Source of the DNA: Nitrospirota bacterium
GTDB lineage: Bacteria; Nitrospirota; Thermodesulfovibrionia; UBA6902; JAJYJJ01
NCBI GenBank assembly: GCA_021789595.1
Contig: JAJYJJ010000001.1
Span: forward strand, 124,001-188,000
Direction of reading: 5' to 3'
Length of the DNA: 64,000 nt
Shown here: positions 1 through 64,000 of the stretch, piece after piece
Layout of the letters: each line of letters begins with the position of its first letter
How positions within the stretch are numbered: the stretch's first letter is position 1
Program-made: the position numbers and the translations under genes
Notes under the pieces: generated by a model
Seen by the model: the letters and a program-made list of their open reading frames with translations, nothing else
The model's database searches: none
What the model was told of the DNA's origin: nothing

Positions 1-50
1 CTGACGAAGACCTGCATGCAATAACCGAATATCTGAAAACCTTAAAATAG
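1..50 (+). CDS. 3' end of a cytochrome c-like protein (partial)
   Basis: Only the last 15 codons are present, entering the window in frame 3 and reading DEDLHAITEYLKTLK before a TAG. An acidic residue, then an AITEYLKTL helix, is how many class I cytochrome c domains end. It lies just before a cytochrome oxidase subunit I gene on the same strand, so it may be subunit II with a fused haem c, or a separate cytochrome c. The family is inferred from this tail and its neighbour only. Confidence 0.45.
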   Translation, partial: DEDLHAITEYLKTLK

Positions 51-69
51 AAAAAAGGAGGTAATGGCA

Positions 70-1689
70 ATGACTCAAGAAAGTGCTGGCAGATCAGGGT
101 TGAAGGAATGGATATTCACCACTGACCATAAGAAGATCGCAGTTATGTATCTGATTACAAGTCTCGTTGTTTTCACACTGGGGCTTCTCCTCGCTATTGT
201 TATGAAGGCAGGGCAGTGGTCTCCTGGTAATTCTCTGGTAGGTCCAAAATTGTATAATGTCCTATTTACAATCCACGGCGCTGGAATGATACTCTGGTGG
301 ATGATCCCTGTGTTTACAGGCTTCTTTGCAAATCTCCTCGTGCCTTTGATGATAGGGGCGAGGGATGTGGCATTTCCGAGGCTTAATGCCCTGAGTTTCT
401 GGTTCTTTGTAGGGGCTACTGTAATGGCTGTTCTTGCCCTCGTCACACCAGGAAGGCTCGATATAGGGTGGACAGGTTATCCACCATATTCGATCAAGAC
501 AGATGCAAATACATCCCTTTATGTCTTTGCTGTCCATCTCCTTGGTGCCTCAGCCCTTGCATCGGCGGTAAACTTTTTAACCACCATCATAACAATGAGG
601 GCACCGGGTATGACATGGGGAAGGCTCAACCTTGCTGTGTGGGGAATCTTTGGCGCTTTCATCATACAGCTCTTCGGAATTCCTGTCATTGCAGGTGCGG
701 TTACACTTCTTCTGTTTGACAAATATCTCGGCACCAATTTCTACAATGCTACTATGGGCGGCTCACCTATACTTTATCAGCATCTGTTCTGGTTTTATGC
801 CCATCCGGCAGTCTACGTAATAGCACTTCCTGCCTTCGGCATAGTCTCTGAAATAGTCTCCACATTTTCGAGAAAGAAGATATTCGGTTACACAAGCATG
901 GTAATTGCCCTAATGGCAATAGCGTTCCTTGGCTTTGATGTGTGGATTCACCATCTATTCACCAAGGGGGTCGAGGATTGGGCCAGGATTGTTCAGTCAT
1001 TATTGACATTACTGATAGCCGTCCCAACCGGCATAAAGGTATTCAACTGGCTTGCAACGATGCATAAGGGCTCTATAGATTTCAAGGCCCCCATGCTCTA
1101 TGCTGTCGGTTTTATAACCCTGTTTGTGATAGGAGGGGTAACAGGAATAGGAAATGGCCTGTTAGCAATCGACATCGATGTGCACGATACCCTCTGGGTC
1201 GTAGCACATTTTCACACAGTCCTATCAATGTCTATGACCATGGTGGCATTTGCTGGTATATTCTTCTGGTTTCCAAAGTTTACAGGACGCATGTATAATG
1301 AACGTTTGGCAAAGATAACCTTCTGGATAATTCTCATAGGCTCGCTTTTGGCATTCGTACCATACTTCAAACTGGGACTGGAAGGCATGCCGAGGAGATA
1401 CTGGAGTTATCCCCCTGAGTTCACCAGCACTTACAGGGTGACCGTAATAGGAGGATTTATCCTCATTGCAGGTTTCTTCATGACACTGATAAATATAGTG
1501 CGTTCGGCCTTCGCAGGCGAGAGGGCTACAGCAAATCCATGGAATGCAAAATCCCTCGAATGGACCATCCCCTCTCCTCCGCCATCTTATAACTTTGAGA
1601 CGATACCTGTTATCACAGCAGGCCCATACGAGTATGGAAGCCCCGAAGAAGGTAAAAAAGCCCTTCCTGAGGAAGCCGAAGCTTTTTGA
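70..1689 (+). CDS. ctaD: Cytochrome c oxidase subunit I (A-type haem-copper oxidase)
   Basis: This is the catalytic membrane subunit of a proton-pumping terminal oxidase. Residues counted from the ATG at 64: low-spin haem ligand H71; HPAVY at 247-251, giving the CuB His and the Tyr that crosslinks to it; H296-H297 (CuB); AHFH at 381-384 (haem a3 and haem a ligands); D101 in GARDVAFPRLN, matching the D-channel entrance. The helix VI glutamate of A1-type enzymes (HPEVY) is Ala here (YAHPAVY), close to the YSHPAVY motif of A2-type oxidases. The GGAGG at 57-61 is 8 nt from the ATG at 70 but only 2 nt from the one at 64, so 70 is preferred. About twelve membrane helices. The stop overlaps the ctaB start. 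Confidence 0.95.
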   Translation: MTQESAGRSGLKEWIFTTDHKKIAVMYLITSLVVFTLGLLLAIVMKAGQWSPGNSLVGPKLYNVLFTIHGAGMILWWMIPVFTGFFANLLVPLMIGARDVAFPRLNALSFWFFVGATVMAVLALVTPGRLDIGWTGYPPYSIKTDANTSLYVFAVHLLGASALASAVNFLTTIITMRAPGMTWGRLNLAVWGIFGAFIIQLFGIPVIAGAVTLLLFDKYLGTNFYNATMGGSPILYQHLFWFYAHPAVYVIALPAFGIVSEIVSTFSRKKIFGYTSMVIALMAIAFLGFDVWIHHLFTKGVEDWARIVQSLLTLLIAVPTGIKVFNWLATMHKGSIDFKAPMLYAVGFITLFVIGGVTGIGNGLLAIDIDVHDTLWVVAHFHTVLSMSMTMVAFAGIFFWFPKFTGRMYNERLAKITFWIILIGSLLAFVPYFKLGLEGMPRRYWSYPPEFTSTYRVTVIGGFILIAGFFMTLINIVRSAFAGERATANPWNAKSLEWTIPSPPPSYNFETIPVITAGPYEYGSPEEGKKALPEEAEAF

Positions 1690-2537
1690 TGGTAGTGGAT
1701 TATGTTAAATTGACATCCCCGAGAATAACCCTGTTAGTTATGCTAACAGGGTTTACAGGGATGTGGATTGCATCCAGGGGAACAGTTACTCCATCTCTGT
1801 TCCTCTGGGGTCTTTTGGGAATAGGTCTTGCTTCGGCGGGCTCTTCAGTTTTTAATAACTGCTACGACATAGATATTGACTGTCTGATGAAAAGGACATC
1901 TAAAAGGCCCCTTCCATCAGGAAGGATAAATCCAGCAGGTGCATTTACATTCGGAATCTTTCTTTCACTGGCATCCTTTTTTGTCTTAAGCTTCTTTGTA
2001 AATGCCCTATCCGCTGTTTTAGCAGCACTCGCAATATTCGTGTATTCCTTCCTCTATACAGTCATACTCAAGAGGAAGACTCCTCATGCTACCGAGATAG
2101 GTGGAATCTCTGGCGCACTTCCACCTGTCATTGGATGGGCAGCGGTTAAGGGTAGTGTCGGCCTGGAGGCCCTGTTGCTCTTTGCGATAATGTTCCTCTG
2201 GCAGCCACCGCACTTCTGGTCACTTGCATTGCGGCATAAAGAGGATTATAAGGGTGCTGGCATTCCCACAATGTCTGTTGTTGTTCCTGAAAAAGTAACA
2301 AATCTTCGTTCACTTATATATATATCATCACTGCTGGTTGTAAGTTTTTTGCCTTACCTTATCGGAATGTTTGGTAGGCTTTACCTGTTTGTCTCCTTAG
2401 CTCTTGGAACCCTTTATCTTTTACTTTATCTTCTCTCCTTCTTCTTAAAGAGGGATTTGAATAGATCTCTCTTCTTCTATTCCATCACATACCTTTCATT
2501 GATTTTCCTATTCATGGTCATTGACATTCGGGGGTAA
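1689..2537 (+). CDS. ctaB: Protoheme IX farnesyltransferase (haem O synthase)
   Basis: Integral membrane UbiA-superfamily prenyltransferase that adds a farnesyl group to haem B, giving haem O for the A-type oxidase encoded just upstream. The first Asp-rich motif is in NNCYDIDIDCLMKRTSKRPL, and the second conserved loop is KRKTPHATEIGGISGALPP. About 282 residues, normal for CtaB/CyoE. The ATG overlaps the oxidase stop as TGATG, indicating translational coupling. A TTG one codon earlier is less likely as the start. Confidence 0.95.
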   Translation: MVVDYVKLTSPRITLLVMLTGFTGMWIASRGTVTPSLFLWGLLGIGLASAGSSVFNNCYDIDIDCLMKRTSKRPLPSGRINPAGAFTFGIFLSLASFFVLSFFVNALSAVLAALAIFVYSFLYTVILKRKTPHATEIGGISGALPPVIGWAAVKGSVGLEALLLFAIMFLWQPPHFWSLALRHKEDYKGAGIPTMSVVVPEKVTNLRSLIYISSLLVVSFLPYLIGMFGRLYLFVSLALGTLYLLLYLLSFFLKRDLNRSLFFYSITYLSLIFLFMVIDIRG

Positions 2538-2552
2538 ATTTTAATATTTAAA

Positions 2553-3920
2553 ATGGTGACTTCTAATTTTATTCTTCCAATCCCGGAAGGGAGTCCCCGC
2601 CGTCTTGCCACAGGCTGGCTGATGCTGGGTGTATCATCGCTGGTGTTTGCCGGTTTTTTTTCTGTCCTTCTTGTACTGGCAAGAACCCCCTATATACAGG
2701 ATGTTTTCCCATGGGTAGATTTTTTCCATACAGCGCTGGTTGTCCATGTAGACCTCTCTATCCTTATATGGTTTGTCTCCTTTGCAGGTGTATTTTTTAG
2801 CATCAATTCTACTTCCCGCTGGACCGGATTGGGGTGGCTGGCACTATGTCTGTCAGCAGTTGGGGCATCGATTATTGCTATCTCCCCATTTGCAGGTGCA
2901 GGAAATCCCCTTATGAATAATTATGTACCAGTTTTACAGGATTCTATATTTTTTATCGGACTTGCAGTATTTGGTATAGGATTTACCATGTTGCTTGTCC
3001 GCAGTTTGTTTATTGCTACACCACTGAGGAAACCTGTGGATGCCTCAAGTGCATTACGATTTGGAATTTACAGTGCTGCTATTGTCGCATCTACAGCCAT
3101 GATCGCCTTTGTCTGGTCATACGTGACAATTCCTGATACTATTCAGGGCGAAGGATATTATGAGGTTTTATTCTGGGGTGGAGGGCATGTCCTGCAGTTC
3201 GTGCACGTACTGCTGATGCTCGTGGCATGGCTGTGGCTTGCCAGCGCAAGCGGGGCAGATATTCGTTTCACTCCTCGTATTGTGATTGGGATTTTTGCTC
3301 TCGGCCTCATTCCAGCATTTATAACCCCAATTCTTTACCTTTCCTATGACGTGACCTCTTACGAACACATAAATTCATTCACTTTACTCATGAAATACGG
3401 TATGGGATTACCTGTTTTCATAGTTGCTCTGGTAACACTACTGGGAATTGTACGCGGAAAAGTCTTTGAAGATATGCGTCATCTCAGATCTGCCATTATC
3501 ACCTCTATGATATTGTTTGGAGCAGGCGGAATCATCGGTTTTTTGATCCACGGTGTTAATGTCACCATCCCGTCCCATTATCATGGTGCCATTGTGGGAA
3601 TAACCCTATCATTTATGGGACTAACCTATTATTTATTGCCCCATCTCGGTTTCCGCAATCCCTCAGTCCGCATGGCTCACATCCAGCCTTATATCTACGG
3701 AGGAGGCCAGTTGCTGCATATCCTCGGCCTTGCCTGGGCAGGTGGCTATAATATCCAGCGGAAGGTGGCAGGCGGTGCACAGGGTCTTAGGGGTTTAAAG
3801 GAGATAGCCAGTATGGGGCTCATGGGCATAGGAGGACTGATAGCTGTCGTTGGTGGTTTCCTGTTTCTGATAGTGGTTATCCAGGCAATGCTATATAAAA
3901 AACCCTCCACTTTAGATTAG
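2553..3920 (+). CDS. Haem-copper-oxidase-like subunit I lacking the helix VII His pair
   Basis: 455-residue polytopic membrane protein. It has haem-ligand motifs of haem-copper oxidase subunit I: H65 in VVHVDLSI (low-spin haem), GGGHVLQFVH (H212, H218) in the presumed helix VI, and HYH at 342-344 in IPSHYHGAIVGITL, the paired haem ligands of helix X. The consecutive HH of helix VII that binds CuB or FeB is missing; that stretch reads LSYDVTSYEHINSF with one His. Genes like this tend to be named cbb3-type subunit I, but the metal site cannot be canonical. It follows ctaD-ctaB by 15 nt, with no clear Shine-Dalgarno, and may be an accessory or nitric-oxide-reductase-like protein. Confidence 0.7.
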   Translation: MVTSNFILPIPEGSPRRLATGWLMLGVSSLVFAGFFSVLLVLARTPYIQDVFPWVDFFHTALVVHVDLSILIWFVSFAGVFFSINSTSRWTGLGWLALCLSAVGASIIAISPFAGAGNPLMNNYVPVLQDSIFFIGLAVFGIGFTMLLVRSLFIATPLRKPVDASSALRFGIYSAAIVASTAMIAFVWSYVTIPDTIQGEGYYEVLFWGGGHVLQFVHVLLMLVAWLWLASASGADIRFTPRIVIGIFALGLIPAFITPILYLSYDVTSYEHINSFTLLMKYGMGLPVFIVALVTLLGIVRGKVFEDMRHLRSAIITSMILFGAGGIIGFLIHGVNVTIPSHYHGAIVGITLSFMGLTYYLLPHLGFRNPSVRMAHIQPYIYGGGQLLHILGLAWAGGYNIQRKVAGGAQGLRGLKEIASMGLMGIGGLIAVVGGFLFLIVVIQAMLYKKPSTLD

Positions 3921-3939
3921 CCAATGGTGAGCAACCCAT

Positions 3940-3968
3940 TTACTACTTTTAAAATCTGTAGTTATAAT
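3940..3968 (+). promoter_or_regulatory. Putative sigma70-type promoter for the Rrf2 regulator
   Basis: TATAAT at 3963-3968 is preceded at 17 bp by a weak -35 hexamer, TTACTA. It lies in the only non-coding stretch between the oxidase genes and the regulator, 44 bp before its start. If the regulator controls the bd-like genes, its own binding site could overlap here; no dyad was convincing. Confidence 0.4.
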
Positions 3969-4011
3969 ATATCTTGAAAAAAATATTTAAAAAGGAGTAC
4001 TATTATCCTAA

Positions 4012-4488
4012 ATGCAGATTACAAGAGAAACAGACTATGCAATAAGATGCATCCTACATATAAGTGAGAACCCCCAAAGGGTTACTGTCGTGGATGAGAT
4101 AGCAACAGCAAAGGATATACCCAAGAGTTTTCTTGCAAAGATACTCCAGAAACTTGCAAAGGCAAACATCGTTATATCTACGAGGGGAGTAAAGGGAGGG
4201 TTCAGGCTTGCAGTTTCACCTGTACAGATTTCTCTCCTTGATATTATAGAGGCTGTTCAAGGACCCCTTTTATTTAATATATGCGTTCTCGATAAAAAGA
4301 GTTGTAATAGGAGTAATTACTGTTCTGTTCATCCTGTATGGGTTAAACTTCAGGCTGATCTGGTTAAAAAATTGGGCTCTATAAACTTTAAAAAGTTAAT
4401 CAAGGAGGAAAGTGCCTTTTTTAAAGCCAACAGTAAACAAAAAGGAGGAGGGCGGTTATGTATCCAATCTGGGAAGTGCCAAACTTAA
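4012..4488 (+). CDS. Rrf2-family Fe-S transcriptional regulator
   Basis: 158-residue winged-helix regulator. The N-terminus MQITRETDYAIRCILHI and the wing STRGVKGGFRLA are typical of Rrf2/IscR/NsrR. Three cysteines, C91, C98 and C104, plus H107 closely match the IscR cluster ligands (C92, C98, C104, H107), so an Fe-S cluster sensing O2, NO or iron status is expected. The stretch after residue 110 is Lys-rich and family-specific. Its 3' end overlaps the next gene by 31 nt, so it is co-transcribed with the bd-like pair and probably regulates it. Which signal is sensed cannot be read from sequence. Confidence 0.9.
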   Translation: MQITRETDYAIRCILHISENPQRVTVVDEIATAKDIPKSFLAKILQKLAKANIVISTRGVKGGFRLAVSPVQISLLDIIEAVQGPLLFNICVLDKKSCNRSNYCSVHPVWVKLQADLVKKLGSINFKKLIKEESAFFKANSKQKGGGRLCIQSGKCQT

Positions 4489-5795
4489 CTGCCGGGATTA
4501 TCCTGGCGCTGATTGCAACCTTTCACATCTTACCATCCCATTTTTCCACAAGTGCCATGTGGTTTAATGTCTATGTAGAGACAAAGGCATACAGGGAAAA
4601 CAGGCCAGAGCTCCTTGAGTTCATAAAGAGGTATTCCCTGTTACTCCTCGTATTCTCCTATGTCCTTGGCTCATTGAGCGGCATTGGTATCTGGTATGCT
4701 GCCACGGTTGCTAATCCAAGGGGTATTTCAGGTTTGATTCACAATTATGTATGGGGATGGGCAACAGAATGGGTCTTTTTCATAATAGAAGTGACAGGGA
4801 TATTCATTTATTATTATACACTCGGCAAGGTGGATAAAAAGACCCATCTGAAGATAGGCTGGATATTTGCCATTGGTTCATGGACGACCATGGTCATCAT
4901 TGTTGGTATTCTCTCTTTTATGCTTTCACCAGGGAAATGGCCTGAGACAGGGAATTTCTTCGACGGGTTCTTTAACCAGACCTACTGGTCGCAGCTCCTT
5001 ATGAGGACTACCCTGATGTTTGGCATTTCTGCAGCCTATGCCATTGCAGTAGCGACAAGGATAAAGAACGAGGATGTAAAGGCGTTCATTACGAAGACAG
5101 CATCTAAATGGGGAATAGCTGGTATAATACTCGGAAGTATCCTCCTCTTATGGTATCTGAAGACCCTGCCTGCACGCCCTCATGAATTGATCAGCATCCT
5201 TGCACCAAAAACTCTTAAAACCGGGATGATTGTTACAGCAGGTCTTTTGATCCTCTATTTCATCTATGCAGGCATGAAACCACTCTCTATAAGACTTATC
5301 CCTGCCATTTTAGCGATTGTAGTCATATTCGGTGGCATCTGGTCAACCGAAAGAATCAGGGAGATGATAAGAAAACCCTATGTTATATCTCAATATATGT
5401 ATTCAAATCAGATAATCGGGAAGGCTATTCCAGCAAAGGCTGTAGCAGCAGAGGCGAATGTGATTAATGAGAAAGGGATACTCAAGGTTGCTCCATTTGT
5501 GCCTGAAGGATTAAAGGAGGTAAACGATGCCAACGCCCTTCAGGCAGGCAAGATGATAGCCCGGATCGAATGTCTATCCTGCCATACCCTCAATGAAAGG
5601 GGATTAAGGCCAATGCCGCAGATGGTAAAACGGCTCGAGTTTAAAAAAGAAGTAGAAAAGGCTAAAGAGGTTGAAGAGATTGAGGCCTTTTTAGACGGAT
5701 TGGGCGGATACCCTTACATGCCGCCATTTATGGGAACGCCGGCAGAGAAAATGGCATTAGCAACTTATCTGGATTCACTTGCCATCATTAAGTAA
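4458..5795 (+). CDS. Cytochrome bd-like oxidase subunit with C-terminal haem c
   Basis: 445 residues. The N-terminal part has about eight membrane helices and a CydA-like beginning (HILPSHFSTSAMWFNVYVE, with candidate haem b His). It lacks the GRQPW quinol-loop motif of true CydA. A periplasmic C-terminal domain carries one c-type haem site, CLSCH at 372-376, and possible Met ligands in YPYMPPFMGT. It therefore looks like a bd-like protein that exchanges electrons with a cytochrome c, or passes them from quinol to an attached haem c. GGAGG lies just before the ATG, inside the end of the Rrf2 gene. Partner of the following gene. Confidence 0.75.
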   Translation: MYPIWEVPNLTAGIILALIATFHILPSHFSTSAMWFNVYVETKAYRENRPELLEFIKRYSLLLLVFSYVLGSLSGIGIWYAATVANPRGISGLIHNYVWGWATEWVFFIIEVTGIFIYYYTLGKVDKKTHLKIGWIFAIGSWTTMVIIVGILSFMLSPGKWPETGNFFDGFFNQTYWSQLLMRTTLMFGISAAYAIAVATRIKNEDVKAFITKTASKWGIAGIILGSILLLWYLKTLPARPHELISILAPKTLKTGMIVTAGLLILYFIYAGMKPLSIRLIPAILAIVVIFGGIWSTERIREMIRKPYVISQYMYSNQIIGKAIPAKAVAAEANVINEKGILKVAPFVPEGLKEVNDANALQAGKMIARIECLSCHTLNERGLRPMPQMVKRLEFKKEVEKAKEVEEIEAFLDGLGGYPYMPPFMGTPAEKMALATYLDSLAIIK

Positions 5796-5805
5796 GGAGG
5801 GAGTC

Positions 5806-7020
5806 ATGGAGATGGGAACAATTTTAAAGACATTACAGGATCCAATGGGGATACCATTTTATCCTGTCGTGTTTCAGGCGCTGATGGTACTTACATTTGC
5901 ACTTCATATAATGTTCGTGAATTTCACTCTCGGGACATCATTTTTATCCGTATATGGATACTTGAAGGGAGGAGAAAACTGGACAAGACTTTCCAGATCG
6001 CTGGCAAAGGCAACCACAGTCAATATCTCAATGGCAATGCTTTTAGGAGTAGCGCCTCTTCTTTTTGTCCAGGTTGTGTATGACCCGTTCTGGTATGCAT
6101 CCAATACCCTTTCTGCTGCATGGGTTATGGGTTTCATATTCATAATGATGCTCGGTTACAGCCTTACCTATGTGTTTTATCTCAAAAGAGATCATAAAAC
6201 TGGAGGAGGCTTTGCTATATTCGGTATTATAGCCTTTGCCCTCTTTCTACTTTCAGGCATCATCATGCATGCCCTGGGGTATCAACTTTTACAGCCTGAA
6301 AAATGGCTTAACTGGTACATAAAAGGGAATACCGTTGATACATCAGGAACATCCTTGCATGCATTTCAGCTTCCAAGATTTCTACATTTTATTATTCCGT
6401 CATTTGCCATGACAGGCATATTCCTGATGCTGTATGCATGGTATTTTAAGAACAGGGCTGATTTTGATAAAGGTTATCTTGAATGGGTTGGCAAAACCGG
6501 CGCAAAGATGGCATTCATCTTTACAGCCATACAGGCTGTTGTTGGTTTCTGGTGGCTGTTCAGCCTGCCTGCCGGATTCAGCTTTTTTACAAACCCATTC
6601 TTCCTGATAGGTGCAGCATTGGGCATTGTATTACTGGTCTTCCTTTATAATGCACAGAAGGATCCTGTTAAATATGCGGTTCCGGGTGTTCTTGGTGCTT
6701 TCTTGACAATCTTTGGAATGTCCTATGCGAGGGAGGCGCTCAGGATGAAATATCTCGGTCGTTTTGACTATTCCATCTTTAATTATAAGCTGAACATCGA
6801 CTGGGGCAGCACAGCCTTGTTTCTGTCAACATTTGTAATGGGCCTGTTGATAATAGGTTATCTTTTAGCGGTTGCCTATAAATCAGGCAGGACTTCAGGT
6901 GAATATGTTGCCACGCCTTCCATGAACAAATGGGGCAAGATTAGCATAGCACTGCTGTTATGCTGGATAGGGATAGTAGCTGGTTTGGGGATTATAATCT
7001 CTGTGAGGAACTATCTATAA
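5806..7020 (+). CDS. Cytochrome bd-like membrane subunit
   Basis: 404-residue protein with about nine membrane helices and CydA-like elements near the N-terminus (FQALMVLTFALHIMFVNFTLG) with one candidate haem His, plus others at IMHALGYQ and PRFLHFIIP. No haem c motif. The GGAGG at 5796-5800 fixes the ATG at 5806; an upstream in-frame ATG at 5779 lies inside the preceding gene and has no ribosome site. It is separated from the haem-c-bearing subunit by 10 nt, so the two form one complex. Substrate and whether it reduces O2 are unknown. Confidence 0.7.
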   Translation: MEMGTILKTLQDPMGIPFYPVVFQALMVLTFALHIMFVNFTLGTSFLSVYGYLKGGENWTRLSRSLAKATTVNISMAMLLGVAPLLFVQVVYDPFWYASNTLSAAWVMGFIFIMMLGYSLTYVFYLKRDHKTGGGFAIFGIIAFALFLLSGIIMHALGYQLLQPEKWLNWYIKGNTVDTSGTSLHAFQLPRFLHFIIPSFAMTGIFLMLYAWYFKNRADFDKGYLEWVGKTGAKMAFIFTAIQAVVGFWWLFSLPAGFSFFTNPFFLIGAALGIVLLVFLYNAQKDPVKYAVPGVLGAFLTIFGMSYAREALRMKYLGRFDYSIFNYKLNIDWGSTALFLSTFVMGLLIIGYLLAVAYKSGRTSGEYVATPSMNKWGKISIALLLCWIGIVAGLGIIISVRNYL

Positions 7021-7075
7021 TCTATATAATCTCTCTTTCCATAATTCGTAGCCAAAATGGAGAGTATTTATGAGG

Positions 7076-7165
7076 CCCTGAAACGATGCTGAAACGAGTT
7101 CAGCACATGGTTCAGGGTGACAGTGGAATTACCCTCTAATGTCATGCTGAACTTGTTTCAGCATC
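7076..7165. repeat. Palindromic REP-like repeat pair
   Basis: The arm GATGCTGAAACGAGTTCAGCA (7085-7105) is repeated inverted at 7145-7165 with one mismatch. Each arm is itself a hairpin (TGCTGAA/TTCAGCA). An additional CCCTGAA (7076-7082)/TTCAGGG (7111-7117) pair encloses the left arm. It sits in the gap after the bd-like operon and could act as an mRNA-stabilising or terminating structure. Dispersed repeats of this type are common in several phyla. Confidence 0.75.
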
Positions 7166-7262
7166 TCCTGGCTACAGATTATGATCTTTTATCAGGTGTT
7201 GACGTGTAAGTTTTTTTATGCTAATACTTTATCAGGGTACGCGTGATAGGGGAGGTGATGAT

Positions 7263-7460
7263 ATGAACTGCTGGGAGTTTAAGAATTGTCCAAAAGAGAC
7301 CTACACTAAATGCCCTGCCTATCCTGACAGAGGCCTTGATTGCTGGAAGGTCACAGGGACAAAGTGTGAGCGTGGGACGATAGAGAAGGCAACCCTTGAG
7401 GAGAAGATACTATTCTGCAGAAAGTGTGAATTCTACAAAAACTTCGCCCACAAACTTTAG
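7263..7460 (+). CDS. Small two-CW-type cysteine-rich protein
   Basis: 65 residues with the pattern MNCWEFKNC...CPAYP...DCWKVTGTKC and a terminal FCRKCEFYKNF. This matches the small two-CW domain found alone or at the start of sensor proteins, with Cys residues probably binding a metal. Function unknown. The start is set by GGAGGTGAT immediately upstream (7251-7259). The 3' end overlaps the convergent ndk gene by 4 nt. Confidence 0.75.
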   Translation: MNCWEFKNCPKETYTKCPAYPDRGLDCWKVTGTKCERGTIEKATLEEKILFCRKCEFYKNFAHKL

Positions 7461-7870
7461 TATATCTCTATCGCAGGAAAAAAGAAAGCTATCTCGTAGG
7501 AGGCGGATTCCTTGGAATCCGAGCCGTGGACAATATTATGCTCTATGTCTGAGGCAAGATCTGCCCTTATTGTCCCGGTGGCAGCATCTTTTGGGTTTGT
7601 TGCTCCCATTATGTCTCGCACCTTTGAAATGGCGTTTTCACCCTCTACTACCATTGTCACAATAGGCCCGGATGACATAAAATCTGTAAGGCTTTCGTAA
7701 AAGGGTCTTTCTTTATGAACTATATAAAATGCCTTTGCCTCTTCCTTGCCAAGCAGTATCATCCTGAGTGCTGCGATTTTTAATCCATTTGCCTCAAATC
7801 TCTTTATAACCTCCCCAACAAGTCCCTTCCTGACACCATCTGGTTTTACAATGGAAAGGGTCTTCTCCAT
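7457..7870 (-). CDS. ndk: Nucleoside diphosphate kinase
   Basis: Cytosolic enzyme that transfers the gamma phosphate of ATP to NDPs through a phospho-histidine. The N-terminus is MEKTLSIVKPDGVRKGLVGE; the catalytic H115 is in HNIVHGSDS; GATNPKDAATGTIR supplies nucleotide-binding residues. 137 residues, as expected. It lies 11 nt after mdh on the same strand and is probably co-transcribed with it. Confidence 0.97.
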   Translation of the reverse strand: MEKTLSIVKPDGVRKGLVGEVIKRFEANGLKIAALRMILLGKEEAKAFYIVHKERPFYESLTDFMSSGPIVTMVVEGENAISKVRDIMGATNPKDAATGTIRADLASDIEHNIVHGSDSKESASYEIAFFFPAIEIY

Positions 7871-7881
7871 AACACTGCCTC

Positions 7882-8808
7882 CTATATCTGTAATTTTTTT
7901 ATTGCCCCTTTTACTGCATCAGCAGATAAAAGAAATGCAGATCTCTCCTCAGGGGTGAGCTTTAGTTCGATTATCTCATCTATCCCGTCCCTTGACAGCC
8001 TTACAGGAACACCGGTATATACATCGTCCATGCCATATTCACCTGTTAGATACGCAGAGCACGGCATGATCCTTTTTTCATCATTAAGGATTGCCTTTAC
8101 CATCTCGGTAATGGATGCAGCAGGCGCATAAAATGCACTTCCAGTCTTTAAAAGACCGACAATCTCAGCACCGCCAAACCGTGTCCTTTCAATTAGGCCA
8201 TTTATCCTGTCCTCTGGCAGAAGCTCTGTAATCGGAATTCCTGCCACCGAGATATATCTTGCAACAGGAACCATTGCATCTCCATGTCCGCCAAAGACTA
8301 TGGCGGTTATATCCAGTGGAGAGACCTTTAACTGCATTGCAGCAAATGCCTTTAACCTTGCTGCATCAAGAACACCGCCCATGCCGATAACCCTCTTATG
8401 ATGAAATCCTGTGACCTTGTATGTAAGATATGCCATTACATCCATTGGGTTTGTTACAACTATGACAATGGCATCAGGAGATGTCTCAGAGATCTTTGTA
8501 GCTATGCCCCTTACGACATCTGCATTTACCTTAAGAAGGTCATCTCTGCTCATCCCTGGCTTTCTTGCAAAACCTGCAGTTATAACCACGATGTCGGAGT
8601 TTCTTGTTTCCTCATAGTCCCCTGTTCCGTTTACAGAGACAGAGGAGTTCCAGAGTGGACATGCCTCAAGTATATCAAGCGCCTTGCCCTTGGCGATATC
8701 AGAGGCTACATCCAGAATGACCACATCTGCCAGTGATGCTTGGGCAATCAACTGTGCTGCTGTGGCCCCTACATTTCCCGCACCAATAATGGCAATCTTT
8801 TTTCTCAT
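7882..8808 (-). CDS. mdh: Malate dehydrogenase (LDH-like type)
   Basis: NAD-dependent oxidation of malate to oxaloacetate in the TCA cycle or its reductive form. GAGNVGAT near the start is the NAD-binding loop. Arg residues in GFARKPGMSRDDLLKVN fit malate rather than lactate specificity. TNPMDVM and the catalytic His in FGGHGDAMVP are present. 308 residues, typical for the Chloroflexus-type enzyme. The start at MRKKIAIIG is chosen because a longer form adds 30 non-conserved residues; neither has a strong ribosome site. Confidence 0.95.
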   Translation of the reverse strand: MRKKIAIIGAGNVGATAAQLIAQASLADVVILDVASDIAKGKALDILEACPLWNSSVSVNGTGDYEETRNSDIVVITAGFARKPGMSRDDLLKVNADVVRGIATKISETSPDAIVIVVTNPMDVMAYLTYKVTGFHHKRVIGMGGVLDAARLKAFAAMQLKVSPLDITAIVFGGHGDAMVPVARYISVAGIPITELLPEDRINGLIERTRFGGAEIVGLLKTGSAFYAPAASITEMVKAILNDEKRIMPCSAYLTGEYGMDDVYTGVPVRLSRDGIDEIIELKLTPEERSAFLLSADAVKGAIKKLQI

Positions 8809-8876
8809 AGACTTGATATTATAATCAGGGGAGGCCTGCTTTGCAAGGCTCGGCTCAACCTGATAGAGTCTTTTTA

Positions 8877-8905
8877 TTGACAACATTGGAAAAGTCATGT
8901 ATATA
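8877..8905 (+). promoter_or_regulatory. Sigma70-type promoter for the GYD-domain gene
   Basis: TTGACA at 8877-8882, a 17-bp spacer and TATATA at 8900-8905 form a near-consensus promoter 40 bp upstream of the GYD-domain start. It is in the divergent intergenic region with mdh. Confidence 0.6.
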
Positions 8906-8944
8906 TGAGGTTAGGAGGCATGGGGTAGAAGAAAGGAGGTTTTT

Positions 8945-9229
8945 ATGCCGACCTATATAGTTTTAAGCAATCTCACAGATGAGGGAAGGAAGACTATAAG
9001 GCAGCGCCCTGAGAGGATAAAGGAGGTCAATAAGGAGATAGAGTCTATGGGGGTGAAGGTGAGGGAACAGTTCGCAGTCCTTGGGCCTTATGACTTTGTG
9101 AACATAATTGATGCCCCTGATAATGAAACCGTAATGAGGATGTCTGTTGAAATAGGTTCAAGAGGCACAATACAGCTTTTAACCCTTGCGGCTGTCTCTG
9201 CAGATGATTTTATAAAGATCCTCAAGTAA
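8945..9229 (+). CDS. GYD domain-containing protein
   Basis: 94 residues, a small ferredoxin-fold-like protein. It opens with MPTYIVLSNLTDEGRKTI and has the family pattern in VLGPYDFVNIIDAPDNETV. The GYD family has no assigned biochemical role. GGAGG lies 5-6 nt before the ATG. Single-gene transcript with its own promoter, convergent with rsmI. Confidence 0.85.
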   Translation: MPTYIVLSNLTDEGRKTIRQRPERIKEVNKEIESMGVKVREQFAVLGPYDFVNIIDAPDNETVMRMSVEIGSRGTIQLLTLAAVSADDFIKILK

Positions 9230-9262
9230 ATGGCCTATAAACAACTCCATGACCTCCTAAAT

Positions 9263-10135
9263 CTACAATTTTTCAACTACCGATTTAGTTAGACTGCGAT
9301 CATAGAGCTCCTTTTTTGAAAGCCCATATTCAGCGGCGACTCTTTTTACCGCCTCTTTTCTTCCAAGGCCTTTTTTCATCAGGGCACCTATTTCAAGAAG
9401 GGCGTCTGACTCTGAGTGTCTTTCTTCTTCTGGCCTGCCTTCAACAACAATTACATATTCCCCCTGTATCCTGGAGTGTCGGCCTTGTGACACTGTTTCG
9501 GCAGCATCCATCTCAAGTTCATTGAGAATGTCAGAGATGCTGCCGCGTCTGACCTCTTCGTATAGTTTTGTAAGCTCTTTTACCAGCGCTATCCTTCGCT
9601 CTCCAAGTATCTCACTTATGTCAGAAAGGGTTTTTAACAGCCTGTGCGGCGCCTCATAGAATATAAGCGTCCTCTCATCAAACCTCAGGTCATCTATGGT
9701 CTTTCTCCGCTTTTCCTTCAGGGGAAGAAAACCCATAAAGACAAAATTGTCTGTTAAGAGTCCTGAGACTGAAAGGGCTGCGATGAGGGCAGACGGACCT
9801 GGTATTGGTATTATATGTATACCTTCATCAATCGCCATTTTTATCAGAACTGCACCTGGGTCTGACACCCCTGGGGTGCCTGCGTCTGAGATAAGTGCAA
9901 CATCCTGTCCTGCCTTCAGTCTTCTTATTACATCTTCTGCCCTTGGTTTTTCTTTTTCTCTCCAGTAACTGATGATTGGTTTTGATATGTTATAGTGGGT
10001 TAAGAGTTTTCTTGAATGCCGCGTATCCTCTGCTGCAATGACATCAACCTCCTTAAGGACCCTCAATGCCCTTAAGGTTATATCTTCAAGGTTGCCGATG
10101 GGGGTTGCAACTATATAAAGGACGCCTGCTGCCAT
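9263..10135 (-). CDS. rsmI: 16S rRNA (cytidine(1402)-2'-O)-methyltransferase
   Basis: SAM-dependent tetrapyrrole-methylase-fold enzyme that 2'-O-methylates C1402 in the decoding centre. Signature segments: LYIVATPIGNLEDITLRAL, AAEDTRHSRKLL, LISDAGTPGVSDPG and IPIPGPSALIAALSVSG. 290 residues with the C-terminal helical domain. One nt after rng, so part of the same transcript. Confidence 0.97.
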   Translation of the reverse strand: MAAGVLYIVATPIGNLEDITLRALRVLKEVDVIAAEDTRHSRKLLTHYNISKPIISYWREKEKPRAEDVIRRLKAGQDVALISDAGTPGVSDPGAVLIKMAIDEGIHIIPIPGPSALIAALSVSGLLTDNFVFMGFLPLKEKRRKTIDDLRFDERTLIFYEAPHRLLKTLSDISEILGERRIALVKELTKLYEEVRRGSISDILNELEMDAAETVSQGRHSRIQGEYVIVVEGRPEEERHSESDALLEIGALMKKGLGRKEAVKRVAAEYGLSKKELYDRSLTKSVVEKL

Positions 10136-10136
10136 T

Positions 10137-11651
10137 TCAAAGCAATGCTACCTCATAGTGTTCCTGGTGCATTGTGTTATCGGCCTTTACTATGACCTTG
10201 ATATTCATGGCTTTTTCGATGTCTTCAAGCCCCTGCCTCTCTTCATCGTAAAGCAGATCTACAACAGCAGGATGCGCATTTATAAAGATCTTTTTCTCAG
10301 GGCCTAAGGATGCGATCTTCCTTATCTCTCTGAAGATATCATAGCAGATAGTGATTGGAGATTTGACATAACCCTTGCCCTCGCAATATGGACATGGTTC
10401 GCACAGTATTCTTCCAAGGCTGTCTCTTACCCTTTTCCTTGTCATCTCGATAAGACCAAGCTCTGACACCTGAAAGATTGTGCTTTTGGCCCTGTCTTTA
10501 CTCATAGCCTCTTTGAAGGATGTGAAGAGCTTATTCCTGTTGTCCTCTTTTTCCATATCTATAAAGTCTATTATTATTATCCCGCCAATGTTTCTTAACC
10601 TTATCTGGTAGGCAATCTCCCTTACTGCCTCGAGATTTGTCTTAAGGATAGTATCCTCAAGGCTTGCCTTTCCAACAAATTTGCCTGTGTTTACATCAAT
10701 GGCTGTGAGGGCCTCTGTCTGGTCAATTACTATATAGCCGCCTGATTTAAGCCATACCTTTCGGCCAAGCGCCCTTGAAATTTCAAGCTCTATCCCGAAT
10801 GCGTCAAATATAGGCTCTTTGCCTTCATAGAACTCTATCTTATCTAAAAGCTTAGGTATGTATGTGTTGACAAAGTCCACAATCTTCCTGTATTCTTCCT
10901 CAGAATCAACCACGACCCTCTCCACATCCTGGACGAGGAGATCCCTTACGCTTCTAAAGGCAAGGTCGATATCACTGTAAAGGAGTCCTGGGACCTGTAT
11001 CTTATCCTGTTTCTTTGTGATATTTTCCCAGAGGAGCACAAGGAAATCCATATCCTTCTTTACCTCCTCTGCTGTTGACTCCTCGCTTGCAGTTCTGACG
11101 ATGAATCCGAAATTAGGAGGTCGCATCCCCTCAATGATCTCCTTTAACCTCTGCCTCTCTTCTTCCCTTTCTATCCGCCGTGATATTCCTATGTGTTCCA
11201 CTCCTGGCATGATTACGAGGTATCGTCCAGGGATCGTGACATAGGATGTTACCCTTGCACCCTTGCTGCCTATGGGGTCTTTGGATACCTGGACAATAAT
11301 CTCCTGGCCTTCTTGTAGTATCTCCTCTATCGGCAGATGTTGCGGTTTTTTCCTCTTATCAGTGATGACATCGAGGGTCTCCTCGTTGTCTGCCTCTTCT
11401 ATAAAGTTCGGATAGTCTGTGAGATTTGGGTAGATATCGGCAACATAGAGGAATGCCGCCTTTTCAAGGCCTATATCTACAAAGGCAGACTGCATCCCGG
11501 GAAGTATTCTCACAACCTTGCCCTTGTAAGTATTTCCAACAAGGCTTGCGTCTTTCTTCCTCTCTATGTATAGCTCTGCAACCTGTCCGCCCTCAAGGAT
11601 AGCTACCCTTGTCTCCTCTCTTGTGCTATTTATGATTATTTCGCTCATCAT
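10137..11651 (-). CDS. rng: Ribonuclease G
   Basis: Endoribonuclease of the RNase E/G family, acting in rRNA 5' maturation and mRNA decay. Order: N-terminal S1 domain (YKGKVVRILPGMQSAFVDIG), RNase H-like region, catalytic Asp in LTAIDVNTGKFVG and in IIIIDFIDME, then the zinc-link cysteines CEPCPYC. 504 residues, no long RNase E C-terminal scaffold. It follows the radical SAM/DUF2344 gene, a pairing seen in many anaerobes. Confidence 0.95.
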   Translation of the reverse strand: MMSEIIINSTREETRVAILEGGQVAELYIERKKDASLVGNTYKGKVVRILPGMQSAFVDIGLEKAAFLYVADIYPNLTDYPNFIEEADNEETLDVITDKRKKPQHLPIEEILQEGQEIIVQVSKDPIGSKGARVTSYVTIPGRYLVIMPGVEHIGISRRIEREEERQRLKEIIEGMRPPNFGFIVRTASEESTAEEVKKDMDFLVLLWENITKKQDKIQVPGLLYSDIDLAFRSVRDLLVQDVERVVVDSEEEYRKIVDFVNTYIPKLLDKIEFYEGKEPIFDAFGIELEISRALGRKVWLKSGGYIVIDQTEALTAIDVNTGKFVGKASLEDTILKTNLEAVREIAYQIRLRNIGGIIIIDFIDMEKEDNRNKLFTSFKEAMSKDRAKSTIFQVSELGLIEMTRKRVRDSLGRILCEPCPYCEGKGYVKSPITICYDIFREIRKIASLGPEKKIFINAHPAVVDLLYDEERQGLEDIEKAMNIKVIVKADNTMHQEHYEVALL

Positions 11652-11658
11652 CTATTTA

Positions 11659-14196
11659 TCAATATAATTTCTCAGATGTTGATGATACATGCCCTGTTGC
11701 TACCGTCAGGAATTTATTACTATCTTGCCAGAGCAATGTAATCGGCTCAACCCACTGTCCTGACCACCCATAAAGCCCAATCCGCCTTATGGATAGATTA
11801 TACACCTCCTGTTTGGTTATTCCAAACATCTCTCCTATTATCTCATAAAGTCTTACCTTGATGCTGCCTATATCCTTTAAGAACAGATATATTTTATCAT
11901 CCCTTAATACTGTATCTTCAATCATAGCTCTTATATCTATCCCATTTGACTCCCTTTTAACCCATACAAACGGCCTTTTAAGAAACTCGGAAAGGGCATT
12001 TTTTAGATCGTATATGCCTCTTTCATCCCAGACCTCATACTCATAGCCTGTTATAAAATCACATAGGGATGGCCCTTTTGTAATCGGCTGTATACGGTTG
12101 AACCTTAGACCCTCTGGAAGCTCTCTATTGACCCTTTCGATGAATCTGTTCTGATCAACAATGTTGTCCATGGTTATATCAAGATACTCACATAGCCCTT
12201 CTATACCAACCGGCAGGGCAGGGCCAAAGGATATGAGAGGATGGGGGTGATAGCCCTTTGAATATGAAATATGTATCCCTGCTCTTCTAATTGCCCTCGC
12301 TATGGTATTTATTAGCTCCAGATGTGAAAGGTATCGCATGTCTTTTGTCTTAGAATATTGAACCCTGAATCGTCTCTCTTCAAAGTGTCTTGTATCAATT
12401 ATGATATCCTTGGCTACATCAGAAGACCCCGAAGTAATATTTTTATCATCTGTCTTGCATCCGAGCCCGCAGGCACAGCAGTTATTACGGCAGTCGTGTG
12501 TAAATTCCTCTTTCAGGGCATGATCAAATTCCTTTATTAAAAATCTTTTTTCAACCCCTGTATCTATAATATCCCATGGAAGCGCATCCTCCACAGACAG
12601 CCTCCTTGAGGCATAATATTCAGGTTGTATTCCAGTCTTTTCCATGGCAGATAACCATTTCTCCCAGTCAAATAGCTCTGTCCATCCATCAAATCTGCAG
12701 CCCTGTCTCCATGCCTCATAAAGGAGTTCTCCGACCCTTCTATCGCCCCTTGAGAAGACTGCCTCAAGCAGGCTCATCTCTGCCTTCTGCCCTTTGAAAT
12801 TAAGGCCGTTTCTCTGTAGCCCTGCCTTGAGATATGATTGTTTTTCCCTTATTTCATCCATACGGATCTGGCCAAGCCACTGAAACGGTGTATGGGGTTT
12901 TGGCACAAAGGCGGATATGCCCACATTGATATTCAAGCGTCTCTTATTAAATTTTCTTTCGACAAGCAGTGCCTTTTCAGCCATCTGTATAATCCCGTCT
13001 ATATCCTCATCCCTTTCAGTTGGAAGCCCTATCATAAAGTATAGCTTCAGGTTTTCCCACCCTGATTTGAATATTACCTGTATCGCCTCCTCATAATCCC
13101 CGTTGCTGAACTCCTTGTTTATGACCCTGCGAAGCCTCTCTGTCCCTGCCTCAGGTGCGATGGTAAATCCTGTCTTTCTCACAGCCTTTAGCTCCTTTAA
13201 TACGGCCTCACTTACAGAGCTGACCCTGAGGGAAGGAAGGGATATGGCTATCCTTTCTGAAGACGACCATTGCCTTATTGTCTTTATGAGTGGAAGGAGG
13301 CAGGTATAATCCCCTGCGCTCAGGGATGTGAATGAAACCTCTTCGTATCCTGTGTTGTTAAGCGATTCTCTGGCTATATCCATTACCCTTTCGAGGCTTC
13401 TTTCCCTTAAGGGTCTATAGATAATGCCTGCCTGGCAGAAGCGGCAGCCCCTTGTGCATCCCCTGGATATCTCTACAACAACCCTATCATGTATTATGGA
13501 TGTGAAAGGGACTATAGGCTTTGTGGGGTAGGGTGCATCATCAATGCAGTGTATGAACCTGCGTTTAACCTTCTTTGTTCTGTCATGAAAAATAGGCACA
13601 TAGAGCCCGTCTATCTCTGAAAGCCCTTTTAGGATGGATAACCTGTCAGCGCCTATCTTTTTCCATTCATTAAAAAGTGATAGTATCTCTACTATTGACT
13701 CCTCGGCATCGCCTATAACAAAGACATCAATAAAATCAGCAAGCGGCTCAGGATTCACAGCACACGGCCCGCCTGCCATTACAATTGGATAACCGCCATA
13801 CTGCATGCCTGCCGAGTCAATTCTCTCAGATACCCTTAATGGTATGCCTGCTAAATCAAGCATATTCAGGACATTGGTGTATGAGAGTTCATATTGCAGG
13901 CTGAAGCCCACAATATCAAAGTCCCTCAATGGCCTTTTGGCCTCAAGGGACATCAGCGAAATATGATTTTCCCTCAGGTATCTCTCATAATCCACCCATG
14001 GTGCAAATGCCCTCTCTGCAGAGGCATACGGCAGGTCATTTATTATCTGGTAGAGTATCTTTATCCCTGTATGGGACATGCCTATCTCATAGGTGTCAGG
14101 AAAACACAGGGCAAACCTTATATAAGAATCCTTGCGGATGCTGTTGATCTCCCCACCTGTATATCGGCAGGGCTTTTCAAATGAAGAAAGATTCAT
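11659..14196 (-). CDS. B12-binding-type radical SAM protein fused to DUF2344
   Basis: 845 residues. The N-terminal half is a radical SAM protein of the TIGR03960 type with the cluster motif CTRGCRFC; the region before it corresponds to the B12-binding-like domain. A Cys-rich linker (CRNNCCACGLGC) leads to a C-terminal DUF2344/TIGR03936 domain beginning RRFRVQYSKTKDMRYLSHL. In many species the two parts are separate neighbours. Function unproven; the constant association with rng suggests RNA modification or processing. The ATG overlaps the proS stop as ATGA, favouring this start over one 6 codons upstream. Confidence 0.88.
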   Translation of the reverse strand: MNLSSFEKPCRYTGGEINSIRKDSYIRFALCFPDTYEIGMSHTGIKILYQIINDLPYASAERAFAPWVDYERYLRENHISLMSLEAKRPLRDFDIVGFSLQYELSYTNVLNMLDLAGIPLRVSERIDSAGMQYGGYPIVMAGGPCAVNPEPLADFIDVFVIGDAEESIVEILSLFNEWKKIGADRLSILKGLSEIDGLYVPIFHDRTKKVKRRFIHCIDDAPYPTKPIVPFTSIIHDRVVVEISRGCTRGCRFCQAGIIYRPLRERSLERVMDIARESLNNTGYEEVSFTSLSAGDYTCLLPLIKTIRQWSSSERIAISLPSLRVSSVSEAVLKELKAVRKTGFTIAPEAGTERLRRVINKEFSNGDYEEAIQVIFKSGWENLKLYFMIGLPTERDEDIDGIIQMAEKALLVERKFNKRRLNINVGISAFVPKPHTPFQWLGQIRMDEIREKQSYLKAGLQRNGLNFKGQKAEMSLLEAVFSRGDRRVGELLYEAWRQGCRFDGWTELFDWEKWLSAMEKTGIQPEYYASRRLSVEDALPWDIIDTGVEKRFLIKEFDHALKEEFTHDCRNNCCACGLGCKTDDKNITSGSSDVAKDIIIDTRHFEERRFRVQYSKTKDMRYLSHLELINTIARAIRRAGIHISYSKGYHPHPLISFGPALPVGIEGLCEYLDITMDNIVDQNRFIERVNRELPEGLRFNRIQPITKGPSLCDFITGYEYEVWDERGIYDLKNALSEFLKRPFVWVKRESNGIDIRAMIEDTVLRDDKIYLFLKDIGSIKVRLYEIIGEMFGITKQEVYNLSIRRIGLYGWSGQWVEPITLLWQDSNKFLTVATGHVSSTSEKLY

Positions 14197-15887
14197 GATT
14201 TGAGAGTATAGCATAATTTTTCATTAATCTTGTCCAATGCCCCATCTATCCTTATCTTCTCTGTCTCCGTGGTCTTCCTTGTTTTTATCTCAACAAGACC
14301 CTGTTTTAGATTCTTCTCACCAATAATTAGCTGATATGGTATGCCTATAAGGTCAGCATCCTTGAATTTAACACCTGCCCTTTCATCCCTATCGTCGATA
14401 AGGACATCTATGTGGCAAGCCGATAGTGCCTTATAAAGGTCCTCAGCCGCCATGGCAGTTTGCTCGTCCTTCATATTCAGAGGTAATATCATAACATCAA
14501 ATGGTGCAATGCTCTCAGGCCATATGATTCCATCCTTATCATTGTTCTGTTCGATAGCAGCAGCGGCAATCCTCGCAGGACCAATGCCATAGCTGCCCAT
14601 TACAATAGGGTTTTCTTCTCCGTTTTCATCGAGGTAAAATGCCCTTAGAGGCATAGAATACTTTGTCCCGAGCTTGAATATATTCCCTATCTCAATAACC
14701 CTTTCTACTCTTATGGGATTGCCGCATATCAGACAGCCATCGCTGTCTTTTGCCACATGGATGTCATGCCACTCAGCATTGAAGTGAATCCCTGGTCTTA
14801 TGCCCTTTACATGGTAGTCCTCTTTATTTGCACCGCTTACATAGACCCCATATTTAAGGCATGTATCGGCAATAATGCGGATCTTTTGATTCATGGGCCC
14901 TATATAGCCTGCTTCAACACCGAGGGTCTCCCTTACCTCATCCCTGTGGGCAGTCCTGAAATGTCCAATAATCCTCTCAGTCTTTTTCTCGTGCAATTCC
15001 TGATCCCCCCTTATAAGGGCAAGGACAGGGCCGCTGATAGAAATAAGCAAGAGGCTTTTTATGAAGTACGCATGGCTTAATCCAAGGAATTCAGAGACCT
15101 CAGCCACTGTCCTTTTCCCTGGGGTATGAATCTCATCAAAGACCCAATCCCTATCCTCTGTCCTCTGTACAGTAGACCTTGCAAGTTCCACATTGGCTGC
15201 ATAGCCGCATCTATCGCAGAGGGCAACCTCATCTTCTCCTGCAGGGCTTGGTGCCATGAACTCATGGGCAGTTGCCCCTCCCATCATCCCTGGGTCGCTC
15301 TCTACCTGAAAAAACCTTAGTCCACACCTCTTGAAGATCCTCTGGTATGCATCAGCATGGAGCTGATAGCTTCTGTCGAGCCCTTTGTCATCAACATCAA
15401 AACTATAACTGTCTTTCATGATGAATTCCCTTGTCCTTAAAACACCGCTCTTTGGCCTTGCTTCGTCCCTTAGCTTTGTCTGTATCTGGTACCATATCTG
15501 TGGAAGGTTCCTGTATGAGCGTATCTCCCTTGATGCAAGCCATGTCATTATCTCCTCATGCGTCATGCCGAGACACATATCCCTGCCTGTCCTGTCTTTC
15601 AGCCTGAACATCTCATCTCCAATTGCATCCCATCTGCCTGTCTCCTGCCATATCTCAGCAGGATGCAGCACAGGCATTGATATCTCCTGGGCACCAATGG
15701 CCTCCATCTCCTCTTTTAATATGGCATTTATCCGGTTTAAAACCCTCCAGCCAAGGGGTAGGAAGATATAAAGTCCAGCAGCAAGCTGCCTTACATAACC
15801 GGCTCTTAACATCAACTTATGGCTTATTGCCTCAGTATCTGCGGGGGTTTCCCTTAGAGTGGGGATAAACATCTCTGAGAATCGCAT
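14193..15887 (-). CDS. proS: Prolyl-tRNA synthetase
   Basis: Class II synthetase charging tRNA-Pro. 564 residues of the bacterial type with an insertion (editing) domain between motifs 2 and 3. Motif 1 region: LPLGWRVLNRINAILKEEM; motif 2: VLRTREFIMKDSYSF; motif 3: PIVMGSYGIGPARI. A C-terminal anticodon-binding domain is present. GGAGG precedes the ATG. It heads the rng-rsmI transcript. Confidence 0.96.
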   Translation of the reverse strand: MRFSEMFIPTLRETPADTEAISHKLMLRAGYVRQLAAGLYIFLPLGWRVLNRINAILKEEMEAIGAQEISMPVLHPAEIWQETGRWDAIGDEMFRLKDRTGRDMCLGMTHEEIMTWLASREIRSYRNLPQIWYQIQTKLRDEARPKSGVLRTREFIMKDSYSFDVDDKGLDRSYQLHADAYQRIFKRCGLRFFQVESDPGMMGGATAHEFMAPSPAGEDEVALCDRCGYAANVELARSTVQRTEDRDWVFDEIHTPGKRTVAEVSEFLGLSHAYFIKSLLLISISGPVLALIRGDQELHEKKTERIIGHFRTAHRDEVRETLGVEAGYIGPMNQKIRIIADTCLKYGVYVSGANKEDYHVKGIRPGIHFNAEWHDIHVAKDSDGCLICGNPIRVERVIEIGNIFKLGTKYSMPLRAFYLDENGEENPIVMGSYGIGPARIAAAAIEQNNDKDGIIWPESIAPFDVMILPLNMKDEQTAMAAEDLYKALSACHIDVLIDDRDERAGVKFKDADLIGIPYQLIIGEKNLKQGLVEIKTRKTTETEKIRIDGALDKINEKLCYTLKS

Positions 15888-15912
15888 CTATGCCTCCAAT
15901 CGGTTTATAGGT

Positions 15913-15942
15913 TTAGTTATATATATTACCTATCGCATCCAT
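15913..15942 (-). other. Nine-codon mini-ORF upstream of proS
   Basis: ATG followed by DAIGNIYN and a TAA, preceded at good spacing by a strong GAGGAGGA ribosome site. It fills the gap between the H+-ATPase stop and proS. It contains no proline codons, so classic attenuation by proline is not indicated. It could be a leader peptide or chance. Confidence 0.2.
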
Positions 15943-15965
15943 ACTAATCCTCCTCTCGACCTTTA

Positions 15966-18392
15966 TTACAGTCCGAATCTTCTGAACAAATAATATTTAG
16001 GGAAATCGATGCCGAGCATAAAGACCGCCGAGAACCCCAGAACAGCGAGGACCTGATGTAATGTGAGAGATGGAACAAAGATTCCGTATACACCTAATAA
16101 TGCGAATCCGGTAAGGGTCGCCGCAGTAGAGAGGAGCAATGCATTGCCTGGCCGTGATGACCAGAAGTATCTCCTCTCCCTTACGACGAGCACTCGAAAC
16201 TGACTTGTAAATACGAGCAGCAGCATTACGAAGGTCTGTAATTTTGGCCGATCTAAATGGAAGTAATTTGAACCAACCAGAATTGCGATAACGCCTTCCA
16301 CAATTAACAGCATCCCTATAAAAAATGATGATAAAGTAATATTCTTTACATTCCACTTGTTCGGATTGCTTGTATACCCTACATTATCGGTTGCCAGAGA
16401 CATTGTTACAAAGTCATTTGCAAATATAATCAAGGACATATCTAAAAGAGAAAGCACCAGCCCACGCAACAAGAAAAAGCCTGCGGTCAATAAGCCGATA
16501 ACCTGTATAACCTTGGTAACCTTATTTATAACCCATGTCAGCATTCGCTGGTATGTCTTTCTGCTTACCTCTACTGCATCAATTATCACTCTTAAACCCG
16601 GTTCGGTTAAGACCACGCTTGCAGACGCCTTTGCTACATCAGTTGAATTACTTACAGCTATCCCCATCTCTGCCTGCTTTAGCGCCGGCGCATCGTTAGC
16701 GCCATCCCCGGTCATTCCTACCATGTGCCCTCTGGATTGTAAAAGTTTCACTATTTTGTACTTGTCCTCAGGATATATCTCGGCAAACCCGTCGCTTTCT
16801 CCAACAATCTTCATCTGTTCATCTACGCTTAAGCCTTCAATATCCGCCATCCTTATAATATTACCGCCGATCCCTGCCTGACGGGCTATTTCTTTACCTA
16901 TGGCAATATTATCACCTGTAAGCATCATAGGTTTTATTCCCAGCTTTCGTGCCTGTTCTATCATGCTTTTTGAGTCCGGCCTGAGCGGGTCAGCCAGCGG
17001 CAGTAATCCTGCAAGTTTGAGATTATCCAGATCATCGCCTTCCGATCGGGCGACTGCTATCGTTCTATACCCTTTCCGGGAAAACTCTTCTATTGTTCTG
17101 TTTGCCTTCTCCATAGTCTCTTTATCTATTCCACGGCATAGAGATATAACTATCTGGGCTGCACCCTTAATGGCCTTAAAGCGTTTTCCATCGGCTTCAA
17201 TGATTGCCTCTGTTCTCTTGATTGAAGGATTAAAGGGCGTATATGATATCTGTTTGTATGCATTAATATTGATTCCTGTGGTTTTGGCATATTCAATAAC
17301 CGTAAGATCTATCAAGTCCATACCTTCCTCTTTGGATGCTAAAGCGGCTATGGTGATAACAGCTTCTTTCTTATATCCGGAAAACGATATGGTATCGGTA
17401 ACCGACAATTTGTTCTGCGTTATTGTGCCTGTCTTATCAAGGCAGAGAACATCTATTGAAGCGGCATCCTCTATTGAGTCGAGCCTGGTTACCAGCACCC
17501 CCTTTTTGACAAGCTCCATTGCACCCGCAGTCTGGACTATAGTGAGAACAGCCGGAAGGGCTACAGGGACTGCCCCCATCAGGAAAATCACGCTTAAGGT
17601 CAGTACTGTTACGAGGTGTTCTTTTAGATGCATGAACAAACCGAATGCTAAAACAGAAAATAATGCGGCTATCCCCAAATACATCATATATTTGATTATA
17701 GCCATCATTATTTCCTCTTGATGGGACTTGGGCGTGGCTATTTTTACCAATTCGGCTGTTTTACCGAAGTAGGTGTTTACTCCTGTATTGACTACTGCGC
17801 ATCTGGCTTCACCCCGCCTCACTACAGAACCTGAATAGATAATATCTGATTGATGTGCCTCCACAGGCAGAGATTCTCCGGTCAGGGCTGATTGATCAAT
17901 GGAAAGCTCGCCGCTTATAATTTTGGCATCGGCCGGCACTATATCCCCGAGTCCGACAACCATCATGTCTCCAGGCACGATCTCTTTAGCCTCCTTCATT
18001 ACCCACTTCCCATCCCGCAATACCTTTGCCTTTATTGCCAGTTTTTTCTTTAGAAGCTCGAGCGCTTTTTGCGAACCCCGCGAGTGCATGTGGCCTATGA
18101 TGGCGTTTACCGTGAGCAGCACAAAGATGATTATCCCTTCAAGATAATGTCTCAATACGAATGAGAGCCCCATGGCCAACTCCAGTAGCCACGGCATGGG
18201 ACCCCAGTAGCGCAACAAAAACTCGAGAAGGGTGTTCTTCCTTTTCTCTTCTATTTCGTTATACCCGAATATTTTAAGCCTATTTCTGACTTCAGAATCC
18301 ATAAGCCCATCTGTTGATGTCTCTAAGGATTTAAGCGTCTCATCTAAGGAGATTTTTTTATACTCTGATGTGCCTCTAATTTTTGAATCCAT
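15966..18392 (-). CDS. Plasma-membrane H+-transporting P-type ATPase (P3A-like)
   Basis: 808-residue P-type ATPase of the fungal/plant PMA1 type, found in some bacteria and archaea. TGES at 171-174 (actuator domain), PVALP at 276-280 in M4, phosphorylated D319 in DKTGT, hinge MTGDGANDAPALK, and M6 segment IIFANDFVTMSLATDN. No heavy-metal domain, and lacks the Ca/Na/K-type M4 PEGL motif, so proton export is the best assignment. A GGGAGGT ribosome site precedes the ATG. It lies between hisS and proS. Ion specificity is inferred by family. Confidence 0.85.
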   Translation of the reverse strand: MDSKIRGTSEYKKISLDETLKSLETSTDGLMDSEVRNRLKIFGYNEIEEKRKNTLLEFLLRYWGPMPWLLELAMGLSFVLRHYLEGIIIFVLLTVNAIIGHMHSRGSQKALELLKKKLAIKAKVLRDGKWVMKEAKEIVPGDMMVVGLGDIVPADAKIISGELSIDQSALTGESLPVEAHQSDIIYSGSVVRRGEARCAVVNTGVNTYFGKTAELVKIATPKSHQEEIMMAIIKYMMYLGIAALFSVLAFGLFMHLKEHLVTVLTLSVIFLMGAVPVALPAVLTIVQTAGAMELVKKGVLVTRLDSIEDAASIDVLCLDKTGTITQNKLSVTDTISFSGYKKEAVITIAALASKEEGMDLIDLTVIEYAKTTGININAYKQISYTPFNPSIKRTEAIIEADGKRFKAIKGAAQIVISLCRGIDKETMEKANRTIEEFSRKGYRTIAVARSEGDDLDNLKLAGLLPLADPLRPDSKSMIEQARKLGIKPMMLTGDNIAIGKEIARQAGIGGNIIRMADIEGLSVDEQMKIVGESDGFAEIYPEDKYKIVKLLQSRGHMVGMTGDGANDAPALKQAEMGIAVSNSTDVAKASASVVLTEPGLRVIIDAVEVSRKTYQRMLTWVINKVTKVIQVIGLLTAGFFLLRGLVLSLLDMSLIIFANDFVTMSLATDNVGYTSNPNKWNVKNITLSSFFIGMLLIVEGVIAILVGSNYFHLDRPKLQTFVMLLLVFTSQFRVLVVRERRYFWSSRPGNALLLSTAATLTGFALLGVYGIFVPSLTLHQVLAVLGFSAVFMLGIDFPKYYLFRRFGL

Positions 18393-18436
18393 AAAAAGTA
18401 CCTCCCTTCAGGTCTCCAAAAAATATAGTATCCTGT

Positions 18437-19696
18437 TCAGGCAACGATCCTGTTCAGAAAATTCTCTTCAATCGCATCAATAGGGATATCGCTCTGTTTC
18501 TTTGTCTGCATATCCCTTAGAATTGCCTTGCCTGATTTTAACTCGTCCTCGCCAAGTATTACTGTATACAACGCTCCAAGTCTATCTGCCCTCTTCATCT
18601 GGCTTTTAAGGGACATGACATCATAACCAACCTCTATATAGAGCCCCTTTGTCCTCAGGCTGTCTGCTATCTTTAAGGCAGTAGCTGATGCCTCTCCGCC
18701 TAATGTTGCAAAAAATATAACAGGACCTGATGACTGATATACATAATTGTCCTTGAGCAGGGAGGCTATTCTTTCAGCGCCTATTGCAAAACCTATGGCA
18801 GGGGTTGGAGGTCCACCAAATTCCTCTACAAGTCTGTCGTAGCGGCCGCCAGCAGCCACTGCCTTTTGCGCACCGAGGGATGTTGTAGTTACCTCAAAGG
18901 TAGTCTTTGTATAATAATCCAGTCCTCTTACAAGATCCGGGTTTACCGCAAAACTGACATTCAAGAGCTGAAGGTAATCTTTAAGTTTATCAAAGTGGTT
19001 TCTGCAATCCTCGCACAGGAAGTCAATGACCCTCGGCGCACCCTGCCTCAATTCAATACATCCGGTGACCTTGCAGTCCATAATCCTCAGAGGGTTAAGT
19101 TCAAATCTCCTCTGACAGTCAGGACAGAGGCGCACAAGCCTTCCGCTGAGAAACTCTTTCAGCGATTCTCTATACTTTGGTCTGCAGTTACTACAGCCGA
19201 TGGAGTTCAGTTCAAACTCAAGACCTGTTAGCCCCATCTCCTCAAGGGTGTGCCTTAACATGCAGATTATCTCAGCATCAAGCTTTGGGTCATCAATGCC
19301 AAATGCCTCAACACCTATCTGATAAAACTGCCTGAACCTGCCTGCCTGGGGTCTTTCATATCTGAACATCGGGCCGTGATAATAGAACTTCTGCGGAGGA
19401 TTGAGATTGAAGAGATTATGTTCTATAAATGCCCTGACAACCGGGGCTGTGCCTTCTGGCCTGAGGGTTATGCTCCTGCCTGCCTTATCAGGAAATGTAT
19501 ACATTTCCTTTTCCACAATATCTGTTGTCTCTCCAATACTCCTCAGGAAGATGTCTGTAGATTCTATTATTGGAACCCTGAGTTCTTTATAGCCGTATAC
19601 CTTGAATACGGCCTTCGAGACATCCTCGATGTGCTGCCATAATTCAATCTCAGGAGGGATGAGATCCTGAACACCTTTTAATGCCTTATACTTCAC
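18437..19696 (-). CDS. hisS: Histidyl-tRNA synthetase
   Basis: Class II synthetase, 419 residues from the GTG that begins VKYKALKGVQDLIPPE. Motif 2 is in FRYERPQAGRFRQFYQIG; the two histidine-binding motifs appear as GLDYYTKTTFE and AAGGRYDRLVE. The C-terminal anticodon-binding domain follows. A longer in-frame start would lie deep within divIVA; the GTG overlaps the divIVA end by 11 nt and has AAGGAG upstream. Confidence 0.95.
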   Translation of the reverse strand: MKYKALKGVQDLIPPEIELWQHIEDVSKAVFKVYGYKELRVPIIESTDIFLRSIGETTDIVEKEMYTFPDKAGRSITLRPEGTAPVVRAFIEHNLFNLNPPQKFYYHGPMFRYERPQAGRFRQFYQIGVEAFGIDDPKLDAEIICMLRHTLEEMGLTGLEFELNSIGCSNCRPKYRESLKEFLSGRLVRLCPDCQRRFELNPLRIMDCKVTGCIELRQGAPRVIDFLCEDCRNHFDKLKDYLQLLNVSFAVNPDLVRGLDYYTKTTFEVTTTSLGAQKAVAAGGRYDRLVEEFGGPPTPAIGFAIGAERIASLLKDNYVYQSSGPVIFFATLGGEASATALKIADSLRTKGLYIEVGYDVMSLKSQMKRADRLGALYTVILGEDELKSGKAILRDMQTKKQSDIPIDAIEENFLNRIVA

Positions 19697-20162
19697 CCTT
19701 TTTCTCTCCTTGTTCTCTCTCCTCGTCAAATTCAAGCATCCGCACATGGCTTTCTATAAGGCGTTTTATCTCCTCCTTGAAGTGTCTTCTGATCCCCTTC
19801 AAGTCCATTATGTCCTCGTGTATCTTTACGACCTTTTCCTGGGCCTCCTTTATTATGCTATCGGCCTTAAGCTCTGCCTCCTTTATAAGGAGTTCTGCCT
19901 CTTTCTTTGCATTTGTCCTGTATTCCTCTACCATCTGCTGGGCTGCCATGAGGGTATCCCTCATGGTTGTCTCGATGTCCCTGTATCCATTCAACTGATT
20001 CTCGAACCTGTGAACCTGCTCCTTCAGGTTTGCATTCTCCCTTAGTACCTCCTCCAGCTCCTCCCTTATGATCTCAAGGAATGAGTCAACCTCATCAATT
20101 GCAAAACCCCTGAATTTGACTTGAAACTGTTTTTGCTGAATATCAAGCGGCGTTATCCTCAT
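19686..20162 (-). CDS. divIVA: DivIVA domain-containing protein
   Basis: 158 residues. The N-terminal DivIVA lipid-binding segment (MRITPLDIQQKQFQVKFRGFA) is followed by a long coiled coil to about residue 150. DivIVA proteins sit at curved membrane, poles or septa and recruit division or growth factors. In non-Firmicutes with yggT and proC next door, a division or envelope role is likely. ATGA overlap with yggT. Confidence 0.92.
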   Translation of the reverse strand: MRITPLDIQQKQFQVKFRGFAIDEVDSFLEIIREELEEVLRENANLKEQVHRFENQLNGYRDIETTMRDTLMAAQQMVEEYRTNAKKEAELLIKEAELKADSIIKEAQEKVVKIHEDIMDLKGIRRHFKEEIKRLIESHVRMLEFDEEREQGEKKGEV

Positions 20163-20473
20163 ATTACAGCCCCTCCTTTTATTTTATAGGCCAGCTCTAT
20201 CAGAGAACTTATCAGAAATCTCTGGATAAATACAATAGCCAGAATTGCTATTATAGGGGAAATATCTATAGGACCGAGTCTGAAGCCGATGAGTCTCCTT
20301 ATTGGTCTGAGGACAGGTTCTGTAACCGAGTAAAGGAATCTGACAATAGGGTTGTAAGGGTCAGGATTTACCCAGCTTATTAGTGCAGCGATTATTATAA
20401 CCCATTTATAAATATCCAGAATAATGTCGAGGATATTTGCAGTGGCTAAGAGCAGGTTGCCAAGGACAAACAT
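20159..20473 (-). CDS. yggT: YggT family membrane protein
   Basis: 104 residues with two hydrophobic blocks and the family signature SWVNPDPYNPIVRFLYSVTEPVLRPIRR. Often encoded with proC and divIVA and linked to osmotic or division phenotypes, though the mechanism is unknown. Overlaps both neighbours by 1-4 nt. Confidence 0.93.
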   Translation of the reverse strand: MFVLGNLLLATANILDIILDIYKWVIIIAALISWVNPDPYNPIVRFLYSVTEPVLRPIRRLIGFRLGPIDISPIIAILAIVFIQRFLISSLIELAYKIKGGAVI

Positions 20474-21261
20474 TATTCCCTCCTTCCCAGTTCCTCTGCC
20501 CTTTTCTGTGCTGCCTGTAATGCCGCTACAACCGTATTTGTCAATCCCCTCTCCTCGAAGGTCTTTAACCCTGCTGCTGTCGTGCCGCCTGGTGATGTAA
20601 CCATCTCTCTGAGTCTTTCAGGAGACATACCTGTTTCAAGCAGCCTTGCAGTGCCTATCAGGGTCTGAACTGCAAGTTCCGTGGCATTGTCTTTGTTAAG
20701 TCCCATCCGTACACCCGCCTCAATCATTGCCTCTACAAACAATGCAATAAATGCAGGCCCGCTTCCTGAGAGTGCTGTAACAGCATCCATATATTTTTCC
20801 GGCATAACAAGGACATTTCCAACAGACATAAGGATTTCCCTGACAGTATTTATATCCTTATCTGAGAAGCACTCGCACAGGGACATGACAGATATTGCCT
20901 CCTGAATGAGGGCAGGTGTGTTTGGCATGACCCTTATAATCCTTGGGGTTTTAAGTTTAGAGGTGAGATATGAGAGGGCAATCCCTGCTGCAATAGATAC
21001 AACGGTCTTTTCCTCTGTGATAACCTTTGCTATCTCATCAATGACAGTAGACATACTTTGTGGCTTAATGGCAAGGATTATTATATTGCATAACGAGGCC
21101 ACCTCTTTATTTGAAGGCGTTGTTTTTATCCTGTATGCCTGTTCGAGATATCTTCTCCTCTCCTCCCTCGGCTCTGAGACAAGTATGTCCCTCATGCCCT
21201 TTGCTGACATTCCCTTTATAAGGGCCTCTGCCATATTGCCGCCACCGATAAAACCTATCAT
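20473..21261 (-). CDS. proC: Pyrroline-5-carboxylate reductase
   Basis: Last step of proline synthesis, NAD(P)H-dependent reduction of P5C. MIGFIGGGNMAEALIKG is the nucleotide-binding start; VMPNTPALIQEAISVM and the C-terminal TALSGSGPAFIALFVEAM/SPGGTTAAGLKTFEE motifs define the family. 262 residues. First gene of the proC-yggT-divIVA-hisS overlapping set. Confidence 0.96.
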   Translation of the reverse strand: MIGFIGGGNMAEALIKGMSAKGMRDILVSEPREERRRYLEQAYRIKTTPSNKEVASLCNIIILAIKPQSMSTVIDEIAKVITEEKTVVSIAAGIALSYLTSKLKTPRIIRVMPNTPALIQEAISVMSLCECFSDKDINTVREILMSVGNVLVMPEKYMDAVTALSGSGPAFIALFVEAMIEAGVRMGLNKDNATELAVQTLIGTARLLETGMSPERLREMVTSPGGTTAAGLKTFEERGLTNTVVAALQAAQKRAEELGRRE

Positions 21262-21300
21262 TTTGCCTCCCTTGATATTAGCACAAATCCCTGCAGGCTG

Positions 21301-23112
21301 CTAACCGCTGCTTTTTATCTTAGGCCGCTTGTTGCATTCAAGTATCTTTTTTCTGAGCCTTATGTTCTGCGGTGTAACCTCAACAAATTCATCCTCCCTG
21401 ATGAATTCTATAGCCTGTTCAAGGCTCAAAAACCTTGGCGGTACAAGCTGAAGTGCATCGTCAGAGCCTGATGCCCTCATGTTTGTGAGCTTCTTTTCCT
21501 TTGTGACATTTACATCTATATCACTCTCCCTGGAGTTCTCTCCAACGATCATACCCTCATATACAGCGGTATTTTCCTTTACAAAGAGCACTCCCCTTGG
21601 CTGCAGATGGAACAGGGCATATGTTGTAGTCTTGCCTGCTCTGTCAGCAACAAGTGCGCCTGTGCTTCTCTTTGAGATGTGCCCCTGCCAGGGCTCATAC
21701 CCATCAAAGATGTGGTTTAAAAGCCCCGTGCCCCTTGTGTCTGTAAGGAACTGGGAACGGAAACCGATCAGCCCCCTTGATGGTATGCGGAATTCCAGCC
21801 TGACCCTTCCATGGCCGTTGTTGTTCATCCTGATCATCCTTCCCCTGCGCATCCCGATCTGTTGTGTAACAACGCCCACATAGTCATCAGGGATGTCAAT
21901 AACAAGATGTTCCATTGGTTCATGGATAACGCTGTTTATCTCCCTTGTTATGGTTTCGGGCATGGATACAGAAAGCTCGTAGCCTTCCCTCCTCATCATC
22001 TCTATCAGTATGGCAAGCTGAAGCTCACCCCTTCCCATGACCTTGAAGGAGTCGGTATTGTCAAACTCTACCCGTATGGCTACATTGTACAGGAGCTCCT
22101 TTTCAAGCCTTTCCCGCAGATTCCTCGATGTTACATATCTGCCTTCCCTGCCTGCAAATGTGGATGTATTCACCGAAAAGACCATGGATATTGTCGGCTC
22201 ATCCACGCTGATCCTCGGAAGGGGCATGGGCTTATCAATATCTGTAATGGTATCGCCGATGTTTATGCCTTCGATGCCTGCAAGGGCAACGATGTCGCCA
22301 ACAGAGGCATGAGGTATGTCAATACGCCTCAGACCGTCAAAACCATAGAGGGAGGTAACCTTTGTTTTTACAATCTCTGATCTGTGACTCACCATGCTTA
22401 CAGCATCACCGATCTTTACAGAACCTGAAAATATCCTTCCAATAGCAAGACGGCCAACATAATCATTGTAATCTATGTTTGTTACAAGAAGCTGAAGGGG
22501 CACTTGCTCATTGCCCATGGGTGGCGGAATAGCCTTCAGTATCAGTTCAAATAGCGGCCTGAGGTCATCTCCATTATCATCAAGATTAAGTTTTGCAATG
22601 CCTTTCTTTGCGTTTGTATATACGATTGGAAATTCCAACTGCTCCTCTAATGCATCAAGGTCTATAAAGAGGTCATACACCTCATTTAAGACAGCCTGTA
22701 TCCTTGCATCGGGCCTATCTATCTTGTTTATGACAAGGATTGGGGGCAGCCTTAGCTCAAGCGCCTTCTTTAATACAAACCTCGTTTGCGGCAGAGGCCC
22801 TTCAGAGGCATCCACAAGGAGAAGGACTCCGTCAACCATCTTCAGCGCCCTCTCTACCTCACCGCCGAAATCTGCATGGCCAGGGGTATCAACAATATTT
22901 ATCTTTACGCCGTTGTATTCAATGGCCGTATTCTTGGCCATGATGGTAATGCCCCTTTCCCGCTCAAGGTCTATGTTATCCATAATCCGTTCTGCAACCT
23001 TTTCATTGAAACGGAAGATGCCGCTCTGTTTGAGCATACCATCCACAAGCGTAGTCTTTCCATGGTCTACATGGGCAATTATTGCTATATTTCTTAAATC
23101 CTCTCTCTTCAT
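21301..23112 (-). CDS. typA: Ribosome-associated translational GTPase TypA/BipA
   Basis: 603-residue EF-G-like GTPase acting in 50S assembly and stress adaptation. G1 [10 protein letters not shown]2 with RGITI, G3 [17 protein letters not shown]4 NKIDRP are all present, followed by EF-G domains II, III, V and the BipA-specific C-terminal domain ([13 protein letters not shown]). The start at [18 protein letters not shown] is chosen over a TTG 13 codons upstream; an AGGTAGG precedes it. Confidence 0.96.
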
Positions 23113-23154
23113 AATCCTACCTAAAACCAATCGTCCTTTCTTTTTGACCAAATA

Positions 23155-23184
23155 AGAAAGGCATATCGTTTGATATGCCTTTCT
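23155..23184 (-). terminator. Hairpin terminator-like structure after the FmdB gene
   Basis: Perfect 13-bp stem AGAAAGGCATATC with a 4-nt loop, followed on the minus strand by a short U-rich run (CUUAUUU). It lies 3' of the FmdB zinc-ribbon gene and before typA, so it may separate the two transcripts. Confidence 0.6.
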
Positions 23185-23235
23185 GAAATCTTCGGGTTAA
23201 TCTCTGGGCAAACTGCCTCAGCAGCTCGATACCCC

Positions 23236-23436
23236 TCAACCGCCTCCCCCTCCTGAATAGGACGGAAATCCTGCCGCGGGTCCCTCTGAACCAAAGCAGG
23301 CAAAGGCGGACAGCAGCTTTCTTACCTCTTTGCTTCCACAAAAAGGACACGCAGTATCCTTCTCGGAGATTCCAACCTTCTGAAGAAGGGTAAATCTCTT
23401 ATTGCAGCTTGCACACTGATACTCGTAAAGGGGCAT
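23236..23436 (-). CDS. FmdB family zinc ribbon protein
   Basis: 66 residues: MPLYEYQCASCNKRFTLLQK, then CPFCGSKEVRKLLSAF, giving a four-Cys zinc ribbon, and a Gly-rich tail. FmdB-type proteins are putative regulators or zinc-binding adaptors of unknown target. A ribosome site GGGAGGTAAG lies just before the ATG. Confidence 0.9.
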   Translation of the reverse strand: MPLYEYQCASCNKRFTLLQKVGISEKDTACPFCGSKEVRKLLSAFACFGSEGPAAGFPSYSGGGGG

Positions 23437-23756
23437 ATCTTACCTCCCTCTTATTCAAGCTCTTATTCAAGGTTTCATACCTATGAAAACATAGATGGGC
23501 ATAAAAAATCAAGGAGGGGCCATTGAGGGGGTAGGGCTGCGATATGTCTTTAAACCTTATAATTGCAATTGGGTGTGAATGTGAATAGGGGCTGGTCTAA
23601 TCCTGCGGGATTATGATATGATATTCGACGCAGGCCATCGTGGTGATGAGGCTTGGAATAAGCGATAAAAGAAACAGTCAATATGAACTCAATGTCGCTG
23701 ATAAGTGATAATTATAGTCTTTAAGACATAAAATTCAGAAAAAAGGGGGGCTTACA
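23437..23756. other. Divergent intergenic region with a tandem 12-bp repeat
   Basis: 320 bp between fmdB and the dehydrogenase gene. CTCTTATTCAAG is present twice head-to-tail at 23448-23459 and 23460-23471, directly in the 5' leader of fmdB. No RNA gene, riboswitch or coding segment was recognised in the rest. It must hold promoters for both divergent genes, but no strong -35/-10 pair stood out. Confidence 0.5.
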
Positions 23757-24821
23757 TTGTCAAAGACATATAAGATAGCGGTTATCCCGGGTGATGGGAC
23801 AGGCCCTGAGGTTATTGCTGAAGGGATAAAGGTATTAAATTCAGTATCGCAGAGATACGGTTTTAAACTGGATCTGGCCTTTTTTGATTTCGGCGGCGAG
23901 AAATATTTGAAAACCGGTGAACTCCTTCCTGAAAACATATTTGACGACCTGCGGAAATCTGATGCAATATATCTCGGAGCAATCGGACACCCTGATGTGA
24001 AACCAGGGATACTCGAAAAAGGCATACTTCTCAGGATGAGGTTTGAGCTTGATCAGTATATAAATCTGCGTCCTGTCAAGCTTTTTCCAGGTGTTGACTG
24101 CCCGCTGAAAGACAAAGGACCGGAGGATATTGACTTTGTAGTCATAAGGGAAAACACAGAAGGGCTTTATACCGGAGCAGGCGGATTTTTAAAAAAAGGC
24201 ACTTCTGATGAAATAGCTACGCAACTGTCCATTAATACAAGGAAGGGCATTGAAAGGTGCGTAAGGTATGCCTTTGAGTACACAAAGAAGAGGAATAAGG
24301 CTAAAAAGCTTACCCTTTGCGGCAAGACAAATGTTCTTACCTATGCATTCGATCTATGGGAAAGGACATTCTATGAGGTGGCAAGAGAATATCCAGATAT
24401 AAAGACCGACTATAGCCATGTGGATGCAATTACGATGTGGTTTGTAAAAAATCCAGAGTGGTTTGATGTAGTTGTTACAGACAATCTGTTCGGGGATATT
24501 ATCACAGATTTAGGTGCAATGATTCAGGGAGGTCTCGGTATAGCAGCAGGAGGCAATATCAATCCCGAAGGCGTTTCCATGTTCGAGCCTATTGGCGGCT
24601 CTGCCCCTAAATACAGAGGAAAGAATATAATTAATCCTCTTGCGGCGATCTGCGCGGGCGGAATGATGCTCGAGCACCTTGGAGAGAAAACCGCTGCCGA
24701 TGCGATAGAAAAATCTGTGGTTGAACTTACATCGAACAGGATCAAAAGCCTTGCCGCAGGCAAGATGGGCTATTCAACGACAGAAATCGGGGATATGGTG
24801 GCAGAGATGGTAGCCAGGTAA
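23757..24821 (+). CDS. Isocitrate/isopropylmalate dehydrogenase-family enzyme
   Basis: 354-residue beta-decarboxylating dehydrogenase. [17 protein letters not shown] start, [28 protein letters not shown] metal-binding Asp residues, and nucleotide-binding [19 protein letters not shown]. The substrate helix region [19 protein letters not shown] with FPGVDCPL resembles D-malate/tartrate dehydrogenases (DmlA/TtuC) as much as LeuB. No other leucine genes are nearby, so the substrate is open. The start is TTG, supported by an AGGGGGG site about 6 nt upstream; no in-frame ATG is nearby. Confidence 0.85.
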
Positions 24822-24861
24822 CTTTGTGCCAAAGAACTTTGTAAAGGGAGGTATTTTTTAC

Positions 24862-24890
24862 TTTTCAAAAAAAAATATTTTTAGTATAAT
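24862..24890 (+). promoter_or_regulatory. Putative promoter for ppdK
   Basis: TATAAT at 24885-24890 with TTTTCA 17 bp upstream, in an A/T-rich stretch between the dehydrogenase gene and ppdK. The -35 match is weak. Confidence 0.4.
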
Positions 24891-24976
24891 AAACCCCCTG
24901 AGAGGATTTAAAATGGGTTTTTAAAATTTTTAATTTAGTTAAAAAGCAGGGCCATTTTCTTAGCCGGAGGTATTTA

Positions 24977-27700
24977 ATGGTTCAAAAAAAATATGTTTAC
25001 TTTTTTGGCAATGGCAGGGCTGATGGAAGGGCTGACATGAAGAACCTTCTGGGAGGGAAGGGGGCCAATCTTGCAGAGATGACAAATCTCGGCATTCCTG
25101 TTCCTCCAGGTTTTACGATAACCACAGAAGTATGCACTCTTTATTACAAAAATAACAAAAAATACCATCGGGAGCTAAAGGCACAGGTCAATGCTGCACT
25201 GGCCAAGGTCGAAAGGATAATGGGCAAGAAATTCGGAGACCCCAACAATCCTCTCCTTGTTTCTGTGCGCTCAGGCGCACGCAGCTCCATGCCAGGAATG
25301 ATGGAAACCGTATTGAATGTCGGTTTAACGACAAAGACAATCCCAGGACTTATAAAAAGGACCAATAATGAGCGTTTTGTATACGACGCCTACCGCCGAC
25401 TCCTTATGATGTATTCCGATGTTGTCATGGAAAAGGCTGCAGGGATAGAGCCAAAAGAAGGACAGGCCATCCGCCAGAAACTTGAACATGCGATGGAGAG
25501 GATTAAGAGGGAGAAGGGATACAAGAGTGATACAGATTTAACAGTAGATGACCTTAAGATACTATGTGATGAATTTAAGGTGATTATTAAGCACACCCTT
25601 GGAAAGGAATTTCCTGACGACCATCAGGAACAGCTCTGGGGCGGTATCGGCGCTGTCTTTCAGTCGTGGATGGGTAAACGTGCTGTATCGTACCGAAAAA
25701 TAGAAAAGATTCCTGATGACTGGGGGACTGCTGTCAATGTCCAGTCAATGGTCTTTGGAAATACAGGTGACAATTCAGCTACAGGTGTTGCCTTTACCCG
25801 CAATCCTGCCACAGGAGAGAATGTCTTCTACGGCGAATGGCTGCCAAATGCACAGGGAGAGGATGTTGTTTCAGGAATAAGGACTCCAAATCCTGTGAAT
25901 AAGGCAGGCAAGACTGCAGACACACAACACCTTCAATCTCTTGAAGAGAAGATGCCTAAATTATATAAAGAGTTATTTGCCATACAGAAGAAGCTCGAAA
26001 GGCATTATAAAGATATGCAGGATATCGAGTTTACAATAGAGGACGGAAGGCTGTGGATGCTCCAGACAAGGGTTGGCAAGCGTAATGGTCAGGCTGCAAT
26101 CCGTATGGCTGTTGAGATGGCGAAGTCAAAGTTGATAACCAAGGAAATGGCTGTCCTGAGGGTAAAACCTGACCAGATAGACGAGCTTCTGCATCCAAGC
26201 GTTGCCCCTGTTGCTGAAAAGAAGGCGGTTGAGCTTGCAAAGGGTCTGCCTGCAGGACCTGGCGGAGCTGTTGGAAGGATTGTATTTACTGCTGATGATG
26301 CAGAGGCATGGGCAAAGAAGGGTGAGAAGGTAATACTTGTAAGGAGCGAGACCTCTCCTGAGGATGTGCACGGCATGCATGCAGCAGAGGCCATCCTTAC
26401 AGCAAAGGGTGGAATGACAAGCCATGCAGCACTTGTGGCGAGGGGCTGGGGCAAATGCTGCATAGTGGGCTGCTCTGCCCTTGACATAGATGTCCATAAG
26501 AAAGAGGTCAATGTAAACGGTAGAACTCTCAAAGAGGGAGACTGGATGACCCTAAATGGGACCAAAGGACGTGTATATGAAGGCAGGCTTGATCTATTGC
26601 CGGCCAATCCTGAACATAATCTATGGTATAAGGATCTGATGAAATGGGTAGACCAGTTCAGGACATTAAAGGTCAGGACAAATGCAGACACCCCTAAGGA
26701 CGCTGCCGTTGCAAGAAACTTTGGCGCCGAAGGCATTGGGCTTTGCAGGACAGAGCACATGTTCTTTGGTCCTGACAGGATAAAGGCGATGAGGGAGATG
26801 ATTCTTTCCGATACTGTTGAGGAGAGGAAGAGGGCACTTGCAAAGATCCTCCCGTTCCAGAAGCAGGACTTTATCGGCATATTCAAGGCAATGGCCGGTT
26901 TTCCTGTGACCATAAGGCTTCTTGACCCGCCGCTTCATGAGTTTTTACCTCATACCGATATGGAACTCATGGAGCTTGCAAATGAAATGGGCGTATCTTT
27001 TGAGCAGCTTAATGCAAAGAACAAATCGCTGCATGAGTTTAACCCAATGCTCGGACACCGCGGCTGCCGTCTCGGAATTACTTATCCAGAGATATACGAG
27101 ATGCAGGCCCAGGCTATAATGGAGGCTGCATGCGGGCTTGCAAAGGAGAAGGTGAAGGTTGTACCTGAGATAATGATCCCCCTTGTTGGTCATGTCAATG
27201 AATTGCAGAGGATGAGGGAGATTGTTGTTGCTACTGCAAACAGGGTTCAGAAGGAATATAGAGTAAAAGTCCCTTATACTGTGGGGACAATGATAGAGCT
27301 GCCGCGGGCGTGCGTAACCGCCGAGGAGATTGCACAGGTGGCAGACTTCTATTCCTTTGGAACAAATGACCTTACACAGACGGTCTATGGACTTTCAAGG
27401 GACGATGCCGGACGGTTCCTGCCGTTGTATATCGAAAGCGGTCTGCTTAAAGACGACCCGTTCATTACCATAGACCAGAACGGAGTTGGCGCTCTTATGC
27501 AGATGGCTGTTGAAAAGGGCAGGAAGGTTAAGAAGGACTTGAAAATGGGCATATGCGGTGAGCACGGAGGAGAGCCTAAATCCGTTGAATTCTGCCATAG
27601 TATCGGACTCAACTATGTGAGCTGTTCGCCTTACAGGGTTCCTATAGCAAGATTTGCAGCAGCGCAGGCTGCATTAAAGAAGATATCAAAAAAGCATTAA
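24977..27700 (+). CDS. ppdK: Pyruvate, phosphate dikinase
   Basis: Interconverts pyruvate, ATP and Pi with PEP, AMP and PPi; gives PEP for gluconeogenesis or PPi-linked glycolysis. 907 residues. N-terminal nucleotide-binding domain (LLGGKGANLAEMTNLGIPVPPGF), swivelling domain with phospho-His near residue 482 in GGMTSHAALVARGWGKCC, and C-terminal PEP domain with the general-acid Cys in MGICGEHGGEP. A GGAGG site precedes the ATG. Monocistronic by spacing. Confidence 0.97.
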   Translation: MVQKKYVYFFGNGRADGRADMKNLLGGKGANLAEMTNLGIPVPPGFTITTEVCTLYYKNNKKYHRELKAQVNAALAKVERIMGKKFGDPNNPLLVSVRSGARSSMPGMMETVLNVGLTTKTIPGLIKRTNNERFVYDAYRRLLMMYSDVVMEKAAGIEPKEGQAIRQKLEHAMERIKREKGYKSDTDLTVDDLKILCDEFKVIIKHTLGKEFPDDHQEQLWGGIGAVFQSWMGKRAVSYRKIEKIPDDWGTAVNVQSMVFGNTGDNSATGVAFTRNPATGENVFYGEWLPNAQGEDVVSGIRTPNPVNKAGKTADTQHLQSLEEKMPKLYKELFAIQKKLERHYKDMQDIEFTIEDGRLWMLQTRVGKRNGQAAIRMAVEMAKSKLITKEMAVLRVKPDQIDELLHPSVAPVAEKKAVELAKGLPAGPGGAVGRIVFTADDAEAWAKKGEKVILVRSETSPEDVHGMHAAEAILTAKGGMTSHAALVARGWGKCCIVGCSALDIDVHKKEVNVNGRTLKEGDWMTLNGTKGRVYEGRLDLLPANPEHNLWYKDLMKWVDQFRTLKVRTNADTPKDAAVARNFGAEGIGLCRTEHMFFGPDRIKAMREMILSDTVEERKRALAKILPFQKQDFIGIFKAMAGFPVTIRLLDPPLHEFLPHTDMELMELANEMGVSFEQLNAKNKSLHEFNPMLGHRGCRLGITYPEIYEMQAQAIMEAACGLAKEKVKVVPEIMIPLVGHVNELQRMREIVVATANRVQKEYRVKVPYTVGTMIELPRACVTAEEIAQVADFYSFGTNDLTQTVYGLSRDDAGRFLPLYIESGLLKDDPFITIDQNGVGALMQMAVEKGRKVKKDLKMGICGEHGGEPKSVEFCHSIGLNYVSCSPYRVPIARFAAAQAALKKISKKH

Positions 27701-28013
27701 AGCAGATCGCGGTATAAGAACTGACTATAAAAGTTGAATTTCTTTAGACTTACAGCAGAGAAATGCCTCTTCTACATTCACCAACCCGTGGTATAGTATG
27801 TGTCCATGAGTGCAGATGTTGCTCTTGATGCCGCGCCTGTTTTTTTCATCCACTCGGTTTACTGCCAGGCGATTATTCTTGCACAAATTGTCATTTTTAA
27901 TGCAAAATAAAAACTTAATGTAAGGAATTATTATTTTCATAGTCGCTTGCTAACCCCGCAGCAAACTGCGGGGAATACGCTTGCTATCCATTTATGGCTA
28001 AGGAGAACGACGA
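27701..28013. other. Intergenic region with a flanked GC hairpin
   Basis: 313 bp between ppdK and the lipid A operon. It contains a perfect 8-bp stem CCCCGCAG/CTGCGGGG (27954-27973) with loop CAAA, flanked by 9-bp direct repeats CGCTTGCTA at 27944-27952 and 27978-27986. No U-run follows, so it is not a classic terminator. A 71-codon open frame on the minus strand at 27725-27940 resembles no family I know and has no convincing start. Confidence 0.5.
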
Positions 28014-28940
28014 TTGTCCGTAAGGGTTGCGGTTATAGGGGTTGGTTATCTCGGCCAGCAGCATGCGAGGATATATTCTGAGCTTAAGGATGCCGAGCTT
28101 ATATGCGTTGTTGATAAGGACAGAGACAAGGCTGCCGAGGTAGCTTATAGATTTGGCTGCAGGGCAGATACGGATTACACGAGTATTATCAAGGATGTGG
28201 ATGCAGTGAGCATCGTAGTGCCTACATCACTGCACCACAGGATAGCTATGGATTTCCTCAGGCATAACATCGATATACTTGTTGAGAAGCCTATCACATC
28301 AACGGTAAAAGAGGCAGGCGAGTTAATAGCCGAGGCAAAGAAAAAAGGACTCATATTACAGGTTGGCCATCTTGAGCGCTTTAATGCAGGGGTATCACTC
28401 CTTGCAAAGGCCATAAATGAGCCGAGGTTTATAGAGGCGAAGAGGCTCTCTCCCTTTTTACAAAGGGGTAGTGATGTGGATGTTACCCTTGACCTTATGA
28501 TACACGACATAGACATAATTCTGAGCCTTGTGAGATCTGAGATTAAATCCATAAAGGCGGTAGGCTCAAGGGTTATTACGAAAAATATAGATGTTGCCCA
28601 CGCATGGATAGAATTCAAAAACGGTTGTGTTGCACAGGCAGTTGCAAGCAGGCTCTCAAAGGATAAGCTCAGGGAGATAAAGGTGTTTCAAAACGATGCA
28701 TTTATTTCCCTTGATTACCAGAAGCAGGAGTTGGTCTTTCACAGGAAGGCAAGGAACGGGACAGTGCGGGTTGAGACAAAGAGCCCTGAAAAGAAAGAAC
28801 CCCTGAAGGAGGAGCTGATGGCATTTCTCCGGTGTGTAAGGAGCAGACAGAGACCTGTTGCCTCGGGATATGAGGGCAGAGAAGCACTGAGGGTCGCACT
28901 AAAGGTATCGGAGGTGGTCAGAAATGGTTCCAATGCTTGA
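28014..28940 (+). CDS. gnnA: UDP-GlcNAc 3-dehydrogenase (GnnA-like), Gfo/Idh/MocA family
   Basis: 308-residue NAD-dependent sugar oxidoreductase with GVGYLGQQHARIY at the nucleotide-binding loop, EKPIT and LMIHDIDIILSL. On its own it would only be called Gfo/Idh/MocA, but it overlaps a sugar aminotransferase by 17 nt and stands directly upstream of lpxB-msbA-waaA-lpxK. In Acidithiobacillus and Leptospira, GnnA oxidises the 3-OH of UDP-GlcNAc so that GnnB can install a 3-amino group for lipid A. TTG start with AGGAG 8 nt upstream. Confidence 0.8.
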   Translation: MSVRVAVIGVGYLGQQHARIYSELKDAELICVVDKDRDKAAEVAYRFGCRADTDYTSIIKDVDAVSIVVPTSLHHRIAMDFLRHNIDILVEKPITSTVKEAGELIAEAKKKGLILQVGHLERFNAGVSLLAKAINEPRFIEAKRLSPFLQRGSDVDVTLDLMIHDIDIILSLVRSEIKSIKAVGSRVITKNIDVAHAWIEFKNGCVAQAVASRLSKDKLREIKVFQNDAFISLDYQKQELVFHRKARNGTVRVETKSPEKKEPLKEELMAFLRCVRSRQRPVASGYEGREALRVALKVSEVVRNGSNA

Positions 28941-30018
28941 CCTGAGCGGCCAGTATGGGGCCATAAAGGATGAGATAGATGCCGCAGTCAATGGCGTTCT
29001 TTCAAGCGGGCACTTTATACTCGGTGAGAATGTCCTGGCATTTGAAAAGGAGCTTGCTGCCTATCACAGTATCCGCTATGCTGTATCCCTTGCCTCCGGG
29101 ACAGATGCTCTGCATCTCTCACTGAGAGGGCTTGGCATAAAAGAGGGCGATGAGGTTATTACAACGCCGTTTACATTCTTTGCAACGGTTGAGGCCATCC
29201 TTTATCTGAGGGCAATCCCTGTATTTGTTGATATAGAGCCTGATACCCTGAATATCGCTGTAGAAAAGATAGAGGAGAGGATAACAGAAAAGACAAAGGC
29301 AATCCTTCCTGTCCACATCTTCGGGCAGCCTGTCCGTATGGACAGGGTTATGGATATCGCAAAAAGATATGGCATAGTTGTTGTGGAGGACTGCGCCCAG
29401 GCATTCGGCGCAGAGTATATGGGCAAAAAGGTTGGGACATTTGGCAATGCAGGATGCTTTAGTTTTTATCCGAGCAAAAACCTCGGCTGTTACGGCGATG
29501 GAGGTATGGCTATAACAGGAGAGGAAGGCCTTTATAAAAGGCTCATGCTCCTTAGAAACCATGGGACGGTTGGCCCTTATCAGCACGCCTTTGTAGGATG
29601 TAACAGCAGGCTTGATGAGATCCAGGCAGCAATCCTGAGGGTGAAGCTAAAAAGGATTGATGCATATAACAGGCTGAGACAGAAAAAGGCCGACATATAC
29701 GCATCTCTTCTAAAGGATGCTGTTCAATGTCCCCCTTCTGTTGAAGGCACAATCCATGTCTATCATCAATACACAATAAGGTCCAAGAAAAGGGATGAGA
29801 TACAGAAGGCATTAAAGGAAAGGGCAATAGCATCTGTTGTCTATTATCCGATACCGCTACACCTTCAAGAGGCACTTTCGCATCTTGGCTGCAGAAAGGG
29901 CGATTTCATAGAGGCAGAAAGGGCATCTATGGAGGTCCTTTCATTGCCCATATACCCGGAGCTTGAGGATTCGAAGATAGAGCTTATCGCAGAGATTGTG
30001 AGAGAGACAGTAAAATAA
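28924..30018 (+). CDS. gnnB: UDP-sugar 3-aminotransferase (GnnB-like), DegT/DnrJ/EryC1/StrS family
   Basis: 364-residue PLP enzyme. It opens MVPMLDLSGQYGAIKDEID; VVEDCAQAFGAEYMGKKVG and the PLP Lys in FSFYPSKNLGCYGDGG are the family motifs. With the overlapping oxidoreductase it would convert UDP-GlcNAc to UDP-GlcNAc3N, so lipid A would carry amide-linked acyl chains at position 3. Function is inferred from the pair and the lpx context. The start lies inside the end of gnnA. Confidence 0.8.
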   Translation: MVPMLDLSGQYGAIKDEIDAAVNGVLSSGHFILGENVLAFEKELAAYHSIRYAVSLASGTDALHLSLRGLGIKEGDEVITTPFTFFATVEAILYLRAIPVFVDIEPDTLNIAVEKIEERITEKTKAILPVHIFGQPVRMDRVMDIAKRYGIVVVEDCAQAFGAEYMGKKVGTFGNAGCFSFYPSKNLGCYGDGGMAITGEEGLYKRLMLLRNHGTVGPYQHAFVGCNSRLDEIQAAILRVKLKRIDAYNRLRQKKADIYASLLKDAVQCPPSVEGTIHVYHQYTIRSKKRDEIQKALKERAIASVVYYPIPLHLQEALSHLGCRKGDFIEAERASMEVLSLPIYPELEDSKIELIAEIVRETVK

Positions 30019-30035
30019 CAACGAACAATGAGCTA

Positions 30036-31169
30036 ATGAAAAAGGCAATGATTGTTGCAGGGGAGCTCTCTGGCGAGATCTATGGTGCAAGGCTTGCAAG
30101 GAGCTTGAGGAACATCTGGGGAAATGTTGATATTAGCGGTATGGGTGGAACAAGCATGGAAAAAGAGGGGGTCAGGATTCTTGCGCCAATTACACCTGTT
30201 GTCGGGTTAACAGAGGGGATAAGACATCTATTTCAGATTAAAAAAAATCTCGGAGTTTTAACCAGTTCATTAAAGGAATCAAGACCTGATGTCGTTATAC
30301 TTATTGATTATCCTGATTTCAATCTGAGATTGGCTGCCAGGGCAAAGGCATGTGGTACAAAGGTTCTTTATTATGTAAGCCCGCAGGTATGGGCATGGAG
30401 GAAGGGCCGTGTAAAAAGGATTGCCTCTCTTGCGGATAAGATGGCAGTAATACTTCCATTTGAGATTGATATATATAAGAGTGCAGGGCTTCCCTGTGAG
30501 TTTGTGGGGCATCCCATATTGGAGGAGCTTAATATAGACAAGGATAAAAAGGAAGTAAAGAGAGACCTCGGCCTTGATGAAGAAAGACCTGTTATCTCCA
30601 TTCTTCCTGGAAGCAGGATGTCTGAGGTAAAAAGACTCCTGCCCTTGATGGCTGATGCTGTAAAAGAATTAAGGCGGCAATACAAAGGCATCCAGTATGT
30701 GCTGCCATTTGCACAAAATCTTGACAGGGGAGAATTTGATAAGATATTAAGGAAGATGGATGATGTAAAGGTCATTGATGGAATGTCCAGGGAGGCGCTT
30801 TATGTATCAGAGCTTGCGCTGATCGCCTCTGGAACAGCAGCGATTGAGGCTGCCTTTCTCGGCGTTCCTGGCATTGTGCTTTACAGGCTTTCATCCATAA
30901 CATATCTTTTTGGTAAGATGCTTGTGAAAGTGCGTTTCATATCGCTGGTAAATATACTGTTAAATGAAGAGGTCTTCCCTGAGTTGATCCAGGGAAAGGC
31001 AACGGTTAAGAATATCATGGATAAGATAAAATATGTCCTCGATAACCGTGAGGGTATTGTAGAGAGATTAAAGGGACTAAGACATTTATTTGAGGATAAG
31101 AGGGCATCTGAAAGGGTGGCAGTGATTGCAGGAGAGCTTGCAGGATGGAATCGTATAAAAGGCTTTTAA
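30036..31169 (+). CDS. lpxB: Lipid-A-disaccharide synthase
   Basis: Peripheral membrane GT-B glycosyltransferase joining UDP-diacyl-sugar and lipid X. MIVAGELSGEIYGARLARSL near the N-terminus, YYVSPQVWAWRKGRVKRI and LPGSRMSEVKRLLPLM are LpxB signatures. 377 residues. It overlaps msbA by 25 nt. Confidence 0.96.
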   Translation: MKKAMIVAGELSGEIYGARLARSLRNIWGNVDISGMGGTSMEKEGVRILAPITPVVGLTEGIRHLFQIKKNLGVLTSSLKESRPDVVILIDYPDFNLRLAARAKACGTKVLYYVSPQVWAWRKGRVKRIASLADKMAVILPFEIDIYKSAGLPCEFVGHPILEELNIDKDKKEVKRDLGLDEERPVISILPGSRMSEVKRLLPLMADAVKELRRQYKGIQYVLPFAQNLDRGEFDKILRKMDDVKVIDGMSREALYVSELALIASGTAAIEAAFLGVPGIVLYRLSSITYLFGKMLVKVRFISLVNILLNEEVFPELIQGKATVKNIMDKIKYVLDNREGIVERLKGLRHLFEDKRASERVAVIAGELAGWNRIKGF

Positions 31170-32887
31170 GGTTTGTGCGACCTTACTGGATAAGGCTTGT
31201 AGCAGCCACGGTCCTGGGCTTTGGTGTTTCAGGGATCAACGGCGCCGTTGCATGGCTTGTAAAGCCTGTACTTGACGACATACTTGTAAAGAAAGACCTG
31301 AAGATGTGGATGCTCCTTCCTTTGGGCATACTTGTCCTCAGTATCTTAAAGGGATTGTTCGCATATGCCAATACCTACCTCATGAACTCTGTGGGCTCAA
31401 AGATTGTAAGGGATATAAGGAATAAACTCTATCATCATACAATATTCCTCCCTGTGTCTTTCTACTCAAAGGACTCCACAGGCACACTCATATCAAGGAT
31501 ACTCAATGACGCAGGCATGTTTCAGGGGCTTCTTGCCTTTTCTATAAAGGACCTTATTGTAGAAGGCACGACTGTCATAGCCCTGACTGCTGTTGCGTTT
31601 TACAGGAGGTGGGACCTTGCTCTTGTGGCAGTAACCGTGTTCCCGCTTTCGTTTTACGCCATCGGAAGGTTTGGCAAGAAGATGAGGAGGATCAGTAAAA
31701 AAGGACAGGAGCAGATCTCTGGCATAACGACTATCCTTTCCGATACGCTGAGCGGCATAAAGGTCATTAAGGCATTCGGGATGGAGCGGAATGAAAAAGA
31801 GAGGTTTGAGAACGAGACCCAGGGCTATTACAGGATTTCTATGAAAGGGGTAAGATTAAAGCAGTTGTCATCGCTTTTTATGGAGGTGGTTGCCGGCACC
31901 GGCATTGCATTTGTAATATGGTATGGCGGCTATCTTGCCATTGTCAAGAACACCCTGACCCCAGGAGATTTTGTCTCTTTCCTCGTTGCTATTGTAATGG
32001 TGTATACCCCGCTTAAGAGGTTAAGTGATGTATATAATAGTATACAGCAGGCAAGGGCATCTGCAGAGAGGGTCTTTTATCTCATGGATGCGGAAAAGGA
32101 AAGGGACGGGACCATTGAACTACAACCCCTAAAGGATGCAATAGAATTCAGGAATGTCTCCTTCAGCTATGAAAGAGACAATAGAAAGGTTGTTGACAAT
32201 ATAAATCTCAGGATCAAGGCAGGAGAGGTAATAGCCATTGTCGGCAAAAGCGGTGCAGGAAAGACGACCATTGCAGACCTGATCCCGAGGTTCTACAGCC
32301 CTTTAGAGGGGCAGATACTGTTTGACAGTATAGACATAAAGGATGCAACCCTTAGATCCCTCCGCTCTCAGATAGGGATAGTAAGCCAGGATGTGATACT
32401 CTTCAATGACACAGTCAAGAACAATATTGCATATGGGATGCCTGCTGCCACCGATGAGGAGATTGTCAATGCGGCAAAGGCAGCCTTTGCACACGACTTC
32501 ATCACGGAGATGCCAGTTTCCTATGATACTGTTATTGGAGAGAGAGGACTTAGATTATCAGGAGGGCAGAGGCAGAGGATCTCCATAGCGAGGGCAATAC
32601 TGAAAAACCCTCCAATACTGATACTCGATGAGGCAACATCATCCCTCGATACGGCATCGGAGATGATGGTACAGCGGGCATTGGAGAATCTGATGAAGGG
32701 AAGAACCACTATCATAATAGCGCACAGACTCTCTACTATAAAACGGGCAGACAGGGTTATTGTCCTTGACAGGGGCAGGATAATCGAGACAGGGACGCAC
32801 GATGAGCTGCTCGGAAAAGGTGGGACCTACAAAAACCTTTACACACACCAGTTTGAGGAAAAGAAAAGGGATGTTTCTCCTCTATAG
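31145..32887 (+). CDS. msbA: Lipid A export ABC transporter MsbA-type
   Basis: 580-residue half-transporter with an N-terminal six-helix ABC membrane domain and a C-terminal ATPase: Walker A GKSGAGKTT, signature LSGGQRQRIS, Walker B ILILDEATSSLD, H-loop AHRLST. The setting between lpxB and waaA makes flipping of the lipid A core across the inner membrane the likely job. The ATG lies inside the lpxB 3' end, the stop inside waaA. Confidence 0.92.
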   Translation: MESYKRLLRFVRPYWIRLVAATVLGFGVSGINGAVAWLVKPVLDDILVKKDLKMWMLLPLGILVLSILKGLFAYANTYLMNSVGSKIVRDIRNKLYHHTIFLPVSFYSKDSTGTLISRILNDAGMFQGLLAFSIKDLIVEGTTVIALTAVAFYRRWDLALVAVTVFPLSFYAIGRFGKKMRRISKKGQEQISGITTILSDTLSGIKVIKAFGMERNEKERFENETQGYYRISMKGVRLKQLSSLFMEVVAGTGIAFVIWYGGYLAIVKNTLTPGDFVSFLVAIVMVYTPLKRLSDVYNSIQQARASAERVFYLMDAEKERDGTIELQPLKDAIEFRNVSFSYERDNRKVVDNINLRIKAGEVIAIVGKSGAGKTTIADLIPRFYSPLEGQILFDSIDIKDATLRSLRSQIGIVSQDVILFNDTVKNNIAYGMPAATDEEIVNAAKAAFAHDFITEMPVSYDTVIGERGLRLSGGQRQRISIARAILKNPPILILDEATSSLDTASEMMVQRALENLMKGRTTIIIAHRLSTIKRADRVIVLDRGRIIETGTHDELLGKGGTYKNLYTHQFEEKKRDVSPL

Positions 32888-34112
32888 CATCCTCTCCTTT
32901 CTGATAATCATCCTTATACATCCGTGGTATTATCTAAAGAGAAGCAGCAGTGAAAGGCACAGGTGGCTGAATGAGCGCTGGGCGAGAATACCTGAGAAAT
33001 TAGTCCTGAGTCCTTCTGAACCTATATGGCTGCATGCAGTGTCTGTCGGTGAGGTAATGGCTGCCCTTCCCCTTCTCAGGGCTTTAAAGAAAAGGTTTCC
33101 TGGGAAAAAGATACTTCTGACAACAGTAACAGAGACAGGACAGCATGTTGCAATGGAGAAATTCCCTGAGGCAGACTGCATAGCCTATCTGCCGTGGGAC
33201 ATAGCCCCTGTTGTTAATAAGGTTGTAAGCAGATTAAGGCCTTCTATCTTCATCACTATAGAGACCGAACTCTGGCCGAACCTTCTGCGAACAATCAATG
33301 CCCATGGTATTCCTATCATCGTGCTCAATGGCCGTATATCAGAGGGCTCTTTTCATGGTTACAGGCGTATAAGGTTTTTCATGAAAAGGGTCTTGTCCCT
33401 TGTTGATTTTTTTGGAATGCAGGACGACATAGATGCAGAAAGGATCATCTCGATAGGAGCGGAGCCATCTAAGGTAAGAGTTATTGGAAACTTCAAGTTT
33501 GACTATGTCCAGTCTGATAAACCTATTGCCTGGGCAGAACATCTTAAGAGGCCAGCCATTATTGCAGGCAGCACGCACAGGGGAGAGGAGGAGATGATAC
33601 TGGATGCATATACGAGATTATCAGGAGACTGGGGCCTTATCCTTGCTCCGAGGCACCCTGAAAGGGCAGGGGAGGTGGAAGGGCTTCTGGATAAGAGGGG
33701 ACTGCCCCACATAAGACGCTCAGGTATAAAAGGCCCATTTAATGAACGGATAATAATACTGGATACTATTGGCGAGCTGTCATCCCTTTATAGATATGCT
33801 GATATAGCCGTGGTAGGAGGCAGCCTGCTTCCATTTGGCGGTCATAACCCAATAGAGCCTGCATTCTGGGCAGGGCCGATAATCTTTGGTCCGCATATGG
33901 AGAACTTCCCCATTGCAAAGGAGTTTATAAGAGAGGGTGGGGCTATCGAGGTAAGGGATGTCAATGAGATGGTAGAGGCCATTTTATGGTTGACTGAGAG
34001 GTCTGAAAGGGCAGAGAAGATGGGGGCTGTTGCAAAGGCAATAGTTCAGAAGAATATAGGCGCTGTTGAAAGGTCAATCGGGGTCATTGAGGCATACCTT
34101 GGGAATCCTTAG
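32871..34112 (+). CDS. waaA: 3-deoxy-D-manno-octulosonic acid transferase
   Basis: Membrane-associated GT-B enzyme adding Kdo to lipid IVA. It starts MFLLYSILSFLIIILIHPWY, an N-terminal membrane anchor; WLHAVSVGEVMAALPLLRAL and FITIETELWPNLLR are typical, as is the C-terminal GGHNPIEPAFWAGPIIFGPH. 413 residues from this ATG, preceded by GAGGAAAAG; upstream in-frame codons lie within msbA and add non-conserved residues. Confidence 0.95.
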   Translation: MFLLYSILSFLIIILIHPWYYLKRSSSERHRWLNERWARIPEKLVLSPSEPIWLHAVSVGEVMAALPLLRALKKRFPGKKILLTTVTETGQHVAMEKFPEADCIAYLPWDIAPVVNKVVSRLRPSIFITIETELWPNLLRTINAHGIPIIVLNGRISEGSFHGYRRIRFFMKRVLSLVDFFGMQDDIDAERIISIGAEPSKVRVIGNFKFDYVQSDKPIAWAEHLKRPAIIAGSTHRGEEEMILDAYTRLSGDWGLILAPRHPERAGEVEGLLDKRGLPHIRRSGIKGPFNERIIILDTIGELSSLYRYADIAVVGGSLLPFGGHNPIEPAFWAGPIIFGPHMENFPIAKEFIREGGAIEVRDVNEMVEAILWLTERSERAEKMGAVAKAIVQKNIGAVERSIGVIEAYLGNP

Positions 34113-35133
34113 TGCGTTTTATCACACGATTCTCCTTGGACGGCATGGCCTTTATAGATATGGGATAAAGGCTGTGAGACATCTGCCGCGGCCTGTTATA
34201 AGTGTTGGAAACCTGACACTCGGAGGCACTGGGAAGACACCTGCTGTCATGGCCATTGCAATGGAGGCTGTGAAAAGAGGGATAAGGCCTCTAATACTGA
34301 CAAGGGGATACCGTGGAAAGGCAAAGGGCCCGTGCTTTGTAAGTAAAGGGCACGGCCCCATCATAGGTTCTGAGGAGGCAGGTGATGAGGCATATCTGAT
34401 GGCAGGGCTCTTAAAGGATGTATCTGTTGTTAAGGGTAAAGACCGATATAAGGCAGGCATCTTTGCCCTGGATGAACTTGATACCCTGACCGCCAATCGC
34501 AAATCCCAGATCCCTGATTTATTCATCCTTGATGACGGTTTTCAACACTGGCAATTGTGGAGGGATGTTAATATACTGCTTATTGACTATCACAGGCCTT
34601 TTGGCAATGGCCGATTATTCCCGGAAGGCCAACTGAGGGAACCATTGGAGGCGATAGAAAGGGCTGATGTTATTGTGATTACAAAAGCAGAAGACCTTCA
34701 ACAGGATAAAATAGCGGAGATAAAAGAGGCTATCCAAAGATATAACCAGAGAGCGCCGATCTTTATAGAGACACACATGCCTGTCTGTCTTGTGAAGGAA
34801 GGGGCAGAGCTGTCACTTGAGGCCATAAAGGGAGAGAGGATCCTTGCGTTTGCTGGAATTGCTGAGCCTGAGTCTTTCAAGTACCTCTTGACTTCCATAG
34901 GGGGAGATGTTGTAAGGTTTAAATCCTATACGGACCATCACCCCTACTCAAAAGGGGATATAGGGTACATCAGGCAGAATGCTGTTGATTCAGGGGCAAG
35001 GTGGATAATCACAACAGAAAAGGATATGGCAAGACTCAAAGGAATGGGTGTGGACGCAGATTTCACTGCCCTCAGGATCGGGTTTTCTATAGACAGGGGT
35101 TTTTATGACCTGGTCTTTAAATGCTGCGGATAA
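34066..35133 (+). CDS. lpxK: Tetraacyldisaccharide 4'-kinase
   Basis: Inner-membrane P-loop kinase that phosphorylates the 4' position of the lipid A disaccharide. Walker A is SVGNLTLGGTGKTP; ILDDGFQHW and the ITTEKDMARLKGM C-terminal region are family signatures. The exact start is uncertain: in-frame TTG codons occur at 34066, 34087 and 34099, all overlapping waaA, with no ATG. About 344-355 residues. TANRKSQIPDL, just before LFILDDGF, looks like a small lineage insertion. Confidence 0.9.
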   Translation: MKGQSGSLRHTLGILSAFYHTILLGRHGLYRYGIKAVRHLPRPVISVGNLTLGGTGKTPAVMAIAMEAVKRGIRPLILTRGYRGKAKGPCFVSKGHGPIIGSEEAGDEAYLMAGLLKDVSVVKGKDRYKAGIFALDELDTLTANRKSQIPDLFILDDGFQHWQLWRDVNILLIDYHRPFGNGRLFPEGQLREPLEAIERADVIVITKAEDLQQDKIAEIKEAIQRYNQRAPIFIETHMPVCLVKEGAELSLEAIKGERILAFAGIAEPESFKYLLTSIGGDVVRFKSYTDHHPYSKGDIGYIRQNAVDSGARWIITTEKDMARLKGMGVDADFTALRIGFSIDRGFYDLVFKCCG

Positions 35134-35184
35134 AATGGTTTCCAAAAAATACAAGGTCTTTGGCTATAGCTATAGGAGGCATAG

Positions 35185-35586
35185 ATGTTAAGATATGTAA
35201 ATGTGAGGACTAAAAACAGAACTGAATTTGTTGATATAACCCATGATATCCAGAATATTGTAACAGAATCAGGTATAATGAATGGCCTCTGCTACCTCTA
35301 TGTACCGCATACAACTGCTGCAATCACCATAAATGAGGGGGCAGACCCAAGCGTCCAGAGGGACATACAGGCAACCCTGATAAAACTTATACCATTTGAC
35401 GGAGATTATCATCATAGAGAAGGCAACTCTTCTGCCCATATAAAGTCCACAATCGTGGGCATATCAAAGGTAGTCTTTATAGAGGATGGAAGGCTGGTAT
35501 TGGGCACATGGCAGTCCATCTATCTGTGCGAGTTTGATGGTCCAAGGCACAGACGCATTGCAATAAAGATAGTCAAGGATGGATAA
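35185..35586 (+). CDS. yjbQ: YjbQ family protein (UPF0047, secondary thiamine-phosphate synthase)
   Basis: 133 residues. The signature YVPHTTAAITINEGADPSV and the C-terminal LGTWQSIYLCEFDGPRHRRIAIKI identify the family. Weak thiamine phosphate synthase activity is reported for some members; the true role is unclear. Its stop overlaps the start of the next gene by 8 nt. Confidence 0.92.
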   Translation: MLRYVNVRTKNRTEFVDITHDIQNIVTESGIMNGLCYLYVPHTTAAITINEGADPSVQRDIQATLIKLIPFDGDYHHREGNSSAHIKSTIVGISKVVFIEDGRLVLGTWQSIYLCEFDGPRHRRIAIKIVKDG

Positions 35587-36436
35587 AGGGCTAAGACATC
35601 TCCTCAGGGAAAGGGATGAGGAGATAAGGCAGCTTAAAGAGGAGATTAATCGCCTCAAAAGACAGTTGAGCCTCCAGGGGTTATCATACCTCTTAAAAAA
35701 CAGGGGCTTCAGCATCTATAAAAAGCAGATAGGGGATGACCTTATCTTACCTGAGAAACAATCAGATATAGATTCGTATTATGAGCACCTTAAGAAATAT
35801 TCCTTCAGACTCTTCCTCAGGGATGTGATAAAGCACCAGCAGGGTTTCTCCATAGAGGATGTTACAAGATATGCGACAAAGGAGGTATCCGCACAATACC
35901 TGAACTACCTAACCTCCGCAGGGGTAGTCGTAAGGGACAGGAAAGGATTCAGGCTTAAAAAGCAGCCTATAAAGAGCTTTGGTGAGACGCTGGAATGGTT
36001 TATAGCTGAGGTATTGAAAAGGGCATTCAATATGGAGGCCATCTGGGGCGTGAGGTTCAAAAAGCGGGGTGTTGGCGGAGACTATGACCTTATAGCAAGG
36101 TTTGATAGCAGGATTGTCTACATGGAGATAAAATCCTCTCCGCCAAGGCAGATATATGATAATGAGATAAGGGCATTCCTTGACAGGACAGATGACCTGA
36201 GACCTGATATGGCAGTTTTTCTCATGGATACAGAATTGAGGATGAAGGACAAGATAGTCCCTATGTTCGAGGATGCCCTTAAAAAGAGATACAGACACCC
36301 TGTAGAGGTCTCAAGGATAGAAAAGGAGTTGTTCCATATAGACGGGAAGGTGTTTATAATCAATTCAAAGGACAGTCTCACGGGAAACATCGCATCAATC
36401 ATAAGCTGGCATCTAAGAAGTAATATAGGAGGTTAA
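35579..36436 (+). CDS. Unrecognised protein with PD-(D/E)XK nuclease-like core
   Basis: 285 residues; I do not recognise the family by name. An N-terminal charged coiled coil (about 8-32), a central helical part, then a segment fitting the PD-(D/E)XK fold: E139 in ETLEWF, D168/D170 in GGDYDLIARF, and E183-x-K185 in YMEIKSSPP. That order and spacing are as in restriction-like nucleases. It overlaps yjbQ and is followed by a Cys-rich small protein after 1 nt, so all three are co-expressed. Alternatively it is a non-catalytic member. A DNA or RNA cleavage role is inferred from motifs only. Confidence 0.55.
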   Translation: MDKGLRHLLRERDEEIRQLKEEINRLKRQLSLQGLSYLLKNRGFSIYKKQIGDDLILPEKQSDIDSYYEHLKKYSFRLFLRDVIKHQQGFSIEDVTRYATKEVSAQYLNYLTSAGVVVRDRKGFRLKKQPIKSFGETLEWFIAEVLKRAFNMEAIWGVRFKKRGVGGDYDLIARFDSRIVYMEIKSSPPRQIYDNEIRAFLDRTDDLRPDMAVFLMDTELRMKDKIVPMFEDALKKRYRHPVEVSRIEKELFHIDGKVFIINSKDSLTGNIASIISWHLRSNIGG

Positions 36437-36437
36437 T

Positions 36438-36623
36438 GTGTCTAACAAAAAGGATATCTGTGTGGTCTGTGCGTGGAGGGCAACATGTCAGAAGAAATAC
36501 TCCATAAGCGGGAAGGACATCCACTGCCCTGATTTCACAAGGGATTTAACCATCCCCGAAGAGGAGGAAGAGACAGAAGGAGAGATAGACTTCACGAAGA
36601 GGAAAGAAGAAGGGGATGACTGA
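36438..36623 (+). CDS. Small four-cysteine conserved hypothetical protein
   Basis: 61 residues: C8, C11, C17 and C30 in DICVVCAWRATCQKK and DIHCPDF, then an acidic tail rich in Glu. The Cys pattern suggests a zinc or Fe-S site. Start is GTG with AGGAGG at good spacing; an ATG two bases earlier is out of frame. Function unknown. Confidence 0.65.
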   Translation: MSNKKDICVVCAWRATCQKKYSISGKDIHCPDFTRDLTIPEEEEETEGEIDFTKRKEEGDD

Positions 36624-36625
36624 AG

Positions 36626-37078
36626 CTAAAGTCTTTTTATTACTGCAACCTCTTCACACTCGGGGAATTTCGGACACTTAAGACAGTCACCCCATATCTT
36701 CTGTGGAAGCCCTGTCTTGTCTATATCCCTGAAACCCATCTTGTTGAAGAAATCAGGATGGTAGGTGAGTGCAAAGACCTGTTTTACCCCGATAGTCTTT
36801 GCCTCCCTCAAACACCTCCCAACCAGTTTTTTACCAATACCAAGGCGCTGATATTCCTTTGCCACTGCAACCGAGCGAACCTCTGCAAGGTCCTCCCAGA
36901 GTATGTGGATGGCTGCCGTGCCGATAATTTTGCCATTATCCTCACAGATAAAGTAATCCCTTATATTTTCATAAAGCTCATTAAGGGACCTGGGCAGCAT
37001 CTCGTCCTTTTTTGCAAGCTGGTTTATAAGGTTGTGCACTGCCTTTATATCAGAGATCCTTGCCTTCCTTATTATCAA
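36626..37078 (-). CDS. argA: Short N-acetylglutamate synthase-type GNAT acetyltransferase
   Basis: GNAT-fold enzyme, about 150 residues. The acetyl-CoA loop is in VAKEYQRLGIGKKLVGRCL; FFNKMGFRDI and the C-terminal LKCPKFPECEE Cys motif are hallmarks of the short ArgA that makes N-acetylglutamate for arginine synthesis in Deltaproteobacteria and relatives. The TTG at 37078 is preferred because a GAAAGGGG lies about 9 nt upstream; it lies within the 3' end of korC. Confidence 0.82.
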   Translation of the reverse strand: MIIRKARISDIKAVHNLINQLAKKDEMLPRSLNELYENIRDYFICEDNGKIIGTAAIHILWEDLAEVRSVAVAKEYQRLGIGKKLVGRCLREAKTIGVKQVFALTYHPDFFNKMGFRDIDKTGLPQKIWGDCLKCPKFPECEEVAVIKRL

Positions 37079-37607
37079 TAAGTTCAACCCCTTTCTTTAT
37101 TGCAGCCTCATTAATCCTGCATGCATCTTGTCTGTGAGCCGGTATTATCTCTCTCAGGGCATTAAAGGCAGATCCCTGCGATATAATATTCGTTTTTGCG
37201 ATGAGCGCACCGAATACAACCATATTGGCGCTCCTGGCATCACCGAGGTGATCAGCAGCCTCATTTGCGGGAATCCCTATTACATCAATATCTTTCCGGC
37301 GATGGCTTTTCTTAATGAGTGATGTGTTCATTATAAGAAGCCCGCCAGGTTTGAGCCTCTCTTCAAACCTATCAAGCGACGCCTCATTCATTACTATAAG
37401 GACATCGGGATTACGGACAACAGGAGAACCCACCATTTTATCAGATATTACAACTGTGCAGTTGGCAGTGCCCCCGCGTATTTCAGCACCGTAAGATGGA
37501 AACCATGTTACAGATCTGCCCTCAAGCATTGCAGTCTGTGCAATGACTTTACCCAGGAAAAGTATCCCCTGACCGCCAAAGCCTGCTATAATTATCTTTG
37601 TTTCCAA
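37050..37607 (-). CDS. korC: 2-oxoacid:ferredoxin oxidoreductase gamma subunit
   Basis: 185 residues, gamma domain of the 2-oxoglutarate/pyruvate-type ferredoxin oxidoreductases: IIAGFGGQGILFLGKVIAQ, TWFPSYGAEIRGGTANCTVVIS. It begins with TTG immediately after the korB stop (TGA TTG) and has a GGAGGT site. It works with KorB, which binds thiamine diphosphate. No alpha or ferredoxin subunit is encoded nearby. Confidence 0.9.
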   Translation of the reverse strand: METKIIIAGFGGQGILFLGKVIAQTAMLEGRSVTWFPSYGAEIRGGTANCTVVISDKMVGSPVVRNPDVLIVMNEASLDRFEERLKPGGLLIMNTSLIKKSHRRKDIDVIGIPANEAADHLGDARSANMVVFGALIAKTNIISQGSAFNALREIIPAHRQDACRINEAAIKKGVELIDNKEGKDL

Positions 37608-38354
37608 TCATACCTCCATGTATTTATCCTTTATCAGGCCGAGGGGAAAGACCTTCATCATCTCTTCCTCAATCCACCTGATGGATTCCCCTGGGCTCAT
37701 TTCCCAATCTGTAGGGCAGGGCGATAAGACCTCGACAAGACTGAATCCCCTTTCTTCCATCTGGTATCTGAATGCCTTTTCAATCGCCCTTTTTGTCTCC
37801 ATGAGATTCTTTACATTATTGACGGCAGTTCTACACACAAAGCTGACACCATCTATTGTGCTTAAAAGCTCAGATACCTTGAGCGGGTAGCCTGCCTGCT
37901 TTACATCCCTGCCTTTTGGTGTTGTGGTTGTCTTTTGCCCGATAAGTGTTGTTGGTGCAAGCTGTCCGCCTGTCATTCCATAGGTCGCATTATTGACAAA
38001 TATAACTGTAAGATTCTCTCCCCTGTTGGCAGCATGTATTATCTCCGCGGTTCCTATAGCCGCCAGGTCGCCGTCACCCTGATACGAAAATATTATCCTG
38101 TCTGGCATAATCCGCTTGAGGCCTGTGGCTGCTGCAGGTGGTCTCCCGTGGGCGACCTCCAGGACATCAAAGTTAAAATAATCATATGCAAATACAGCAC
38201 AGCCCACAGGGGCAATGCCCACTGTCTTTCCCCTTATCCCGAGCTTATCTATCGTCTCGGCAACCAGCCTGTGTATAAGGCTGTGGCCGCAGCCAGGGCA
38301 AAATCTGAAATCAGTTTCCTTAAGGCTTTTTGGCCTTGAAGATATCCTTCTCAT
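37608..38354 (-). CDS. korB: 2-oxoacid:ferredoxin oxidoreductase beta subunit
   Basis: 248 residues. FRFCPGCGHSLIHR holds Fe-S Cys; the thiamine diphosphate motif is GDGDLAAIGTAEIIHAANRGEN with NNATYGMTGGQ. A strong AGGAGGG lies before the ATG (MRRISSRPKSL), which is inside the end of the diguanylate cyclase gene. Substrate probably 2-oxoglutarate, but pyruvate or branched oxoacids are possible. Confidence 0.9.
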   Translation of the reverse strand: MRRISSRPKSLKETDFRFCPGCGHSLIHRLVAETIDKLGIRGKTVGIAPVGCAVFAYDYFNFDVLEVAHGRPPAAATGLKRIMPDRIIFSYQGDGDLAAIGTAEIIHAANRGENLTVIFVNNATYGMTGGQLAPTTLIGQKTTTTPKGRDVKQAGYPLKVSELLSTIDGVSFVCRTAVNNVKNLMETKRAIEKAFRYQMEERGFSLVEVLSPCPTDWEMSPGESIRWIEEEMMKVFPLGLIKDKYMEV

Positions 38355-39753
38355 CGTCCCTCCTGTAGCAGAATATATTCTTTTTACCCCTTGCCTTGGC
38401 AGCATACAGGGCCATGTCTGAGGCATACAAGATACTTTTTGAATCACTTCCATCAGATGGATATGTTGCCACACCGCCGCTTACATATACCTTAACACCT
38501 CCGAGATCCTTTAAAAAGGTCTCATCTGCGATAATCCTCCGTATCCTTTCAGCAAGGATAGATGCCTCCTCTTTTTCTGTATTTGGCAGTATGGATATAA
38601 ACTCCTCCCCTCCATACCGTGCCAGGATATCTGTTTTCCTTGACTCCCTCTTTAATATAGCGGCTATTGCCTTTAAGATATTATCCCCTGCCTGATGTCC
38701 AAAGCTGTCATTATAGTGTTTAAAATCATCTATATCAAGGATAACAAGTGAGAATGGAGTGCCGTATCTATTTGTCCTTGCAATCTCTGTATCCAATGCC
38801 TCATAAAAATATCTTATGTTATATAACCCTGTAAGGCCATCGGTAACCGAGAGGTGCTTTGTCTCCTCATACAGCCTTACCTTCTCGAATATCAATGCAA
38901 CCTGGTTTGAAATGGTAGAAAGAAGTGATATGTCCTCAAAGTCAATGGTGTGCTTAGACCTGCTTGACAGGCAGAGGATACCTGATACCTTATCAGTACT
39001 CCTGAGGCACATGCCTATTATAGTCATTATCCCTTCATTCCAAAAGACATCAAGTCCTTGTTCTGATCTGACATCCTCAACTATATAAAACGGCTCATCA
39101 GTGCATGATATGCCTTCCCATATTGTGGTCAGTTCCCCTTCTTCAGCCTGTTTAAGGAATTTCATGGAAAAACCCTTATGTGCCTTTATAACATATGTGT
39201 CTTCTTCAAGGATTACAATGCACCCACAATCGAAATTAGTAACGAGGATGGTCTTTTCAAGGAGGTCTGAAAGAACAGCATCAATGTTCCTTGATGATAT
39301 AAAAGATGTTGAAAGGGTATTTATCACTGTGAGTTCCCTGTTTCTCCTGATGAGTTCATTTTCAATCTCGACCCGTTTAGTAATATTGCGGTAGTGGACA
39401 ATTATCCCCTTGAAACTACCCCATGGGCCAGGTATCGGGCATATATTCACACCGAAGATGCTGCCGCCGAGATTTATGGATGCAGTCTTTGGAAGCTTCA
39501 ACATCAATGCATCCTCTATATCTTTCCTGATATGTGTAAGAGGCTCTATCTCTGTGAATGGCTTGCCTATAGATTTATCTCTGTCAACATCTGTAAAATC
39601 ACAGAATGCCTTATTAAGGTATCTTATCCTGCCATGCTCATTGAGGATAACCACCATATAATTAAGGGCATCAAATATAATATAGGGATTGACCTCAGTC
39701 TCTGCGTGAAAAGATGCCTTTATCCTGTCTGATAAAGACCTTATCAGACCCAT
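38320..39753 (-). CDS. PAS-GAF-GGDEF diguanylate cyclase
   Basis: 477 residues, cytosolic. PAS domain (about 20-125), GAF-like domain (about 145-300), then GGDEF. The active site reads GGEEF near residue 382, and RKTD five residues before it is an allosteric I-site (RxxD), so it should make c-di-GMP with product inhibition. SVTDGLTGLYNIRYF is the start of the cyclase domain. It overlaps korB by 35 nt. Confidence 0.92.
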   Translation of the reverse strand: MGLIRSLSDRIKASFHAETEVNPYIIFDALNYMVVILNEHGRIRYLNKAFCDFTDVDRDKSIGKPFTEIEPLTHIRKDIEDALMLKLPKTASINLGGSIFGVNICPIPGPWGSFKGIIVHYRNITKRVEIENELIRRNRELTVINTLSTSFISSRNIDAVLSDLLEKTILVTNFDCGCIVILEEDTYVIKAHKGFSMKFLKQAEEGELTTIWEGISCTDEPFYIVEDVRSEQGLDVFWNEGIMTIIGMCLRSTDKVSGILCLSSRSKHTIDFEDISLLSTISNQVALIFEKVRLYEETKHLSVTDGLTGLYNIRYFYEALDTEIARTNRYGTPFSLVILDIDDFKHYNDSFGHQAGDNILKAIAAILKRESRKTDILARYGGEEFISILPNTEKEEASILAERIRRIIADETFLKDLGGVKVYVSGGVATYPSDGSDSKSILYASDMALYAAKARGKKNIFCYRRDDEKDIFKAKKP

Positions 39754-39982
39754 ACATAAATCCTTTCAGAGGAGATATTTTGATGCATAGTCTCCTTTTT
39801 CAGCCATTAGTACATCTTATTTAAAAATTATACTGTAAAAATAAAAAATTTTCATGAAAACGGCAGACCTCCGAATATCACAAGGCATCAGACGCTGATC
39901 GGAAAGAGGTTAAAAATAAAGCCTTTAAAAATGATGGTAGATGGTAGGGGCATATTGCAATACGCCACTACATGGAGTGATG
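39754..39982. other. Intergenic region between acs and the diguanylate cyclase gene
   Basis: 229 bp. A TATAAT-type -10 on the minus strand lies in the A/T-rich stretch around 39825-39850 and may serve the diguanylate cyclase gene. No terminator or RNA structure was recognised after acs. Confidence 0.3.
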
Positions 39983-41953
39983 TTACAGCCTTCCTTTTAC
40001 CAGGCTATCAACCACAGAGGGGTCTGCCAGGGTTGAGGTGTCTCCAAGGTCTTCGATCCGTCCACCTGCAATCTTTCTCAGTATCCTTCTCATTATCTTT
40101 CCGCTTCTGGTTTTTGGTAGTCCTGATGTAAACTGGAGTTTATCAGGCGTGGCTATCGGGCCTATTACCGCCCTTACATGTCCGATTAATATCTTCTTGA
40201 GCTCCTCTGAAGGCTGTTTGCCATCCTTCAGGGTCACATATGCGTATATTCCTTCTCCTTTAATCTCATGTGGATATCCTACTACTGCAGCCTCTGCAAC
40301 CATCCCATGGCTGACAAGGGCTGATTCAACCTCTGCAGTGCCGAGTCTGTGGCCGGAGACATTGAGGACATCATCTATACGGCCCATGAGCCAGTAATCA
40401 CCGTCTTCATCAACCCTTGCTCCGTCCCCTGTGAAGTATCTTCCAGGAAATCGTGAAAAATAGACCTCTTTCAGCCTCTTATTTTCAGGGTCTCCATATG
40501 TTCCCCTTATCATTCCTGGCCAGGGTTTTTCAATCACGAGGTATCCTCCTTCATCAACCCCTGCTGGAGAGCCATCCTCTTTTAAAATAGCTGGCACAAC
40601 GCCTGGGAAAGGTCTGTTAGCCGAACCGGGCTTTAATGTCATTGCACCTGGCAGCGGTGTTATCAATATCCCGCCTGTCTCTGTCTGCCACCATGTGTCA
40701 ACTATGGGTAATTTCCCCTTGCCAACATGTGTATGATACCACATCCATGCCTCTGGATTTATCGGTTCTCCTACTGTGCCGAGGAGCCTCAGGGATGGTA
40801 GGTCGTGCTTATCTACCCATGCTTCTCCTTCCCTCATTAATGCCCTTATGGCTGTTGGTGCCGTGTAGAAGATATTAACCTGATGTTTCTCTACAATGTC
40901 CCAGAACCTGCCTGGATTTGGATAGGTGGGAATGCCCTCAAACATAAGGCTTGTTGCACCTGCTGAGAGGGGGCCATATACAATGTAGCTGTGTCCTGTA
41001 ACCCAGCCTATATCTGCTGTGCAAAAGTGGATGTCTTCATCGTGGTAGTCGAATATCCACTTGAATGTGAGGTTTGTAAATAGCAGATAACCGCCTGTTG
41101 TATGAAGGACGCCTTTTGGTTTTCCAGTAGAGCCAGATGTGTAAAGGATAAACAGCGGGTCTTCAGCATCCATCCATTCAGGTTCGTAATAGTTTGCAAT
41201 ATCAGGGGCATTGATCTCCTCATGCCACCATAGATCCCTGCTTGGTTCCATATCCACGCCGTCGGCTCTTTTTACTACAATCACTTTCTCAATTGTCGGA
41301 CATTCCTGGAGTGCTACATCTGCATTTGCCTTTAGTGGAACGAATCTCCCTCCCCTGAGGCCCCTATCCGCTGTAATTAAAAGCTTGGCCTTACAGTCCT
41401 GGATCCTCTCTCTAAGCGCCTGTGCGCTGAATCCACCAAAGACAACACTGTGAATTGCACCTATCCTCGCACAGGCGAGCAAAGCGATGGCAAGCTCAGG
41501 TATCATTGGGAGATAAATGGTCACCCTGTCTCCCTTTGCGACCCGATGTTTTTTTAGCACATTGGCAAATCTGTTGACCTCGTAATAGAGTTGCTGGTAT
41601 GTATAGGTTTTGTAACTGCCGTCGTCTGCCTCCCATATTATTGCAGCTTTATTCCTTGTGGGAGTATTTATATATCTGTCGAGGCAGTTGTATGAGGCAT
41701 TGAGCTTCCCGCCCATAAACCATTTTATTTCAGGCTTTTCAAAGTTCCATTCTAAAACCTTATCCCACTTCTTAAACCACGACAGATGTGTTTCAGCCAT
41801 CTCAGCCCAAAACCCTTCAGGGTCATTAACAGACCTTTTATATATCTTTTCATACTCCTTTATACTCTTGATATGGGCTTTTTTGCTGAACTCAGTTGAT
41901 GGCGGGAATGTCCTTTTTTCCTCCATCAAAACATCAATGCTTTCTTTTGACAT
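39983..41953 (-). CDS. acs: Acetyl-CoA synthetase (AMP-forming)
   Basis: 656 residues. ATP motif [23 protein letters not shown], and the C-terminal acetylation-site Lys in [14 protein letters not shown], so activity may be controlled by lysine acylation. Converts acetate to acetyl-CoA. The start [14 protein letters not shown] has GGAGGAGG upstream; an alternative 13 codons earlier lacks one. Confidence 0.96.
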
Positions 41954-42205
41954 TCCTTGATTCCTCCTCCTATTTATAATGTCAACAGTCAATGACCAAT
42001 GACATTATTATATACTACTCAGCACCAATTCCAACATATGTTCTGAGTTTCTCATCTTAAGCAAATAAAATACCAGTCTGGTAAAAACAAAGATTGGCTT
42101 AAATAAGGACACTGCAGATTAATTCAGGGTATTCAAACTACAGACTTTGTAACAAAAAGTAATAGGTTTTACCCCTGTGTTACATGAAGTTACATCTAAA
42201 CGGCC
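41954..42205. other. Intergenic region upstream of acs
   Basis: About 250 bp, A/T-rich, between the formate dehydrogenase operon end and acs. It must hold the acs promoter. I see no tRNA, riboswitch or repeat in it. Confidence 0.35.
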
Positions 42206-43042
42206 TCAAAGGATAGCGTGTTTCTTTATCTCTTCATATGAAAAAACCGGGCCGTCAGTGCAGATATACTTAGGGCCTGCATAACAATGGCCGCATTTGC
42301 CAACCCCACATTTCATGTGTGCCTCGAGGGTGGTAATTATCCTGTTATCAGGCATCCCGAGGAAGAAAAGATCCCTCATTGCAGCCTTTATCATAATCTC
42401 AGGGCCGCATATATATGCTGCGGCCTTCTTAAAATCTGTGCGCACCTCATGCCAGAGGCCTGTCACAAGACCGATATGGCCATTCCATTTTTCGTTGCCC
42501 TTGTCCACGGTAAGAACAACATTTATCCCGCCTTCTCTCCACTTTTCTATCTCATCCCTGAAGACCATATCCTCCGGGCTCCTTGAACCATAAAGCAAGG
42601 TTACCTGTCCAGCCTTATCAGGATTTCTTATCAACCAGTGGATAAGGGGTCTAAGCGGGGCTATGCCGATGCCGCCGGCAACTACTACAATATCTCTACC
42701 CTTTGATGCCTCAAGCGGGAAGCCGTTGCCATATGGGCCTCTCAGCCCAATGGATTGGCCTGTCTGTAAGGAATGGATTGCAGTGGTTACCATGCCTGCC
42801 TTTCTGATGCACAGATCTAACACCCCCCCTTCATCAGGAAGCGATGCCACGGATATAGGAACCTCGCCAGCACCCCATACTGAGACCATAAAGAATTGTC
42901 CAGGGCTGTAAGTAAGCTGAGACTCAACCCTTACCCTGAAGAGCCCTACATCAGGAGCAAGCGGGATAATCTCCTCAATCCTTCCATTAAAAGGCAGGTA
43001 TATATTGTTCTTCGCTTGCCGGGCGATTAGATTGCTGTTCAT
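42206..43042 (-). CDS. FAD/NAD(P)-binding electron-transfer subunit (hydrogenase gamma/PyrK type)
   Basis: 278 residues. Ferredoxin-reductase-type FAD domain (FRVRVESQLTYSPGQFFMV), NAD(P)-binding domain (VVVAGGIGIAPLRPLI, TLLYGSRSPEDMVF) and a C-terminal [2Fe-2S] site in CGVGKCGHCYAGPKYIC, as in sulfhydrogenase gamma and anaerobic sulfite reductase B. In this operon it would connect formate oxidation to NAD(P). ATGA overlap with the preceding gene. Confidence 0.88.
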   Translation of the reverse strand: MNSNLIARQAKNNIYLPFNGRIEEIIPLAPDVGLFRVRVESQLTYSPGQFFMVSVWGAGEVPISVASLPDEGGVLDLCIRKAGMVTTAIHSLQTGQSIGLRGPYGNGFPLEASKGRDIVVVAGGIGIAPLRPLIHWLIRNPDKAGQVTLLYGSRSPEDMVFRDEIEKWREGGINVVLTVDKGNEKWNGHIGLVTGLWHEVRTDFKKAAAYICGPEIMIKAAMRDLFFLGMPDNRIITTLEAHMKCGVGKCGHCYAGPKYICTDGPVFSYEEIKKHAIL

Positions 43043-44109
43043 TCCCCGTCACCATTAAGGGCAAGGCCTTTTATCTTTGTCGCAATGGTAGCCATATCAA
43101 TCTTTCCAGGGCATGTGATTGTGCATCTGCCGCATCCCACACATCCAAAATCACCCAGCGTCTCAGGATAATGAATCAGCTTGTGATAATACCACCTCTT
43201 TGTCCTTAGAACCATCTTCTCATTGGGTATTACGCCTCCAGCCATTCGGGTAAATCCTTTAAAGAGGCATGTGTCCCATAATCTCACCCTCTCGATACCA
43301 TCAGGGTATACCCTGTCGGTTACTGTGAAACAGGTACAGAGGGGGCATTCATAGACGCAGCCTCCGCATTCAAAACATCTTCCGGCAACCCATTGCCAGA
43401 AATCATCCTTCACCCTCCCTGAAAGAATCATCTGTCTTACACCTTCAAGTCCTATCCTCTTTTGAAACCCTGCCTTTGAACTCAGAAAAACCTCGTACTG
43501 GTCTTCATAATCCAGTTTCGTGGGCCTTCTAAAGAGGAAAGCCATGGACCTGACTGTTCTTGCCCCTTCAGCAGAGCCTGTCTGAAGAAAATACCTGTCG
43601 CCAAGATCGGTCAATTGAATATCAAAGCCCTTTTCAAGATACGGCCCTGTTGCAAGCCCGATGCAGAAGCATGTGGGCTCTGGATTGTTGCACACTACAG
43701 AGATAAAAAGGGTGTTTTTCCTCCTCTGTTCATAATAAGGGTCTCTGTATTTTCCGAGATAAAATTTATCCAGGAGACCGAGGGTAGAGATATCACACGA
43801 CCTTACCCCGAAGATAACCCTTCTGTTTTTGTCGGTTAAGTCTTCCACTGCCCTAACCCCCTTTCTAAGGGGAGGTGAGGAGGGATTAGAATTTAGCCTC
43901 AACATTGGTTCATATTGTGGGAAAAGAAACTCTTTTGGCGATGGAAGGGATGCAGGACAATCAAGGACAATCTCGTGGATATTTTCAACAGTCCTGAAGA
44001 CTATATCCCTGCCTTCATCCCTTAACGGGCCGATTAGCTGCCTGTCTTTTCTCAGTTGTCTCAGCCAGTAGGACAGGTGGTTTTTATCCAGTATCCATTC
44101 GCCCTTCAT
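43039..44109 (-). CDS. 4Fe-4S dicluster subunit (hydrogenase beta/AsrA type)
   Basis: 356 residues with cluster motifs CFECGGCVYECPLCTC and CVGCGRCTITCPGKID in the C-terminal third. Homologous to the beta subunit of NiFe sulfhydrogenases and to anaerobic sulfite reductase A. It relays electrons between the formate dehydrogenase and the flavoprotein. About residue 80 carries NSNPSSPPLRKGV, encoded by a palindromic repeat and unlike the surrounding conserved sequence. ATGA overlaps with both partners. Confidence 0.88.
   Translation of the reverse strand: MKGEWILDKNHLSYWLRQLRKDRQLIGPLRDEGRDIVFRTVENIHEIVLDCPASLPSPKEFLFPQYEPMLRLNSNPSSPPLRKGVRAVEDLTDKNRRVIFGVRSCDISTLGLLDKFYLGKYRDPYYEQRRKNTLFISVVCNNPEPTCFCIGLATGPYLEKGFDIQLTDLGDRYFLQTGSAEGARTVRSMAFLFRRPTKLDYEDQYEVFLSSKAGFQKRIGLEGVRQMILSGRVKDDFWQWVAGRCFECGGCVYECPLCTCFTVTDRVYPDGIERVRLWDTCLFKGFTRMAGGVIPNEKMVLRTKRWYYHKLIHYPETLGDFGCVGCGRCTITCPGKIDMATIATKIKGLALNGDGE
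43851..43887 (-). repeat. Palindromic repeat copy inserted in frame within the dicluster subunit gene
   Basis: On the coding strand AATCCCTCCTCACCTCCCCT followed by TAGAAAGGGGG; the stem AAGGGG/CCCCTT lies at 43858-43872. It closely matches the element at 55081-55147. Its translation, NPSSPPLRKG, breaks an otherwise conserved region without disturbing the frame. Confidence 0.65.
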
Positions 44110-46196
44110 GTAATCCTCAATGTCTCTAAATCTATTAATGGCGGCCTCTCGGTTTTCTGTGGTCTGGAAAGGGGCTCGACCTTTACTGCGCAGACCTTAT
44201 ATTCAGGTATCTTTGCATCGGGGTCTGTGGCGGGGTTTGTGATGACATTTGCTGCGGCATTTTTGAAATGGAATGGGATAAACACAATACCTTCAGGGGT
44301 TCTCTGTGTGACATATGCCCTGAGGTCAATGAAACCCCTCCTCGAACCCACCCTTACCATAGACCTGTCTTTTATGCCCAGTTTTTCTGCATCAGCAGGG
44401 TTTATCTCCACAAAACATTCTGGTTCTTCCCTTTCAAGCACTGATGTCCTTCCGCACATGGTTCCTGTATGATAACGGAAATACATGCGGCCTGTTGTAA
44501 GAAGGAATGGATACGCCTCATCAGGCGGCTCATCAGGCGGCACAAAATCCACTGTAATAAATGTGCCAAGCCCTCTGGCAAACTTTTTCCTGTGAAGATA
44601 GGGCGTGCCCGGGTGGTCTATATCAGGGCATGGCCACTGTAGCCCAAAGCCCTCATTAAGACGGTGCTGGAGTATTCCTGCATAGGATGGTGTGAGGAGT
44701 GCTATCTCCTCCATTATCTCATATGTGCCCCTGTAACTCATTTTATATCCCATCGCTGAGGAAAGCTCTGAGATGATCTCCCAGTCAGGCCTTGATTCAC
44801 CTATAGGCTGGATGGCCTTTCTGAGCAGTTGAACCCTGCGTTCTGTATTTGTAAATGTACCGTCCTTTTCTGCATAGGATGCGGCAGGGAGAAGCACATC
44901 TGCATACTCTGAGGTCTCGTTAATGAAGATGTCCTGGACAACCAAGAATTCAAGTCTCTCCATGGCCTCTCTCTCATGATTGAGGTCAGGGTCTGAGATC
45001 AAAGGATTTTCTCCTGTAATATACATTGCCCTGAGACTGCCTTCATATGCCATATCCATCATCTCCATCAATGTCAATCCTGATTTTTCAGGAAGCCTCC
45101 TTCGCCATGCCCTCTCAAATTTTCTTCTTGCCTTCGGATCTGTTACGGCCTGATAGCCTGTATAGACATTTGGCAATGCGCCCATGTCGCAGGCGCCTTG
45201 TACATTGTTTTGACCCCTGAGGGGGTTGATGCCTGACATCGGCAGGCCTATATGGCCTGTGAGCATAATGAGGTTGGCGCATGCCTTTACATTATCAACG
45301 CCTGTTATATGCTGGGTAATGCCCATGGCATAAAAGAGCATTGAGCGCTTCTCCATAGCATAAATCCTCGCTGCCCGCCTTATGTCATTGGCCTTTACGC
45401 CTGTAATGCCCTCGACAATCTCCGGCGAATACCGTCTTAAGGCCTCCTCAAAAGAATCGCAATTCTCTGTCCTTCTTCTGACAAACCCTATATCAACAAG
45501 CCCCTCGTTTAGTATCACATTCATTATTCCCATAAGGAGGGCAACATCTGTGCCGCTTCGATGCCTCAGGTGGATGCGGGAAAGCTCGGCTATCTTTGTC
45601 CTTCTGGGGTCTGCAACTATCAATGTGGCACCCCTGTCAACAGCCTCAAGCATGTGCATGGCTATCATGGGGTGCTGCTCTGTCGTGTTTGAGCCTATGA
45701 CAAAGATGACCCTTGCATCAGCAATCTCGCTTATGGAATTTGTCATTGCACCCGAACCAAAGGCTGATGCAAGGCCGCCAACGGTCGAGGAATGACAGAG
45801 CCTTGCACAGTGGTCTATGTTGTTCGTTCCGAGGACTGCCCTTGCAAATTTCATCATCAGGTAATTTTCCTCATTTGTACACTTTGCAGAACTCAGAATG
45901 CCTATGGAGTCAGGGCCGTATTTCCCCTTAATATCCTCAAGGCGTGCTGCTACAAGATTTATGGCCTCAGCCCATGTAGCCTTCTTCAGCCTTCCATCCT
46001 GTCTTATCATGGGGTATTTCAGCCTGTCAGGATGGCTGACAAATTCGTGTGCATTCCAGCCTTTTACGCAGAGGCTCCCCCTGTTGACAGGATGGGATCT
46101 GCTTGGTGAGACACCTGTAATCTTCCCATCTTCTACATGGATATAGAGGCCGCAGCCGCAGCCGCAATACGGACAAACAGTGAGAACCTTCTTCAT
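44106..46196 (-). CDS. fdhA: Formate dehydrogenase alpha subunit (molybdopterin, Cys type)
   Basis: 696-residue molybdopterin oxidoreductase. N-terminal [4Fe-4S] ligands C8, C11, C15 and C43; C134 in ARLCHSSTVGG is at the position of the active-site Sec/Cys of formate dehydrogenases, here Cys. HSST, GITQHITGVDNV and the C-terminal dinucleotide-binding region (LLTTGRMYFRYHTGTMCGRT) fit FdhF/FdhA. No Tat signal, so cytosolic. With the two following genes it forms a soluble formate:NAD(P) or ferredoxin oxidoreductase. Nitrate reductase is less likely. Confidence 0.85.
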   Translation of the reverse strand: MKKVLTVCPYCGCGCGLYIHVEDGKITGVSPSRSHPVNRGSLCVKGWNAHEFVSHPDRLKYPMIRQDGRLKKATWAEAINLVAARLEDIKGKYGPDSIGILSSAKCTNEENYLMMKFARAVLGTNNIDHCARLCHSSTVGGLASAFGSGAMTNSISEIADARVIFVIGSNTTEQHPMIAMHMLEAVDRGATLIVADPRRTKIAELSRIHLRHRSGTDVALLMGIMNVILNEGLVDIGFVRRRTENCDSFEEALRRYSPEIVEGITGVKANDIRRAARIYAMEKRSMLFYAMGITQHITGVDNVKACANLIMLTGHIGLPMSGINPLRGQNNVQGACDMGALPNVYTGYQAVTDPKARRKFERAWRRRLPEKSGLTLMEMMDMAYEGSLRAMYITGENPLISDPDLNHEREAMERLEFLVVQDIFINETSEYADVLLPAASYAEKDGTFTNTERRVQLLRKAIQPIGESRPDWEIISELSSAMGYKMSYRGTYEIMEEIALLTPSYAGILQHRLNEGFGLQWPCPDIDHPGTPYLHRKKFARGLGTFITVDFVPPDEPPDEAYPFLLTTGRMYFRYHTGTMCGRTSVLEREEPECFVEINPADAEKLGIKDRSMVRVGSRRGFIDLRAYVTQRTPEGIVFIPFHFKNAAANVITNPATDPDAKIPEYKVCAVKVEPLSRPQKTERPPLIDLETLRIT

Positions 46197-46204
46197 ATTT
46201 TTAT

Positions 46205-46564
46205 CTAAGCTCCTAATTTAGGATTTCGTATTTCGAATTGAGGATTTTCATCCTTAAGCCAGAAGATGTCAAGGCTCACTTTATCCCGCTGCAAAAGTTC
46301 ATCGTAAGTAAAGGCCTTAAATCTTTCTGTCTCTTTCCTGTCAAAACGATTATCAGGATTATAGCACTTTATAAAATCCTGAAGGTCTTCATATCTCAAA
46401 GGATTTGTTTTAAGTGTAAAGTGCATGTTTGTCCTCAGGTCATATATGATATTTGTCTTAAGAGACTTTGGGGTTTTAATGAGAACTTCAATGTTGAATT
46501 CTTTAAAATGCTTTTTGAGTAGAGTCGTTACTTCTGAAAGAAAGTCCTTTACATTTTCATTCAT
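46205..46564 (-). CDS. Short protein with stand-alone HsdM C-terminal-like segment
   Basis: 119 residues. From about residue 40 (YDLRTNMHFTLKTNPLRYED, DFIKCYNPDNR, FTYDELLQRDKVSLDIFWL) it closely resembles the extreme C-terminus of type I restriction methylase HsdM. Residues 1-38 do not look like HsdM. It contains no methylase motif. It overlaps an antitoxin-like gene as ATGA. It could be a toxin-antitoxin component, or a chimera made when an hsdM tail was fused to another gene's start. The last residues (FEIRNPKLGA) read through a palindrome around CCTAATTTAGG. Confidence 0.5.
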   Translation of the reverse strand: MNENVKDFLSEVTTLLKKHFKEFNIEVLIKTPKSLKTNIIYDLRTNMHFTLKTNPLRYEDLQDFIKCYNPDNRFDRKETERFKAFTYDELLQRDKVSLDIFWLKDENPQFEIRNPKLGA

Positions 46565-46887
46565 TTTTTCTTGATACTTTTCAGACGGGATAGGGCCGAA
46601 AACAACTCCCTCTTTTCCATCTCCAGCATTTCCCAGTCTATAAAGTCGCCTTCTACCTCATGACTGTGTTTGTCTTTAATTTCATTTCTGTCCCACATCT
46701 GTTCAAACTCTCCAAAGGAAACGCCGTATTTTTCTTCAAATTTCAATATTTCGCTGGAGAACTGCTCCAGCCTTTTTTCAATTGCAGAAATAAGCAGGTC
46801 GTCTATTTTTTCTTTTAGTGCATCTTCACCAAAAGATTCAATAAGTGCATTATACATATTGCTATCTATTTGCAGAGTCTTAGGCAT
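46561..46887 (-). CDS. Antitoxin-like small protein
   Basis: 108 residues, mostly helical and charged, with no DNA-binding motif I can name. The segment EKYGVSFGEFEQMW...HSHEVEGDFIDWEMLEME resembles small proteins that pair with putative toxins in bacteria and archaea. It is directly upstream of, and overlaps by 4 nt with, the gene carrying the HsdM-like tail. AGGAGG lies before the ATG. Toxin-antitoxin role is inference. Confidence 0.5.
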   Translation of the reverse strand: MPKTLQIDSNMYNALIESFGEDALKEKIDDLLISAIEKRLEQFSSEILKFEEKYGVSFGEFEQMWDRNEIKDKHSHEVEGDFIDWEMLEMEKRELFSALSRLKSIKKK

Positions 46888-46986
46888 GACAACCTCCTTT
46901 TTGTCATATTATAGCAGAAGCTTTATTGTCCCTGATATTTTTCTTTTTAGCCTGTAAACTTTTGTTAAAGTTTAACACTTGGAAAG

Positions 46987-47842
46987 GATAGTGTAAGATC
47001 AATTCTGTAAATATCAAATAGGGTATAATCCTCAAGGGTTGTAACAAATCTCTCAAAGAGAGAAAAGGAGGATCATACCCATGAAGAAGAGTTTATCAAA
47101 GAAAGCCAAAAAAGTCATTGAGGAGGGCTTGGAAGAGTTTATGGCAGTTCCGCCGCTGACAGAGTTGACGAGGATAGGAGCGAGAATGATGTTACAGGTG
47201 GCCTTAGAGGAGGAAATAACGGCGTACCTTGAGAGGGACTATTACGAAAGGAGTTCCTCAGCGAGAGGGAGGCGGAACGGATCAAAACCCAGGACGGTAA
47301 AGATTGGCAGCGGAGACATCGGGATACGGATGCCGCAGGTAAGAAACGCTGGTGGGCCATTTCATTCCCTGGTATTGCCTTCCTTAGTGACGCAGATGGA
47401 AGAAATACAGGAGATAATACCTCTTTTATACATGAACGGACTGTCCACGAGGAAGGTAAAGAAAGCTGTGGGCAAGCTCATAGGGAAGAGAGAAGGTTAA
47501 GGTTAAGGCTAAGATAGAGAGCTGTTTAACCTACTACAAATATCCTTACCAGCATTGGCTCAGGATAACGGACGACCAATGTTGTGGAGAGGAGCTTCAA
47601 GGAGGTGAAGCGAAGGGTAAAAGGGATAGGGCGGTTTCAGAATGAGGAGCGTGCGCTCACCATGGTTTACTGGCAGCTCAAAGAGCTGAGATGGAATGGA
47701 GTGATTATGAACAAAGAGGCAAAGGCAATCCTCACGAAGATACATGCATCAAGGATTCAGAGGATTGCGGCATAATCAAAGCTATGAAAACCCTTGAGAA
47801 TAAAGCCCTGATGAGATTTTACAGAAAAGACTTGACAGTATC
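46987..47842 (+). mobile_element. Internally deleted IS256-family insertion sequence
   Basis: Imperfect terminal inverted repeats: GATAGTGTAAGATCAATTCT at the left end (46987 on) and GATACTGTCAAGTCTTTTCT read inward from 47842; about 19 of the first 25 positions match and both continue into CTGTAAA. No target duplication was found (left flank TTGGAAAG, right flank TACACACC). The element is about 860 bp where a full IS256 member is roughly 1.3 kb. The missing part is the middle of the transposase. Confidence 0.8.
47081..47775 (+). pseudogene. IS256-family transposase remnant
   Basis: The first about 137 codons are a normal IS256 transposase N-terminus (LQVALEEEITAYLERDYYER, GNGSKP-type region, PLLYMNGLSTRKVKKAVGKL). 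The frame then ends, and resumes near 47505 with VKAKIESCLTYYKYPYQHWL, followed by a one-base insertion near 47566 before VVERSFKEVKRRVKGIGRFQ. Around 150 central residues holding most of the DDE catalytic site are gone, so it cannot be active. The deletion joint lies at GGTTAAGGTTAAGG. Confidence 0.85.
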
Positions 47843-47852
47843 TACACACCCT

Positions 47853-48044
47853 TCACTTCCCAATACGAATCGTTGAGAGGTTTCCTATGAGTCCGAAGAC
47901 ACTCAATAACCAGATTATCACTGCAATAATCACAACGACATTGAGGATTTTCTTTATGGTGGCCTGCATCGGTATGTAGCTGTTAATCACCCAGAGAATC
48001 ACCCCAACGACAACCAAAACAATTACGACATGAATCAGCGGCAT
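47853..48044 (-). CDS. Thivi-type small hydrophobic membrane protein
   Basis: 63 residues: MPLIHVVIVLVVVGVILWVI, a short polar loop with YIPMQATIKKILN, then a second helix and FGLIGNLSTIRIGK. Two-helix membrane protein of a widespread uncharacterised family. AAAGGAGA precedes this ATG; a longer form would add 25 polar residues without support. Confidence 0.8.
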   Translation of the reverse strand: MPLIHVVIVLVVVGVILWVINSYIPMQATIKKILNVVVIIAVIIWLLSVFGLIGNLSTIRIGK

Positions 48045-48195
48045 GGTATTTCTCCTTTCATGCTGCGCATTGAAGGAGACAGGATACTTTCCCCTCTCCA
48101 TAGAGCAGTGTGCGGTCATAAAACTCGCAGTTGAAGGGGCACCCCGGGAATTCAGGATAAATGCCGAGTGCTTTCACGGAATGCCCTTTATCCAT

Positions 48196-48510
48196 CTACT
48201 TTCTCTCTTCCACTTTCAGGAGGCTCTTCACGGATTTCACGCCCTTGATTTACCTGATTTTTGCTACAATCCGCTCCTCAGCCTTTTTGTCATGTATGAA
48301 ACCCGCGAGAACAACATTTCCATTTGTAGAGGAAACATCGATCTTCAAATACCGGGCGTCCGGGTCTTTGACGATTATCGCATTCACTTCCGTGGTAATG
48401 CTTGCGTCATCGATATATTCGCCTGTAGTTCTGCCTGTCAGAGAGGCGCAGCCCGGAAAAAAGGCCAATCCGAAAACCATTAATACTGACAATAGAATAA
48501 CCTTTTTCAC
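48196..48510 (-). pseudogene. BON-domain lipoprotein with in-frame nonsense codon
   Basis: GTG start with AGGAGGGAG upstream. Lipoprotein signal VKKVILLSVLMVFGLAFFPG then the lipobox Cys, followed by a BON domain (SITTEVNAIIVKDPDARYLK, SSTNGNVVLAGFIHDKKAEE). A TAA at 48250-48252 stops the frame after AKIR, but the same frame goes on IKGVKSVKSLLKVEERK to a TAG at 48196, exactly completing the domain. CAA (Gln) to TAA is the likely change. The 86-residue product lacks the last strand. Periplasmic or outer-membrane envelope protein if functional. Confidence 0.75.
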
Positions 48511-48533
48511 TTCTCCCTCCTGCCTTTCGATGT

Positions 48534-48549
48534 GCAATCATACGATTGC
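48534..48549. promoter_or_regulatory. Inverted repeat GCAATC-N4-GATTGC upstream of the BON lipoprotein
   Basis: GCAATCATACGATTGC, 24 nt upstream of the GTG, in a stretch of about 40 bp that is nearly repeated in front of the next lipoprotein gene (49226-49241). Candidate operator or 5'-UTR hairpin. Confidence 0.5.
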
Positions 48550-48637
48550 AACGTTAAAAAATGTAACCAGGGCACATTAATACCTGAAAACCACTTACAC
48601 AGGCCTTCAACCGTAGCCGCCGATTTTCTGAAAAATT

Positions 48638-49201
48638 CTACCGGAACCGATTTAGATCCGTTTCCAATGAATCGAGCCTGCGGGAGATGTCTGCTCTCTC
48701 CTCCTGCGAGGCGTATCTGCCTCCTTCCGTCATCCGCAAATAGTCACTCCTAATGGAGTCCAGTCTGGATTGAAAATCTCTCTCCTCTGTCAGAGGCCAG
48801 CGCCTGTTGATTCTTCCATCATCAATTCTCCTTTGGAGTGCGACAATCCTGTCCCCATTCCTTGGTTCTTCAATTCTTGTGGTCCGGGCCAGCGCCCTGT
48901 TTATCTCATCTCCAAGCGCATCAAGTCTTCCAAGGAGGCTTTCCCACTCGTTCCGGTAGACCCTTTTTTCTCTCAGCGCCTCATAGTCTGTTCGAATACT
49001 CTTCAGTCTCGTCAGAAACATCTGGGACTGATCGGGGGAAAGCGCGCCGGTTTTCAGCCCGTCACCGATCTTCTCCTGGATTACAACCATCTTGTTCTCT
49101 GCGTTCCTTTCATAATCCGGCCATGTTTGGGTTGTGGCGCAGCCCGAAAACAAGGCCAATCCAAAAACCATTAAAACTGCCATAAAAATAACCTTCTTCA
49201 T
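48638..49201 (-). CDS. Lipoprotein with two internal repeats
   Basis: 187 residues. Lipobox LFSGC after a signal almost identical to that of the BON lipoprotein. The mature protein consists of two related helical repeats, starting MVVIQEKIGDGLKTGALSPD and IVALQRRIDDGRINRRWPLT; each has an RL-SIR-DY segment and ends in a RLDAL/RLDSL-type helix with EINRA/DLNRF. Probably periplasmic and attached to the outer membrane. Family function unknown. Confidence 0.75.
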   Translation of the reverse strand: MKKVIFMAVLMVFGLALFSGCATTQTWPDYERNAENKMVVIQEKIGDGLKTGALSPDQSQMFLTRLKSIRTDYEALREKRVYRNEWESLLGRLDALGDEINRALARTTRIEEPRNGDRIVALQRRIDDGRINRRWPLTEERDFQSRLDSIRSDYLRMTEGGRYASQEERADISRRLDSLETDLNRFR

Positions 49202-49225
49202 TTCTCTCCTCCTTTCTTTGCATGT

Positions 49226-49241
49226 GCAATCATTCGATTGC
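49226..49241. promoter_or_regulatory. Inverted repeat GCAATC-N4-GATTGC upstream of the repeat lipoprotein
   Basis: GCAATCATTCGATTGC lies 25 nt before the ATG, at the same place as the copy upstream of the BON lipoprotein. Flanks also match (TGTGCAATCAT...CGTTA...ATGTAA). Either a shared regulatory site or a trace of duplication. Confidence 0.5.
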
Positions 49242-49325
49242 GTCGTTACCTATGTAAACAAACCCTCTTTGAGGGAAGGAGCATAAAGTCCTTCCCTCAA
49301 AGAATGTGTTCCGGCTCGGATGAAC

Positions 49326-50093
49326 CTACTCAGAGACGATAAGAATTTCCACTCTCCTGTTTTCGGCCCTTCCTGCGGGATTATCTTTGCCCTCCTTTGT
49401 CTTGTTTGGCGCTATGGGATTTGACTCACCATACCCCTTAACCGATATCCTTGCCTCGTTAACAGCACCCTCTTTAATGAGGTACTGCCGTACCGCTTCC
49501 GCCCTTCTTTCTGAAAGTTTCTGATTGTATTGTTCTGTTCCTTTGCTGTCAGTGTACCCATCCAGTTCCACCTTGGCATCAGGGTATTTCCTGACAAAGT
49601 CAATGGCCTTCCTCAGTTTAGCTTCATCGGCCTTTCTTATGTTCGATTTGTCAAAATCAAAGTTGACATGGATGGTCAGACGGTCGATGACTCTTGCTGC
49701 AGGCGGTGGTGGTGGCGGCGGTGAGGGTACAGGTTCAGGCTTGGGTTCAGGTTTCATCTCGGCAACCGGTTTGGCCGGACAAAGGGCCTTAATTTTGCCG
49801 ATCGCTTCTTGAGCCATATCGATCGCTTCCTGCGTATGGCAAGCCATATAGACCTCGTAGGCCTTGTCTACCATATCCTTTGCAGCATTAAATTCTGTCG
49901 GACATTCCTTGTCTTTGCCAGCCATGCGAGCTTCATCCAGTGCCCGGTCTGCTTCGACTAATGCGGTGGGATAGTACAAATATCCTGATCTGTATTCGGG
50001 TCTTTTCTCCATACCGGCACACCCAACCAGCAAACTCATGGAAAATACGGCAATTATGAATATGAATAATCTCTTTACTGTTATTGCTTGCAT
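49326..50093 (-). CDS. OmpA-family peptidoglycan-binding lipoprotein
   Basis: 255 residues. Signal with lipobox LLVGC, a helical region with Cys residues, a Pro-rich linker (PEPKPEPVPSPPPPPPP), then a C-terminal OmpA domain: VNFDFDKSNIRKADEAKLRK, LDGYTDSKGTEQYNQKLSER, and RRVEILI. It likely links outer membrane and peptidoglycan. GGAGGTG precedes the ATG MQAITVKRLF; an earlier in-frame ATG lacks one. Confidence 0.9.
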   Translation of the reverse strand: MQAITVKRLFIFIIAVFSMSLLVGCAGMEKRPEYRSGYLYYPTALVEADRALDEARMAGKDKECPTEFNAAKDMVDKAYEVYMACHTQEAIDMAQEAIGKIKALCPAKPVAEMKPEPKPEPVPSPPPPPPPAARVIDRLTIHVNFDFDKSNIRKADEAKLRKAIDFVRKYPDAKVELDGYTDSKGTEQYNQKLSERRAEAVRQYLIKEGAVNEARISVKGYGESNPIAPNKTKEGKDNPAGRAENRRVEILIVSE

Positions 50094-50201
50094 CTTCACA
50101 CCTCCTGCTGAATTTTTTGTTTTCACAGCCTCACCATGACCCCAAAACGATATTCCTTTATACTCATATACTCACCTCCTTCCCGTCCGCTTTGCCTACC
50201 T

Positions 50202-50315
50202 TTATCCCAGAGGTCTTAGTCCCTGAATGATGTTGAACAGCACCACGATAACAGCAATCACCAGCAGGACGTGAATAAACCCTCCCATGGTGTAACTGCT
50301 GACCAACCCGAGCGC
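50202..50315 (-). pseudogene. Remnant of an lmo0937-type small membrane protein
   Basis: Reads ALGLVSSYTMGGFIHVLLVI then AVIVVLFNIIQGLRPLG and stop, the well-known C-terminal two thirds of this family. The N-terminal helix expected before it is replaced by a TAG and unrelated sequence. A TTG could still start a 34-residue fragment. Confidence 0.6.
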
Positions 50316-50373
50316 CTATAGCACCTATAGAATTATTACATAAAGGTTTAATGACAAAATAAAACCACTTATA

Positions 50374-50691
50374 ATGCCTAAGATGGAATCCGTGATTGAT
50401 ATACGAAAAGGGCTTGGTAAAAGGATAAGAATGTTGAGAAAGACAAAAATGCTTACACAGGAGGAATTGGGCGAAAAGGCCGGCCTTAGTTATAAGTTTG
50501 TTGGAGAAATAGAAAGGGGCGAGGTGAATCCCAGTTTAGAGTCTCTGATAGGGATAGCAAACGCTCTCGGCGTAAAGGTAGGCGATTTATTTCCACGAGA
50601 GGTGGATATATTCCCTCAATTTTCTCCTCAAGACCTCCGGCTCATCAAGAAAGCCCTTCGGCTTTTGAACAGGACATTTTCGAAGGTGTAG
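50374..50691 (+). CDS. XRE-family helix-turn-helix regulator
   Basis: 105 residues. HTH_3 domain at about 12-67: LGKRIRMLRKTKMLTQEELG, EKAGLSYKFVGEIERGEVNP, SLIGIANALGVKVGDLF. A short C-terminal tail. The ATG is at a TATAAT-like sequence with no ribosome site, so translation might start at the second ATG (50383) or be leaderless. Located between small remnants in the accessory island; target unknown. Confidence 0.85.
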   Translation: MPKMESVIDIRKGLGKRIRMLRKTKMLTQEELGEKAGLSYKFVGEIERGEVNPSLESLIGIANALGVKVGDLFPREVDIFPQFSPQDLRLIKKALRLLNRTFSKV

Positions 50692-50747
50692 TTTTACCTA
50701 TAAAAATTGGTATAATAAGCATTACTTAGAAGAATTCTTGTTGAGAG

Positions 50748-50828
50748 TTGGAGGTATTTTGGGAAAACTTACATATAGATGTATCGGATGAGCTTATAAA
50801 ACTCTTTCCGTCAAAAGAGGAAAGCTGA
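50748..50828 (+). pseudogene. Short antitoxin-like fragment
   Basis: From a TTG the frame reads MEVFWENLHIDVSDELIKLF then PSKEES and stop. It resembles the first residues of small antitoxins (UPF0175-like) but ends at 26 residues. Preceded by a TATAAT at 50711-50716. Identity is tentative. Confidence 0.25.
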
Positions 50829-50885
50829 CATCAAAACTCATAAATTGAATGGAGGCTGAGATGCGCAGGGAGGGCCAGAATTTTT

Positions 50886-52349
50886 GTGGCCAGACAGTAT
50901 AGTATTTCTCTAATGAATGCGAAGAAGAAAGTAGTCCTTTTTATCCTTGGCGGCGGTGCCGTAGCTCTTGTTCTCGCAGTAGTCATTTTCGCCATCACCT
51001 TCAACATAAATTCCTACAGGCCCCGCATCGAGGCCGCTGCCTCCGGGGCGACCGGCCTGGAGGTCAGGATCAATGGGAAGATGGGGCTCTCTTTCTTTCC
51101 CTTTGGCGTATCGGCTAAGGATATCCACATCGCCAACAAGGGAGGCGAAATCCTTTCCCTCGAAAACCTCAAGCTGGGGGCGGAGTTGATGCCCCTGCTG
51201 AAGAAGCAACTCAAAGTCACCAGTTGCGAGCTTGTCAAACCTGTTGTCACCATCGTGAAGGACGCCGATGGGAAATATAATTTTGAAAGCGCTGAAAAGA
51301 AATCGACTGAAGTGCAGCCGGGGGCATCCTTCAGTTTGAAAGAGTTCAAGCTGTCCAAAGGGACACTAGTCTATCTCGACAAGAAGACCGGTGAAAAGAC
51401 GGAGTTTAAAGATTTCAATCTGGCAATCAAGGACCTTTCGGTAGCGGATACCTCAGGGAAAATTATCAAGAACATCGCATTCACGGGAAACATGGACTGC
51501 AAGGAGGTACGGAAAAGGGATCTCAAGATCGACAACATCAAGAGTCCTATAAAAGCGGAAAAGGGAGTAATCTACCTCATGTCCCTTACCATGGATATCT
51601 TCGGCTCGAAGGGTGAAGGAGATGTCACAGCAGACAAGTCGGGCGTCGATGCTGTGTATAAAATCAATTTGAAGATATCGAAGCTGGACTTCGAAAAACT
51701 TCAGGAGTCCTTCGGCACAAAAAAGGTCATCGGCGGGAAGGGGGATCTTTATGCTTCACTGACGATGAAAGAAAAAGGAACCCGCAATCTGATGAGCGGC
51801 CTGGATGGCACTTTTTCTCTCCGGGGCGACAATCTCGTCATTTATACGATGGACCTCGACAAGGTCCTCTCATCGTATGAAACGAGCCAGAAGTTCAATC
51901 TCGTCGACCTCGGCGCTTTCTTCATTGCCGGCCCTCTCAGTACCGTTGCGCTCAAGGGGTACCGTTATGGGGACGTTTACGCCCAGACCCGGGGAGGGCA
52001 GGGCGCCATCATACAGTTCATTTCCCACTGGAAGATCAGGGATGGTGTGGCGGACGCTACGGACTGCGCCCTTGCAACGCGCCATAATAGGGTTGCCCTT
52101 AAAGGCAAGCTCGATCTTGTCAGCGAACGATATGATAATGTAATAGTGGCGCTTCTCGATGACAAGGGATGCGTAAAATTCAAACAAAGCATCAGCGGTC
52201 CCTTCGGCAGTCCCCAAATCGGCGCGGTGAGCGCGGTCGAGTCCCTTGCCGGCCCAATCTCCCATCTTTACAGGAAGGCAAAACGCTTTATTCTGGGCGG
52301 CAAATGCGAGGTCTTTTATAACGGCGCTGTGCGGCAACCTCCAAAATGA
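50886..52349 (+). CDS. AsmA family protein
   Basis: 487 residues. One N-terminal membrane helix (VVLFILGGGAVALVLAVVIF) followed by the AsmA domain (INSYRPRIEAAASGATGLEV, LSFFPFGVSAKDIHIAN) and a C-terminal AsmA_2-like region (LDGTFSLRGDNLVIYTMDL, GALSTVALKGY-type). AsmA-like proteins are predicted lipid-transport bridges. Start is GTG; an ATG at 50913 is possible. G+C-rich third codon positions set it apart from neighbours, which suggests recent acquisition. Confidence 0.85.
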   Translation: MARQYSISLMNAKKKVVLFILGGGAVALVLAVVIFAITFNINSYRPRIEAAASGATGLEVRINGKMGLSFFPFGVSAKDIHIANKGGEILSLENLKLGAELMPLLKKQLKVTSCELVKPVVTIVKDADGKYNFESAEKKSTEVQPGASFSLKEFKLSKGTLVYLDKKTGEKTEFKDFNLAIKDLSVADTSGKIIKNIAFTGNMDCKEVRKRDLKIDNIKSPIKAEKGVIYLMSLTMDIFGSKGEGDVTADKSGVDAVYKINLKISKLDFEKLQESFGTKKVIGGKGDLYASLTMKEKGTRNLMSGLDGTFSLRGDNLVIYTMDLDKVLSSYETSQKFNLVDLGAFFIAGPLSTVALKGYRYGDVYAQTRGGQGAIIQFISHWKIRDGVADATDCALATRHNRVALKGKLDLVSERYDNVIVALLDDKGCVKFKQSISGPFGSPQIGAVSAVESLAGPISHLYRKAKRFILGGKCEVFYNGAVRQPPK

Positions 52350-52376
52350 TTCTCTTCTTGAAAAAATGAAAAAAGG

Positions 52377-53146
52377 AAAAGGGGACGGTTCTATTTTCTT
52401 GACAAAGCAGGTAAATTATGGTAAATTTTGATCATGCCGAGAGCATCAAGGATAGCACCAAAGGAGTATATCTATCATATATTAACGAGGGGAAATAATC
52501 GCCAGGATGTTTTTAAAGATGAAAAAGACTATAGGAGGTACATCGACATACTGCAGAGATACAAAGATAGATATACGTTTAAGCTGTATCATTATGTATT
52601 GATGAGGAACCATATCCATCTCGTCCTTGAGACGACTGAGAGGGGCGGAAGTCTCGCAGAGATTATGAAAGGAATAAACTTATCGTATGTTCAATACTAC
52701 AAGAACAAATACAAGCATACAGGACATTTCTGGCAGGACAGATATAAGAGCATCATAATATCAAAGGATGATTATCTGCTTGCCTGTGGAAGCTATGTTG
52801 AATTGAACCCTGTGAGGGCAAGGATAGTAGAAGATCCGAAAGAGTACAGATGGAGCAGCTATAATGCATACGCTTACGGAAAGAAGGATTTTGTTGTCGA
52901 TGAACATCCAATTTACAGAGAGTTATCTAAAGGCAAAACAGAGCGAAGAAAGAAATACAGGGAATTTGTAAAAGGAATGATTAAAGACAAGGGTGCCATG
53001 AAAGGTGAAATGAATAGAAGGGCGGTATATGGCAGTGAAGATTTTGTCAAAGAAGTGACAAGAGAATATAGAGTAGAAGCAATGATAAAGCCAAAAGGGA
53101 GGCCGAAGAAGAACGAGAAGGATGGTAAATAGAACCGTCCCCTTTT
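52377..53146 (+). mobile_element. REP-type tyrosine transposase element with perfect 20-bp ends
   Basis: AAAAGGGGACGGTTCTATTT at 52377-52396 and its exact reverse complement at 53127-53146 enclose a single transposase gene. The right repeat contains the gene's stop codon. The element is about 770 bp and appears intact. Elements with this end sequence occur in several anaerobic lineages. Confidence 0.85.
52434..53132 (+). CDS. REP-associated tyrosine transposase (Y1/HUH family)
   Basis: 232 residues. HUH motif in HYVLMRNHIHLVLET, catalytic Tyr within LSYVQYYKNKYKHTGHFWQD, and ELNPVRARIVEDPKEYRWSS, all RAYT hallmarks. Single-strand DNA transposase related to IS200/IS605 TnpA. The frame is open and uninterrupted. 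ATG chosen; a TTG two codons earlier is possible. Confidence 0.93.
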   Translation: MPRASRIAPKEYIYHILTRGNNRQDVFKDEKDYRRYIDILQRYKDRYTFKLYHYVLMRNHIHLVLETTERGGSLAEIMKGINLSYVQYYKNKYKHTGHFWQDRYKSIIISKDDYLLACGSYVELNPVRARIVEDPKEYRWSSYNAYAYGKKDFVVDEHPIYRELSKGKTERRKKYREFVKGMIKDKGAMKGEMNRRAVYGSEDFVKEVTREYRVEAMIKPKGRPKKNEKDGK

Positions 53147-53199
53147 TATGGTGAAGCCATTGCATTGACTTACAGCCTGCCCCGTGATAGTCTTTTTGT

Positions 53200-53616
53200 A
53201 TGGCCACAGTTGAGATCTTGGATATTTCTGGCGATGTGGGTTTAGAGGTGCAGGCCGATGACCTTTATGACCTCTTTGAGGGGGTTGCATCAGGGATGTT
53301 TGGGCTTATTACCAATACTGCTGACATCCAGGAAAAAACAGAGCGACGGATCACAATTCACTCAAGGGACATAGACAACCTTGTTATTGCCTGGCTTAAT
53401 GAGCTTATCTTCATATTTGATACAGATGGTCTTGTGCCCAGGAGATATGAATTCTATGAACTGACAGAAGACTCAGTTGATGGAAGGATTGTAGGAGAGG
53501 AATTTAATCCTCAGATTCACGAAAGGAGGCTTCTCATAAAGGCGGCTACATATCACGACTTTGAGATAAAGCGGATAGGCTCGATGTGGTGGTTGAAGGT
53601 AATATTTGACATATAG
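53200..53616 (+). CDS. Archease
   Basis: 138 residues. [20 protein letters not shown] resembles the metal-binding N-terminus of archease (usually DHTADVG; the His is Ile here), [16 protein letters not shown] and [11 protein letters not shown] are conserved. Archease helps RtcB guanylylation and turnover. It ends 11 nt before rtcB, so both are one operon. Confidence 0.9.
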
Positions 53617-53627
53617 GGGGTGAGTAT

Positions 53628-55070
53628 ATGGTTGAAGGCATTAGAAGGATTGATGAGACCCACTGGGAGGTTCCCATCGGATATAAACCAGGCATGAGGG
53701 TTCCTGGGATAATCTATGTGGATGATATATTAATAAAGGATATTGAGAAGCAGTCCGTAGACCAGGTGGCAAATACAGCAACCCTGCCTGGCATAATCAG
53801 GGCATCCCTTGCCATGCCTGATATCCATACAGGTTATGGCTTTCCAATAGGCGGGGTTGCAGCCATGGATTTGAAGGAAGGTGTTGTATCCCCTGGTGGG
53901 GTTGGATATGACATAAATTGAGGGGTGAGACTCCTCAGGAGTAACCTTGCAAAGGATGAGGTTATTTCGAGGATAAGGGACCTCGTGGAGGCCCTGTATA
54001 TAGAAATTCCTTCAGGTGTTGGCTCAAAGGGCAAGATTCGCCTTGGGCATGAAGATGAGAGAAGACTTTTGTTAAAGGGCGCACACTGGGCTGTTGAACA
54101 GGGCTTTGGTGATGCATCTGATATTGAAAGAACAGAATCAGGTGGATGCATTGATGGTGCTGACCCATCACTGATAAGCAATAAGGCATACGAACGCGGA
54201 AGGGCACAGCAGGGGACATTGGGCTCTGGCAACCACTTCCTTGAAATCCAGTATGTTGATGAGATCTATGATGAAAAGGCAGCAAGGGCATTTGGCCTTT
54301 TCCTGGGGCAGATGACAGTGATGATACACACAGGTTCAAGGGGCTTTGGACATCAGGTCTGTACAGATTTCCTTGTTGTTATGGAAGAGGCAATTAGAAG
54401 GTACAATATCTCACTTCCTGACAGGGAGCTGGCCTGTGCACCTTACAGTTCACCTGAGGCAAAGGACTATCTTGGGGCCATGAGGGCCGCTGCAAATTAT
54501 GCGTGGGCAAACAGACAGTGCATTATGCACTGGGCGAGGGAGGCATTCTTTAAGATCCTGAATATCTCGCCAAATGCCCTTGGTATGAGCCTCATCTATG
54601 ATGTTGCCCACAACATAGCAAAGACAGAAGAACATACTGTTGATGACAAAAAAATGAAACTCATTGTCCATAGGAAAGGTGCGACAAGGGCATTCCCACC
54701 AGGCCATCCAGAGCTGCCAGCGGCTTACAGGGCTATAGGGCAGCCTGTCCTGATTCCAGGCGATATGGGAAGGGCATCCTATGTCCTTGTAGGCACAGAA
54801 AAGGCAATGGCTGAGAGCTTTGGCTCTACATGCCATGGTGCAGGAAGGGTTATGTCAAGGCATCAGGCAATAAGACAGGCAAAGGGCAGGTCAATAAGGA
54901 GGGAGCTTGAGGATAGGGGTATCTTAGTGCGTTCCGCAGGAAGAGAGACACTTGCAGAGGAGATGTCTGAGGCATACAAGGATATATCCAATGTAGTTGA
55001 TGTGGTTCACAGGGCAGGTATATCAAGGAAGGTGGCAAGACTAAGGCCAATGGGGGTTATAAAAGGCTGA
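53628..55070 (+). CDS. rtcB: RtcB tRNA/RNA ligase with in-frame UGA at residue 98 (predicted Sec)
   Basis: RNA 3'-phosphate/5'-OH ligase using GTP and Mn2+. The frame runs 97 codons to a TGA (53919-53921), then 382 more codons to a TAG-free end at 55070, total 480 residues. In RtcB the sequence GYDINCGVRLLR is near-invariant and the Cys binds both metals; here it reads GYDIN-UGA-GVRLLR. Numbering coincides with Pyrococcus RtcB Cys98. Other ligands are intact: D95, H203 (GSGNHFLE), H234 (HTGSRG), H328 (YDVAHN), and the guanylylated H403 in STCHGAGR. The best explanation is selenocysteine; a nonsense mutation is the alternative. Confidence 0.85.
53942..53964 (+). promoter_or_regulatory. Candidate bacterial SECIS hairpin in rtcB
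   Basis: Stem UAACCU/AGGUUA with an 11-nt apical loop UGCAAAGGAUG, beginning 21 nt after the UGA. Loop position (26 nt from UGA) and a G in the first two loop bases fit the bacterial SECIS model. A second small hairpin ACUCC-UCA-GGAGU (53930-53942) lies between. Prediction by eye only. Confidence 0.4.
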
Positions 55071-55080
55071 TATATTTGAA

Positions 55081-55147
55081 AATCCCTCCTAACCTCCCTT
55101 TGCCAAAGGGAGGAATTTCCCCTCTTTGGAAAAGAAAGGGGAGGGAG
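55081..55147. repeat. Palindromic repeat element downstream of rtcB
   Basis: AATCCCTCCTAACCTCCCTT then TGCCAAAGGGAGG forms a 9-bp stem (55093-55113), followed by a second CCCCTCTTT/AAAGGGGAGG arm. Same family as the in-frame copy at 43851-43887. It lies between convergent rtcB and usp and may terminate both. Confidence 0.7.
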
Positions 55148-55180
55148 ACTTCACCTGATTTTTATATATAATGTTTGTTC

Positions 55181-56092
55181 TTACTGTGCACTGACGACAA
55201 GAACAGGGACTTCACTCTGTTTATGGATTACTCCTGTAGTGACACTTCCGAGCACTGCTGCCTTTAGGGCGCTTCTTCCGCGAGAGCCCATAATTATAAG
55301 ATTAGGTCTATCTTTTTCTATCTCTTTTGCGATCTCATCCACGATATGTCCTTCCCTGATAACCGTCCATCCGTGAACCCCATTTTTATCGCATAGGCTC
55401 TTTATATTTTCAACATAATTTTCAGCGGCTTTCCTAAGACCAATCTCTATAGACCTGATTGTTTCAGGTGCAGCCTCGAAGATCGGGAATGCCTGAGTTA
55501 CTGCAGTCGGTTTATCAACTACACTTAACACAATTACCGATGCGCCGACCTGTTTTGCGAGGTCAACAGCGTATCTTGCTGCTTTTTCCGCTATCTCAGA
55601 GCCGTCGGTTGGGACAAGGATTTTTGAAATCAGATTAATAGCTGAGCCGTGTCTTACTACCAGAACAGGGATATCTATTTTCATACTTATGACATTGTTT
55701 GTGACACTGCCCAGGACGGTTGTCAGGAGTGCCCGCCTGCCATGGGCTCCCATGATAATAAGGTCGGCTCCTGATTCCTTTGCATCCTTTGCTATCTCCT
55801 GTGATGGATAACCTGAGCTTATAGCGGTTTCTACACTTACATTTGATTTCTCGCACATACCTTTGAGCTCTTCTACATATTCCTCTGCAACCTTTCTGTA
55901 GTGTTCCTCTACAACGCTTTTGGTCTTGCCAACTGCCTCTATTAGTCGGGCAGTATTCGTTACCTCATCATCATTAACGACGCTCAACAGCCTTATAGTG
56001 GCATTGGTCTGCTTTGAGAGGGTAATAGCATACCTGCATGTCTCCTTTGCCCTTTCCGAGCCGTCTGTTGGTACAAGAATCTTTGAGATCAT
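55181..56092 (-). CDS. Tandem universal stress protein
   Basis: 303 residues, two UspA domains of about 150 each. Both keep the ATP-binding pattern: GAHGRRALLTTVLGSVTN and GSRGRSALKAAVLGSVTT, and both start with ISKILVPTDGSE. The two halves are similar enough to reflect internal duplication. Monocistronic with its own promoter. Confidence 0.95.
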   Translation of the reverse strand: MISKILVPTDGSERAKETCRYAITLSKQTNATIRLLSVVNDDEVTNTARLIEAVGKTKSVVEEHYRKVAEEYVEELKGMCEKSNVSVETAISSGYPSQEIAKDAKESGADLIIMGAHGRRALLTTVLGSVTNNVISMKIDIPVLVVRHGSAINLISKILVPTDGSEIAEKAARYAVDLAKQVGASVIVLSVVDKPTAVTQAFPIFEAAPETIRSIEIGLRKAAENYVENIKSLCDKNGVHGWTVIREGHIVDEIAKEIEKDRPNLIIMGSRGRSALKAAVLGSVTTGVIHKQSEVPVLVVSAQ

Positions 56093-56138
56093 AAATAAAG
56101 CCTCCTTATTTTAAGGTATCATAGCGACAACATCAAAG

Positions 56139-56168
56139 ATTATATCAGATCGTCTCGCCTTTTTTCAA
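56139..56168 (-). promoter_or_regulatory. Promoter of the universal stress protein gene
   Basis: On the minus strand TTGAAA (56168-56163), an 18-bp spacer and TATAAT (56144-56139), about 47 bp before the ATG, which has AAGGAGG in front. Confidence 0.6.
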
Positions 56169-56205
56169 AACAAACCGTGGTTGCCAAATGGCTCTCGGGT
56201 TTTAT

Positions 56206-56235
56206 TTGACAAATAAAAGGGAAATCCTTTATTTT
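56206..56235 (+). promoter_or_regulatory. Promoter of the lipA-led operon
   Basis: TTGACA at 56206-56211, 18-bp spacer, TATTTT at 56230-56235. Transcription would begin near 56242, two bases before the lipA ATG, and no ribosome site exists, so the message may be leaderless. Confidence 0.5.
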
Positions 56236-56243
56236 TATTAGTC

Positions 56244-57074
56244 ATGAGACTTCCTGAGTGGATAAGGGTAGAGAGAAAAGACCTGCATCAGACCAAGAGG
56301 TTGTTGAGGGGACACCGCCTCTTAACTGTTTGTGAAGAGGCAAGGTGCCCTAATCAGGGGAAGTGCTTTTCAAAGCCAACTGCAACCTTTATGCTGCTTG
56401 GCAGAAGATGCACAAGAAACTGCGGCTTTTGTGCTGTGGATACATCTATGCCCGAGCCTATTGACCCGATGGAACCAGAGCGAATCCTTGGTGCCGCAAG
56501 GATTATGGATCTGAGGTATGTTGTCCTGACCTCTGTTACAAGGGATGACCTGAGTGATGGGGGGGCAGGCCAGTTTGCAAAGACTGTTGGACTGTTAAAG
56601 AGAAATAACATAAAGGTTGAGGTGCTGACCCCTGATTTTCAGGGCAGTATTGAGGCATTGAGGGTTGTGCTTGATGCAGGGCCAGATGTATTTAACCATA
56701 ATCTTGAGACAGTTCCCAGGCTCTATCCTGTTGTCAGGCCAATGGCAGATTACAGGAGGTCTCTTTTTATACTTCAAAGGGCAAAGGAGATTGCTCCAGG
56801 GATCTTTACTAAATCAGGGATAATGCTTGGGCTTGGCGAAGAGAAGGAAGAGATAATGCAGGCGATGGATGACCTTAGAGGGATTGGATGTGATTTTCTT
56901 ACCATAGGACAATATCTAAGGCCGACAAAGGAGAACATGCCTGTTGTCAATTATGTAAGACCAGAGGTCTTTGATGAGTACAGGGATATCGGCCTTAAAA
57001 AGGGATTCAAGGCTGTTGCCTCAGGTCCCCTTGTAAGAAGTTCCATGAATGCAGAGGAGATATACAATGTATGA
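56244..57074 (+). CDS. lipA: Lipoyl synthase
   Basis: Radical SAM enzyme inserting two sulfurs into octanoyl groups of lipoyl-dependent enzymes. Auxiliary cluster C30, C35, C41 and radical SAM cluster C56, C60, C63 (CTRNCGFC). GLGEEKEEI and the C-terminal [13 protein letters not shown] are conserved, with the Ser ligand. 276 residues. No lipB adjacent. It overlaps the aminotransferase start by 8 nt. Confidence 0.96.
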
Positions 57075-58242
57075 GTTTAACAGGATAAAGAGGTTGCCTC
57101 CCTATGTCTTTGGCATAGTAAACGCAATGAAGATAGAGCACAGGCGGAGGGGCGAGGACATAATAGACCTTGGAATGGGGAATCCTGACCTCGGGACGCC
57201 TGAGCATATAGTAGAAAAACTTATAGAGGCGGCCAAAAATCCGAAGAATCACAGGTATTCTGCATCAAAGGGCATCACCCAGCTACGGATGGCAATATGT
57301 GAATGGTATAAGAGGAGGTTTGATGTTGACCTCGACCCCGAGACAGAAGCAGTGGTAACAATAGGCTCAAAAGAGGGTCTTTCACATCTTGCCCTTGCAA
57401 CCGTGGAGCCGGGGGATATTGTATTGACACCAACACCTGCATATCCCATACACCCATACAGTGTGATAATTGCAGGCGGAGAGGTAAGAAGTATACCAAT
57501 GAGAAAGGGCGTAGACTTTTTTGAGGAGATGCAGAAGGCGTTTAAGAGTGCATGGCCAAGACCAAAGATGCTTATAATAAATTTCCCACATAACCCTACA
57601 ACCCAGGTTGTAGAGGATATCGGATTTTTCAAAAAGGTTGTGGATTTTGCAAAGGAGAACAGGATAATTGTCCTTCATGATTTTGCCTATGCAGACCTGG
57701 TATTTGACGATTATAAGGCGCCGAGTTTTCTTCAGGCAGAAGGGGCAAAGGATATTGGCGTGGAATTCTTTTCACTTACAAAAAGCTATTCCATGGCAGG
57801 CTGGAGGGTTGGATTCTGCGTTGGAAATAAGGAGATAGTTGGTGCCCTTATAAAGATAAAGAGTTATCTGGATTATGGCATGTTTCAGCCAATACAGATT
57901 GCAAGCATAATAGCGCTGCGCGGGCAACAGGACTGTGTCTCTGAGATAAAAAAAACCTATGAGGATAGGCGAAATACCCTTATAAGAGGACTTCGTAAGG
58001 CAGGCTGGGACATAGAGCCCCCAAAGGCGACGATGTTTGTATGGGCAGAGATACCAGAACCATTCAAAAAGATGGGCTCCCTTGAGTTTTCAAAACTCCT
58101 CATCAAAGAGGCAGGCGTTGCTGTATCTCCTGGAATTGGTTTTGGGGAGGGCGGAGATGAGTTTGTGAGATTTGCCCTTGTAGAAAATGAGCACAGGATA
58201 AAGCAGGCAGTAAAAGGGATAAAAAAGGTTCTGAACAGATGA
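57067..58242 (+). CDS. Class I/II aminotransferase, AlaC-like
   Basis: 391-residue fold-type I PLP enzyme. Substrate motif [23 protein letters not shown] Lys in [25 protein letters not shown]. Close to the glutamate-pyruvate transaminase AlaC and to related aspartate-family enzymes. Upstream of hom, so a role in the aspartate/threonine/methionine branch is also possible. The ATG with GAGGAGA upstream overlaps lipA; an earlier in-frame ATG (57049) is less likely. Confidence 0.85.
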
Positions 58243-59549
58243 TTAAGGTCGGCATTATAGGTTTTGGGACTGTAGGTGCTGGTGTGGTAAGGATCCTTAT
58301 TGAGAAGGCATCTGAACTTGAGGCCAAACTCGGTTTCCCTATTGTCATCAAGAGGATAGCAGACCTTGACATTAAGAGGGACAGGGGTATTGCTGTGTCT
58401 GCGGATATTCTTACAACGAGGGCTGAGGATATCCTTGATGACCCGTCTATAGATATAGTGGTTGAGCTGATAGGCGGGATGAACCCTGCCAAGGATTTTA
58501 TCCTCAGGGCTATCGAGAAGGGCAAACATGTTGTTACTGCCAACAAGGCCTTACTTGCCCTTGAAGGAGAGGATATTTTTTATGCTGCTGAAAAGAAGGG
58601 TGCAGAGGTTGGTTTTGAGGCATCTGTGGCAGGAGGAATACCAATAATAAAGGCCATAAAGGAAGGCCTACCTGCAAACAGGATAAACTCCATATATGGT
58701 ATAATAAATGGAACATCAAATTACATCCTGACAAGGATGACAAATGAGGGCATGGAGTTTCCCGATGCCCTTATGGAGGCCCAGAGGCTCGGCTATGCCG
58801 AGGCAGATCCAACCCTTGATATAGAGGGCATTGACTCGGCCCACAAGTTGACTATACTATCTGCGATTGCCTTTGGTATTCCTCTTTCATACAATGAGAT
58901 CTATAGGGAGGGGATAAAAGGGTTAAGCTCCCTTGATATAGGATTTGCCCTGGAATTTGGTTACAAGATAAAGCTCTTGGCTATTGCAAAGCGGAGCAAT
59001 AGTGAGGTAGAGCTCAGGATACATCCTACAATGCTTCCATTGAACTATCTCATTGCACAGGTGGATGGCGTTTACAACGCCATATATATTGATGGCGATT
59101 CGGTTGGTTCAACCCTCTTTTATGGCAGAGGGGCAGGAGATATGCCGACAGGCAGCGCAGTTGTGAGCGATATAATTGATATTGGCAGGAATATAACAAG
59201 CGGCTCTATCAGGAGGATTCCTCCTATGGGAACATCAAAGAGAATGCCTTTAAAAATAAGGGCAATGGATGATGTCTATAGCAGATACTATTTCAGGTTT
59301 TCTGCCCTGGACAAACCTGGTGTTCTTTCAAAGATATCAGGGGTTCTTGGGGCAAACAATATCAGCATAGCCTCTGTTATCCAGAAAGGGAGGAAACAAG
59401 GGGAAGCAGTTCCCCTTGTCATGATGACCCATGATGCACTGGAGAGGGATGTTCGCCACGCATTAAAGGAGATCGACAAACTTCCTGTTGTGGCGGATAA
59501 GACGGTTTATATCAGGGTCGAAGGAGGCGAGGGAAATGCAACCGGATAA
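58239..59549 (+). CDS. hom: Homoserine dehydrogenase
   Basis: 436 residues: NAD(P)-binding [19 protein letters not shown], catalytic region [14 protein letters not shown] and [13 protein letters not shown], and a C-terminal ACT domain ([20 protein letters not shown]) for feedback regulation by threonine. Makes homoserine for threonine and methionine. ATGA overlap with the upstream gene. Confidence 0.96.
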
Positions 59550-59775
59550 GAGGTTGAATATAAAGGGTGAGATTTGTCCCTATACATTGGTAAAGTCTAA
59601 GCTTGCCATGGAGGATCTGGATGTCGGGGAGGTGCTTGAGATACTGCTGGATTATCCTGAGGCTATAAACAGTATCCCGAAGGCAATGCAGAACTATGGG
59701 CATACAGTCCTTAATGTCGAAAAGATAAATGACACTGACTGGGTAATTATTATAAGGAAGGAGGTAAAAGATTAA
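59536..59775 (+). CDS. TusA-family sulfur carrier protein
   Basis: 79 residues. The persulfide-bearing Cys is in LNIKGEICPYTLVKSKLAME. Overlaps hom by 14 nt and joins the next gene as TAATG; GGAGG gives the start. It probably hands sulfur to the E1-like enzyme or carrier encoded next. Confidence 0.88.
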   Translation: MQPDKRLNIKGEICPYTLVKSKLAMEDLDVGEVLEILLDYPEAINSIPKAMQNYGHTVLNVEKINDTDWVIIIRKEVKD

Positions 59776-60581
59776 TGGACTTTACAGAGGAACAGCTTAG
59801 AAGATACAGCCGCCATATCCTCCTTCCAGAGGTTGGAGGAAAAGGGCAGAAGAAGATAAGCCAGGCAAAGGTATTCCTCGTTGGTGCTGGCGGCCTTGGC
59901 TGTCCTGTGGGTTATTATCTTGCCGCTGCCGGAGTTGGAAGGATAGGGATAATAGACAACGATACTGTTGAGATAAGCAACCTGCAAAGGCAGATAGCCC
60001 ATAATACAAAGAGGATAGGGATGCCCAAGGTCATCTCTGCAAAACAGACATTTGAGGAGCTAAACCCTGATGTTGAGGTTGTCCCGTATAAGGATAAGCT
60101 GACAACCAAGAATATACTGGATTTAATTAAGGACTACGATATTGTTGTTGATGGAAGCGATAACTTCTCGACAAGGTATATGGTAAATGATGCATGTGTG
60201 ATGCTGAAAAAACCCCTTGTAAGTGGTGCTATTTTAAGGTTTGAGGGCCAGGTAACAACCATAATACCTGAGGAAGGCCCATGCTACAGGTGTCTTTTTG
60301 AAGAGCCGCCTCCTCCAGGGCTTGTCCCGTCATGTCAGGAGGCAGGTGTGCTTGGTGTTTTAACAGGTGTCATTGGTTCTTTGCAGGCAACAGAGGTCTT
60401 GAAGATCATCCTCGGTAAGGGTGAACTCCTGAAGGGAGAACTCATAATATACAATGCCCTGAGGATGAGCTTCAGAAAGGTAAAGGTCCCGAAAAACCCT
60501 GATTGTCCGATGTGCGGAAGCCATCCGACAATAAAGGAACTGATAGACTACGAGGAATATTGCAGTCTTCAGGCCCATTAG
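59775..60581 (+). CDS. MoeB/ThiF-type E1-like adenylyltransferase
   Basis: 268 residues. Nucleotide-binding FLVGAGGLGCPVGYYL, DNDTVEISNLQRQ, DGSDNFSTRYMVND, zinc Cys pairs CYRC and CPMC, and the possible catalytic Cys in VPSCQEAGVLG. No rhodanese domain. It should adenylate the C-terminal Gly of the MoaD-like carrier encoded downstream so that sulfur can be attached. Confidence 0.92.
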   Translation: MDFTEEQLRRYSRHILLPEVGGKGQKKISQAKVFLVGAGGLGCPVGYYLAAAGVGRIGIIDNDTVEISNLQRQIAHNTKRIGMPKVISAKQTFEELNPDVEVVPYKDKLTTKNILDLIKDYDIVVDGSDNFSTRYMVNDACVMLKKPLVSGAILRFEGQVTTIIPEEGPCYRCLFEEPPPPGLVPSCQEAGVLGVLTGVIGSLQATEVLKIILGKGELLKGELIIYNALRMSFRKVKVPKNPDCPMCGSHPTIKELIDYEEYCSLQAH

Positions 60582-61027
60582 TTCTCAGGCTTAAAAAAGC
60601 TGACCTTGAAGCTGTAATAAAGCACTCAAGGGCAGAGTTTCCAAAGGAGGCATGCGGGCTTTTATCAGGGAAGTTTATAACCGAGAATTCTGCATTGACG
60701 GCTGTCGTGGAGAAGGTTTACATGATGAGAAATGTTGAGGGTTCTACAGTGAGTTATTTCATGGAACCTAAGGAACAATTCATGGCCATGAAGGAGATGA
60801 GGGTAGAAGGCATGGAGCTTGTCGGCATATACCATTCCCATCCAGGGGTTCCTGCATATCCATCACAAAAAGATGTCAGCCTTGCCTTTTATCCTGATGC
60901 TGCTTATCTGATTGTAAGCCTTATGGCACAGGCGGTTGATTTTAGGGCATTCCAGATAATTGATGCTGAAATAAGGGGTATTGAGATACAGATAATTGGT
61001 GACCGAGGTCGCGGAGGTGATGCATGA
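60560..61027 (+). CDS. JAMM/MPN+ metallopeptidase (Mec/HcyD-like, M67)
   Basis: About 155 residues. Zinc motif HSHPGVPAYPSQKD with upstream catalytic Glu in FPKEACGLLSG. Enzymes of this type trim residues after Gly-Gly in sulfur carriers or release the amino acid from a carrier thioester. TTG start assumed (GAGGA upstream, inside moeB-like gene); a TTG at 60503 is a longer option. ATGA overlap with thrC. Confidence 0.88.
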   Translation: MQSSGPLVLRLKKADLEAVIKHSRAEFPKEACGLLSGKFITENSALTAVVEKVYMMRNVEGSTVSYFMEPKEQFMAMKEMRVEGMELVGIYHSHPGVPAYPSQKDVSLAFYPDAAYLIVSLMAQAVDFRAFQIIDAEIRGIEIQIIGDRGRGGDA

Positions 61028-62268
61028 GTTTTGTAAGAGGACTCAAATGCAGGGAATGTGGAAGGGAATATCCTGTAGAGCCTATATATGTATGTGAGTT
61101 CTGCTTTGGCCCACTCGAGGTAGTCTATGACTATGACAGTATAAAAAAGGTTATGACTATTGATAAGATACTGTCAAGGCCGAAGAGCCTCTGGAGATAC
61201 AGGGAACTACTGCCTGTTGATGGAGAGCCTGTTGTAGGACTCAACTCGGGCTTTACGCCCCTTGTAAAGGCAGATAACCTTGCAGGTGTTCTTGGAGTAA
61301 AGCAACTGTATATAAAAGACGATACAGTTGTACACCCAACCCTTTCTTTTAAGGACAGGGTTGTATCTGTTGCCCTTACAAAGGCCAGGGAATTTGGCTT
61401 TGATACGGTTGCATGCGCATCAACAGGGAATCTTGCCCATGCAGTATCAGCCCAGGGGGCAAATGCAGGCTTCAAGAGATTTATATTTATACCTGCTACG
61501 CTTGAGTATAGTAAGATCGTTGCATCCCTCGTGTATGAGCCGAATCTGATAGCCGTTGATGGAAACTACGATGATGTAAACAGGCTGTGCAGTGAGATAG
61601 CGAACAAATATAAATGGGCATTTGTGAATATAAACATAAGGCCGTTTTACGCTGAAGGCTCAAAGACGCACGGGCATGAGATAATAGAGCAGCTTGGCTG
61701 GAGGGCACCTGATAATGTGGTTGTACCCTGTGCAAGCGGCTCCCTGATGACAAAGATATGGAAGAGCTTTAAGGAGATGAAGGAGATAGGGGTATTGAAG
61801 GAGTTGAATACAAGGGTCTTTGCTGCACAGGCAACGGGTTGTTCGCCAATAGTGGCTGCTATAAAGAGCAACAGCGATATTATAAGGCCTGTGAAGCCGG
61901 ATACCATTGCTAAATCCCTTGCAATAGGTAATCCGGCAGATGGCTATTATGCAACAAAGGTTGTAAAGGAAAGCGGTGGTTATGGCGAGGATGTGTCTGA
62001 TGAGGAGATAATAGATGCCATAAAACTTCTTGCTAAAACAGAGGGCATATTTGCTGAGACAGCAGGAGGCGTTACCCTTGCAGCCGCAAAGAAACTCATA
62101 GAGACTGGAAGGATAGACAGGGACAAAACAACAGTCATATGTATTACAGGAAATGGCCTCAAGACCCAGGAGGCATTAGTAGGACATACAGGACAACCCT
62201 ATCATATAAGACCAAATCTTGCATCCTTTGAGGAGTGCCTCAAAGGTATAAAGAAGGGAGGACAATAG
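61024..62268 (+). CDS. thrC: Threonine synthase paralog with N-terminal zinc ribbon
   Basis: 414 residues. Zinc ribbon CRECGREY...CEFC, PLP Lys in HPTLSFKDRVVS, CASTGNLAHAVSAQGA. Belongs to the PLP beta-family; normally O-phosphohomoserine to threonine. It lies between the JAMM peptidase and the MoaD-like carrier, while a second threonine synthase follows, so it may instead catalyse a beta/gamma replacement with sulfur on phosphohomoserine or phosphoserine. Confidence 0.85.
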   Translation: MSFVRGLKCRECGREYPVEPIYVCEFCFGPLEVVYDYDSIKKVMTIDKILSRPKSLWRYRELLPVDGEPVVGLNSGFTPLVKADNLAGVLGVKQLYIKDDTVVHPTLSFKDRVVSVALTKAREFGFDTVACASTGNLAHAVSAQGANAGFKRFIFIPATLEYSKIVASLVYEPNLIAVDGNYDDVNRLCSEIANKYKWAFVNINIRPFYAEGSKTHGHEIIEQLGWRAPDNVVVPCASGSLMTKIWKSFKEMKEIGVLKELNTRVFAAQATGCSPIVAAIKSNSDIIRPVKPDTIAKSLAIGNPADGYYATKVVKESGGYGEDVSDEEIIDAIKLLAKTEGIFAETAGGVTLAAAKKLIETGRIDRDKTTVICITGNGLKTQEALVGHTGQPYHIRPNLASFEECLKGIKKGGQ

Positions 62269-62544
62269 ATGGCAGTTATCGTAAGGATACCAACACCGCT
62301 ACAGAGGTTGACCCAGGGAAAGGAGGAGATCGAGGGCAGACCTGGAAGTATTATGGATCTCATAAACGACCTTGATGGGAAATACCCTGGTATTGGTGAA
62401 AGGATCTCAGAAGGTGGAAAGATAAGGAGATTTGTAAATGTATATGTGAACGAGGAAGATATAAGGTTTCTTAAGGCAGAAGAAACAGAGGTAAAGGACG
62501 GCGATGTAGTATCAATAATCCCTGCCATAGCAGGCGGGATTTAA
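62269..62544 (+). CDS. MoaD/ThiS-like ubiquitin-fold sulfur carrier, C-terminus GGI
   Basis: 91 residues, beta-grasp fold. Ends in SIIPAIAGGI, so the active Gly-Gly is capped by one Ile. Carriers of the HcyS or QbsE type also have extra residues after Gly-Gly that a JAMM peptidase removes. Begins directly after the thrC paralog stop. Confidence 0.88.
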   Translation: MAVIVRIPTPLQRLTQGKEEIEGRPGSIMDLINDLDGKYPGIGERISEGGKIRRFVNVYVNEEDIRFLKAEETEVKDGDVVSIIPAIAGGI

Positions 62545-62557
62545 TAAAGGAGGAACA

Positions 62558-62797
62558 ATGGCCAAGCTGAGGGTTAAACTCACTTTCCCCCAACACCTGA
62601 TAAAGGAGCCTGTGGTTTATACCATGGCAAAAAAGTATGATCTGATGCCAAATATAAGAAGGGCCAAGGTAACAGAAACCGTTGGGGAGATGGTTCTTGA
62701 GGTTGAGGGTACAGAGGAAAACTTAGAAAAGGGGATAGAGTCCTTAAGGCAACAGGGGGTAAAGGTCGAGCTCATAGAAGGGGATATTATAGAATAG
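62558..62797 (+). CDS. NIL domain protein
   Basis: 79 residues, all NIL domain ([40 protein letters not shown]). The same domain is found at the C-terminus of MetN methionine transport ATPases and in proteins for anaerobic homocysteine synthesis of methanogens. In this cluster it may bind a sulfur amino acid and regulate. GGAGG precedes the ATG. Confidence 0.88.
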
Positions 62798-62799
62798 TC

Positions 62800-63876
62800 A
62801 TGTTGTGGAATGGAATAATAAATCAATACAGGGACTTTCTTCCTGTTACAGAAAAGACACCGGTTGTAAGCCTTAACGAAGGGAATACCCCTCTTGTGAA
62901 ATCCATTAATCTATCGAATGTTATAGGCATAGACTTGCAGCTTTACTTTAAGTTTGATGGAACCAATCCAACAGGCTCATTTAAGGACAGGGGTATGACC
63001 CTTGCCCTTTCCAAGGCTTTGGAAGCAGATTCAAAGGCAGTAATATGCGCCTCAACAGGCAATACATCTGCCTCTGCTGCTGCCTATGCAGCAAGGGCAG
63101 GTATAAAGGCGATCGTCCTGATTCCAGAGGGTAAGATTGCCCTTGGTAAGCTTGTTCAGGCATTGATTCATGGGGCAAAGGTACTGCAGATAGATGGAAA
63201 TTTTGACGATGCCCTCCGGATAGTAAGGAGTCTTGTAGAGAAATATCCGATTACCCTGGTCAATTCCATAAATCCTTTCAGGCTTGAAGGCCAGAAATCA
63301 GCAGCCTTTGAGGTGTGTGACCAACTCGGCTTTGCCCCAAAGTACCATGCACTGCCTGTTGGAAATGCAGGCAATATTACTGCCTACTGGAGGGGATATA
63401 ATGAGTATAAAAAGATAGGCAAGATTGATTACCTGCCGATAATGCTCGGTTTTCAGGCAGCAGGGGCTGCCCCCCTGGTTATTGGAAGACCTGTTGAAAG
63501 ACCAGAGACTATTGCAACTGCCATAAGGATAGGAAACCCTGCAAGCTGGAAGGGTGCTATTTCTGCAAGGGATGAGTCAGGAGGAAGGATTGAGGCTGTT
63601 ACCGATGAGGAGATCGTTGATGCCTACAGACTTATTGCGTGCAGAGAAGGGATATTCTGCGAGCCTGCCTCAGCAGCATCCTTAGCAGGGGTTATAAAAC
63701 TCTGCAAGGAAGGATATTTTAGCAAGGGTGATACTGTGGTTTGCACATTGACAGGCAATGGCCTTAAGGACCCTGATACTGTTTTAAAGGTTGCACCAAA
63801 ACCTATAAAGGTGAAGGCAGATATTGGGGCTGTTGAACGGATATTAGAGGGATTCTTAAATGGGCAGTCGCAATAA
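62800..63876 (+). CDS. thrC: Threonine synthase
   Basis: 358 residues. PLP Lys in [54 protein letters not shown], typical of the threonine synthase without long N-terminal extension. It is the second threonine synthase in this operon and the more canonical one. Its end overlaps the apgM-like start by 17 nt. Confidence 0.93.
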
Positions 63877-64000
63877 AACAAGATATGTAGTGCTCCTTGG
63901 CGATGGGATGGCAGACAGGCCATTGAAAGAGCTTGGTGGAAAGACGCCGCTTCAGGCCGCCAGAACCATTAATATGGATAAGCTTGCATCGCAGGGTGAG
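63860..64000 (+). CDS. Cofactor-independent phosphoglycerate mutase-family protein (partial)
   Basis: The first 47 residues are in the window: [20 protein letters not shown], then [18 protein letters not shown], the N-terminus of the archaeal-type alkaline-phosphatase-fold mutase (ApgM, COG3635). Genes of this family lying with hom and thrC have been proposed as an alternative homoserine kinase, which would fit because no thrB is seen here. Confidence 0.85.

Follow-up and report, generated by a model that had tools for sequence, protein, structure and literature searches.

A candidate natural selenocysteine RNA ligase RtcB encoded with an in-frame UGA in Thermodesulfovibrionia

The archease-rtcB locus and its in-frame UGA

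The window (the whole stretch of DNA that was analysed, 64,000 nucleotides) carries on its forward strand a gene for the RNA ligase RtcB that is interrupted by a single UGA codon and preceded by the gene for its activator archease. The features of this locus are as follows:

53200..53616, + strand: archease, RtcB activator, directly upstream of rtcB (PF01951 at 1e-33)
53628..55070, + strand: rtcB, RNA ligase RtcB, 480 residues with residue 98 encoded by UGA (open frame, PF01139 match and alignment to P. horikoshii RtcB)
53919..53921, + strand: in-frame UGA, codon 98, putatively read as selenocysteine (aligns with P. horikoshii Cys98; 47 TGA versus 76 TGC/TGT homologues)
53932..53973, + strand: SECIS-like hairpin within the rtcB coding sequence, starting 10 nt past the UGA codon (MFE -19.2 kcal/mol, z -4.7 versus synonymous-codon resampling)
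55068..55070, + strand: terminal stop of rtcB, likewise TGA (from the sequence)

A sequence-only reading of this DNA had described rtcB as open over 480 codons save for a TGA at codon 98, had placed this codon at the metal-binding Cys98 of Pyrococcus RtcB, and had noted that the remaining ligands are intact and that archease lies upstream, all of which our analysis bore out. The TGA at 53919-53921 is the single internal stop of the gene, at codon 98 of 480 in the context GYDIN-*-GVRLLR. With the TGA taken as one residue, the rtcB product matched the Pfam RtcB family (PF01139) at 1.4e-180 over profile positions 1-426 of 426, and an end-to-end alignment with P. horikoshii RtcB over 480 residues (8e-188) placed codon 98 on Cys98. 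D95, H203, H234, H328 and H403 are all kept, H328 and H403 of the window protein corresponding to His329 and the guanylylated His404 of P. horikoshii. Structurally, Cys98 of P. horikoshii RtcB is shared by the two Mn ions, one of which is also bound by His234 and His329 and the other by Asp95 and His203, and Ala at the matching Cys yields ligase-dead RtcB from P. aerophilum, E. coli and human (PMC10630183). P. horikoshii RtcB (PDB 4dwr, 1uc2, 4isj and others) and human RTCB thus resemble the window protein in the whole fold, the active site, the Asp, three His and guanylylated His ligands and the archease partner gene, but have a Cys codon where residue 98 is encoded by UGA here. At this position, where RtcB has Cys, relatives of the window gene have Cys or UGA only, and the window protein is, by its sequence, an RtcB with one substituted ligand.

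Of the 41 window ORFs with 250 aa or more, 16 end in TGA, as does rtcB itself, so that UGA has not been reassigned globally in this DNA, in agreement with the earlier remark that TGA is a stop in neighbouring genes and that a code change is unlikely. Among the UGA rtcB genes described below, the terminal stop is UGA in 20 of 47. A global code change was rejected on the grounds that UGA serves as an ordinary stop elsewhere.

In the flanks of the locus, the ORF at 52428-53132 (+ strand), directly upstream of archease, looks by its sequence like a REP-associated tyrosine transposase, and a palindrome (CCTCCCTTTGCCAAAGGGAGG, window positions 55101-55121) shortly past the end of rtcB resembles a terminator or belongs to a dispersed repeat.

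Alternation of UGA and Cys codons at position 98 and selection on the frame

Among the 123 distinct rtcB genes from the fetched loci, codon 98 was TGA in 47 and TGC or TGT in 76, with nothing else at this position; a distant RtcB paralogue (L232) was dropped from later codon-98 counts. A long rtcB match with one TGA was present in 45 of the 200 sampled Thermodesulfovibrionia genomes, and three genomes beyond these (G168, G169 and G181) carried the UGA motif in a fragmentary rtcB; together, the UGA-rtcB genomes (45 + 3) fall in 12 of the 21 family codes of Thermodesulfovibrionia that were sampled. When genomes were sampled for the UGA motif across the phylum Nitrospirota, GYDIN-TGA-G was found in 47 of 396 genomes, all within Thermodesulfovibrionia, and in 0 of the 229 sampled Nitrospirota genomes outside this class, while a control pattern (the motif read backward) gave no match in the same 396 genomes. 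The UGA motif was also sought in viral contigs and none was found there.

The sequence-only reading had suggested looking for Cys/UGA alternation in the rtcB genes of relatives, and such alternation is indeed seen: on a quick protein tree built with residue 98 masked, which does not itself give the direction of each change, UGA and Cys genes are interleaved, which requires a minimum of 16 changes, of which well-supported branches force at least 6. One genome (G135) carries both a UGA and a Cys rtcB (L200 and L201), and as the two genes sit in different parts of the tree, its Cys-rtcB contig may stem from DNA transfer or from contamination. Three genomes of one family code (G058, G060 and G070; f13) have rtcB frames of 964-971 aa with an insert of ~480 residues between residues 96 and 99, where other genes have the UGA codon; the insert is probably an intein (cf. 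NF038162, intein-containing RtcB).

The 382 codons past the TGA, said in the earlier reading to be open and conserved, are open and under strong purifying selection, with a dN/dS of 0.04-0.09 downstream of the UGA among UGA rtcB genes compared in their 12 closest pairs; rtcB is not decaying. Asp95, His203, His234 and His328 are present in 47 of 47 UGA proteins, and His403 in 46 of the 46 in which it is readable. A second, normal Cys-type rtcB, whose presence had been raised as a possible objection, was looked for in the window's genome and none was found.

These observations bear on whether UGA98 could be a true stop, with rtcB being a pseudogene, the product of an assembly error, or a gene split into 97- and 380-residue parts with translation restarting at the GTG at 53925. 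Such a GTG does lie two codons past the UGA in window rtcB, but the valine codon at this place is GTC, GTA or GTT in 36 of the 47 UGA genes and hence no restart start codon is conserved. Moreover, metal ligands lie on either side of the UGA in a genome with no further rtcB, the codons past it evolve under the constraint described above, and the recurrence of UGA at the identical codon in 47 distinct Thermodesulfovibrionia genes excludes chance. Sequencing error, pseudogene and split gene were rejected on the basis of the shared UGA, the dN/dS values and the lack of a conserved restart, and we regard a true stop at codon 98 as exceedingly improbable.

The downstream hairpin and the selenocysteine machinery

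Because the peptide after residue 98 is conserved, the Cys rtcB genes provide a natural control for RNA structure downstream of this codon. We folded a segment of 51 nt beginning 9 nt from the first base of the UGA and obtained a mean MFE of -23.2 kcal/mol in the UGA genes (first 44) versus -9.6 kcal/mol in 70 Cys genes. Upon resampling of synonymous codons according to each gene's own usage, the mean z was -3.67 for the UGA genes versus -0.49 for the Cys genes (44 versus 70), and the fold strength was significant (p <= 0.05) in 98% of the UGA genes versus 11% of the Cys genes. Three additional UGA genes fold likewise, and a strong hairpin is therefore present in 47 of 47, whereas Cys genes encoding the same peptide are mostly without one.

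The hairpin also leaves a trace in silent positions. In codons 103 (Leu) and 114 (Pro), the mostly silent third bases covary across the UGA genes (CTC with CCG, CTG with CCC, CTT with CCA) and form the top-ranked third-position pair of this set. Watson-Crick pairing between them was observed in 89% of UGA genes versus 46% expected by shuffling, and in 29% of Cys genes versus 21% expected, counts that are inflated by kinship of the sequences, although this applies equally to the Cys set.

Bacterial SECIS elements have a loop at a published distance of 16-37 nt from the UGA and follow a rule that calls for G at loop position 1 or 2 (PMC13188914). The apical loop of the rtcB hairpin starts roughly 27-30 nt past the UGA, inside this range, and all 47 UGA genes fall within the expected range. 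The G rule holds for window rtcB in a fold whose energy exceeds the MFE by 0.3 kcal/mol; across the UGA genes it holds for 19 of 47 in the MFE fold and 23 of 47 within 3 kcal/mol, compared to 14 of 76 and 24 of 76, respectively, for the Cys genes. As a classifier, the strict bSECIS rule was rejected for its poor separation of UGA from Cys genes, which fold strength against synonymous resampling separates well. Since only 19 to 23 of the 47 UGA genes have the loop G, "SECIS-like hairpin" is the best name for this structure, which is perhaps a variant SECIS class. In L019, L038, L051, L079 and L113, the hairpin still folds strongly with TGC or TGT at codon 98; these hairpins may be left over from a former Sec codon, as a recent change from Sec to Cys would predict.

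The genome of the window encodes selenocysteine machinery: selA (2.9e-186) and selB (6.9e-117) are adjacent on contig C27, a tRNA-Sec with a UCA anticodon lies on C4 and selD on C11, so that a search for selA, selB, selC and selD, proposed earlier as a check, recovered all four. The selD gene (L215, C11:110795-111715) itself contains one in-frame TGA (KVRAAG-U-AGKLG) at the position of the catalytic Cys or Sec of SelD enzymes. Judged by this codon, SelD of the window's genome is likely a selenoprotein too, and the in-frame UGA of selD is an internal control for the reading of rtcB. SelB was found in 46 of the 48 UGA-rtcB genomes, and the co-occurrence is real but weak evidence, being expected when 180 of the 200 sampled genomes of Thermodesulfovibrionia have SelB. 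Counting against the Sec reading, selA and selB were not found in the draft assemblies G119 and G130, each of which has a UGA rtcB with its hairpin intact; G119 keeps a tRNA-Sec and G130 is without any above the cut-off, reflecting either draft gaps or a recent loss of the machinery.

A second tRNA-Sec-like gene of the window's genome (L010, positions 1501-1595; C33:30449-30543, - strand) has the anticodon GCA and the discriminator U73, is not called by ARAGORN, and matches the selC* group of tRNA-Cys, described previously and known to occur in Nitrospirae. UGA98 would be read as Cys, giving a normal Cys-RtcB, if it were decoded by a selC*-like tRNA-Cys with a UCA anticodon. Some selC* tRNA-Cys do have this anticodon, with Nitrospirae among the sources (PMC7609411), and L010 shows tRNA-Cys features. 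However, L010 has GCA rather than UCA, the UCA tRNA carries G73 where tRNA-Cys has U73, the genome contains selA and selD, and selD has a UGA at its catalytic position, all of which makes decoding of UGA98 as Cys very unlikely.

Probable selenocysteine at codon 98 and its possible role

On the basis of the codon-98 pattern, the hairpin specific to UGA genes, the Sec gene set and the selection on the frame, the window RtcB is very probably a natural selenoprotein RNA ligase in which UGA98 is decoded as selenocysteine. The earlier proposal of UGA98 as a candidate selenocysteine codon is thus supported by the sel genes, the Cys/UGA alternation, the sole rtcB and the selection, to which the predicted hairpin is added. 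Selenocysteine appears to be present in the RtcB of many Thermodesulfovibrionia, replacing the active-site Cys that holds both metals. In the mechanism that we propose, SelB with GTP and Sec-tRNA(Sec) would bind the hairpin and insert Sec at UGA98, while the terminal UGA of rtcB would work as a stop. The Sec98 selenolate would take the place of the thiolate that ligands both Mn ions in P. horikoshii RtcB, His403 would be guanylylated with the assistance of archease as in Cys-RtcB, and 3'-phosphate or 2',3'-cyclic phosphate ends would be joined to 5'-OH RNA ends by the same chemistry as in the Cys enzyme.

Formate dehydrogenase (Mo/W) and [NiFeSe] hydrogenase, in which Sec is a Ni ligand, share with this proposal the UGA, a SECIS-like hairpin, SelABCD and Sec liganding a catalytic metal, but they are redox enzymes with Mo/W or Ni, whereas the dinuclear Mn-type site of RtcB serves a nucleotidyl transferase/RNA ligase. 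Sec as the Mo/W ligand of formate dehydrogenase has been described (PMC13188914). An engineered Sec98 P. horikoshii RtcB, produced in E. coli by means of the UTu system, likewise carries Sec at residue 98 of RtcB, but is artificial and was encoded with UAG and without a SECIS, unlike the natural combination of UGA, hairpin and SelB seen here; it self-cleaved at a nearby peptide bond (PMC4150793), which is a caution against the Sec98 reading. This engineered enzyme was the sole relevant case in 5.39 million open-access papers, where no natural Sec-RtcB was found under the names searched, in keeping with the statement of the sequence-only reading that it knew of no described selenoprotein RtcB. 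Likewise, RtcB, PF01139 and the word "ligase" are absent from a 2026 review listing 119 prokaryotic selenoprotein families. A natural selenocysteine RNA ligase RtcB is likely, though not certain, to be new.

As to why Sec would be used, Sec could help in that its oxidised form is more readily reduced. Oxidation is known to inactivate the RtcB Cys; the likeliest account is that a Se ligand is reduced back more easily, or that Se tunes metal binding and guanylylation, and we give this account about an even chance. The Cys of P. horikoshii RtcB was found oxidised in aerobically purified enzyme and that of human RTCB is inactivated by oxidation (PMC12263435, PMC10630183). The human enzyme, acting with PYROXD1, offers a close parallel in that the same catalytic cysteine (Cys122) is inactivated by oxidation, but there the Cys is retained and guarded by a flavoprotein, whereas here the residue itself would be swapped (PMC12263435). 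In this non-redox RNA ligase, Sec could bridge the two metals of the Mn-type site, keeping the site working or recoverable under oxidation as a selenium counterpart to the PYROXD1 with which animals guard the same weak point, a view for and against which we lean equally.

Alternatively, Sec could be inserted and yet be neutral, Sec98 and Cys98 being interchangeable and the UGA form being gained and lost by drift wherever Sec machinery persists for other proteins. This concerns the reason for Sec, and the weight that we give it is compatible with the selenoprotein reading itself. The frequent switching between the two forms on the tree (16 interchanges, with 6 or more on well-supported branches) speaks for neutrality, as do the common occurrence of Cys-form rtcB in SelB-bearing genomes and the relic-like hairpin kept by some Cys genes. 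Against it, every UGA gene has a strong hairpin with compensatory silent changes. UGA is decoded as Sec less efficiently than a Cys codon is decoded. Recoding of 30-40% is reported in one paper (PMC4513850). Upkeep of the hairpin in all UGA genes despite this less efficient decoding suggests that Sec98 brings some benefit to RtcB, and we consider neutrality possible but rather doubtful.

If the selenocysteine reading of UGA98 is true, an RNA-repair ligase would join a selenoproteome of mostly redox and metal/metalloid-linked proteins, and a nucleotidyl transferase would have selenium at its dinuclear catalytic metal site. The many natural Sec/Cys RtcB pairs would then provide a test of the role of Sec in an enzyme with an oxidation-sensitive Cys. 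As gene callers stop at codon 97, the UGA rtcB genes are likely truncated or split in databases.
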